From Lachnospiraceae bacterium (GTDB taxonomy: Bacteria > Bacillota > Clostridia > Lachnospirales > Lachnospiraceae), in NCBI GenBank assembly GCA_015057435.1, contig SVEJ01000032.1:1-35694 (forward strand): a stretch of 35,694 bases of DNA. The letters are read 5' to 3'. The first letter of the stretch is position 1, and every line of letters begins with the position of its first letter. Below, piece by piece: positions 1-35,694 of this stretch. The notes under the pieces were generated by a model, which was not told where the DNA came from, made no database searches, and worked only from the letters and a program-made list of their open reading frames with translations. A program made the translations under genes and the position numbers.

Positions 1-100
1 CCACAGCACAAACCACGTGATGTGCATATACAAAAGGAGAAACCTCCTCTGGGTGATATTGTTCCTTTGCTTTTAAATATAATTTTTCCCAAATATCCAT
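1..100 (-). CDS. Cytidine-deaminase-like protein, N-terminal 33 codons only
   Basis: An ORF opens at an ATG at 98-100 on the minus strand and runs off the left edge. A clear GGAGGG ribosome binding site lies at 105-110, five bases upstream, which decides the start over in-frame upstream GTG/TTG codons. The visible N-terminus begins MDIWEKLYLKAKEQYHPEE and continues with an SPFVYAHHVVCA stretch. I recognise this pattern from short cytidine-deaminase-fold proteins of Lachnospiraceae, in which this segment precedes the zinc-binding Cys motifs. Those catalytic motifs lie outside the window, so the family is an inference. It is distinct from the complete cdd at 23937-24314. It follows the small membrane gene at 180-515 with an inverted repeat between them. 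Confidence 0.5.
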   Translation of the reverse strand, partial: MDIWEKLYLKAKEQYHPEEVSPFVYAHHVVCAV

Positions 101-149
101 ATTTCCCTCCACCAAATTCAAATTTTCGCATGCTTTCAATCTCGCCATG

Positions 150-175
150 AGATTAAAATCCACTCATTTTAATCT
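150..175. repeat. AT-rich inverted repeat between two genes
   Basis: A perfect 9-base inverted repeat, AGATTAAAA at 150-158 and TTTTAATCT at 167-175, is separated by an 8-base loop. It sits just after the stop of the 180-515 gene and before the deaminase-like gene. The stem is weak and no T-run follows on the minus strand, so a rho-independent terminator is doubtful. An operator or mRNA processing element is equally possible. Confidence 0.35.
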
Positions 176-179
176 TCTA

Positions 180-515
180 TTATTTTTTGTTCTTTTCAAT
201 CCGAATGCTCGATACAATTGCATATATAACAGCAATTACACTTATAATTATAACTGCATATAACATCAAATCTGCGTTATGTAATATGCAACCGATCGCA
301 TCTATTAAAAAATTAAGACCGATTAACAAAAATACAATTCCGGATTGTCTGTAATGTGGTGTTTTATTCATTGTTTCACGTTCTTTTTTAGACGCATATA
401 TCCACGCATTGTTAAGTAAAATCATCTTCTCCTTGAACTGTAGATAGCTAAGTAAAAACATAGCACATGATATTACAAATAAAATGATTGTTACGATTAA
501 TTCTGATGCTGACAT
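180..515 (-). CDS. Small membrane protein, DUF3784-like
   Basis: This 111-residue protein has an N-terminal membrane segment (about residues 5-25), a short basic and acidic middle with KKERETMNKT, and two more hydrophobic segments (about 59-75 and 82-103), ending in a lysine-rich cytoplasmic tail. The layout, one helix then a KxxR/E-type loop then two helices, resembles the DUF3784 family of Firmicutes, but I cannot confirm membership and no function is known. The start ATG has an AAGGAGAAA site at 520-528. That site overlaps the last codons of the ATPase gene upstream, which stops at 531, so the two genes are probably co-transcribed with only 15 bases between them. Confidence 0.6.
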   Translation of the reverse strand: MSASELIVTIILFVISCAMFLLSYLQFKEKMILLNNAWIYASKKERETMNKTPHYRQSGIVFLLIGLNFLIDAIGCILHNADLMLYAVIIISVIAVIYAIVSSIRIEKNKK

Positions 516-530
516 AGCAATTTCTCCTTA

Positions 531-1829
531 TCAATCTAGTAACATATTTGTTTTGTTAATTAAATATAATGGAATATTCGTAATAATATCTTGTTTCTTA
601 TATCCTAATCCTGAATATCGTATTGCTTGGTTCGGCTTTTTCTCTGTAATATACTTTTTCAAGCTCTTGGAATGAATAGCTTCACCAGCCTTAACTTCTA
701 CTGGAATAACATCCATTCCCTTCTGCAATAAGAAATCAATCTCACTATTTTGTCCCTGCACATAGTATTTTGGTACTGTATCAAACAGTTCTCGCATCTG
801 TTGTAAGCAGAAATTTTCGGTCAAAGCACCTTTGAACTGGTAATCTGTTTTTAATAGAATTGCTTCATTACTAATACCTGCCATATGTTTTAATAAGCCA
901 ACATCAAATAGAAATAGCTTAAAGTGATTCATTTCTTCAAAGGCATTTAATGGATGCTCTGGCTTACTTACGTTGTGGATGCGAATAACCATTCCGGCAG
1001 AAACTAACCATTCAATTGCTTCTTCAAATTCGCGTGCCCTAGCACCTTCTCTCACACATCCATACACAAATTTTTCGTTATCCTTTGCTAGTTGGTTCAC
1101 AATGCTTCGAAATACAAGTAAAATGCGACCGCTGTTCACCTTACCGTTATGTTTTGAAAAATCATTTTCGTATAACTCGATTAACTCATGTTGTATTTTC
1201 TGAATTTTGGAACAATCCTTGTGCTTTAACCAACTTGCTACACATTCCGGCATACCACCAATAATTAGATAGTGCTTATATACCTCTAAAAGTTTTTTAT
1301 GGAATATGTCTTCAATCTGGCAATCTTTGGTGATTGTAAGGTAGTATTGATAAAGTCTTTCGTCTGTTGCGCACAAAAACTCATCAAAGGTCATTGGATA
1401 AATGTTAAGAACATTCACTTTTCCAACTGGATAAGTTTTAGGTTGAGCTAACAACGTTCCTAGTAAGCTTCCTGCTGATATAACATGATATTGATTCGCT
1501 TTTTCATAAAAATATTTCAAAGAATTCAGTGCTTCCGGACATTCTTGTATCTCATCAAATATAATCAAATGTTTTTCAGGCTCGATCTTTGTTCCTTTTA
1601 TCATCCCAAGTAATTCAATAATCCGGAATGGATCTTTATTACTTATGAAAATAGACGCAATATCATCCTCTTCATCAAAGTTAAAATAGAAATAGTCCTC
1701 ATAATATTCTTTTCCGAATTGCTTCATAAGCCAAGTTTTACCTACTTGTCTTGCCCCTTTAAGAATAAGAGGTTTTCTATCACTATCCTGTTTCCAATTA
1801 TTCAACTCTTCTATTGCATTTCGCTTCAA
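531..1829 (-). CDS. AAA_14/DUF4143-type ATP-binding protein (COG1373)
   Basis: The protein has 432 residues. It carries a Walker A motif GARQVGKT (residues 25-32) and a Walker B motif LIIFDEIQE (about 88-96). The C-terminal DUF4143 region has a nuclease-fold signature: E336, then E363-x-D365 and E378-V-K380, the order seen in PD-(D/E)xK folds. Families of this type are widespread in Clostridia and Bacteroides, often in many copies, and their role is unsettled. The longer reading from a GTG at 1847 would place the ribosome binding site inside the gene. GGAGGG at 1836-1841 lies six bases before a TTG at 1827-1829, so I chose that TTG. Three phased direct repeats lie just upstream at 1873-1953 and may control expression. 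The membrane protein at 180-515 follows 15 bases downstream. Confidence 0.88.
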   Translation of the reverse strand: MKRNAIEELNNWKQDSDRKPLILKGARQVGKTWLMKQFGKEYYEDYFYFNFDEEDDIASIFISNKDPFRIIELLGMIKGTKIEPEKHLIIFDEIQECPEALNSLKYFYEKANQYHVISAGSLLGTLLAQPKTYPVGKVNVLNIYPMTFDEFLCATDERLYQYYLTITKDCQIEDIFHKKLLEVYKHYLIIGGMPECVASWLKHKDCSKIQKIQHELIELYENDFSKHNGKVNSGRILLVFRSIVNQLAKDNEKFVYGCVREGARAREFEEAIEWLVSAGMVIRIHNVSKPEHPLNAFEEMNHFKLFLFDVGLLKHMAGISNEAILLKTDYQFKGALTENFCLQQMRELFDTVPKYYVQGQNSEIDFLLQKGMDVIPVEVKAGEAIHSKSLKKYITEKKPNQAIRYSGLGYKKQDIITNIPLYLINKTNMLLD

Positions 1830-1872
1830 TACAATCCCTCCAAACACTTAATTCAAATATATAAAACTACAT

Positions 1873-1953
1873 TTTACACATTTTTATTCGAGTTTACATA
1901 TGTATTTTACACATTTTTATGTGTTTTATCAATTAAATTTACACATTTTTATT
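1873..1953. repeat. Three direct repeats spaced about three helical turns, upstream of the ATPase gene
   Basis: TTTACACATTTTTAT occurs at 1873-1887, 1906-1920 and 1938-1952. The first and third copies extend by one more T. Start-to-start spacing is 33 and 32 bases, close to three turns of B-DNA, so a protein bound to each copy would face the same side of the helix. A degenerate half-copy (TTTACATATGTAT) lies at about 1893-1905. The array ends about 44 bases before the chosen ATPase start, where a promoter should lie (a TATATT element is at about 1857-1862 on the minus strand). I read it as a cooperative operator. The bound protein is unknown. Confidence 0.7.
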
Positions 1954-1986
1954 GATTTACTAATGTATACAGTTTTGTTTATGTAG

Positions 1987-2000
1987 GGATTTTAAAATCC
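1987..2000. repeat. 14-bp perfect palindrome
   Basis: GGATTTTAAAATCC at 1987-2000 is a perfect 14-base palindrome. It overlaps the stop codon of the small ORF at 1992-2117 and lies upstream of the ATPase repeat array. It lacks a loop, so it is more likely a protein-binding or junction sequence than a terminator. Chance is possible in AT-rich DNA. Confidence 0.3.
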
Positions 2001-2117
2001 AATTTTTAACGTATCAAATGATATAAATGAACCCTCGCTCTGTTTGCTATCTTTTGATTCTGAATGAACAGATTCCGCTTTTTTTTCTTTTTTCTTAAAA
2101 ATATCAAAAAAAACCAT
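1992..2117 (-). CDS. Short ORF of 41 codons, possible remnant or small protein
   Basis: An ATG at 2115-2117 opens a 41-residue frame starting MVFFDIFKKKEKKAES and ending SFISFDTLKIGF before TAA at 1992-1994. It begins four bases after the stop of the DUF3592 gene, so translation could be coupled, although no good ribosome binding site is visible. The hydrophobic-then-lysine start (FFDIFKKKE) is like the N-termini of many small cytoplasmic proteins in Clostridia. The middle is rich in Ser, Lys and Glu and is probably disordered. It could be the surviving 5' end of a longer gene truncated by whatever brought in the ATPase block. Two A/T homopolymers (8 and 8 bases) in the frame make frameshift decay plausible. 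I do not recognise it. Confidence 0.35.
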   Translation of the reverse strand: MVFFDIFKKKEKKAESVHSESKDSKQSEGSFISFDTLKIGF

Positions 2118-2121
2118 ATCT

Positions 2122-2529
2122 TTATAGTACTGCAAAACCTATAACCATAAATAATAATGCAATTGCAATTAATATACTTGCCGTAAAAACATATACCCAA
2201 GCATCAATCATACAATCATCCGGTTGATTTGGATTTACATATATCTTCTTTTTCTTGCCTATTTTTACATTGCCGGTTGTGCTAACCAAAGAGTTTATAT
2301 GGTAAATGTTACCTTGATACTCATATTCAAACACACCACAATTATATGTTCTTCGTATTCCGTCATCAGGAACCGCTTCCTTCGCACTTGCAAATGTGGT
2401 AGATACACCTATTACTGTATCGCAATATTTCTTTCTCTTCTTTTTAAAAACAAGAAGAACAATCACTCCACTGATTAACATTACCAATCCGATTAGTATA
2501 CAAATTAAAAATCCAATCATATTCTCCAT
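2122..2529 (-). CDS. DUF3592-type two-helix membrane protein
   Basis: This 135-residue protein has a long N-terminal membrane helix (about 5-28), a basic KKKRKKY stop-transfer, a central beta-rich domain and a C-terminal membrane helix (about 113-134). The central domain carries the DUF3592-like pattern: an FEYEYQGNIYH strand pair, a turn with GKKKKIYVNPNQPDD, then acidic residues before the second helix. That is the form of proteins with a 'Y-x-Y-x-x-x-G-x-x-Y ... YNP-x-x-P' layout between two helices. Function is unknown. The start has a GGAGAG site six bases upstream. The gene begins 26 bases after miaB ends, so it may be cotranscribed with it. Confidence 0.7.
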   Translation of the reverse strand: MENMIGFLICILIGLVMLISGVIVLLVFKKKRKKYCDTVIGVSTTFASAKEAVPDDGIRRTYNCGVFEYEYQGNIYHINSLVSTTGNVKIGKKKKIYVNPNQPDDCMIDAWVYVFTASILIAIALLFMVIGFAVL

Positions 2530-2555
2530 AATTTCTCTCCTGTTATTTAATCTAA

Positions 2556-3980
2556 TCAGTTATCTACACGTTCACCAAGATAATAAAATCCTTTTGCTTC
2601 AATCAGTCTCACATTCTGGAATGTTCCAATCAAGGATTCATCTCCCGGAAAATGAACTAGGATATTATTGGATAAACGACCTGTCAACAAACTTGCATCC
2701 TGTTCATCCACACCTTCTACTAATACTTCTAAAACCTGTCCTTGGTCCTTACTACAGGTCTCTTTTGCAATGTCTTGTACTTCCTTCAATAATCGATCAA
2801 AGCGCTCTTTAATCTCTTCCTCTGTGGAAGCAAATTCCATCGTTGCTGCAGGTGTTCCGGTACGCTTAGAATAGATAAATGTAAATGCAGAATCAAAGCG
2901 AACTTTTCTCACTACATCTAATGTCTCATTAAAGTCTTCTTCTGTCTCTGTTGGGAATCCAACAATAATGTCTGTAGTAAGTGAAATATCCGGAATAGCG
3001 GTTTTAATCTTATCTACTAATGTAAGGTAATCTTCCTTTGTGTAACGACGATTCATATCCGCAAGCACTTTAGTACTTCCCGATTGCATCGGCAGGTGCA
3101 AATGCTTACAAATCTTCTTTGACTTTGCCATGACAGCAATTAATTCATCCGATAAATCCTTTGGGTGTGAAGTCATAAAACGGATTCGTTGTAATCCTTC
3201 CACAGCCTCTACCTGCTCTAATAACTGCGCAAAGGAAATTGGATTCTCCAGATTCTTACCGTACGAATTCACATTCTGTCCTAACAACATGACTTCAACT
3301 ACACCATCTGCTACAAGAGACTGAATTTCTGCAATAATATCTTCAGGCTTTCTGGAGCGTTCTCTACCGCGTACATAAGGTACGATACAGTAGGTGCAGA
3401 AGTTGTTGCAACCAAACATGATATTGACACCGCATTTGAAGTCATATTTTCTCTCACTTGGTAAATCTTCTACAATCTCTGTGGTTCCTTCCCATATATC
3501 AATCACCATGCCCTTGGAATTCAACTTATTCTCGATTAATTCAGCAAGCTTAAACACATTATGGGTACCAAAAATGATATCTACATGACGATAGCTCTGC
3601 TTAATCTTCTCTACCACAAGACTTTCCTGCATCATACAGCCACATAAAGCAATCATCATATCAGGATTTTTCTTCTTATATTTCTTAAGCTGTCCAAGTC
3701 TACCATATACACGTAGATTTGCATTTTCACGGACCGTACAGGTATTCATAATCAGGAAATCTGCATCTTCACTTTCAGAACGCACATAACCGATGGTTTC
3801 TAAGATACCCTCTAGCTTTTCGCTATCCTTAGCATTCATCTGACATCCAAAACATACACTACAATAGGTAAGCGGACGACCAAGTTCCTTAGACTTATCA
3901 GCAATTCGAATCTTTAATCGCTCCATAATTTCTTTTTGCTTGTTTGCTTCTATCTCGTTGATATTAGGTTCAGTTCTCAT
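2556..3980 (-). CDS. miaB: tRNA-2-methylthio-N6-dimethylallyladenosine synthase MiaB
   Basis: MiaB adds a methylthio group to N6-isopentenyl-adenosine 37 of tRNAs reading UNN codons, using two [4Fe-4S] clusters. The N-terminal UPF0004 domain shows its three cluster ligands, C46 (in CQMN), C81 (in NTCTVREN) and C115 (in LCGCMMQ). The radical SAM cluster is C191-x3-C195-x2-C198 (GCNNFCTYC), followed by the family's VPYVRGRERSR. A TRAM-like RNA-binding domain closes the protein. The open frame extends to a TTG at 3990-3992, but a GGAG site at about 3986-3989 is placed for the ATG at 3978-3980, which I chose (474 residues). A promoter with near-consensus boxes lies at 4100-4128. No miaA or mutS is adjacent in the window. 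Confidence 0.95.
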   Translation of the reverse strand: MRTEPNINEIEANKQKEIMERLKIRIADKSKELGRPLTYCSVCFGCQMNAKDSEKLEGILETIGYVRSESEDADFLIMNTCTVRENANLRVYGRLGQLKKYKKKNPDMMIALCGCMMQESLVVEKIKQSYRHVDIIFGTHNVFKLAELIENKLNSKGMVIDIWEGTTEIVEDLPSERKYDFKCGVNIMFGCNNFCTYCIVPYVRGRERSRKPEDIIAEIQSLVADGVVEVMLLGQNVNSYGKNLENPISFAQLLEQVEAVEGLQRIRFMTSHPKDLSDELIAVMAKSKKICKHLHLPMQSGSTKVLADMNRRYTKEDYLTLVDKIKTAIPDISLTTDIIVGFPTETEEDFNETLDVVRKVRFDSAFTFIYSKRTGTPAATMEFASTEEEIKERFDRLLKEVQDIAKETCSKDQGQVLEVLVEGVDEQDASLLTGRLSNNILVHFPGDESLIGTFQNVRLIEAKGFYYLGERVDN

Positions 3981-4099
3981 ATCATTCTCCAATCCGATAA
4001 ATTATAAGTTATATACTGCATCAAATGTATCAATTATAAATATATATATTCCCATTCATCAAAATATAGTTGTCTTCAAAACATAAAAATACAAGATAC

Positions 4100-4128
4100 A
4101 GTATACAAAAAATCATTTTAAAAATCAA
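4100..4128 (-). promoter_or_regulatory. Sigma-A type promoter for miaB
   Basis: On the minus strand, TTGATT (4123-4128) and TATACT (4100-4105) are separated by exactly 17 bases. Transcription would start near 4093, giving a leader of about 110 bases before the miaB ATG. The promoter lies between the terminator of the upstream signalling operon and miaB, which fits an independent transcription unit. Confidence 0.6.
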
Positions 4129-4169
4129 TGTTTTCAAACAAAAAAGCACAGCATTTATATCAGAATATC

Positions 4170-4207
4170 AAAAAAAACCCGATAACAAATTAACTTTGTT
4201 ACCGGGT
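4170..4207 (-). terminator. Rho-independent terminator ending the signalling operon
   Basis: On the minus strand, a 13-base-pair stem (ACCCGGTAACAAA pairing with TTTGTTATCGGGT, one G-U pair) with a five-base loop is followed by a run of seven to eight T. It starts 33 bases after the stop codon of the HD-GYP gene and clearly separates that operon from miaB. Confidence 0.9.
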
Positions 4208-4239
4208 AAATCCTTAACTATCATAAAATGAATTATAAA

Positions 4240-6147
4240 TTAGTTAGAAATGCTACGCATAATCTCTTTTAACGCTAATGGTAGGAATGGCTTCGTTAAG
4301 TAATCCTCAACTCCATATTCGGCAGCTTTTTCTAAAGTTTCCAGATTCTTATCACCTGTCATGAATACGACGGGAATTGTATATTTCTCTTGTATTTTTT
4401 CCAAAGCTTCAAATCCGTCCATCTCAGGCATAACCAAGTCTAATAATATAAGATTAATATCCTCTTGCGCTAAGACTTCTAACGCCTGTGCTCCGCTATT
4501 AACACCGATAATTTCATACATCGGTTCTTCCTTCATGATAAACTCAATCATTTTAATATTCATTGGCTCATCGTCCACAACCAAGACCTTTTTATGATCG
4601 GTTACAGCCTCTTTAAGAGAATATGATTTGTCTTCATCAATCATCTGAAGCATAATATCTGCAATTTCCGGATCAAATTGGAATCCTTTTCCCTTCATGA
4701 TTTCAGAACGCACCACATCCTGCGGCAATGCTTTACGATAGCTTCGGTTACTTGCCATTGCATCATATGTATCAGCTACGCCAATGATTCTGGCAATTTC
4801 AGGAATATTCTCTCCCATTAAACCATTCGGATAACCCTTGCCATCATAGCGTTCATGATGGAACTTCGCTCCAAGTGCAATTTGGTTATCCTCATAGATA
4901 TCTTTTAAGATATGGTAGCTGGTAACCGGATGTACTTTGATCTGCTCATATTCTTCGTCAGTTAATTTGCCGGGTTTATTAATAATTGCTCCGGGAACAC
5001 GTATCTTACCAACATCATGTAATAAACCTGCATAATAAATGTTTTCTTGTTCCTTTTCGGACTTTTTCATGCGTTTTGCAATTTCTCTTGAATACTCAGC
5101 CACGCGCAAAGAATGGCCGTTCGTATAGTGGTCTTTTGCATCGATTGTACGAACTAAAGCACGAATAATCTTATGGTTCATTGCTTCAATTTTACGTGTA
5201 CTGTTCGCATCTAATTCTAATGCACGGCTTGTACGGATAAATGTAATAATAAAGAAAGCGATTATCAAAAGTGATATTGCACTACAAACAAGAATATTTT
5301 GTTGCAAGGTTGTGTAGGAATCTGCAAATAACATATCATTATTCACAATCATAATAACATTCCAATTATCCATTACTGTATCACAAAATACTGTTACCTT
5401 TTCACCATTTATCTCTGTTTGAAAGTGCGTTTTTTTCAATAACTTGATCTTTTCTACTAATGCTTTCATATCTGAATCATCAGCGAGATAATTCTTTCCT
5501 TTTTCTCCAATATCCTTATGCGCAACAACCAAGCCATTATTATCAACTACAAAACCATACCCAATATCATTGACATTGATAGATTCTGTAATTGTTTGGA
5601 TTTCATCCATTGTAATATCCAACGAAAGAACACTTTTTTTATCGGATAACATCTTACTGACAGAAACCATAACGGTATTGGTCTGGGCATCAAGATACGG
5701 CGATATCAGCACCGGTTCTCCTTTTGCTTCCATGGCAACCGTATACCAATCTCTCGTTGTGGGATCATAATTCGCATCAGGCACCCAACCGATTCCATCA
5801 ATATAATCATCATTAAATACACCATAGATACCTGTAAAATTCTCATCAATTTCTTCCTGATATCGTTTTGATTCATATACAAGGAAATTTTCAATATCTT
5901 TCGATGTTGCATGATTATTCATCATGTATTCTACAGAAACAGTTGTAGTCTGAACAACATTCATTCCCTTATCAAGATAAGATTCCAATTCTTCTGCAAC
6001 CTGTTCCAGATTCGTAGAAGAAATCTCTTCCATGTTACGAACTGTATTCGAATTAAAGACTGCATAGTTATATACAACCATAACAAACAATGCAGCAATT
6101 ATACTGATTAAGGTAATGACATACCAACTCTTTTTCAAATGTTTCAT
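4240..6147 (-). CDS. Cache-sensor HD-GYP c-di-GMP phosphodiesterase with C-terminal receiver domain
   Basis: The protein has 635 residues and a predicted inner-membrane location. An N-terminal helix (about 11-30) and a second helix (about 284-304) bracket an extracellular double-Cache domain, with the typical DPTTRDWY and VSVSKML segments at about 128-166. The HD-GYP domain follows (about 325-505): H345, H377-D378 (LLHDVGKI), H406, HHERYDGKGYP (430-440) and D459 in VADTYDAM, all the expected metal and substrate residues. HD-GYP enzymes hydrolyse c-di-GMP. A receiver domain sits at the C-terminus (about 519-635) with D525/D526, phospho-acceptor D570, T597 and K619. Receiver domains usually precede HD-GYP, so this order is unusual. 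It is the last gene of the BMP-BMP-kinase operon, with a GGGGGGAG ribosome binding site, and its receiver is a natural target of the upstream kinase's Hpt domain. The partnership is inference. Confidence 0.92.
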   Translation of the reverse strand: MKHLKKSWYVITLISIIAALFVMVVYNYAVFNSNTVRNMEEISSTNLEQVAEELESYLDKGMNVVQTTTVSVEYMMNNHATSKDIENFLVYESKRYQEEIDENFTGIYGVFNDDYIDGIGWVPDANYDPTTRDWYTVAMEAKGEPVLISPYLDAQTNTVMVSVSKMLSDKKSVLSLDITMDEIQTITESINVNDIGYGFVVDNNGLVVAHKDIGEKGKNYLADDSDMKALVEKIKLLKKTHFQTEINGEKVTVFCDTVMDNWNVIMIVNNDMLFADSYTTLQQNILVCSAISLLIIAFFIITFIRTSRALELDANSTRKIEAMNHKIIRALVRTIDAKDHYTNGHSLRVAEYSREIAKRMKKSEKEQENIYYAGLLHDVGKIRVPGAIINKPGKLTDEEYEQIKVHPVTSYHILKDIYEDNQIALGAKFHHERYDGKGYPNGLMGENIPEIARIIGVADTYDAMASNRSYRKALPQDVVRSEIMKGKGFQFDPEIADIMLQMIDEDKSYSLKEAVTDHKKVLVVDDEPMNIKMIEFIMKEEPMYEIIGVNSGAQALEVLAQEDINLILLDLVMPEMDGFEALEKIQEKYTIPVVFMTGDKNLETLEKAAEYGVEDYLTKPFLPLALKEIMRSISN

Positions 6148-6181
6148 CTATATACTCCCCCCTGATAAAAACATGCATATA

Positions 6182-6210
6182 TTTGCGTACAAATCAATCC
6201 TTTTTGCGTA
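6182..6210. repeat. Direct repeat in the kinase/HD-GYP gap
   Basis: TTTGCGTA occurs at 6182-6189 and 6203-6210, 21 bases apart (two helical turns), in the 70-base gap between the kinase stop and the HD-GYP start. It could be part of an internal operator. Two 8-base copies are weak evidence alone. Confidence 0.25.
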
Positions 6211-6217
6211 TGATTTA

Positions 6218-8743
6218 TTATAATGACATACTATGTATCTCCGCAATCGTATCGTAAAACAGCTTAATGAGATCCTTATGATGTGTCACGAGATATGAAA
6301 GTGTTTCCTGCTTACCGGATACGAGATATTCTTTCCCTTTTTGTTCGATAGTTGCCGCATATTCTGATAACTTTACAGCACCAATATTAAGGGATGTCGA
6401 TTTTAATGAATGTACGAAAGTAATATAATCTTTCCAATTTTCTTTTTCGAATGTTTGATTCAGTTGTTCTGTTTTTTCGTCAAATGCTTCATAATACATC
6501 TTTAAGAATTCTGAATACATTGCTTTATCAAAAGCACAATACTTAAGGCCAACCGACTCATCTATATATTCGTGTTCAGACTTTTCATCCGTGCTTTGAT
6601 CTGATTGCATTGTATCATGTTGTGAGGAAAGGGATGCTTCAACACCTTTTGTCTGATTCGCCGCAAACACCTTACTGTAAGGAATATATTTTATAAGCAT
6701 TGCTTCCAATTCTGAAATCTCAATTGGTTTGCTGAGATAATCATCAAAACCGTTAGAAAGATACATTTCTTTTGCACCTGCAATTGCGTTCGCAGTTAAT
6801 GCAATAATAATCGAATCTTTCTTTAACTCTTTTGCTTTAATGTGATGGATGGTTTCAATTCCGTCCATCTGCGGCATCATATGATCCAGTAAGACGACAT
6901 CATAATGCTCTTTTTTCATAGCATCGATACATTCTTGACCGCTGTGACAAGATGTAATCTTTGCCTGAGTTGTCTTTAACAGGCTTTCTAAAACAAAAAG
7001 ATTCATGTCATTATCATCTACAACAAGAATGTTTGCATCCGGTGCAATGAAACTTTCACTATAGGAAGCAGAACGTGACACCTTTGGAGTTACACGGAAT
7101 ATTCCTAATTCTGTTGTATCTACGATACCTTGCGGTATATACAAAGTAAATGTGGAACCTTCATTGTAAGTACTCGAAACTTCAATACGTCCCCCCATGC
7201 ATTCTGCTAATTTTTGTGTAATGGCTAATCCAAGTCCTGTTCCTTCAATACTTCGATTATTGTCCATATCCAGTCTCTGGAAATTAACAAATAGGTTTTG
7301 TAAATCATCTTCTTTAATTCCGATTCCTGTATCTTTGACCATAATTTTAAGTATGAGTTCATTTTGGGATATCTCTTCTTTTGTGATATCGAGTGTAACA
7401 GAACCTTCTTGTGTATATTTGATTGCATTATTGAGCAGATTAATCATCATTTGACGAATTCGGTCAACATCCCCTAATAAAACAGATGGCATATGCTTAT
7501 CAACAGAAATATGAAATTTCAAATGCTTTTCATCTGCCATATATTGAATCATAGTGACAACATTTTGGAGCATGCCCTTTAATCTGTATTCTTCTTTATT
7601 AATTTCTATTTTTCCGGCCTCAATCTTTGAAAAATCTAATACATCATTAATCAAAGATAACAAATTGGAACTGGCATTTTTGATATTATTGGAATATTGG
7701 CGTATATTTTCTTTTTCACACTCCCGGATGATCATTTCATTCATACCGATAATGGCATTAATCGGGGTACGTATTTCATGGGACATGTTTGCAAGAAATT
7801 CACTTTTTGCCTTATTAGCATACTCCGCATCTTCCTTTGCAGCACGTAGTTCTTCGCTTTCCTGTGCTTTTTCAGCAGTAATAAAGAGATACACACCTAC
7901 GATAACAAAAAGAACTAACAACAAGCCAAACACCCATAATACAAGGGTTGTGATATACATAATTCCTTTGGATAATGCTTCATCCGGTACAACACCAACG
8001 ACATACAGTCCGTAATTCGACAGTTCTGATACAAAAAGAAAATATTCATTACGTTGATATTGAACATAACTACTAGCTGCTGTTGCAATATTCATTTTAT
8101 CCTGAATGGAAAGAAATGTTTTTTGAATCTGACTCGCATTCAAGAAATCATCCGCATATTCATCTGAAATGAATGGAACAATGATTTCATTTTCTGAATT
8201 CGCAATCAGAACCTGACCACGCCCGGCATAACAGGACATACCAAATATATCCTTTAATATATCTTCGTCATACAACTTATACAAAACATATTTGATATTC
8301 TCTCCGCTATATACCGGAACTGTAAACATGAGTCCCTTGCCTTCTTGATAAGATACTGCTCTTTCACCACGAAAAGATTTACGAATTCCATGAAAATCTG
8401 ACGATTCAATTGGTGGACCGCATAAAACTTCTCCATCTAATGCAATCATTCCGATTGAAACCCCTTCCTGTTCCTGTTGAATGGTGTGAAATATCGTTTC
8501 AAAATTATCACTATTTTGAATTGCGTTAGAAAGATTATGCAATTGAGTGAACTGAATCCGAATCGTTTGCTCCGTTTTCGAACTAATAAGAAGCGCATGT
8601 TCAGTCAACTGATCTTCAATATTATCTCTCAGCATTTCATTCATCTTATAACCAAGAAGAGCTCCTACAACAAGCATAATAGATAACAATATGCTGAGTG
8701 TTAATATCGTTTTTTTACTTAAAATTTTTCTCTTATTCTTCAT
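6218..8743 (-). CDS. Hybrid sensor histidine kinase (sensor-HisKA-HATPase-REC-Hpt)
   Basis: The protein has 841 residues. An N-terminal membrane helix (about 12-31), an extracellular sensor of about 230 residues (Cache-like, not precisely assignable) and a second helix (about 262-288) lead into a short coiled coil without an obvious HAMP. HisKA carries the phospho-histidine H322 in [13 protein letters not shown]. HATPase shows the N box ([11 protein letters not shown]), G1 DTGIGI (471-476) and G2 GTGLGL (501-506). A receiver domain (about 570-685) has D576/D577, acceptor D620, T650 and K672. A C-terminal Hpt domain has H778 in FVHSLKSTS. This is a complete His-Asp-His relay lacking only its final acceptor. 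Its ATG overlaps the end of the upstream BMP gene by 11 bases, indicating translational coupling and suggesting that the BMP proteins and kinase work together. Confidence 0.93.
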
Positions 8744-9833
8744 AGAATTCTACACCCTCTACATACCAGTCAAAAGATTTTAACAACTGTTCATCACTAA
8801 TCGTTTCGCCTTCGCCACAACGAAGTGTGTGCTCTGTGTCGTAGATTATCCCGGAAAACACGTCATAACCATTGATAATCTGTTGCTTTGCATCTTCAAC
8901 CAAAGCAATTGTATCTTCTGTAATCTTTGGAGAATAGGTAGTTAAGCCGACTGCATCCTGTTCAATACCAATCCAATACGTATCTACAATATCTGCTTTT
9001 CCGCGATTGTAGTCTAATAAAATTTCTCGATAGGTCGGTCCAAACCGAAACTCAGCAGAAGTCAAAACATTATCAGATGCTCCTACAATAGCCTCATGAT
9101 ATCCGATTGAAGCAATTTCTTTTTGTTCAGCAATTTCAATGACATTTGGTTGATTTTGATGATACGTAATAACATCCACTTTTTTTTCGTCAATCAAAGA
9201 TGTGGCAAGCGCTTTTTCTTTTTCAGCATCATCCCATGAATTACTCCATGCAACGATTACCTTTGCGTCAGGATTTACCTTCTTCACGCCAAGTGTAAAT
9301 GCACTAATTCCGCGATTTACCTCACTGTTTGCCATAGCTGCAACATAACCTATCACGTTAGTTTTTGTTTGCATACCGGCAATGATTCCGGATAAATATC
9401 TTGCCTGATACATACGTGCAAAATAGCTGTTAATACCGGAGTCACCATGATCAAAAGATTCGGAATAAAAGGTAATATCCTGATATTGTCTCGTAACATC
9501 CGCAACTTCTGTGGCATATCCATAGCTTGATAATATGATGACATTCACATTTTCTTTGGCTAATTCATGAATGGCCTGTTCACATTGACCTTCATTTTCT
9601 TTGATATTCTCCTTAACAATTAATGTGGCATCTAATTCTTCACAAGCGTTCTTGATGCCATCATAATGTAATTTGTTCCATCCCTGTTCCGTTATCGTTC
9701 CTGTCATAACGAAACCTACTCGTAATTTTTTATCTTTCTTTACACCACTCATAGTGATAATAGCGACAATTAGAATAAAAAGAAATACACATATAATTGG
9801 AAGTAGAATTCTTAATTGTATTTTACTCTTCAT
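8733..9833 (-). CDS. BMP-family (PnrA/Med-like) binding protein, membrane-anchored, copy 2
   Basis: The protein has 366 residues. An N-terminal hydrophobic helix (about 8-28) has no lipobox cysteine, so it is probably anchored by an uncleaved helix with the binding domain outside. The domain has the Bmp/PnrA family pattern: [16 protein letters not shown] at the start, [44 protein letters not shown] and a final [11 protein letters not shown]. Family members bind nucleosides or related ligands. The open frame starts at an ATG at 9837-9839. The AAGGAG site is better placed for the ATG at 9831-9833, which I chose. It overlaps copy 1 by 11 bases and the kinase by 11 bases. The two copies are clear paralogues. 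No ABC permease or ATPase is nearby, so a sensing role is more likely than transport. Confidence 0.87.
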
Positions 9834-10920
9834 GAACATGTACTCCTTTCACATACCAATCAAATCTATTAAGCATTGCATCGTCTGACATATTTTCTTT
9901 TTCCCGAATTCTGACGTTACCATCCGAATCAGTAATTGGACCATAAAATACATCAAATTTACCTTGATATAATTCTTGTTCTTTTTCTTTTATAACATCA
10001 TGAATTTCCTCTTTTACATTAGAAGTAAGTGGAGATAAGGATACAATTCCGGTTTCTACACCTTCCCAATATTGTTGTGCCTGAAATTTCCCTTGCAGAC
10101 ACTTTAATAATTGCGGCGTATAATAGGCCTCCCAATTCCACACAGCTGCAGTTAGAAAGCTATCCGGATACTGCTTGCTATTATCCATGTTATATCCTAT
10201 AGACCAGATTTTCTTTTCTTCTGCCACATCCAAAGGTGCAACCGTATCACAATGCATTGTTAGAATATCCACATTATATTCATCACATAAAAGCTTAGCT
10301 GCATCTGAATTAGCATCATAATCAGTCCAGGATTCAGTATAGACGACATGAACTGTAGCATTTGGATTTACAGATTGAACACCTAATGTAAATGCATTAA
10401 TTCCACGATTCACTTCAGAAATCGGAAAGGCGGCAACATAACCAATCGAATCACTCTCTGTTTGCATACCTGCAACGATTCCGCTAAGATATCGCATCTG
10501 ATAAATTCTTCCGAAATATGTTGAAACATTTTTATCAATCCGGACACCGGTTGCGTGATAGAACTTAATCTCCGGATTTTCTTTCGCTACCTTTAAAATA
10601 TAATCACCATAATTAAAGGAATTGCAAATTATAATCTCACAACCGCCATCAATCATATCCTTCATAACAGTCATACAAGAATCATCAAACGGAACATTTT
10701 CTTTATATGTAATTTCGAGATTTAATTCTTTTGCACTTTTGCTAATTCCTTCATAATGAGATTGCCCCCACCCCTTGTCATCAATCGTTCCGTTATAAAT
10801 GAAACCGACACGTGTGCGTTCTTTTGTAACCTCAGTATTTCTTTCATTTCCATGCATACAAAGCATTCCAATGATAATGATTAACAAAATGCTTCCTACA
10901 ATAATTGCAATCTTCTTCAT
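9823..10920 (-). CDS. BMP-family (PnrA/Med-like) binding protein, membrane-anchored, copy 1
   Basis: The protein has 365 residues and is the first gene of the signalling operon. An N-terminal helix (about 4-24) contains GMLCMHG, but the residues before Cys do not fit a lipobox (Gly at -3, Leu at -1), so I favour an uncleaved membrane anchor. The binding domain matches copy 2 along its length: RVGFIYNGTIDDKGWGQ, MRYLSGIVAGMQT, IGYVAAFPISEVNRGI, AFTLGVQSVNPNATV and RFDWYVKGVHV. The regions that differ are those likely to line the cleft, so the two may bind different ligands or form a pair. An AGAGGG site precedes the ATG. In the wider family, such proteins are usually ABC-importer lipoproteins for purine nucleosides. 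Here the next genes are a kinase and a c-di-GMP phosphodiesterase. Confidence 0.87.
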   Translation of the reverse strand: MKKIAIIVGSILLIIIIGMLCMHGNERNTEVTKERTRVGFIYNGTIDDKGWGQSHYEGISKSAKELNLEITYKENVPFDDSCMTVMKDMIDGGCEIIICNSFNYGDYILKVAKENPEIKFYHATGVRIDKNVSTYFGRIYQMRYLSGIVAGMQTESDSIGYVAAFPISEVNRGINAFTLGVQSVNPNATVHVVYTESWTDYDANSDAAKLLCDEYNVDILTMHCDTVAPLDVAEEKKIWSIGYNMDNSKQYPDSFLTAAVWNWEAYYTPQLLKCLQGKFQAQQYWEGVETGIVSLSPLTSNVKEEIHDVIKEKEQELYQGKFDVFYGPITDSDGNVRIREKENMSDDAMLNRFDWYVKGVHVHEE

Positions 10921-10938
10921 ATGTGCCCTCTTTTTCGT

Positions 10939-10968
10939 CCTATATCTTAACTACTAATAAGAATTCAA
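10939..10968 (-). promoter_or_regulatory. Candidate promoter of the BMP-kinase-HD-GYP operon
   Basis: In the 66-base gap upstream of the first BMP gene, the minus strand has TTGAAT (10963-10968) and TATAGG (10939-10944) separated by 18 bases. It is the best match in the gap, but not strong. I saw no terminator between the phosphoesterase gene and this operon, so read-through is also possible. Confidence 0.35.
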
Positions 10969-10986
10969 AATTATGTTCTAAGTAAA

Positions 10987-11841
10987 CTATTCAGATTGTA
11001 ATTCTATACATACAAGCTCCGGTCTGTTAAATAGTCGTATCGGGATAATACTATTACCAAGTCCGCGACTAATTATCATGGATACATCATTTTCTACATG
11101 TAAGCCATCTGTATATTCCGGTAAAAATCCCTGCCCGGGAGCAACAAGGCCACCAACATACGGTAATCTCACCTGTCCTCCATGCGCATGACCGGATAGA
11201 ATCAAATCAACGTTCTCTTTATTGTAATTCAAAAAGTACTGCGGTTCATGCGCCAATAGTAAAACGAACTCTTCTTGTGAAATATCTTTCGTCATCTCAT
11301 GCAATGTAGTACCAAGTAAACTTGCATCATCCAAACCAACCAATGTAAATGAAGTATCTTTTTCGGATATCGATATTATTTCATTATCCAATATGAAAGT
11401 TCCGGTTTTTTCAATTCTATTCATCAAATCAGTTCTGTCTTCTTCCTCTAACCACAATTCATGATTGCCCGTTATATAATAACAAGGTGCGATAGTAACA
11501 GCTTGTTCTAAAAAAACAATTGCTGTATCAATATTCGTGTGATTACTATCTACTAAATCTCCTGTTATAACAATCATATCAGGTTCCAAACGCTTGATTT
11601 CTTCAATTAATCTATGATTCCTTATGCCAAAGCATTTATTATGCAAATCAGATATCTGCACAATACAATATCCATCTAGATCCGATGAAATATCATTTGA
11701 AGCATATGTGTAATAACTAAGCTGTAATGAATTATTTTGCCAAGCGAAGAAAACACTTATGAAAACGATACAGATGACTATAGAACAGATTTTTTTCTTC
11801 TTTTTTTTCGTTTGTAATTCATTGTTTTGCTCTTTTTTCAA
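10987..11841 (-). CDS. Membrane-anchored metallophosphoesterase, YkuE type
   Basis: The protein has 284 residues. An N-terminal lysine cluster followed by one hydrophobic helix (about 18-34) predicts a membrane anchor with the enzyme outside. The calcineurin-like metal motifs are complete and in order: D65-x-H67 (QISDLHN), GD95LVD, GNHE, an isolated His (LLAHEP) and GHAHGGQ. The C-terminal half has the YkuE-family GQGFLPEYTDGL and SRGLGNSIIPIR segments. Relatives are dinuclear-metal phosphodiesterases or phosphatases, and the substrate cannot be told from sequence. It starts with TTG at 11839-11841, with GAGG about ten bases upstream. It follows the UPF0178 gene by 41 bases. Confidence 0.87.
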   Translation of the reverse strand: MKKEQNNELQTKKKKKKICSIVICIVFISVFFAWQNNSLQLSYYTYASNDISSDLDGYCIVQISDLHNKCFGIRNHRLIEEIKRLEPDMIVITGDLVDSNHTNIDTAIVFLEQAVTIAPCYYITGNHELWLEEEDRTDLMNRIEKTGTFILDNEIISISEKDTSFTLVGLDDASLLGTTLHEMTKDISQEEFVLLLAHEPQYFLNYNKENVDLILSGHAHGGQVRLPYVGGLVAPGQGFLPEYTDGLHVENDVSMIISRGLGNSIIPIRLFNRPELVCIELQSE

Positions 11842-11882
11842 TGTATATATACCTCATACAATTCTCTATTTGAAACAAACAA

Positions 11883-12338
11883 TTACATCATTTCTTTGGA
11901 TTGACTTTCAATTAGTCGTCTAAATGACTCTTCAAACCGCCTGTCATCCTCTTCGGTTCGTTTTGCAGGTCCTTTTATATGATGTTTCCCCTTGGTGCGT
12001 CTTGCCTTTTTATTGATATGACGTTCCATCAACATCTGGTCAATGTTGTCATTGGTGTACCAGCGTCCACTTTGGTGAATTCCGACAGCTCCTTTTCCTA
12101 GAATCATAGCAGCAACTCCGTAATCCTGGGTTACAACGATATCACCTTTGTTACAGAGGTTCACTAATGCAAAATCTACTGCATCTGCTCCGGCACCGAT
12201 AATCTTTACTTCACTGTAATCCGAATGCAAAATATGGTTGGTATCACATAATAAGATTACATCTAGATTCTGTTGTTTTGCAATACGTTCTACAATGCTT
12301 ACAACTGGGCAAGCATCTGCATCCACCAATATTTTCAA
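11883..12338 (-). CDS. UPF0178 (YaiI/YqxD, DUF188) protein
   Basis: The protein has 151 residues, the usual family length. It shows the family hallmarks: ILVDADACPVV at the start, an IIGAGADAVD segment, DIVVTQDYGVAAM, then a basic GRWYTNDNID and KGPAKRTEEDDRRFEESF tail. The fold is PIN-like, with conserved Asp residues (D7, D9, and D in TQDYG) that could bind metal. Biological function is not established. It starts with TTG at 12336-12338, preceded by GGAG eight bases away. It lies between the VWA gene (59 bases) and the phosphoesterase gene (41 bases) on the same strand and may be part of their transcription unit. Confidence 0.9.
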   Translation of the reverse strand: MKILVDADACPVVSIVERIAKQQNLDVILLCDTNHILHSDYSEVKIIGAGADAVDFALVNLCNKGDIVVTQDYGVAAMILGKGAVGIHQSGRWYTNDNIDQMLMERHINKKARRTKGKHHIKGPAKRTEEDDRRFEESFRRLIESQSKEMM

Positions 12339-12397
12339 CGTAACATCTCCTACACTTTAACAAGATATTTCTAAGTACACCCTGTACCCAAATCACC

Positions 12398-13597
12398 TTA
12401 TTTTGATTTCAACAAATATGTTATTGCTTCCTTCAATCCATCCACTGATAAAGTATACATGTGGAACAATTCAGATAACGCATCCTCCGACTCCATCCAG
12501 GTAACCATACTTCTTTGTGCATGGTATCTTGGATTCATCCAGACACACTTCTTGTACTTGCTATTCAATAACTGACACCACTCATATCCGGAAAGTCCGT
12601 CATTTGGTCCTTTATAATTACCATTTTTATCAAACAATTCTTCCGGTGCCATCTGCGCATCACCGACAATAATCACCTTGTAATCCTTGTCATAATGTTT
12701 GAATAGGTAGTCTAAATCCACCCAATCACCTATCTCACATTCTGCAGTCTTATATACCTTGGAATAAATACAATTATGGAAATAGTAGGTCTGTACATCC
12801 TTGAAATGATTCGCCTTGTGAACTGCCTGGAACAACTCGTTACAAAGATTCATAAATGGAATCATGGTTCCACCGCAGTCAAACAATAACAACAATTTCA
12901 CTGTGTTCTTTCTTGGACGGTCAAACTCTAACTGTAAATATCCGCCGTTATTACAAGTCTTATCGATGGTTTTATCAATATCCAATTCCGTCTTTGGTAC
13001 ATCTAATCTAGAAGAATACTGACGTAAACGTCGAAATGCCACCTGATACTGGCGCATGTTAAGAACACGGTCATTACGGAAATCCTCGTATTTTCGTTCG
13101 CTCATAACCTGGAACGCACTTTGCATACCGCCCTGTTCGCCAATACGGATACCACCCACATTACGTCCATGATGTCCAAATGCAGAACCACCTGAAGTAC
13201 CAATCCAGTGATTACCACCGTTATGCTCTGAATTTTGTTCCATTAAACGCTCACGGAACATTCGCTTTACCTCCGCAGCATTCTTTTGCTGGTTAAAGGC
13301 GTACATCTCTGCGTTTTGATGGTCAACCTCCATCTCATCGCCTTTATCTAACCAATCCTTTAATTGCTGTGGAATTGCATCTTCAGACTGAATATTCTTG
13401 AAATACTCCATAAATGCCATATCAAATTTATCATAATCCGACTCAGACTTTACTAAAATCATACGACTAACATAGTAGAACTGACTGAAATTGGAATCCA
13501 CCAGTCCTTTGTCCAAAGCTTCCATAAATGTTAGCCATTCCGTCATAGATATATCTAAGCCTTTTGCTTTTAATGTGTAAAAGAAATCTATAAACAT
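12398..13597 (-). CDS. VWA-domain protein, CoxE-like, partner of the adjacent MoxR ATPase
   Basis: The protein has 399 residues. The N-terminal part (FIDFFYTLKAKGLDISMTEW) matches the 'VWA containing CoxE' family start. A Gly/His-rich linker (about 125-155) precedes a C-terminal von Willebrand A-type domain. The metal-ion site is degenerate: LLLFDCGGTM occupies the DxSxS position, giving D-x-G-x-T. In MoxR/VWA pairs the ATPase and VWA protein work together as chaperones for insertion of metals or for assembly of complexes. No dedicated client enzyme lies beside this pair, so the target is unknown. A CGGAG site precedes the ATG, and the gene follows the ATPase by 47 bases. Confidence 0.82.
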   Translation of the reverse strand: MFIDFFYTLKAKGLDISMTEWLTFMEALDKGLVDSNFSQFYYVSRMILVKSESDYDKFDMAFMEYFKNIQSEDAIPQQLKDWLDKGDEMEVDHQNAEMYAFNQQKNAAEVKRMFRERLMEQNSEHNGGNHWIGTSGGSAFGHHGRNVGGIRIGEQGGMQSAFQVMSERKYEDFRNDRVLNMRQYQVAFRRLRQYSSRLDVPKTELDIDKTIDKTCNNGGYLQLEFDRPRKNTVKLLLLFDCGGTMIPFMNLCNELFQAVHKANHFKDVQTYYFHNCIYSKVYKTAECEIGDWVDLDYLFKHYDKDYKVIIVGDAQMAPEELFDKNGNYKGPNDGLSGYEWCQLLNSKYKKCVWMNPRYHAQRSMVTWMESEDALSELFHMYTLSVDGLKEAITYLLKSK

Positions 13598-13644
13598 AGC
13601 TTCTCCGTTCTATTAAATGATTTATCTTAATTCGTATCCTATTC

Positions 13645-14460
13645 TTAGTATAACTTTGCTTTCTTAAGTGCTTCCAAATCTTCATCCTTCTTTAAAAGAA
13701 CACCGATAAATGGCAATTCCTCTCTTAATTTATCTGTAGAAATGCCGCTCAAGGTTAATGCACGAATCCAGTCAATCAATTCCGATGTACTCGGTTTCTT
13801 ACGGATGTCCTTGATAGAACGAATCCAATAGAATGTATCTAATGCATTTTTTAGAATATTTTCTTCTAAATTCTCGAAATGCGCATTTACAATCTCTGTC
13901 ATCTGTTCTCTGTCCGGAAAAGCAATATAATGGAAAATACATCTTCTAAGGAATGCATCCGGTAATTCCTTCTCTGCATTAGAGGTAATTACCACAATCG
14001 GACGAACCTTCGCCTTTACTGTCTCCTTTGTCTCGTGAATATAGAACTCCATCTTGTCAAGCTCCCATAACAAGTCATTCGGAAATTCCAGGTCTGCTTT
14101 ATCAATCTCATCAATAAGTAGAATCACCTGTTCATCGGACTTAAATGCTTCACCAAGCTTTCCAAGCTTGATATAATGTGCAATATCATCTACTCCCTCT
14201 TCACCAAATTGAGAATCATAAAGTCTCTGAATGGTATCGTACACATACAAACCATCCTGTGCCTTTGTAGTAGATTTGATATTCCAGATAAATAACTCCT
14301 TATCCATAGACTGGCTAATAGCTTCTGCAAGCATCGTTTTACCGGTTCCCGGTTCTCCTTTAATCAATAATGGTTTCTGTAATGCAATTGCTACGTCAAC
14401 TGCTGCCATCAACTCTTCACTTGCTACATAATCCTTGCTTCCTGTAAATTTTGCTTCCAT
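13645..14460 (-). CDS. MoxR-type AAA+ ATPase
   Basis: The protein has 271 residues. Walker A is GEPGTGKT (35-42), Walker B is VILLIDEIDKAD, sensor 1 is ITSNAEKELPDAF, and an RRCIFHYIAFPD arginine segment follows, as in the MoxR group. The C-terminal helical lid contains TSELIDWIRAL, also typical. It is compact, with no extra domains. It is paired with the VWA/CoxE-like gene directly downstream, the standard MoxR arrangement. An AAGGAG site lies seven bases before the ATG. The gene starts 42 bases after the radical SAM gene on the same strand. A functional link to that locus is possible but not shown. Confidence 0.9.
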   Translation of the reverse strand: MEAKFTGSKDYVASEELMAAVDVAIALQKPLLIKGEPGTGKTMLAEAISQSMDKELFIWNIKSTTKAQDGLYVYDTIQRLYDSQFGEEGVDDIAHYIKLGKLGEAFKSDEQVILLIDEIDKADLEFPNDLLWELDKMEFYIHETKETVKAKVRPIVVITSNAEKELPDAFLRRCIFHYIAFPDREQMTEIVNAHFENLEENILKNALDTFYWIRSIKDIRKKPSTSELIDWIRALTLSGISTDKLREELPFIGVLLKKDEDLEALKKAKLY

Positions 14461-14502
14461 TTTGCACTCCTTATAATATATAAAACTTTATTATATGTAT
14501 TT

Positions 14503-15498
14503 TTAATAACTCGTTGAAAAAGGACAATTAATATCCTGACCTATTAGTTTTCCTGTTACCGCATATGTTAAACATTTTGCACCACCTTTACAATGATTTA
14601 TGTATGTGCATTTCTCACATTCCGGTGCAAGATTTTCTGCATTTAACATATGTATTGTCTCATTATTATTTATAATCGAATCAATATGTGCCACTGTTAA
14701 ATCGCCCAATGGTAATGGCAATCTTCTACATGGTAAAAGTGTTCCGTCCGCTAATATTGTCAACAAAGATTTACCTGCTGAACACCGGTAACAATTCTCT
14801 TCACAACCACATACAAATTGTAAGGCTCTATTTGTATGAATTCTCATTTTAATAAACGGATTTCTCTTAGCTTTTCTTGATTCTCTTCCAAGAATTTTAA
14901 GATATTGCATATATTCATCAGTTGATACAATATCGAGTGTGTTATTTCCAATCGGAATTAATCTATCCGTCCAGAATCTGTCTACTCCATTTTTTCGACA
15001 TATCTTTATAACGTCTTTTAACTCTTTGAAGTTATTCTTTGTACATGTAAATGATACCATTGTTTGTATATGAACTTGCTTTAATAATCGGATTGCGGAT
15101 AGCGTCTTGTCAAAATTTCCTTCTCCTCGTATCCCGTCATGCGTTTCCTTTATACCATCAATACTTACTTGTACAAATCGTAATTCATCATATTGAAGTA
15201 ATTTTTTTACAATTTCCTCATCAATAAGCGTTCCGTTAGTCAAAATCCCAAAAGTTATATGGTACTTCTTACACAAATCTAACAAATCAAAGAAATGGTT
15301 GGATAACAATGGTTCTCCACCGGTAAAATTAATATGTCCGATATAATTATGCGCATTGATATATTCTAATATCTTATAAAAAATATCTGTTAATTCTTCT
15401 TTATTAAGATCTTTATTATAATCTTCCTGATAACAATGTTGGCATCTCAAATTGCATCTATGCGTTATATGCCACTGAAATACAAATTTCTGTCTCAT
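14503..15498 (-). CDS. Radical SAM/SPASM enzyme, candidate peptide or protein-tail maturase
   Basis: The protein has 331 residues from the ATG at 15496-15498. The longer frame to 15555 would overlap the preceding gene, whereas AAAGGA sits eight bases before this ATG. The radical SAM cluster is C15-x3-C19-x2-C22 (HRCNLRCQHC), followed by a GGEPL motif. The C-terminal SPASM region has C-x12-G-x4-C (SAGK...GTLLPC), CEKC, then C-x5-C and a final NCPF cysteine, enough for auxiliary [4Fe-4S] clusters. An extra CGCEENCYRC cluster precedes it. SPASM enzymes include sactipeptide and ranthipeptide maturases that form thioether crosslinks from Cys. The next gene upstream, 32 bases away, encodes a membrane protein with a Cys-Ser-Ser repeat tail, a likely substrate. 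Alternatives include an enzyme acting on an unlinked peptide. Confidence 0.85.
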   Translation of the reverse strand: MRQKFVFQWHITHRCNLRCQHCYQEDYNKDLNKEELTDIFYKILEYINAHNYIGHINFTGGEPLLSNHFFDLLDLCKKYHITFGILTNGTLIDEEIVKKLLQYDELRFVQVSIDGIKETHDGIRGEGNFDKTLSAIRLLKQVHIQTMVSFTCTKNNFKELKDVIKICRKNGVDRFWTDRLIPIGNNTLDIVSTDEYMQYLKILGRESRKAKRNPFIKMRIHTNRALQFVCGCEENCYRCSAGKSLLTILADGTLLPCRRLPLPLGDLTVAHIDSIINNNETIHMLNAENLAPECEKCTYINHCKGGAKCLTYAVTGKLIGQDINCPFSTSY

Positions 15499-15530
15499 TA
15501 TTAGTTTCCTTTGTATAATTAGTCCGGTCT

Positions 15531-16472
15531 TTAATCGGCTCCACCGCCGCCACAACCACTACAAGAACTACAACTACTACAAGAACTGCAGGATGTACAG
15601 CCAAAACCTGAAGAGTAATCGTTATATCCATTCGAGGTGAAGCGGGCAACCCAAATAATGATTAATATAATAATGATTATACTAATGATTTTTAAAAATT
15701 TTACCCAAATAGAATCGTCTGAATTACCATGTTCATCCAGAATGCTGTTAAGACGATTTTGAAGAGCGGATACGTCATTACTTGATACATATTCCAATCC
15801 GGTAAAAGCACGATTATTCATCATTGTAATAACGTTAACCAGACCGGTGGAACCTTTTGTATTGTTTAATACAAGCGCTTCACCATTTTTATACGATTCC
15901 CAATCATTTGATTTCGTAACATTTCTTAGCTCAATAGATGTGGAAGTCGGCGGAACAATCATAATTGAAATTTTATCTATTTCCTTTTCAAATTCAGTTC
16001 CAATAAACCGATAAGAAAAAACTGCTAACTGCTTGTCTGTCGTTTTTATTACTTTTTTTAGCGTATAGTTGATTGTATATTCCACAGTTTCATTTTTTGC
16101 ATTATAATACCAAGACATACGAACGTTATCCATATTATCTTCAGTACTGAACGTATAATTATTACGTTCATCCGGATTGGATGTTTTAACACAATTGTTC
16201 GCATTAATTGTAGCATTAATAAACTCAATATTATTAAATTTTTCCGCTTTGCTTAAACCTTTGGTATGAATATCTTTATAAAATCTGCTATATTCTCCGG
16301 AATATGATACAGACCACTTTTCTGTGACGTATGCATCACCATCAGTTTCCAACGACACAAAGAAATAGACATTATCAATATTATATTTCTTAGCTTCTGC
16401 ATTTATTGTAAAACAAAGACTTCCGCAACAAATCATCAAAATAGTCCAGCATAATAGTATACTTTTTTTCAA
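15531..16472 (-). CDS. DUF2207-like membrane protein with six-Cys repeat tail
   Basis: The protein has 313 residues. It has a signal peptide (about 1-27, cleavage near AEA-K) and an extracellular domain with the DUF2207-like DGDAYVTEKWSVSYSGEYS and an IMIVPP strand. A strong membrane helix (about 258-277) and a 35-residue tail follow. The tail has Cys at 292, 295, 298, 301, 304 and 307, separated by Ser-Ser, Thr-Ser or Ser-Gly, then GGGGAD. By the signal-then-helix topology the tail is cytoplasmic. Ordinary DUF2207 proteins end in Gly/Ser-rich tails, so the cysteines are unusual. GGAGG at 16481-16485 fixes the TTG start at 16470-16472 rather than the TTG at 16487, which overlaps the site. The radical SAM/SPASM gene follows 32 bases later. 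Confidence 0.83.
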   Translation of the reverse strand: MKKSILLCWTILMICCGSLCFTINAEAKKYNIDNVYFFVSLETDGDAYVTEKWSVSYSGEYSRFYKDIHTKGLSKAEKFNNIEFINATINANNCVKTSNPDERNNYTFSTEDNMDNVRMSWYYNAKNETVEYTINYTLKKVIKTTDKQLAVFSYRFIGTEFEKEIDKISIMIVPPTSTSIELRNVTKSNDWESYKNGEALVLNNTKGSTGLVNVITMMNNRAFTGLEYVSSNDVSALQNRLNSILDEHGNSDDSIWVKFLKIISIIIIILIIIWVARFTSNGYNDYSSGFGCTSCSSCSSCSSCSGCGGGGAD

Positions 16473-16522
16473 AATATTATCCTCCAAATGTATTGCTTAT
16501 GGATTGTTACAAGAAAACCATA

Positions 16523-16921
16523 TTAAATCCCCATCGCATATGTAAAAGTATGAAAAAAGAGTCTTATCGCGAATGTTCCCAATATACATATGTTAGCATA
16601 TATCCAACAAGCCAGCGGATTTTGTATACTCCCCTTAGGTCTTTGCTTATCAGCTATTTTTATAATCATAACAAAAAACATAACAACGCCTATGAGCCAT
16701 TCTGCAACAATGGCAACACAAGCCATAATATCCGTTATCAATTCATACGTTTCCTGTAAAGATTGATACTCTAAGTAATCGTTACCGTAATTACCACTGT
16801 TGTAAGCATCACTACTTTCCCAAAAATAATTCATAAAACATATGCCAAAGATGACGACTAACCATGGTAAAAATGTTTGAACAACCATAGAAATTGCATA
16901 TATTCTATTATTTTTAAACAT
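16523..16921 (-). CDS. Small multi-helix membrane protein, unknown
   Basis: This 132-residue protein has three strong membrane segments (about 10-30, 61-90 and 102-124). The first loop is acidic and Tyr/Asn-rich (SSDAYNSGNYGNDY) and the second loop is basic (KIADKQRPKGS). I recognise no family. It has a GAGG site about eight bases before the ATG and begins 13 bases after proA ends. The Cys-tail protein gene starts 50 bases further on. The position suggests it belongs with the Cys-tail/radical SAM locus or is simply co-transcribed with proA. Confidence 0.7.
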   Translation of the reverse strand: MFKNNRIYAISMVVQTFLPWLVVIFGICFMNYFWESSDAYNSGNYGNDYLEYQSLQETYELITDIMACVAIVAEWLIGVVMFFVMIIKIADKQRPKGSIQNPLACWIYANICILGTFAIRLFFHTFTYAMGI

Positions 16922-16934
16922 ATATAATACCTCG

Positions 16935-18179
16935 TTATGGTCTCACCTGTCCGTTACCATAGATAATATACTTGATCGTTGTAAGTGCTTCTAAGCCCAT
17001 TGGACCTCTTGCATGGAGCTTTTGTGTACTAATTCCAATCTCCGCTCCGAATCCAAACTCAAAGCCGTCTGTAAATCTGGTAGATGCATTAACATATACA
17101 GCTGCAGAATCCACCTCATTCAAGAATCGCTGGGCATTATCATAATCCTTGGTTACGATAGACTCCGAATGTCCGGTAGAATTGGCATTGATATGCTCAA
17201 TTGCCTCATCCACAGAAGAAACCACCTTTGCAGAGATAATCTTATCCAAGTACTCTGTTGCATAATCTTCCTCTGTTGCAGGAATTACATAAGAATCGTA
17301 AGACTGCACTTTTTCGTCACCACGAATCTCACAATCTTTTTCCTTTAATGCTGCAATAATCTTAGGTGCAACTTCATCTACGATATCCTGATGAATAATC
17401 AAAGATTCGCATGCATTACATACACCAAGACGTTGCATCTTTGCATTGGTTACAATAGAAACAGCCATATCTACATCAGCTGTTGCATCAATATATACAT
17501 GACAGTTACCTGTACCTGTTTCAATTACAGGAACCGTAGCATTTGCAACAACAGAACGAATAAGACCTGCTCCACCACGCGGAATCAACACATCAATATA
17601 TTCGTTCATCTTCATCATCTTTGTTGCTGTTTCACGGCTGGTATCTTCTAATAAGAATACAGCATCCGGTGTTACATTGTTCTCTTCCAATGATTTTTTA
17701 ATAATATCTACCAAAACAATATTAGAGTAGATGCAATCAGAACCACCACGTAATATCACAGCATTTCCTGTCTTAAAGCAAAGTGAAAATGCATCCACCG
17801 TTACATTAGGACGAGATTCATAAATCATACCGATAACACCTAAAGGCACTCTCTTCTTACCAACCATAAGTCCGTTTGGACGCGATTTCATAGATAACAC
17901 TTCTCCAACCGGATCATCTAATGCTGCAACCTGTCTTACACCTTCTGCAATTCCTTCTATACGCTCAACAGTAAGACGCAGGCGATCCTGTAAGGATTCC
18001 GGCATGTTGTTAGCAATACCGTTTTCAAGGTCTTTTGCATTGGCTGCTAAAATCTTTTCTGTATTTTCAATTAAATTTCTTGCTACCGTCACAAGGCAAG
18101 CATTTTTATCTGTCTGTGTTAATTTCATTAAGCTTCTTGATGCTGCTTTCGCAAGCTGTCCCATTCTTTCTAATTCCAT
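16935..18179 (-). CDS. proA: Glutamate-5-semialdehyde dehydrogenase (gamma-glutamyl phosphate reductase)
   Basis: ProA reduces gamma-glutamyl phosphate with NADPH to glutamate semialdehyde, the second step of proline synthesis. The 414-residue length is normal. Family landmarks are present: [56 protein letters not shown], the catalytic Cys in VCNACESL, and the C-terminal [12 protein letters not shown]. An AAGGAG site precedes the ATG. The usual partner proB is not adjacent. The upstream gap (18180-18251) is AT-rich with a possible TTGATG box but no convincing -10, so I do not call a promoter. Confidence 0.96.
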
Positions 18180-18251
18180 GTAATAATCTCCTTCTTTGCT
18201 ATATTTTTTAATATTTATATTATTAACATCATCAATAATAAATTTCGTTCT

Positions 18252-18665
18252 TTATTCAATAACTAATTCACTATAGATTTCACCATCTTCTTCAATATCT
18301 TTGTTATAAACATGCTTACCGATAATCGTTCTAAGTTCTCTGATATCTTCAATATCCATAGCTGCAAATTCCAAATAACAGACTTTCGAATTGGACAGAT
18401 TTTGTTCTTCATAAAAATCAGAAATATGACATAAGAACTTATCTAATATATCTTCAAGGGGATATTGTGATATATTGTCTGCAAATTCTCCTTCTTCATA
18501 TTCTGGTTCTTGTTCGAATGATAACGAGGTTACATATAAAATCTCATCATCTTCCTTATGCTCATAAATTCCATCATCCAGCTGTTTATATGCTGATTTT
18601 TTGAATATGGATAACAGACCTGTTTTTTTGTATTTATCTGCATTATAATTTTGAATGTTTTTCAT
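18252..18665 (-). CDS. Acidic cytoplasmic protein, unknown
   Basis: The protein has 137 residues with no signal or membrane segment. A basic N-terminus (YNADKYKKTGLLSIFKKSAYKQ) precedes a strongly acidic body, with EDDE, EPEYEEGEF and a final IEEDGEIYSELVIE. It has the look of a small immunity-like or regulatory protein, but I recognise no family. AGGAGA lies before the ATG. It sits between the CPBP protease gene (79 bases upstream) and proA. Confidence 0.65.
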   Translation of the reverse strand: MKNIQNYNADKYKKTGLLSIFKKSAYKQLDDGIYEHKEDDEILYVTSLSFEQEPEYEEGEFADNISQYPLEDILDKFLCHISDFYEEQNLSNSKVCYLEFAAMDIEDIRELRTIIGKHVYNKDIEEDGEIYSELVIE

Positions 18666-18744
18666 TACAACGTCTCCTGTATATGTAATTTACTATGATT
18701 TTTTCATCTACGAAAAACTGCTTTTTAATATCTACCTCAGATAC

Positions 18745-19413
18745 TCATCCGCCAACAAATATGAATAGCAACAAATCCCAATACATATGTATAACGATTG
18801 GTACGAATATACTTCTACTTTTAATAAAAGTCCAACCGAAGATAAAATATAATACAATGTGTACGATACATGCATAACTTGTAAAAATACTAATCAACAT
18901 CTGATATTGAATCCATTTTGGGAAGTGCATTAGAAGGAAGAAAATGGTACTGATAATGATACCTTTCCACTTCTTATCGTCTTCAATTACCATATTAAGT
19001 AACCAACCTCGAGCTACAAGTTCTTCTGTTAATCCTACAAATAATACTATAACTATTTTATCTAAACCAAATTCATCAGCAATGGCAATTTCTCCACACG
19101 CAAAATATGCATAAATTAATATAAAAATAGTAAATATTATAAATATCGGAAGGTATTTTATCCAACGAACCTTCGTAGTAAACATTTCCTTCAACGAAAT
19201 ACTTATATCATTTTTATAATGTTTTATTAATACAATTGCCGGAAGCGTATATATTATATTCTTAATCACCCCATGTTTTATAAACTCACATAAAACCTGA
19301 TTCGTAATATATATATCAAGCCATTCATCTACAAATATACGATAACATGTCCATATAGTAATAAAAATAATAAAATATATCGTTGCCACTGTTATTTTCT
19401 TTTTATTTGTCAT
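18745..19413 (-). CDS. CPBP-family intramembrane protease
   Basis: The protein has 222 residues with about seven hydrophobic segments. The Abi/CPBP catalytic motifs are all present: E130-E131-x3-R135 in LTEELVARGWLL, H163 in LLMHFP and H209 in IVIHMYWD. These proteases cleave within membranes and in Gram-positives take part in bacteriocin self-immunity or processing. No bacteriocin gene is visible beside it. An AGAGGA site precedes the ATG. It follows the folate gene by 74 bases with no terminator seen. Confidence 0.85.
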   Translation of the reverse strand: MTNKKKITVATIYFIIFITIWTCYRIFVDEWLDIYITNQVLCEFIKHGVIKNIIYTLPAIVLIKHYKNDISISLKEMFTTKVRWIKYLPIFIIFTIFILIYAYFACGEIAIADEFGLDKIVIVLFVGLTEELVARGWLLNMVIEDDKKWKGIIISTIFFLLMHFPKWIQYQMLISIFTSYACIVHIVLYFIFGWTFIKSRSIFVPIVIHMYWDLLLFIFVGG

Positions 19414-19487
19414 AGATAGATTCCTCTTAAATCATTCATTTTATTTATTAAATAACTTCGTGTATATCTCTCACAAAATGATACAAC

Positions 19488-20045
19488 TTAGAACATTTCG
19501 CTCTCTGTCACAATATAATCCGGCAATATATCATGCTCTTCATACGGTAATTCATTCACTATCTGAAAATCATAACAAAATGCCATTGTAATATGTTCAT
19601 CATGCAGAGCCAAATATTTGTCATAATACCCGCCACCATAACCTAATCGATGTTTATTACGATCAAAGGCAAGACCGGGCATTAAAATCAATGCTTTTTC
19701 TTGTAACGTATCCGTGTGTTCATCAAACTCAGGTTCGCGTATACCGTAGTTTCCATCCCGATAAATGGTATCTTGCGTAATCCGGTAAAATTCCATAGTC
19801 TTACGCATTTCATCTGTCACCGGTAAATACACATTTTTCCCATCCTGTAACGCTTGTTTTTTTATGTACGCACAGCTCACTTCGTTGCGAAATGCTTCAT
19901 AGACACAGATGTGTGTACATTCTTTATAGATTGAACTCTGCAATAATTGTTCTGTAATCTGTCTTGAACGTACATCCATTTCTTCATTTGTCAAAGCATC
20001 TCTTATCTCACGCATTTTCTTACGTAAAATTATCTTATTATCCAT
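19488..20045 (-). CDS. 5-formyltetrahydrofolate cyclo-ligase
   Basis: This enzyme converts 5-formyl-THF to 5,10-methenyl-THF using ATP. The 185-residue length is typical. The N-terminal basic ILRKKMREIRDAL, the YEAFRNEVS substrate segment, GNYGIREP, LILMPGLAFDRNKHRLGYGGGYYDK (nucleotide-binding loop RLGYGGGYYD) and a C-terminal LPYEEHDILPDYIVTE match the family throughout. GGAGAA lies before the ATG. It is in a same-strand run with the DUF896 gene (41 bases) and the CPBP gene, without obvious pathway links. Confidence 0.95.
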   Translation of the reverse strand: MDNKIILRKKMREIRDALTNEEMDVRSRQITEQLLQSSIYKECTHICVYEAFRNEVSCAYIKKQALQDGKNVYLPVTDEMRKTMEFYRITQDTIYRDGNYGIREPEFDEHTDTLQEKALILMPGLAFDRNKHRLGYGGGYYDKYLALHDEHITMAFCYDFQIVNELPYEEHDILPDYIVTESEMF

Positions 20046-20086
20046 AGAATTTCTCCATAATATTCACTATACTTCTTCTATGCAAT

Positions 20087-20311
20087 CTATTTCTTTTCCT
20101 CATTGCGCATACGAACCATCTTAAGCGGTGTCACACTTCCATCTTCATTCTTAATACTTGTATTATCTAATGTGGCACGAATGTTACCACGAATAGCTGC
20201 AACATATTCCTTACGAAGTACTTGTTGTTCTGCCTTTTCTTCTTCTGTCAAACCTTCAGCTTTTGACTTATGATATAACTCGTTAATTCTTGCAATCTTT
20301 TCTTCATTCAT
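20087..20311 (-). CDS. DUF896 (YnzC-like, UPF0291) protein
   Basis: The 74-residue protein begins MNEEKIARINELYHKSK and contains LTEEEKAEQQVLRKEYV and the conserved RGNIRATLDNTSI, all typical of DUF896. These are small helical-hairpin proteins. In Bacillus subtilis the relative YnzC is in a LexA-controlled operon, but function is unknown. The open frame runs upstream to 20362, but the AGGAAGGA site fits the ATG at 20309-20311. A perfect inverted repeat lies 33 bases upstream (20344-20372), in the likely promoter region. Confidence 0.9.
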   Translation of the reverse strand: MNEEKIARINELYHKSKAEGLTEEEKAEQQVLRKEYVAAIRGNIRATLDNTSIKNEDGSVTPLKMVRMRNEEKK

Positions 20312-20343
20312 GTTATCTGTTTCCTTCCTAATTCTAACTTTTG

Positions 20344-20372
20344 TAACAGATTCATAAAACAAGAATCTGTTA
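20344..20372. repeat. Perfect inverted repeat upstream of the DUF896 gene
   Basis: TAACAGATTC (20344-20353) and GAATCTGTTA (20363-20372) form a perfect 10-base inverted repeat with a nine-base spacer. It lies between the COG2509 stop at 20403 and the DUF896 start. No T-run follows on the minus strand. A TATAAT-like box (20374-20379) directly abuts it, so an operator or an mRNA leader hairpin is more likely than a terminator. Confidence 0.5.
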
Positions 20373-20402
20373 TATTATAATATATATTATGCACTCATTA
20401 TA

Positions 20403-22001
20403 TTAATCAAACGGAGCATATTCCTTAATAATTGCTTCTGCAACTTTCATGCCGTCCATTGCAGCAGACATGATTCCGCCTGCATATCCTGCTCCTTCTC
20501 CACAAGGATACAAACCTTGTACATTCGATTGAAATGTTGCATCACGATGAATTCTGACAGGAGATGATGTTCTGCTCTCTATACCGGAAAGCACTGTATC
20601 CGGATGAGAAAATCCCGGTATCTGATGTTCAAATGCGTGCATTCCTTCCGTAATTGCTTCTGCCATAAATGACGGTAAGCAACTAGCCACATTTCCAAGT
20701 ACATATTCTCCTTTGATCTGTGGTGATATTTCTCCAAGTTGCTTTGTTGCTTGTCCAAGTTCAAAGTCTTCAAAACGTTGAACTACTACTTTTCCGCCAC
20801 CTTGTTCATATATATTATGTTCCAATTTCCGTTGAAATTCTATTCCGGCTAACGGATGGTCATTGTTAAAATCTTGTCTTCGCACAGTCACAACAATCGC
20901 AGAATTAGAGTTAACACCATTTCTGCCACTATAACTCATACCATTTACAGCAGTACATCCCTCTTCTGAAGATGCATTAACTACGTATCCACCCGGACAC
21001 ATACAAAAAGAATAAACGCCTCTTCCTTGTTCTGTCTGATGTGTCACTTTATATGGTGCAGCAGGTAAGATATCTGCTTCTTGTCCATTACCATACATCA
21101 CCGTTTGAATCATGGATGCGGGATGTTCTACGCGTACTCCCATCGCAAAATCTTTTGATTCCATCGATAGATTCTTATTATACAACATTTCAAATGTATC
21201 TCTGGCGCTATGTCCGATTGCTAACACAACCAGATTCGTATCGACTACTTTTTCAAAGCCTTTGTGAAGCAAATGAACACTTTGAATACAATTGTTCTCA
21301 ATAATAACATCCGTAACTTTCGTATCAAATAAAAATACACCGCCTAAGCTTTCAATTTCTTCTCTGATACCTTTTACAATATTCACCAGCAAATCCGTTC
21401 CAACATGCGGTTTATTATCATATAAGATTTCTTCCGTGGCGCCATATTGAACAAATTTCTCTAAAACATAACGGATTCTTCCAAACTTGTCTTTTACTTG
21501 TGTATTTAACTTACCATCACTAAAAGTACCTGCTCCGCCTTCACCAAATTGCACATTACATTCAGGATTCAGTGAACCATCTTTCCAAAATGCATCGACA
21601 ACTGCCATACGTTCTTCAACAGGCAATCCTCGTTCAACAATGACAGGCTCATATCCCATCTTCGCCAACAATAATCCGCAAAATAATCCTGCAGGACCTG
21701 CGCCGACAATAATCGGATGATGCTTCATCACACTTGTTCCTGATTGAGGAAAATGATAATAAGTCCGTTTTGTTAACATAACATTTTTATCGTTAACCTT
21801 TTTCAAAATCTTCTTTTCATCTTTCGAAAATACGCCAACCTGATATACATAATGAATATCATTTTTCTTTCTCGCATCAATCGAACGTCTTAGAATAATA
21901 TACTCCAGTACATGATTTAGTTTTAATTTCTTTTGAATTTGTTTCTCTAATTGTGTAACCGATTCCATAACCGATACACGAATACCTTTTATCTCAATCA
22001 T
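20403..22001 (-). CDS. FAD-dependent oxidoreductase, COG2509 family
   Basis: The protein has 532 residues. An N-terminal domain of about 95 residues precedes a Rossmann motif PIIVGAGPAGLFCGLLLA (GAGPAG at 100-105), with the second-strand Glu in PVIVERG. Internal landmarks are NVQFGEGGAGTFSDGKL, VLAIGHSARDTF, and the C-terminal FAD loop LYPCGEGAGYAGGIMSAAMDG. This matches the COG2509 'uncharacterized FAD-dependent dehydrogenase' group. Substrate and reaction are unknown. Its ATG begins one base after the stop of the BaiN-type gene, so the two flavoproteins are translationally coupled. Confidence 0.9.
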   Translation of the reverse strand: MIEIKGIRVSVMESVTQLEKQIQKKLKLNHVLEYIILRRSIDARKKNDIHYVYQVGVFSKDEKKILKKVNDKNVMLTKRTYYHFPQSGTSVMKHHPIIVGAGPAGLFCGLLLAKMGYEPVIVERGLPVEERMAVVDAFWKDGSLNPECNVQFGEGGAGTFSDGKLNTQVKDKFGRIRYVLEKFVQYGATEEILYDNKPHVGTDLLVNIVKGIREEIESLGGVFLFDTKVTDVIIENNCIQSVHLLHKGFEKVVDTNLVVLAIGHSARDTFEMLYNKNLSMESKDFAMGVRVEHPASMIQTVMYGNGQEADILPAAPYKVTHQTEQGRGVYSFCMCPGGYVVNASSEEGCTAVNGMSYSGRNGVNSNSAIVVTVRRQDFNNDHPLAGIEFQRKLEHNIYEQGGGKVVVQRFEDFELGQATKQLGEISPQIKGEYVLGNVASCLPSFMAEAITEGMHAFEHQIPGFSHPDTVLSGIESRTSSPVRIHRDATFQSNVQGLYPCGEGAGYAGGIMSAAMDGMKVAEAIIKEYAPFD

Positions 22002-22002
22002 A

Positions 22003-23259
22003 TTATCTTACCTTATGAACAATATCCTCTACTGCTTGTAAAGCTGACAAAATGGCAAATGTAAGATTATATCCGCCGCACTTAGCATGTACATCAAGCA
22101 CTTCACCAACTACATACAAATTCTTATAGTTCTTACATTCAAAGGAATCCACGGATACCATATCCGTTGCAATCCCGCCACCGGTCACCTGTGCTTTCTC
22201 ATAATCTTCAACAAATTGTAGGCGATACTCCAATTTCTTGAGTGTCGATACAATTCGATTCACGTGTTTTTCAGTCATATCTGTTAACAAAAGCATATCC
22301 GTTATCTTACATCGCTTCAAAATATAACGAACCATCGCTTTTGGTAATATTCCCTCTAACATAAAAGCAATCGTTTCGTTCGGTGTTTTGTCCTTTTGCG
22401 TCAGAATCAGATCCTTTAATTGATCCCATGTCAAACACGGCACAATATCAATATATAGCGAACCACTTTCGTTATTCTTTCCGCAACGATTCCAGTAACA
22501 CGAAAGATTCATTATTACAATTCCCGATACATTATGATCATTAAACTGAATCTGGCCTGATTCCTTATAATTCGTTCCGTCCTCTAATTTCAAGGTTACA
22601 TTTCCATCCAGACGAACACCTTTTGCAAGGCGAAGGTCCGCATCATCTATGTACAATGGACTAAGAACCGGATAAAGAGGATGCACTTTTAATCCTAACT
22701 TTTGTAATATCTGATATCCTTCTTTGGTCCCGCCAAGCTTAGGTGCAGCACAGCCACCCGTTGCAACTAAAATCATATTCGCATCATATGTAATCCTTTG
22801 ATCATCTTGTAACGTCGTAACACGATATGCAGATGATTCATTTTGCAATGGAGTAATATCTGTCACTTTGGAGTCAAATATAAATGTAACGCCTGACATT
22901 TTCGCCTTTTCAAATAAATGCTGACTTACCTGTTTTGCCTGATTGGAAAACGGATAATAATATCCATTCTTTTCGTAGAGCAAAATTCCGGCCTGTTCTA
23001 AAAAGCTTATCATCTGTACATAAGAATGTTTTTCAAACCATGTATGCATGAATGTATTCGAATCTGAAAAATAAGCATCTTCCTTATAATCCGAATTCGA
23101 AACATTACACTTACCGTTACCGGTTGCATTCAACTTGCGACCCGGTATCGTTTCTTTTTCCAAAACTAATATATTGAATTGTGGTAAATGTTGTTTTGCA
23201 TAATATGCAGCAGCCAAACCTGCAGCACCAGCACCAACAATAATCAAATCATAAATCAT
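22003..23259 (-). CDS. BaiN/HI0933-type flavoprotein
   Basis: The protein has 418 residues. The N-terminal dinucleotide motif is LIIVGAGAAGLAAAYYA (GAGAAG at 9-14), followed by the family signature PGRKLNATGNGKCNVSN. Other landmarks are VATGGCAAPKLGGTKEGYQ, an HVNRIV segment and the C-terminal VVGEVLDVHAKCGGYNLTFA. HI0933/YhiN proteins bind FAD, and some clostridial members (BaiN) take part in reductive bile-acid 7-dehydroxylation. No other bai genes are present here, so that role should not be assumed. AAGGA lies before the ATG, and the gene is coupled to the COG2509 gene downstream. Confidence 0.92.
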   Translation of the reverse strand: MIYDLIIVGAGAAGLAAAYYAKQHLPQFNILVLEKETIPGRKLNATGNGKCNVSNSDYKEDAYFSDSNTFMHTWFEKHSYVQMISFLEQAGILLYEKNGYYYPFSNQAKQVSQHLFEKAKMSGVTFIFDSKVTDITPLQNESSAYRVTTLQDDQRITYDANMILVATGGCAAPKLGGTKEGYQILQKLGLKVHPLYPVLSPLYIDDADLRLAKGVRLDGNVTLKLEDGTNYKESGQIQFNDHNVSGIVIMNLSCYWNRCGKNNESGSLYIDIVPCLTWDQLKDLILTQKDKTPNETIAFMLEGILPKAMVRYILKRCKITDMLLLTDMTEKHVNRIVSTLKKLEYRLQFVEDYEKAQVTGGGIATDMVSVDSFECKNYKNLYVVGEVLDVHAKCGGYNLTFAILSALQAVEDIVHKVR

Positions 23260-23273
23260 ATATTTTATCCTTC

Positions 23274-23870
23274 TTAACTCGAATATGTTTCAAGAAAATT
23301 ATATAATGCATTTTCATCTTCCAAATAGTAACCATTCTTTACTTCTTCACGCAAATCCTCAGGAAGAACATGTATTGAAATGGATGTATACTCATATACC
23401 GTCTTCGCATCCCCGTTTAATATTACAATCGTCCCGTTATTAGACTTTGCATAATATCCTTCATACTTTGGTTTTTCATATGTTTTACGTAAACAAATTT
23501 CATTATCTTTATAAGAAACAAGCTGATACGTAGTCAATCCCAAAGCAAGTTCTTCTTTTGACAAATCTTTCATATAAGTTTTAAGATATTCCTCAAGCTG
23601 TTTCTTATCGCATCCAATCAAAACAGGAATATTGCCAACATGTTCCGTGAGTGTTCTATCGTCTTTTGTATAATAATGTTCAACAACAAATTGTGTATCT
23701 TTCGTAACCGGAAAGGTGTTAGATGCATGCATAGCTTCTACAAGAACATATTCTCCGCTTTCCGTTTTTATATATTTTTCAGGATAAAAATAGTGATATG
23801 AATATACACCAATCCCTAAACAGACACCAACAAACAATGAAATAATAGCAAAAACCATACTTCTTTTCAT
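23274..23870 (-). CDS. Exported or membrane-anchored BofC-like protein
   Basis: The protein has 198 residues from the ATG at 23868-23870, which has a strong GGAGG site. The longer frame to 23909 lacks one. A hydrophobic N-terminal helix (about 4-25) anchors or exports it. The body shows VVEHYYTKDDRTLTEHVG and ends in EYTSISIHVLPEDLR and LYNFLETYSS. That last portion resembles the C-terminal domain of BofC, the forespore protein that controls SpoIVB in Bacillus, but similarity is by eye only. If correct, it supports a spore-former or its descendant. It sits between cdd (66 bases) and the BaiN-type gene (14 bases). Confidence 0.55.
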   Translation of the reverse strand: MKRSMVFAIISLFVGVCLGIGVYSYHYFYPEKYIKTESGEYVLVEAMHASNTFPVTKDTQFVVEHYYTKDDRTLTEHVGNIPVLIGCDKKQLEEYLKTYMKDLSKEELALGLTTYQLVSYKDNEICLRKTYEKPKYEGYYAKSNNGTIVILNGDAKTVYEYTSISIHVLPEDLREEVKNGYYLEDENALYNFLETYSS

Positions 23871-23936
23871 AATTACCTCCAACTTTCGGTATACGAACAG
23901 TATGGTCAAGAATATATTGAAATATTCAAAGAAAGT

Positions 23937-24314
23937 TTATAGAACAAATCCTTTCGGAAATAATTCTTTTACTGTATAAGTTTCAATCAAATCATCTTTT
24001 TCTACAATTACATTTCCATTCGGCATAAACTCTTGCATTACTTGCAAGCATACACCACAAGGATAAGCAACACTGCCATTCCGTGTTGCAATAGCAATCT
24101 TTGTAAAAGAACGATATCCTTCTGAAACTGCTTTGAATATCGCTGTACGTTCAGCACAATTCGTAGCACCAAATGATGCATTTTCAACATTACATCCGGT
24201 AAACACCTTTCCGTCCTCAGTAAGCAATGCAGCACCAACATAAAAATCGGAATATGGTGCATAGGCATACTCTGCTGCATTTTTTGCCATTTGTATTAAT
24301 TCGAGATCTGTCAT
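23937..24314 (-). CDS. cdd: Cytidine deaminase
   Basis: The 125-residue enzyme of pyrimidine salvage deaminates cytidine and deoxycytidine. The zinc site is complete: C53-x-E55 in TNCAERTA, and C86-x2-C89 in PCGVC. The substrate segment GCNVENASFGATNC is present, as is the N-terminal APYSDFYVGAAL. In Bacillus, cdd belongs to the ybeY-dgkA-cdd-era run. Here dgkA and era are absent and a DUF3048 gene and terminator intervene. GGAG lies about ten bases before the ATG, a slightly long spacing. Confidence 0.97.
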   Translation of the reverse strand: MTDLELIQMAKNAAEYAYAPYSDFYVGAALLTEDGKVFTGCNVENASFGATNCAERTAIFKAVSEGYRSFTKIAIATRNGSVAYPCGVCLQVMQEFMPNGNVIVEKDDLIETYTVKELFPKGFVL

Positions 24315-24339
24315 AATTCATTCACTCCATTTATCTAAG

Positions 24340-24367
24340 AAAAGGGCTATAGTACTATAGCCCTTTT
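24340..24367. terminator. Bidirectional rho-independent terminator
   Basis: A perfect 28-base palindrome centres on AGTACT, with AAAAGGGCTATAGT on one arm and the matching CCC-TTTT arm on the other, so both strands end in a T-run. It lies 17 bases beyond the DUF3048 lipoprotein stop and ends that transcript before cdd. Confidence 0.85.
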
Positions 24368-24383
24368 AATCTGTCATAATATA

Positions 24384-25454
24384 TTATTCAAATGATACGC
24401 CACAACCTTCTGCACTTCCAATAATCGAAATCCATGTTTTACCCGGATTTAGCAATAACTCTTCACCATTCTCCATGTAGAATTTTGTTGGAGCCTCCTT
24501 GCTTTTCTTTTCCCATTTGATTGGAATCGCCTTACCATTTGTACAATAATATCCTTCACCGGAACCAACCAAAGTTACATTCTGCAAATCATTTTTCGGA
24601 TTAATACATTCATAAACTGACTGTTGTACAATCACATTCTTAAATGACAAGATATTATCTTCCGGATCAGCCATATTATCAATCTGTTCTTTACCATACT
24701 CGTAACGTTCATAAACACCTTTTTCTGCATTGTATACGAAATACGGTTTCATATAAGCACCGAAGCTTACATGAACGGTATTCGCAGCTGTTCCATCTGC
24801 TAACTCTGTATCTTCCTCGTTAAAAGAAAATACTTTCTCATGATCCTTACTATATTCTGTAGAATAACCAAAATCAGCAATTGCATTCACAATCTTCTCA
24901 CCGGTTGTATATACATTATGCGGAGCCACACGAGAATTATCTCTATAATAACCGGCATCATATGTCAATCCGTTAACTGCATCAATAAGACCTTCCTTTA
25001 GACGCTTCTCAGCAGGTTTGGATTGTCCGTAACAAAAATAGATTGCATTATGCTCATTAGCAACTGTCATATAATAATGTCTTGCACTACGGACAGATCC
25101 TAACTTTTCAATATCTTCATATTCTGAAAAAATAGGCATAAGTCTTGTAATTCCGCCTTCAACCATGAATTCATAAATAATATCAGCCTGCTTCGTGCTT
25201 GAAGATGGCACAGCATCTATAATATTATTAATCATAATAGCAATTGGTCGATGTGGCTTATAATCCTTTGACCAAACACCCGTTAATTCATTGTAAAATT
25301 CTCCTTCATGAAGATTCTCTGTGGTTGCTTCTTCTGTAGTTGCTTCTTGTGTTGTTGCAACTTCAGTTGTTGCCGGTTCTTCTTTTTTCTTACAACCAAA
25401 CAAAGAAAGTGCTGCAACTGTCATAATTGTAAATGCTAAAAGTTTTTTCTTCAT
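24384..25454 (-). CDS. DUF3048 (YerB-like) lipoprotein
   Basis: The 356-residue lipoprotein has a signal peptide and lipobox ending at C21 (LSLFGC). A Thr/Glu-rich linker (TTEVATTQEATTEEA) leads to the DUF3048 domain, with PIAIMINNIIDAVP, IIYEFMVEGGITRLMPIF, LGSVRSARHYY and a C-terminal GKTWISII. YerB relatives are extracytoplasmic and of unknown function. AAGGAG precedes the ATG, and a strong terminator follows. It interrupts the usual ybeY-cdd neighbourhood, 15 bases after ybeY. Confidence 0.9.
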   Translation of the reverse strand: MKKKLLAFTIMTVAALSLFGCKKKEEPATTEVATTQEATTEEATTENLHEGEFYNELTGVWSKDYKPHRPIAIMINNIIDAVPSSSTKQADIIYEFMVEGGITRLMPIFSEYEDIEKLGSVRSARHYYMTVANEHNAIYFCYGQSKPAEKRLKEGLIDAVNGLTYDAGYYRDNSRVAPHNVYTTGEKIVNAIADFGYSTEYSKDHEKVFSFNEEDTELADGTAANTVHVSFGAYMKPYFVYNAEKGVYERYEYGKEQIDNMADPEDNILSFKNVIVQQSVYECINPKNDLQNVTLVGSGEGYYCTNGKAIPIKWEKKSKEAPTKFYMENGEELLLNPGKTWISIIGSAEGCGVSFE

Positions 25455-25469
25455 AGGTAAATCTCCTTT

Positions 25470-25973
25470 TTATTCCATATCTCTCGTGTAACCAATCTGT
25501 TGCAATATCTCTTCCTGGCACTGCTCCATATGAATTCGTTCATCCTCTTCCATATGATCATAACCGGATAAATGCAACATGCTATGTGCAATCAAAAATG
25601 CATATTCGCGAATGATACTATGATTATATTGTTTTGCTTGTTCTTCTACTTTTTCAAGCGAAATCATTATATCTCCTAATAATAATTCTCCGCTAGAAGC
25701 ATTAAAATACGTAACATCATTCTCGACAACCGAAAAGTCCCCTTCCTTATCAAACGGAATCATCGGAAATGACAATACATCGGTTGGTGCATCAATATTG
25801 CGCATCTGTTGATTCATCACTTGTATGCCCGCATTGTCTGTGAGCAATATGTTCACTTCACATTCATAAGGACACTGTACATAATCCAAAGCAGCTTTTA
25901 CAACTTGTTCAGCAATACTTTCGTATTCCATAGATAATGAAAATTGTGTTTCTTTTTCTAACAGTATCGTCAT
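25470..25973 (-). CDS. ybeY: Endoribonuclease YbeY, 16S rRNA maturation factor
   Basis: The 167-residue protein has the zinc motif H130-x3-H134-x5-H140 (HSMLHLSGYDH), preceded by TDVLSFP and ELLLGDIMIS, the family's conserved strands. YbeY acts in 16S rRNA 3'-end maturation and ribosome quality control. GAGGAG lies before the ATG. It follows phoH by 82 bases, the usual partner. The 7TMR-HD gene yqfF that often lies between them in Firmicutes is absent. Confidence 0.95.
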   Translation of the reverse strand: MTILLEKETQFSLSMEYESIAEQVVKAALDYVQCPYECEVNILLTDNAGIQVMNQQMRNIDAPTDVLSFPMIPFDKEGDFSVVENDVTYFNASSGELLLGDIMISLEKVEEQAKQYNHSIIREYAFLIAHSMLHLSGYDHMEEDERIHMEQCQEEILQQIGYTRDME

Positions 25974-26055
25974 ATAAACTCCTCGCAGATCATATTACAT
26001 AAATCTTAATAATTATACACTATATATGCTAACAAATCAAGCAAGCCACACAAGA

Positions 26056-27036
26056 TTATGGACGTTTTGGCTTCTTCGTAGTCTTTTGCTCATAATCATC
26101 ATACGCCTTAACAATCTTTTGAACAAGCGGATGTCTAACAACGTCCTGACTCGACATGTGACATACAGCAATATCATCCACATTCTTTAATACCTTTAAT
26201 GCTACATCAAGACCGCTCGTTGCATCCTTCGGTATATCTTTTTGAGAAAGATCACCGGTAATAATTGCTTTTGACCCAAAACCGATTCTGGTTAAAAACA
26301 TCTTCATCTGTGCCGGTGTTGTATTCTGTGCCTCATCTAATACAATAAATGCATTATCAAGCGTTCTACCACGCATATAAGCAAGCGGTGCTACTTCAAT
26401 CAATCCTTTCTCCATATTTTTCAGAAAACTTTCTGCTCCCATAATCTCATAGAGCGCATCATATAATGGACGAAGATAAGGATCTACTTTGCTTTGCAAA
26501 TCTCCCGGTAAAAATCCAAGTTTTTCTCCTGCTTCGATTGCCGGTCTTGTTAATATAATTCGATTAATTTCATTATTCTTAAATGCTGTTATTGCTTTTG
26601 CCATAGCCAGATAAGTTTTACCCGTACCTGCCGGTCCTACACCAAATACAATCATATGTTTATCAATCGCATGCAAATATTGTTTTTGACCAATTGTTTT
26701 TGCCTTTACAGGTTTTCCGTTAATTGTATGACAAACAATATCTTTATCAAGTTCCACAACCTCATTGGTTTTATGTTCCACACTTAAAGATAACGCATAA
26801 TTAACATTTTGCTCTGTAATTTGATTACCTCGCTTTGCCAACGCAACAAGCGACTCAATAATCTCAACCGATGCATTCACGTTATGTTCATTTCCCATAA
26901 CTTTCAATTGATCATCACGCAGTATCATCGTTACATTCATATGCTTTTCAATTCTTTTCACATGACAATCAAATTGTCCAAATACATTGGCAATATGTTC
27001 GGAAGGTATGTTAATACTTCTCTCAACTGTACTCAT
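26056..27036 (-). CDS. phoH: PhoH-like ATPase
   Basis: The protein has 326 residues. A small N-terminal region (about 1-115) precedes the PhoH ATPase domain: Walker A GPAGTGKT (134-141), LTRPAIEAGEKLGFLPGD, Walker B FIVLDEAQNTTP, and sensor ITGDLSQKD. PhoH proteins are helicase-like ATPases thought to act in RNA metabolism together with YbeY. The open frame reaches 27057, but AGGAG is spaced for the ATG at 27034-27036. It begins 10 bases after yqfD ends, consistent with one transcript. Confidence 0.93.
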   Translation of the reverse strand: MSTVERSINIPSEHIANVFGQFDCHVKRIEKHMNVTMILRDDQLKVMGNEHNVNASVEIIESLVALAKRGNQITEQNVNYALSLSVEHKTNEVVELDKDIVCHTINGKPVKAKTIGQKQYLHAIDKHMIVFGVGPAGTGKTYLAMAKAITAFKNNEINRIILTRPAIEAGEKLGFLPGDLQSKVDPYLRPLYDALYEIMGAESFLKNMEKGLIEVAPLAYMRGRTLDNAFIVLDEAQNTTPAQMKMFLTRIGFGSKAIITGDLSQKDIPKDATSGLDVALKVLKNVDDIAVCHMSSQDVVRHPLVQKIVKAYDDYEQKTTKKPKRP

Positions 27037-27046
27037 TTTACTTCTC

Positions 27047-28273
27047 CTATCTTTCAACCGATTTCTGTTCTTCTATATTATGATTCAAGTTTTCTTGAAA
27101 TTTGATAATAGACTCCTCTAATGTTAACGTCCCTCTTGCATACACTCTGTTACCATCTCGTATTATTTTAACATCATTTTTGATGATTTCTACCCCTTTT
27201 TCTTTAAAACTTGTAATTTTTTCTTGCAAACGCTTATTTAAAATCTTTGTCGCTTCTTTTTCACTGCGTTTATTTTTTACGAGCTGATATGATTTCCACT
27301 CTGTCTTTGTATATCCTAATGGAAGATAGAAATTATCAAGTAACTTCATCTTGTGTATATCTGTAAATGTATCGTAATTTCCGTTTGGTTTATTCGGCAT
27401 AAATGGTGTAACACAATAATCAAAAATATATATTGTTACATAGCCCTTATTATTCTCTTGATACTTTTTATCGTAATATTCTAATTCTACATAATCCTCA
27501 TAATCCAAAGAAGTAATTCCATAGACGTCACCATCAGCAGGTATATAACTTGTTTCTAATACTTCATTATTATCATCGTAGATATAAATGGTTCCTGATA
27601 TCAAAATGTCACCTTTTTTTACCTCTTGTTTCACTTTTACAAGGGGTGTACCCTCACGTGTTATCATTTTCGTAATGGTAGCATCTTTTGAGGCTATTAT
27701 ATCCCCCGCAACATCATTCTTTTTTTCAAGAACAGATGCGCTGCCTTCTTCTAAGTAAATATTAAGACAAGTACCTTTCAATTCGCATGTAATCCATGAA
27801 ATATCATCATATTGTTCACGTAATTGTTTCTCAAGTACAGCGCAGTTAACTTTAGACTTCAATGTCCCGAGAGGTACATGTTTTTTTTCAATATATTCAA
27901 GTATATCTTCTTTAACAATCTTTTTCTCACCATCTATCTTTACTTCCCAAACAAATAAAGAAAAAAGATATGTGATACATATACAGATTCCAAAACCAAC
28001 TAAAAAGGCTACACGTTTTTTATTTCTTTTAAGAAAGTACGGAAAGCCATATTTCATTAATACTTTTATTTTCGTATTCGTTTTCTTTAGATATGGTTTT
28101 ATTTTTAAAAAATTATATCTACCTGTATAAAATACATATCCTGATTCTAACGTTTCCACATCCCAGATCACAATATCGTTCTTAATAATCAAATTCATAA
28201 GACGTTCCGGAGCAAAACCGGTCACCTCAACTTTAAGATACCCTATAAAAAACCGTAATATTCTTAATAACAT
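27047..28273 (-). CDS. yqfD: YqfD-type sporulation protein
   Basis: The protein has 408 residues. The N-terminal RILRFFIGYLKVEVTGFAPERL and the one-helix anchor (about 85-105, FGICICITYLFSLFVWEV) followed by VKIDGEKKIV are typical of YqfD, which resembles stage IV sporulation factors. In the second half, a GTPLVKVKQEVKKGDILISG barrel-like segment is seen. Its role in Bacillus spore formation is not fully defined. AAGGTG precedes the ATG at 28271-28273, and the start overlaps yqfC by 10 bases. The longer frame to 28297 has no such site. Confidence 0.9.
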   Translation of the reverse strand: MLLRILRFFIGYLKVEVTGFAPERLMNLIIKNDIVIWDVETLESGYVFYTGRYNFLKIKPYLKKTNTKIKVLMKYGFPYFLKRNKKRVAFLVGFGICICITYLFSLFVWEVKIDGEKKIVKEDILEYIEKKHVPLGTLKSKVNCAVLEKQLREQYDDISWITCELKGTCLNIYLEEGSASVLEKKNDVAGDIIASKDATITKMITREGTPLVKVKQEVKKGDILISGTIYIYDDNNEVLETSYIPADGDVYGITSLDYEDYVELEYYDKKYQENNKGYVTIYIFDYCVTPFMPNKPNGNYDTFTDIHKMKLLDNFYLPLGYTKTEWKSYQLVKNKRSEKEATKILNKRLQEKITSFKEKGVEIIKNDVKIIRDGNRVYARGTLTLEESIIKFQENLNHNIEEQKSVER

Positions 28274-28530
28274 GATACACCTTCTTCTTGATAACAAACA
28301 GATTGAATATTACCTGTTATTTTCATATCACATCCTGAAAAATATTGTATTTTCAAGTATTGGCCTTCTATATGTATCAGTTGATTTTTACAAAGAACGA
28401 TAATCTTATTGGATGTATACAGATGAATACCTTTATAATTTTCTATTCTCATTTCTTTGTTTCCTAAAAGGTGTATATGGATTTCTCCTAACAGCAACTC
28501 TTTGGATATATTCACGCATTTTTCCACCAT
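28264..28530 (-). CDS. yqfC: YqfC-type sporulation protein
   Basis: The protein has up to 88 residues with the YqfC pattern of short beta strands (LLGEIHIHLLG, RIENYKGIHLYTSNKI, VLCKNQLIHIEGQYLKI) and the YqfC-YqfD pairing. The ATG at 28530 has no ribosome binding site. A GTG at 28513-28515 with GGTGG eight bases upstream may be the true start, giving 83 residues. In Bacillus this pair is transcribed by the sporulation factor sigma-E. A candidate sigma-E-like promoter lies at 28545-28572. Confidence 0.85.
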   Translation of the reverse strand: MVEKCVNISKELLLGEIHIHLLGNKEMRIENYKGIHLYTSNKIIVLCKNQLIHIEGQYLKIQYFSGCDMKITGNIQSVCYQEEGVSCY

Positions 28531-28544
28531 TTACTTATCTATAC

Positions 28545-28572
28545 AGTATATGTTATATGGTTTTTTATATGA
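28545..28572 (-). promoter_or_regulatory. Candidate sigma-E-like sporulation promoter for yqfC-yqfD
   Basis: The minus strand has TCATATA (28566-28572) and CATATACT (28545-28552) with a 13-base spacer. Bacillus sigma-E promoters read roughly K-M-A-T-A-T-T and C-A-T-A-C-A-M-T with 13-15 between. The match is good but the region is very AT-rich. The predicted start near 28538 leaves almost no leader to the ATG at 28530. Confidence 0.35.
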
Positions 28573-28582
28573 ATAAAAGAAA

Positions 28583-28609
28583 GAGGTTATTGTAATATAC
28601 AATAACCTC
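28583..28609 (-). terminator. Rho-independent terminator of rpsU
   Basis: A perfect 12-base stem, GAGGTTATTGTA and its complement, has a three-base loop and is followed on the minus strand by a T-rich CTTTCTTTTATTC. It lies 14 bases after the rpsU stop and separates rpsU from yqfC. Confidence 0.85.
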
Positions 28610-28622
28610 ATAAATTCTAATA

Positions 28623-28799
28623 TTATTTGAATTTTCTCTTTCTAGCTGCCTCAGACTTTTTCTTACGTCTTACGCTTGGCTTCTCGTAATGTTCTCTCTT
28701 ACGAATCTCCTGCTGAATACCAGCCTTCGCACAATTTCTTTTGAAACGACGAAGAGCGCTGTCTAAAGTTTCATTTTCTTTTACTACTACATTTGACAT
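28623..28799 (-). CDS. rpsU: 30S ribosomal protein S21
   Basis: The 58-residue protein is typical S21: [40 protein letters not shown], then a basic [15 protein letters not shown] tail. It joins the small subunit near the anti-Shine-Dalgarno region. The start is the ATG at 28797-28799, with a GGGAGG site. The open frame upstream to 28841 is leader. A strong promoter and a small leader hairpin precede it and a terminator follows, so it is a single-gene transcript. In Bacillus it is followed by yqeY, which is missing here. Confidence 0.97.
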
Positions 28800-28829
28800 T
28801 CTCTCACCCGACCTCCCTTCAGTTGCATA

Positions 28830-28845
28830 TTGTGTTACCACACAA
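28830..28845 (-). promoter_or_regulatory. Leader hairpin in rpsU mRNA
   Basis: TTGTGT pairs with ACACAA across a GGTA tetraloop, 30 bases before the rpsU start and just upstream of the ribosome binding site. Ribosomal-protein leaders often hold autoregulatory structures, but this stem is short (six pairs) and the role is only inferred. Confidence 0.35.
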
Positions 28846-28872
28846 CCTTGGGTTATTTAAAACACAAATTAG

Positions 28873-28900
28873 ATTATAACATAATTTTACAATACGTCAA
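28873..28900 (-). promoter_or_regulatory. Sigma-A promoter of rpsU
   Basis: On the minus strand, TTGACG (28895-28900) and a perfect TATAAT (28873-28878) are separated by 16 bases. Transcription would start near 28866, giving a leader of about 65 bases that includes the 28830-28845 hairpin. Confidence 0.75.
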
Positions 28901-28930
28901 TACTTTTTTGCATCTTCATCCACGAAAAGA

Positions 28931-29902
28931 CTAGTCATTTTCTAATAAACCTTTATAAAACTCACAATAATCCGTACGTTTCTCATCAGTAAATGCAATC
29001 GCTTCTCTCGGATGACGGTTTAACTGACCTGTAAACATATATTGTAAATCAAATCCCCATTCAACTTCTGCTCTTAATGGCTTCATATATTTTTCAATAA
29101 ATGTCAACAAACTATACAAGCTGTATTTAGGATTTTTCAAAAAACCAAGCAATAATTCAGTTGCACAGTTTCCTGCTCCTCTACCCATACCTAAAGCTGT
29201 TGTATCTAGGTAAGAAACACCATATGATAGCGTTTCAATTGTATTAGCAAACGCAAGATTTTGATTATTATGTGCATGAAATCCGATTTGTTTGTTGGTA
29301 TCTTCAACTGCTTTTAAGTACTTTTTAATTAAATCACCTGCATTTTCAGGGTAAAGTGAACCATAACTATCTACAAGATAAATGACATTCACATTACTCT
29401 TAGCTAGCATAGATAATGCTTCATCAATCTGTGCATCATTCGCCTGGGAAATCGCCATAATATTACATGTTGTTTCATAACCAAGTTCATGAAAATATTC
29501 AATCATCTCAATCGCAGCCGGAATCTGGTGTATATAGCATGCTACACGAACCATATCGATAACACTTTCTTCTTTTGGAAGAAAATCCGTCTTATAGTCA
29601 CATCTTCCCACATCAGCCATAACAGAAATCTTCATATCTGAAATGTTATCTCCGACAATTGCACGAAGATCCTCTTCCTCACAAAACTTCCATTTACCAT
29701 GCTCTTCTTCATTGAACAAAGCACGACTGGCTTTATAACCAAATTCCATGTAATCTACACCGCATTTCACATTTGTTTTATATAATTCTCTGACAAACTC
29801 ATCAGAAAATTCAAAATTATTACATAAACCACCATCACGAATTGTACAGTCAAGAACTTTAATGTCATGACGTACACTCATCAAATTACCTCTTCTTGCC
29901 AT
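28931..29902 (-). CDS. HMGL-type aldolase, TIM-barrel enzyme of unknown substrate
   Basis: The protein has 323 residues. The HMG-CoA-lyase/DRE-TIM barrel opening is LDCTIRDGGLCNNF, where CTIRDG replaces the classical DxTLRDG. A YLVDSYGSLYP strand and HAHNNQNLAFAN with the metal-binding His pair follow, then LGMGRGAGNCATELLL. The same domain is found in 4-hydroxy-2-oxovalerate aldolases and isopropylmalate-synthase relatives, but the C-terminal partner domains are missing. It could be a stand-alone lyase in sugar or surface-glycan metabolism, which cannot be decided here. AAGGAG fits the ATG at 29900-29902. A second ATG at 29879-29881 also has AGAGGT. A perfect consensus promoter lies upstream. 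Confidence 0.85.
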   Translation of the reverse strand: MARRGNLMSVRHDIKVLDCTIRDGGLCNNFEFSDEFVRELYKTNVKCGVDYMEFGYKASRALFNEEEHGKWKFCEEEDLRAIVGDNISDMKISVMADVGRCDYKTDFLPKEESVIDMVRVACYIHQIPAAIEMIEYFHELGYETTCNIMAISQANDAQIDEALSMLAKSNVNVIYLVDSYGSLYPENAGDLIKKYLKAVEDTNKQIGFHAHNNQNLAFANTIETLSYGVSYLDTTALGMGRGAGNCATELLLGFLKNPKYSLYSLLTFIEKYMKPLRAEVEWGFDLQYMFTGQLNRHPREAIAFTDEKRTDYCEFYKGLLEND

Positions 29903-29964
29903 AACCTATCTCCTTTTGTTCCTATTAGGATTTTAACGCTTCAACGCTTTAAAGTATGTTAGTG

Positions 29965-29993
29965 ATTATAGCACCGAACATTTCATATGTCAA
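29965..29993 (-). promoter_or_regulatory. Perfect consensus sigma-A promoter of the aldolase gene
   Basis: TTGACA (29988-29993) and TATAAT (29965-29970) with exactly 17 bases between match the sigma-A consensus in all twelve positions. The -35 box overlaps the end of the DUF2752 gene. Downstream, AACGCTT is repeated at 29935-29941 and 29943-29949 (plus strand), within the first transcribed bases and a possible operator. Confidence 0.8.
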
Positions 29994-30433
29994 CCTATTT
30001 TTAGAAAAGGTAAAATAAGATGTAATAAATTACGTTCATGATATATCATTGGCTCATGATTTGGATAATAATGTGTCATTCGATAAACATATAACACAAT
30101 CATACAAATAAATAAAATCACCAATAAAGCTTTAAATCCTCGACATTTACAACAAAATAGATATCGACACACAAACCAATATATAAGTAATGGTACAATC
30201 AAAAAAATGATGCAGTTATAATTCCATGCATCTGCAAAACGTAATGTTAACAAAGAAAAACCTGCCCTTGTCAAACCACACGCAGGACATGGTATACCTG
30301 TAACAATCACCAACGTGCAGACTGTACCAAACAGAATATTTGAAATAAATATATACGCTATTACGGCCAGTATACCTTTATAACACTCTTTTATATCTTG
30401 TTTTAGTTGTAAGAATCCTTCTTTTATCTTCAT
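29990..30433 (-). CDS. DUF2752 membrane protein
   Basis: The 147-residue protein has three to four membrane helices. It carries the family signature GIPCPACGLTRAGFSL, with the Cys pair between the first and second helices, and a NYNCIIF helix after. An RYLFCCKCRGF loop adds more cysteines. DUF2752 proteins are of unknown function. The frame begins with two ATGs two codons apart. AGGA is spaced for the second one at 30431-30433, which I use. It follows the alaS terminator-like hairpin. Confidence 0.85.
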   Translation of the reverse strand: MKIKEGFLQLKQDIKECYKGILAVIAYIFISNILFGTVCTLVIVTGIPCPACGLTRAGFSLLTLRFADAWNYNCIIFLIVPLLIYWFVCRYLFCCKCRGFKALLVILFICMIVLYVYRMTHYYPNHEPMIYHERNLLHLILPFLKIG

Positions 30434-30452
30434 ATTCATCCTAACGCAATAA

Positions 30453-30479
30453 TACCTCCGACATAATCCGTCGGAGGTA
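30453..30479 (-). terminator. Hairpin after alaS, probable terminator
   Basis: TACCTCCGAC and GTCGGAGGTA form a perfect 10-base GC-rich stem with a seven-base loop, 23 bases beyond the alaS stop. The following bases on the minus strand are TTATTG, a weak T-tract, so termination may be partial and allow read-through into the DUF2752 gene. Confidence 0.65.
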
Positions 30480-30501
30480 AATTATTATTATAATTTAATT
30501 A

Positions 30502-33141
30502 TTATTGTAACTGATTCATTGCAACTTCTTTCGCTTTTGCAACAGCATCATTGATACCTGCAGGATTCTTACCACCAGCCTGTGCCATATTCGGACGACC
30601 ACCGCCGCCACCACCAACAAGCGGAGCAACCTCTTTAATTAAATTACCTGCATGCGCACCTGCTTTTACAGCTGCATCTGTTGCCATCGCAATCAAGTTC
30701 ACTTTACCATCATTTGCAGAGGCAATCACAACAATACCTTCTGAAACTTTAGCCTTTAGCTGGTCACCAAGATCACGAAGACCATTCATATCTACACCTT
30801 CTACAGCTGTAGCAATAATATTAAAGTCTCCAACAGATACCATATCAGATGTAACATCTCCTAATGACTCATTTGCAAGCTTCGCCTTTAATGATTCATT
30901 TTCTGAAGAAAGTTCCTTCATCTGTGCTAATGTATTATTGAGCTTATCTAACAACTGGTCAGGATTTGCTTTCAATATCTTAGAAGCTTCTATCATCTTC
31001 TTTTCAATTTCTTTGTAATAGTTAAATACACCTTCACCTGTTAACGCCTCAATACGTCTAACACCGGCAGCTACACCAGCTTCCGATACGATCTTAAATG
31101 TAGTAATTGCACTTGTATTCTTAACATGTGTACCACCACAAAGCTCAATAGAGAAATCAGACATATTGACTACTCGTACTGTATCACCATACTTCTCACC
31201 GAACAATGCCATAGCACCGGTCTTTTTCGCATCTTCAATCGACATCTCGGCAATGTTAACCGGTAATGCATTCGCAATCTCTTTGTTAACGATTGCTTCA
31301 ACTTGTGCAATCTCCTCTGCTGTCATTGGAGAGAAATGCGAAAAGTCAAAACGAAGTCTATCCGGAGTCACCAAAGAACCTTTCTGTTCTACATGGTTGC
31401 CAAGCACAGTCTTTAATGCTTTCTGTAACAAGTGGGTTGCACTGTGATTCTTACAAGTATCAGCTCTTTCTTCCGTATTGATAGAAAGTGTTACTGTATC
31501 ACCAACCTTGAACATACCTTTCGTAACAGTTCCGATATGTCCATACTTGCCACCTTTTAACTTGATTGTCTCTTTTACAACAAACTCAGCGTCAGATGTG
31601 GTTATCACACCTGTATCACCCTGCTGACCACCCATGGTAGCATAAAAAGGTGTCTGTTCCACAAACAAAGTCGCCTCATCACCTGCTACAATCGCTTCCA
31701 CAATCTGATCTGTTGTAGTAAGTACAGTAACCTTAGATTCAAATGTATCATTATCATATCCGACAAATTCAGTAGTAATGGATGGATCGATTTCATCATA
31801 TACAGTAGCATCTGCACCCATATAATTGGTTTCTTTACGTGCTGTACGAGCTTTCACTCTCTGCTCTTCCATACAAACCTTGAAACCTTCTTCATCGATA
31901 TTATATCCCTTTTCTTCTAAGATTTCCTTTGTCAAATCTACAGGGAATCCGAACGTATCATAAAGCTTGAATACATCTGCACCGGCTAACGTCTTATTAC
32001 CGCTCTTAGCAAGTTCTTCTTCCATCTCTGCAAGAATAGCCAAACCTTGATCAATCGTCTTGTTAAACTGTGTTTCTTCCTGTGTCAAAACACGGAAAAT
32101 AAAATCTTTTTTCTCATCCAATTCAGGATATCCATCTTTAGAACCTTCAATTACTGTCTCAGAAAGTTTTGCAAGGAACATGCCATTGATACCAAGCAAA
32201 CGACCATGTCTTGCTGCACGACGAATCAAACGACGAAGTACATATCCTCTACCTTCATTCGTTGGCATAACACCATCAGAAATCATAAATGTTGACGAAC
32301 GAATATGATCTGTAATCAAACGAATTGAAATATCTTTATTCTCATCTTGCTTATATTCCACATTGGCAAGTTCACATACCTTACTGCGAAGTGTAAAAAT
32401 GGTATCTACATCAAAGATTGAGTCAACATCCTGAACAACAGAAGCAAGACGCTCTAATCCCATACCGGTATCAATGTTTTTTGTCTCTAATTCTTCATAA
32501 TTACCTTTTCCATCACCGTCAAACTGCGTAAATACGTTATTCCAAATCTCCATATAACGATCACAATCACAGCCAACTTCACAATCAGGTTTACCACAAC
32601 CGTACTTTTCACCACGGTCATAATAGATCTCAGAACAAGGACCACAAGGACCTGAACCATGCTCCCAGAAATTATCCTCTTTACCAAAACGATAGATTCT
32701 TTCAGGTGCAATTCCAATCTTCTTATTCCAAATATCAAATGCCTCATCATCTTCTTTGTATACAGATGGATAAAGACGATTAGGATCCATTTCTAACACC
32801 TTAGTCAAAAACTCCCAAGACCATTCAATCGCTTCTTCTTTAAAATAATCACCAAATGAGAAATTACCTAACATCTCAAAGAATGTACCATGACGTGCCG
32901 TCTTACCAACATTTTCAATATCACCGGTACGAATACATTTCTGACATGTCGTTACACGATTACGCGGTGGAATCTCCTGTCCTGTAAAATAAGGCTTAAG
33001 TGGAGCCATACCTGCATTAATCAACAATAAGGAATTGTCATTCTGCGGAACCAATGAAAAGCTATTCATCTTAAGATGATCCTTGCTTTCAAAAAATTCC
33101 AAATACATTCTTCTTAATTCATTCAAACCATATTTCTTCAC
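30502..33141 (-). CDS. alaS: Alanyl-tRNA synthetase
   Basis: The 879-residue enzyme is of normal bacterial length. The class II core holds FFEMLGNFSFGDYFK, NTGMGLERL-type NIDTGMGLERLASV and GYVLRRLIRRAARHGR. The editing domain has HSATHLLQKAL (HxxxH) and CGGTH with the fourth zinc ligand. A C-terminal DHHA1 region contains Gly-rich LVGGGGGGRP. A GTG start at 33139-33141 has AGAGG nine bases upstream. It lies 15 bases after the small 55-residue gene and is in one run with hisI and hisB. Confidence 0.98.
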   Translation of the reverse strand: MKKYGLNELRRMYLEFFESKDHLKMNSFSLVPQNDNSLLLINAGMAPLKPYFTGQEIPPRNRVTTCQKCIRTGDIENVGKTARHGTFFEMLGNFSFGDYFKEEAIEWSWEFLTKVLEMDPNRLYPSVYKEDDEAFDIWNKKIGIAPERIYRFGKEDNFWEHGSGPCGPCSEIYYDRGEKYGCGKPDCEVGCDCDRYMEIWNNVFTQFDGDGKGNYEELETKNIDTGMGLERLASVVQDVDSIFDVDTIFTLRSKVCELANVEYKQDENKDISIRLITDHIRSSTFMISDGVMPTNEGRGYVLRRLIRRAARHGRLLGINGMFLAKLSETVIEGSKDGYPELDEKKDFIFRVLTQEETQFNKTIDQGLAILAEMEEELAKSGNKTLAGADVFKLYDTFGFPVDLTKEILEEKGYNIDEEGFKVCMEEQRVKARTARKETNYMGADATVYDEIDPSITTEFVGYDNDTFESKVTVLTTTDQIVEAIVAGDEATLFVEQTPFYATMGGQQGDTGVITTSDAEFVVKETIKLKGGKYGHIGTVTKGMFKVGDTVTLSINTEERADTCKNHSATHLLQKALKTVLGNHVEQKGSLVTPDRLRFDFSHFSPMTAEEIAQVEAIVNKEIANALPVNIAEMSIEDAKKTGAMALFGEKYGDTVRVVNMSDFSIELCGGTHVKNTSAITTFKIVSEAGVAAGVRRIEALTGEGVFNYYKEIEKKMIEASKILKANPDQLLDKLNNTLAQMKELSSENESLKAKLANESLGDVTSDMVSVGDFNIIATAVEGVDMNGLRDLGDQLKAKVSEGIVVIASANDGKVNLIAMATDAAVKAGAHAGNLIKEVAPLVGGGGGGRPNMAQAGGKNPAGINDAVAKAKEVAMNQLQ

Positions 33142-33156
33142 GTTTTTGTACCTCTC

Positions 33157-33324
33157 TTAGTTCTCTGTTTCTGTATCGTTCGTATCAACTGTTTCAGCTT
33201 CTGCTGCAGCTTTGGCAATCTTGCTCTTTTTGTACTTTGCTCCGCAAATCACTGCAGCAACCGTAACAGCTAATAAAATAATATACTTAAATGAATACGT
33301 TAATAATTCGCCTAAAAATGCCAT
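33157..33324 (-). CDS. 55-residue single-helix membrane protein
   Basis: An ATG at 33322-33324 has a perfect GGAGG site seven bases upstream, and a TAA ends the frame at 33157-33159. The protein has one strong membrane helix (about 14-27, KYIILLAVTVAAVICG), then a basic AKYKKSKIAKAAA stretch and an acidic end (DTNDTETEN). This fits N-out, C-in topology with an exposed charged tail. It is too short for usual gene callers. The neighbours hisI (19 bases) and alaS (15 bases) are tightly spaced, so it is part of the operon. I recognise no family. Confidence 0.75.
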   Translation of the reverse strand: MAFLGELLTYSFKYIILLAVTVAAVICGAKYKKSKIAKAAAEAETVDTNDTETEN

Positions 33325-33343
33325 ATTAATACCTCCGTTATTC

Positions 33344-33709
33344 TTAATTCGTCAAAGATGTATAAAAACAGGTTGGATTACCTGTATGACATGCCGCTCC
33401 AACCTGAGCAACTTTTGCCAAAATGGTATCCTTATCACAATCAATCAGCAATTCCTGCACATATTGAAGATGACCGCTCTCTTCGCCCTTTTTCCATAGT
33501 TTCTGTCGACTTCTGGAATAATATACCATATACCCTGTCTCTAACGTCTTTTCAAATGATTCTTTGTTCATATATGCCATCATCAAAACCTCATTGGTTT
33601 GATAGTCCTGTGTAATACACGGAACTAATCCGTTGGCATCCATCTTAAATGTATCAAAATCAAGTTCACATGTAAGTGGTTTTGCTACATATTCTATCTG
33701 ATTCTTCAT
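33344..33709 (-). CDS. hisI: Phosphoribosyl-AMP cyclohydrolase
   Basis: The 121-residue enzyme of histidine synthesis opens the adenine ring of phosphoribosyl-AMP. Family landmarks are [47 protein letters not shown] and [11 protein letters not shown], which carry the zinc and magnesium ligands. No HisE domain is fused. The other his genes, apart from hisB, are not in the window. It follows hisB by 51 bases. Confidence 0.96.
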
Positions 33710-33760
33710 CAGCGTTTCCTCCTAAAACTCTGTTTTTACAAAAAGAATTCACTCACTTTA

Positions 33761-34354
33761 TCACAAAGTACCCTTTGTAGAAAGAACCGCATCCTTCATT
33801 CTAGGATCAATCTGTGTCGCTTCATCTAATGCTTTTGCAAAAGCCTTAAATGCAGCTTCGATAATATGGTGATTATTGCTTCCATCTAACTGCTTTAAAT
33901 GAAGATTCATCTCTGCACCGTAAGCAACCGCATAGAAGAATTCCTTCACCATCTCTGTATCAAAGTATCCCACCTGGTCAACAGTCAGATTCATATCAAA
34001 TGCAAAATATGGTCTTCCTGATAAATCTAAAGAACAAAGCATTAATGTTTCATCCATCGGAAGAATTCTTTGTCCGTAGCGCTTAATGCCCTTCTTGTCA
34101 CCGATAGCTTTCTTAATTGCCTGTCCAAGTACGATACCTGTATCTTCGATTGTATGGTGAGAATCTACATACAAATCTCCTTTTACAATCAACTTCAAGT
34201 CAAAGAATCCGTGTCTGGCAAAAGAATTCAACATGTGGTCAAAGAACCCAATTCCTGTATCAATCTTTGTCTGACCGGTACCATCTATATGTAATTCCAA
34301 CTTGATATCGGTTTCGTTCGTTTTTCTTTCGATATATGCTATTCTATCTGCCAT
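33761..34354 (-). CDS. hisB: Imidazoleglycerol-phosphate dehydratase
   Basis: The 197-residue enzyme makes imidazole acetol phosphate in histidine synthesis. It has the repeated metal-binding His motifs GFFDHML, SHHTIED and NNHHIIEAAFKA, and the N-terminal RKTNETDI. It is the single-domain form without a phosphatase. AAAGGAG precedes the ATG. No clear promoter was found in the 105 bases upstream, where only the terminator of the next gene is certain. Confidence 0.97.
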   Translation of the reverse strand: MADRIAYIERKTNETDIKLELHIDGTGQTKIDTGIGFFDHMLNSFARHGFFDLKLIVKGDLYVDSHHTIEDTGIVLGQAIKKAIGDKKGIKRYGQRILPMDETLMLCSLDLSGRPYFAFDMNLTVDQVGYFDTEMVKEFFYAVAYGAEMNLHLKQLDGSNNHHIIEAAFKAFAKALDEATQIDPRMKDAVLSTKGTL

Positions 34355-34459
34355 AAGAACTCCTTTCTATAAAGCATATCAAAATGCAATCTTTCACAAA
34401 TATGTATTTTAACACACTCTTCAATAAAATACCACATTTTCAGAGATTTTTTCAAAAGA

Positions 34460-34489
34460 AAAAGGAACACCATAGTAGGCGTTCCTTTT
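34460..34489 (-). terminator. Rho-independent terminator of the FN3-like gene
   Basis: On the minus strand, a 12-base stem (AAAAGGAACGCC with one G-U pair) and a six-base loop are followed by TTTTTCTTTT. It lies 13 bases after the stop at 34503 and ends that transcript before hisB. Confidence 0.85.
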
Positions 34490-34502
34490 CTAGATGTAAT
34501 GA

Positions 34503-35573
34503 TTAATCATAACTAGACGAATCTGTAGTTTTTTTTGCAAAATTATATTCAACAAGAATATCATTATCACCATATTTAAATACAATATCGAAAGAAATAA
34601 TATCACTTAACGAATATGTCACATCTGTTTTTTCTTTTATCTTTAGGTATATCTTTTCCCCGGGTTTTACTTGAAAGGTGCTAAAATCAGTTATCCATGT
34701 ATTATTATCGAAACTATATGCGATAATTTCTTGTTCAGATCCGTAATCTTCCACATCATCATCAAAAAAGTAATTGCAGTATTTATTACATTTAAAATCA
34801 CCATATTTTTCATTATTTTTAAGAGAAACTATCAGTTCTTGCGAATCACCATTCACAACTTGAATTTTACATTTTGGTATTGTATTAAGTGCATACGTTG
34901 ATGCTTCTGAATTTTTTGTTGAAGAGTACATCATTTTACCATTTATCTTCTTATATGTTCTGAACTTATACGAATATTTTTTTCCGGGCTTTACATTTTT
35001 ATCAATAAATACGCAATTCTTTTGGTATTCTTTATAGCTAATTTTTTTATAAGGAACATATTTACCATTTTTCTTTTTTAAGATTTGAATACCATCCGGA
35101 ATTATAGAAAAATGATTGTTGATACGCACAGACGCTCCAAACCTAATTTTAATTTTCTTTGGTGTCGCGTCAAGCTTACAATCAGGATCCAAAGATACAC
35201 TGGACAAACCTGTATAACAACCAGCTTCTCCTATATATTTCTTTTTATATTTCGTATTCTTATTTGTATAACCTACAACCCTATATAAATAATATTTATT
35301 TTTTTTAACTTTCTTGTCTGTATATGACGTTGTATAAGGACTAACGGTTGCAATTAACTTATATTTAAATGTTCCATTCTTATCTAGACCAATATAACGA
35401 TAAATTTTATATCCATCCACCGACTTCTTGTCCCATGACAGTTCGACAGTTTTAAATCCTTTTACTGATATATTTAAGTCCATATACTTTGCTGCATCTG
35501 CAGTTGTTGAATATGCTCCGGTAATTAAAAACACAAAGCATAACATTACCAATAGTTTTCTTAAATGTTTCAT
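34503..35573 (-). CDS. Secreted protein with fibronectin-III-like repeats
   Basis: The 356-residue protein has a signal peptide (about 1-27, cleavage near ADA-A). The mature part is lysine- and tyrosine-rich. A fibronectin-III-like domain (about 30-110) has VELSWDKKSVDGYKIYRY and YTDKKVKKNKYYLYRVVGY. A second similar region follows, with KPGKKYSYKFRTYKKING. Such modules occur in extracellular adhesion or hydrolase proteins of gut Firmicutes, but no catalytic domain is seen here. The ATG at 35571-35573 has GGAG six bases upstream. Earlier ATGs in the frame lack it. Confidence 0.75.
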   Translation of the reverse strand: MKHLRKLLVMLCFVFLITGAYSTTADAAKYMDLNISVKGFKTVELSWDKKSVDGYKIYRYIGLDKNGTFKYKLIATVSPYTTSYTDKKVKKNKYYLYRVVGYTNKNTKYKKKYIGEAGCYTGLSSVSLDPDCKLDATPKKIKIRFGASVRINNHFSIIPDGIQILKKKNGKYVPYKKISYKEYQKNCVFIDKNVKPGKKYSYKFRTYKKINGKMMYSSTKNSEASTYALNTIPKCKIQVVNGDSQELIVSLKNNEKYGDFKCNKYCNYFFDDDVEDYGSEQEIIAYSFDNNTWITDFSTFQVKPGEKIYLKIKEKTDVTYSLSDIISFDIVFKYGDNDILVEYNFAKKTTDSSSYD

Positions 35574-35588
35574 ATAAATCTCCATTCC

Positions 35589-35608
35589 GCCGCCTTTCAG
35601 TTGGCGGC
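35589..35608 (-). promoter_or_regulatory. GC-rich leader hairpin before the FN3-like gene
   Basis: GCCGCC and GGCGGC form a six-base all-GC stem with an eight-base loop, a few bases before the ribosome binding site. In this AT-rich leader, the stem stands out and could limit ribosome access. No riboswitch family was recognised. Confidence 0.4.
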
Positions 35609-35649
35609 ACAAATAGTAATGAAAGTTTCAACTACCTCTACTTTTCCGT

Positions 35650-35655
35650 TATAAT
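35650..35655 (+). promoter_or_regulatory. Promoter -10 box for a plus-strand RNA
   Basis: A perfect TATAAT lies at 35650-35655, with only a weak TTTCAA -35 box 18 bases upstream (35626-35631). A start near 35661-35662 would begin an RNA with GGGAAGCTATA. It points away from all other genes in the window. Confidence 0.5.
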
Positions 35656-35660
35656 AGCTT

Positions 35661-35694
35661 TGGGAAGCTATACTACAAAGCACGGGGAGGTGAG
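35661..35694 (+). ncRNA. ffs: Probable 5' end of signal recognition particle RNA, cut by the window edge
   Basis: The visible 34 bases include CACGGGGAGGTGAG. In the large-type SRP RNAs of Firmicutes, GGGGAGGU is the conserved start of the Alu domain and is normally followed by a GCGGUGCC element, which lies beyond the window. The upstream TATAAT gives a plausible transcription start. The alternative is a ribosome binding site for a protein gene starting just outside. Only the next bases can decide. Confidence 0.45.

Follow-up and report, generated by a model that had tools for sequence, protein, structure and literature searches.

A radical SAM/SPASM enzyme paired with a cysteine-tailed DUF2207 membrane protein: a probable two-gene system for tail maturation

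Two adjacent genes in the window

The window analysed here, a stretch of 35,694 nucleotides from a Lachnospiraceae bacterium, contains on its reverse strand a gene for a membrane protein of the DUF2207 family (termed here the partner) followed closely by a gene for a radical SAM/SPASM enzyme (Table 1). A GGAGG motif stands 8 nt upstream of the TTG at which the partner starts, and the gap between the two genes has exactly the 32 bases given by a first-pass annotation of this DNA. The same annotation had described the end of the partner as six cysteines at every third position followed by GGGG, and this is what is found: C292, C295, C298, C301, C304 and C307 precede GGGGAD and the stop codon. 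Directly downstream of the enzyme gene (12398-14460) lie genes for a MoxR-like AAA ATPase and for a weakly VWA/CoxE-like protein; a MoxR-like ORF, recognised by eye, also occurs 3' of the enzyme gene at locus L113, one of the related loci described below.

Table 1. Positions of the genes, protein segments and motifs at the locus
Feature	Position in window	Strand	Details and basis
DUF2207 membrane protein gene	15531..16472	-	313 aa; TTG start; Shine-Dalgarno GGAGG at 16481-16485
Radical SAM/SPASM enzyme gene	14503..15498	-	331 aa; ATG start
Intergenic gap	15499..15530	-	32 nt; DUF2207 gene first, enzyme gene next
Signal peptide, about residues 1-27 (...NAEA/K)	16392..16472	-	Sequence reading; AF helix 2-17
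Single transmembrane helix, residues 254-278	15639..15713	-	AF model; hydrophobic sequence
Cys-repeat tail, C292..C307 then GGGGAD313 (proposed enzyme target)	15534..15599	-	Sequence
Cluster motif C15xxxC19xxC22	15433..15456	-	35/35 aligned rows
SPASM region C239..C325, seven Cys and invariant R258 R259	14524..14784	-	34-35 of 35 rows

The partner matches PF09972 (DUF2207) with 43.5 bits, above the cut-off of 24.4, and matches none of the NCBIfam profiles, hence no TIGR04222 domain is assigned to it. In its AF model (mean pLDDT 78) a helix at residues 2-17 is followed by a beta domain (29-219), a polar helix (231-249), a hydrophobic helix (254-278) and a disordered stretch (279-306). The signal peptide was read by eye, and an alignment places A-x-A-like sites at the matching position in relatives. 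The first-pass annotation had assigned the tail to the cytoplasm on the strength of a signal peptide and one helix, and both the modelled helices and the hydrophobic sequence fit this predicted topology. In a long relative (locus L100) the membrane helix is directly followed by KRKVTK, which, by the positive-inside rule of membrane topology, agrees with a cytoplasmic tail. After the disordered stretch the AF2 model has a strand at residues 309-312 (window 15534-15554), with residues 311-313 forming a block of pLDDT 86.

The tail is not a chance repeat, because its Ser codons are mixed (TCC, AGT and TCT) and because tails of this kind reappear in relatives with whole-protein identities of only 26-35%. 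In an alignment of eleven Cys-tailed DUF2207 proteins, mean pairwise identity is 83% over the last 23 columns and 28% over the rest; that is, the tail is conserved where the remainder of these proteins is not. A 514-aa DUF2207 protein from another genus (genome G290), for example, ends in SSCSSCSSCSSCSSCGGGGAD, and the gene that starts 2 nt after it encodes an enzyme 42% identical to that of the window. The G290 genome also encodes, 3.8 kb from this pair (L012:5208-6269), a true ACGX enzyme (583 bits, above its cut-off); this was rejected as the enzyme of the G290 partner, being that far away and 27% identical to the window enzyme. Within the window's own genus, a search of 26 genomes with the window DUF2207 protein--a single-protein query, which misses distant Cys-tailed relatives--gave a clear match only in the window's own genome; the single weak further match (L003) has internal stops and was set aside.

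The enzyme matches both Radical_SAM (PF04055; 92.5 bits) and SPASM (PF13186; 31.9 bits) above their cut-offs, and its structure model (pLDDT 91.9) has the radical SAM fold. The cysteines of the CxxxCxxC motif (C15, C19 and C22) are present in all 35 aligned rows, and those of the SPASM region (C239, C257, C294, C297, C303, C309 and C325) in 34 or 35 of them; the spacing before C309 is five residues, as against the three that are usual at this position in SPASM domains. No N-terminal extension precedes the core. The best NCBIfam profile is that of the thio(seleno)oxazole modification maturase SbtM (TIGR04082), which the enzyme matches with 168.1 bits against a cut-off of 350 and only over profile positions 190-496 of 516, so that the N-terminal part is missing in the window enzyme. 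The ACGX profile (TIGR04340) is covered nearly end to end with 153.7 bits against a cut-off of 400, and the profile of PapB-type ranthipeptide maturases (NF047865) is matched with 108.4 bits against 340. Among sequences with solved structures the matches are headed by SkfB and CteB, which are presumably thioether enzymes (as PDB titles partly say).

Recurrence of the pairing across genomes and scaffolds

Two censuses of PF09972 relate the Cys tail to the presence of a radical SAM neighbour. A family census over 397 genomes yielded 47 matches in 46 genomes (45 loci fetched as regions, plus the window and L012), and a phylum census over 398 genomes yielded 81 matches, of which two had already been counted and 79 were fetched (3.3-10 kb). 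A match was called Cys-tailed if, by eye, it has Cys inside a Gly/Ser/Ala tail; this includes the G148 protein, which has only two (one CSSC pair), and leaves out rows with a single Cys upstream of a Gly tail. Radical SAM neighbours were sought by hmmsearch (E 1e-5) among all ORFs of at least 80 aa. Tails that were unreadable or doubtful were counted as not Cys-tailed, namely 4 of 47 in the family census (L052, L069, L085 and L094) and, owing to a contig end or a doubtful frame, up to 6 of 79 in the phylum census (L233, L238, L262, L284, L251 and L265); moreover, the fetched stretches are shorter at contig ends, and a neighbour beyond such an end would be missed.

Six of the 47 family-census matches are Cys-tailed (the window, G290, G178, G148, G087:C4 and G213, the last two lying below the PF09972 cut-off and pairing with a second enzyme family), and every one of the six adjoins a radical SAM gene. 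No such neighbour was detected at this threshold for the other 41 family-census matches within the fetched 3.3-9.1 kb, nor for any of the 79 phylum-census matches, none of which was read as Cys-tailed. The other relatives in the family census mostly have Gly/Ser-rich tails that contain no Cys, in agreement with the first-pass annotation. Over both censuses (126 matches) a radical SAM neighbour thus accompanies 6/6 Cys-tailed proteins versus 0/120 others (Fisher's test, 2e-10, for rows that are related to one another and include up to 10 unreadable or doubtful tails). This strongly supports the proposal that the SPASM enzyme and the Cys tail on a full-size membrane protein belong together; the contrary expectation, that Cys-tailed relatives would commonly lack a radical SAM neighbour, was not borne out. 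A search with the enzyme over 295 genomes of the order (E 1e-50) gave four enzymes besides that of the window. Each of the four is preceded by a DUF2207 protein, and the tails of these proteins range from GGGCSSCGGGGSW to GCSSCGGGCSSCGGGCSSCGGGGSW.

The enzymes beside G087:C4 and G213 represent a separate radical SAM/SPASM family with an N-terminal extension: against a two-row profile of the first family they score 45 and 44 bits, as compared with at least 292 for members of the clade described below. This second family occurs in 23 of 299 family genomes and, in 20/20 loci read (L290-L309, e.g., L292:240-2859; both founders included), has a neighbour with a CA-repeat tail ending in ...CACACACAGGGRAGC(S/T)xKDFY or in CACACASSGRAGC variants. 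In the partners at L292 and L096 a zinc-ribbon-like CxxC pair, recognised by eye, precedes the tail. At the two founding loci neither enzyme nor partner reaches an NCBIfam cut-off, and a Pfam search at E 0.01 found no DUF2207 in the partners at L292, L294 and L308, so that the kinship of second-family partners to DUF2207 rests on the sub-cut-off matches of G087:C4 and G213.

The pairing of the first enzyme family with a Cys-tailed membrane protein is real, recurrent and specific. A six-row enzyme alignment was used to scan a collection of 84,980 species, and the best 80 of 581 relatives were retained; a tail scan took all 80, and a quick tree, with row labels assigned by hand, was built from 48 of these loci and 7 further rows (55 in total), 32 low-scoring loci being left out. 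A clade of 36 rows (SH-aLRT 98) includes 31 with a Cys-tailed neighbour, the two-Cys tail of L110 among them. Under a strict rule, requiring four or more Cys among the final 45 residues together with a tail made of small residues, a Cys-tailed ORF adjoins the enzyme in 24/30 clade loci versus 2/50 others among these best 80 of 581 relatives; the nearest gap to such an ORF is at most 78 nt in clade loci, and 129 and 135 nt in the two other loci. The partner gene comes first in most loci, the enzyme gene in L100-L104 and L125, and the two are convergent in L121 and L122. The pairing occurs in MAGs named as Lachnospiraceae, Ruminococcus, Bacilli, Thiotrichaceae, Nitrosomonadales and Armatimonadetes.

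Five clade rows are without a Cys-tailed neighbour, and for three of these a Cys-tailed protein is encoded at another site in the same genome. The genomes of L114 and L115 encode a Cys-tailed TPM protein on another contig than the enzyme; that of L118, a MAG named as archaeal, encodes a DUF2207 protein ending in GGGCSGGSSCGGGCGGGCGGGGAD, likewise on another contig and near its end. A Cys-tailed DUF2207 protein therefore need not lie beside its enzyme, and the notion that a SPASM gene is always adjacent to such proteins holds for the six census cases but not for L118. The L118 tail (L310:205-2097), ending ...CGGGCGGGGAD, is much like the end of the window tail. In the genomes of the other two rows (L127 and L141), in which TIGR04222, PF09972 and TPM were sought, no Cys-tailed protein was found. 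A search for TIGR04222 in the genomes of L118, L127, L141, L132, L129 and L170 gave no match; among the first three of these, PF09972 was found only in L118 (the Cys-tailed protein) and TPM only in L127, with a Gly/Ser tail that contains no Cys.

Several scaffolds carry the tail. By profile, the partners are DUF2207 proteins in the window, L099, L105, L107, L112, L116 and L123; TPM-domain proteins, with tails ending in GGSSSF or similar, in L106, L108, L110, L111 and L113; TIGR04222 proteins with Cys/Gly tails in L109, L121, L122 and L126; and a zinc-ribbon protein in L124. The enzymes of G290 and L107, whose DUF2207 partners have CSS tails, group with those of TPM partners (SH-aLRT 99), and related enzymes thus adjoin one CSS motif on two scaffolds, DUF2207 and TPM. 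Hence the motif goes with the enzyme clade and not with the scaffold; no other line of evidence speaks as strongly for the tail as the probable target. All-Gly spacers (CGGCGG) also occur in related tails. In L066, L116, L117 and L123 the DUF2207 gene is preceded by a LemA gene, as Pfam confirms for L066 and L117. The TIGR04222 protein of L109 (L109:1244-2152) in addition matches DUF2207_C (PF20990; E 2e-7; 31.2 bits, cut-off 33), a double match which suggests that the two scaffolds may be homologous.

Proposed modification of the tail and its alternatives

There is a good probability that the two genes form one maturation system, in which the enzyme modifies the cytoplasmic Cys tail, most likely by S-to-alpha-carbon thioethers. 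The DUF2207 protein would be exported up to its single membrane helix, with the disordered Cys/Ser/Gly tail staying in the cytoplasm, where the short SPASM enzyme, which has no extra leader-binding domain, would recognise the tail itself. SAM radical chemistry would then alter the tail cysteines, the most likely product being a thioether from a Cys sulfur to the alpha-carbon of a neighbouring Gly or Ser. The resulting 'RiPP-like' tail would be constrained and would stay anchored in the membrane for good; it might serve in metal or redox sensing or binding within a membrane complex linked to stress. A link to stress is possible: a DUF2207 mutant of S. mutans is reported to show poorer growth when the pH is low or methyl viologen is present, and reduced survival under peroxide (PMC10457818).

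That the tail is modified is likely, to judge from sequence comparisons: the names of the two best-matching profiles, SbtM and ACGX, refer to peptide systems, and the second enzyme family is paired with CA-repeat tails in all loci read. The place of SkfB and CteB at the head of the matches to solved sequences favours thioethers in particular. All-Gly spacers offer no beta or gamma carbon between the cysteines and so, if the chemistry is shared among these systems, would point to the alpha-carbon.

It is somewhat unlikely that the enzyme instead oxidises or otherwise alters single cysteines (e.g., by converting Cys to formylglycine or to a thio-heterocycle) and forms no crosslinks. In the anaerobic sulfatase-maturating enzyme anSMEcpe, D277, presumably the catalytic base, lies beside an auxiliary-cluster Cys; by a count made by hand in the alignment, it corresponds to R258 of the window enzyme, a position occupied by Arg in 35/35 relatives. 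Conversion to formylglycine in the manner of this enzyme is thus disfavoured, and the window tail is also devoid of CxPxR, the sulfatase motif.

A distinctly less probable alternative is a tail that stays unmodified and binds a metal or cluster or has a redox role; the enzyme would only use it, e.g., as an Fe-S or electron donor anchored in the membrane, or would act on something else. Cys tails can indeed have other jobs, as is suggested by small transmembrane peptides with Cys-rich tails beside feoB-like genes (L006, L008 and L010), within about 3 kb of which no SPASM enzyme was seen; these peptides, recognised by eye, were rejected as relatives of the tail. The zinc-ribbon-like CxxC pair at L292 and L096 would also fit such a role. 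Against it stand the tail motif's adherence to the enzyme clade across scaffolds, the pairing of a second enzyme family with a similar design, and the resemblance of the L105 tail to TIGR04117, a family of CXXX radical SAM targets (E 4.7e-4, below the cut-off). That the genes are neighbours by chance or through operon drift, and functionally unrelated, is highly improbable and largely refuted: the clear DUF2207 match in only one of 26 genus genomes might reflect arrival as a block, but the pairing recurs across the MAGs named above with varied gene order, and none of the 120 census relatives counted as lacking a Cys tail has the neighbour.

On balance, the proposed maturation system seems to belong to a general class of membrane-tethered, ribosomally made, radical-modified Cys/Gly/Ser repeats that form the cytoplasmic C-terminal tails of varied scaffolds (DUF2207, TPM, TIGR04222 and zinc-ribbon) in bacteria and in at least one MAG named as archaeal. 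These tails would move with their own radical SAM/SPASM enzymes, at least two families of which would have come to them separately. If so, this would be a protein-level modification that the cell retains and not a secreted natural product; in gut, rumen and environmental microbes, radical SAM peptide chemistry would then reach beyond small free peptides to the tails of full-size membrane proteins, and there would be a handle on the role of the widespread DUF2207, TPM and TIGR04222 tails. A two-gene pair this compact, with a target of 22 residues, lends itself to direct testing, and spacers consisting only of Gly and Ser lead to a sharp prediction of the attacked carbon.

Comparison with known systems

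The ACGX system is similar in that its profile is the nearest with near end-to-end coverage and in that the window enzyme has the same FQWHIT start as the G290 ACGX enzyme; it differs in that the window enzyme is far below the cut-off and in that the ACGX target, to judge from the family name, is presumably a small Cys-repeat peptide and not a membrane protein. SbtM, the best-scoring profile, is yet matched below its cut-off, and its N-terminal part has no counterpart in the window enzyme. The targets of both ACGX and SbtM are Cys-rich. SkfB, CteB and SuiB act on short cytosolic peptides and have an N-terminal leader-binding domain, and the chemistry of SuiB is not on Cys; the window enzyme, in contrast, is without an N-terminal extension, and its partner, at 313 aa with a signal peptide and a transmembrane helix, is a membrane protein and not a small peptide of the sactipeptide or ranthipeptide kind. 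From the anaerobic sulfatase-maturating enzyme the window system differs at the catalytic Asp, replaced by an invariant Arg, and in the tail motif, as discussed above. Radical SAM enzymes acting on full-size proteins are already known, namely the anaerobic sulfatase maturase and Mmp10; this, together with an MNIO proposal of 2025 considered below, narrows the first-pass suggestion of a 'new class of target'.

In a literature search covering few subscription papers and confined to work other than preprints, nothing was found that combines DUF2207 with radical SAM, radical SAM with the TPM domain, or SPASM or RiPP chemistry with membrane-protein tails. The only precedent found there for a Cys-tailed membrane-protein target is a set of Cys-tailed TIGR04222 membrane proteins that lie beside MNIO enzymes and are proposed as MNIO substrates (PMC12452194); its main text contains 'radical SAM' twice and neither 'DUF2207' nor 'TPM'. 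The two systems share the proposed modification of an integral membrane protein at a Cys tail of low complexity and, with L109, L121, L122 and L126, the TIGR04222 scaffold itself. They differ in enzyme class and in the predicted location of the tail, which is periplasmic in the MNIO proposal--a placing that deserves a recheck given the possible homology of the TIGR04222 and DUF2207 scaffolds--and cytoplasmic in the window system.
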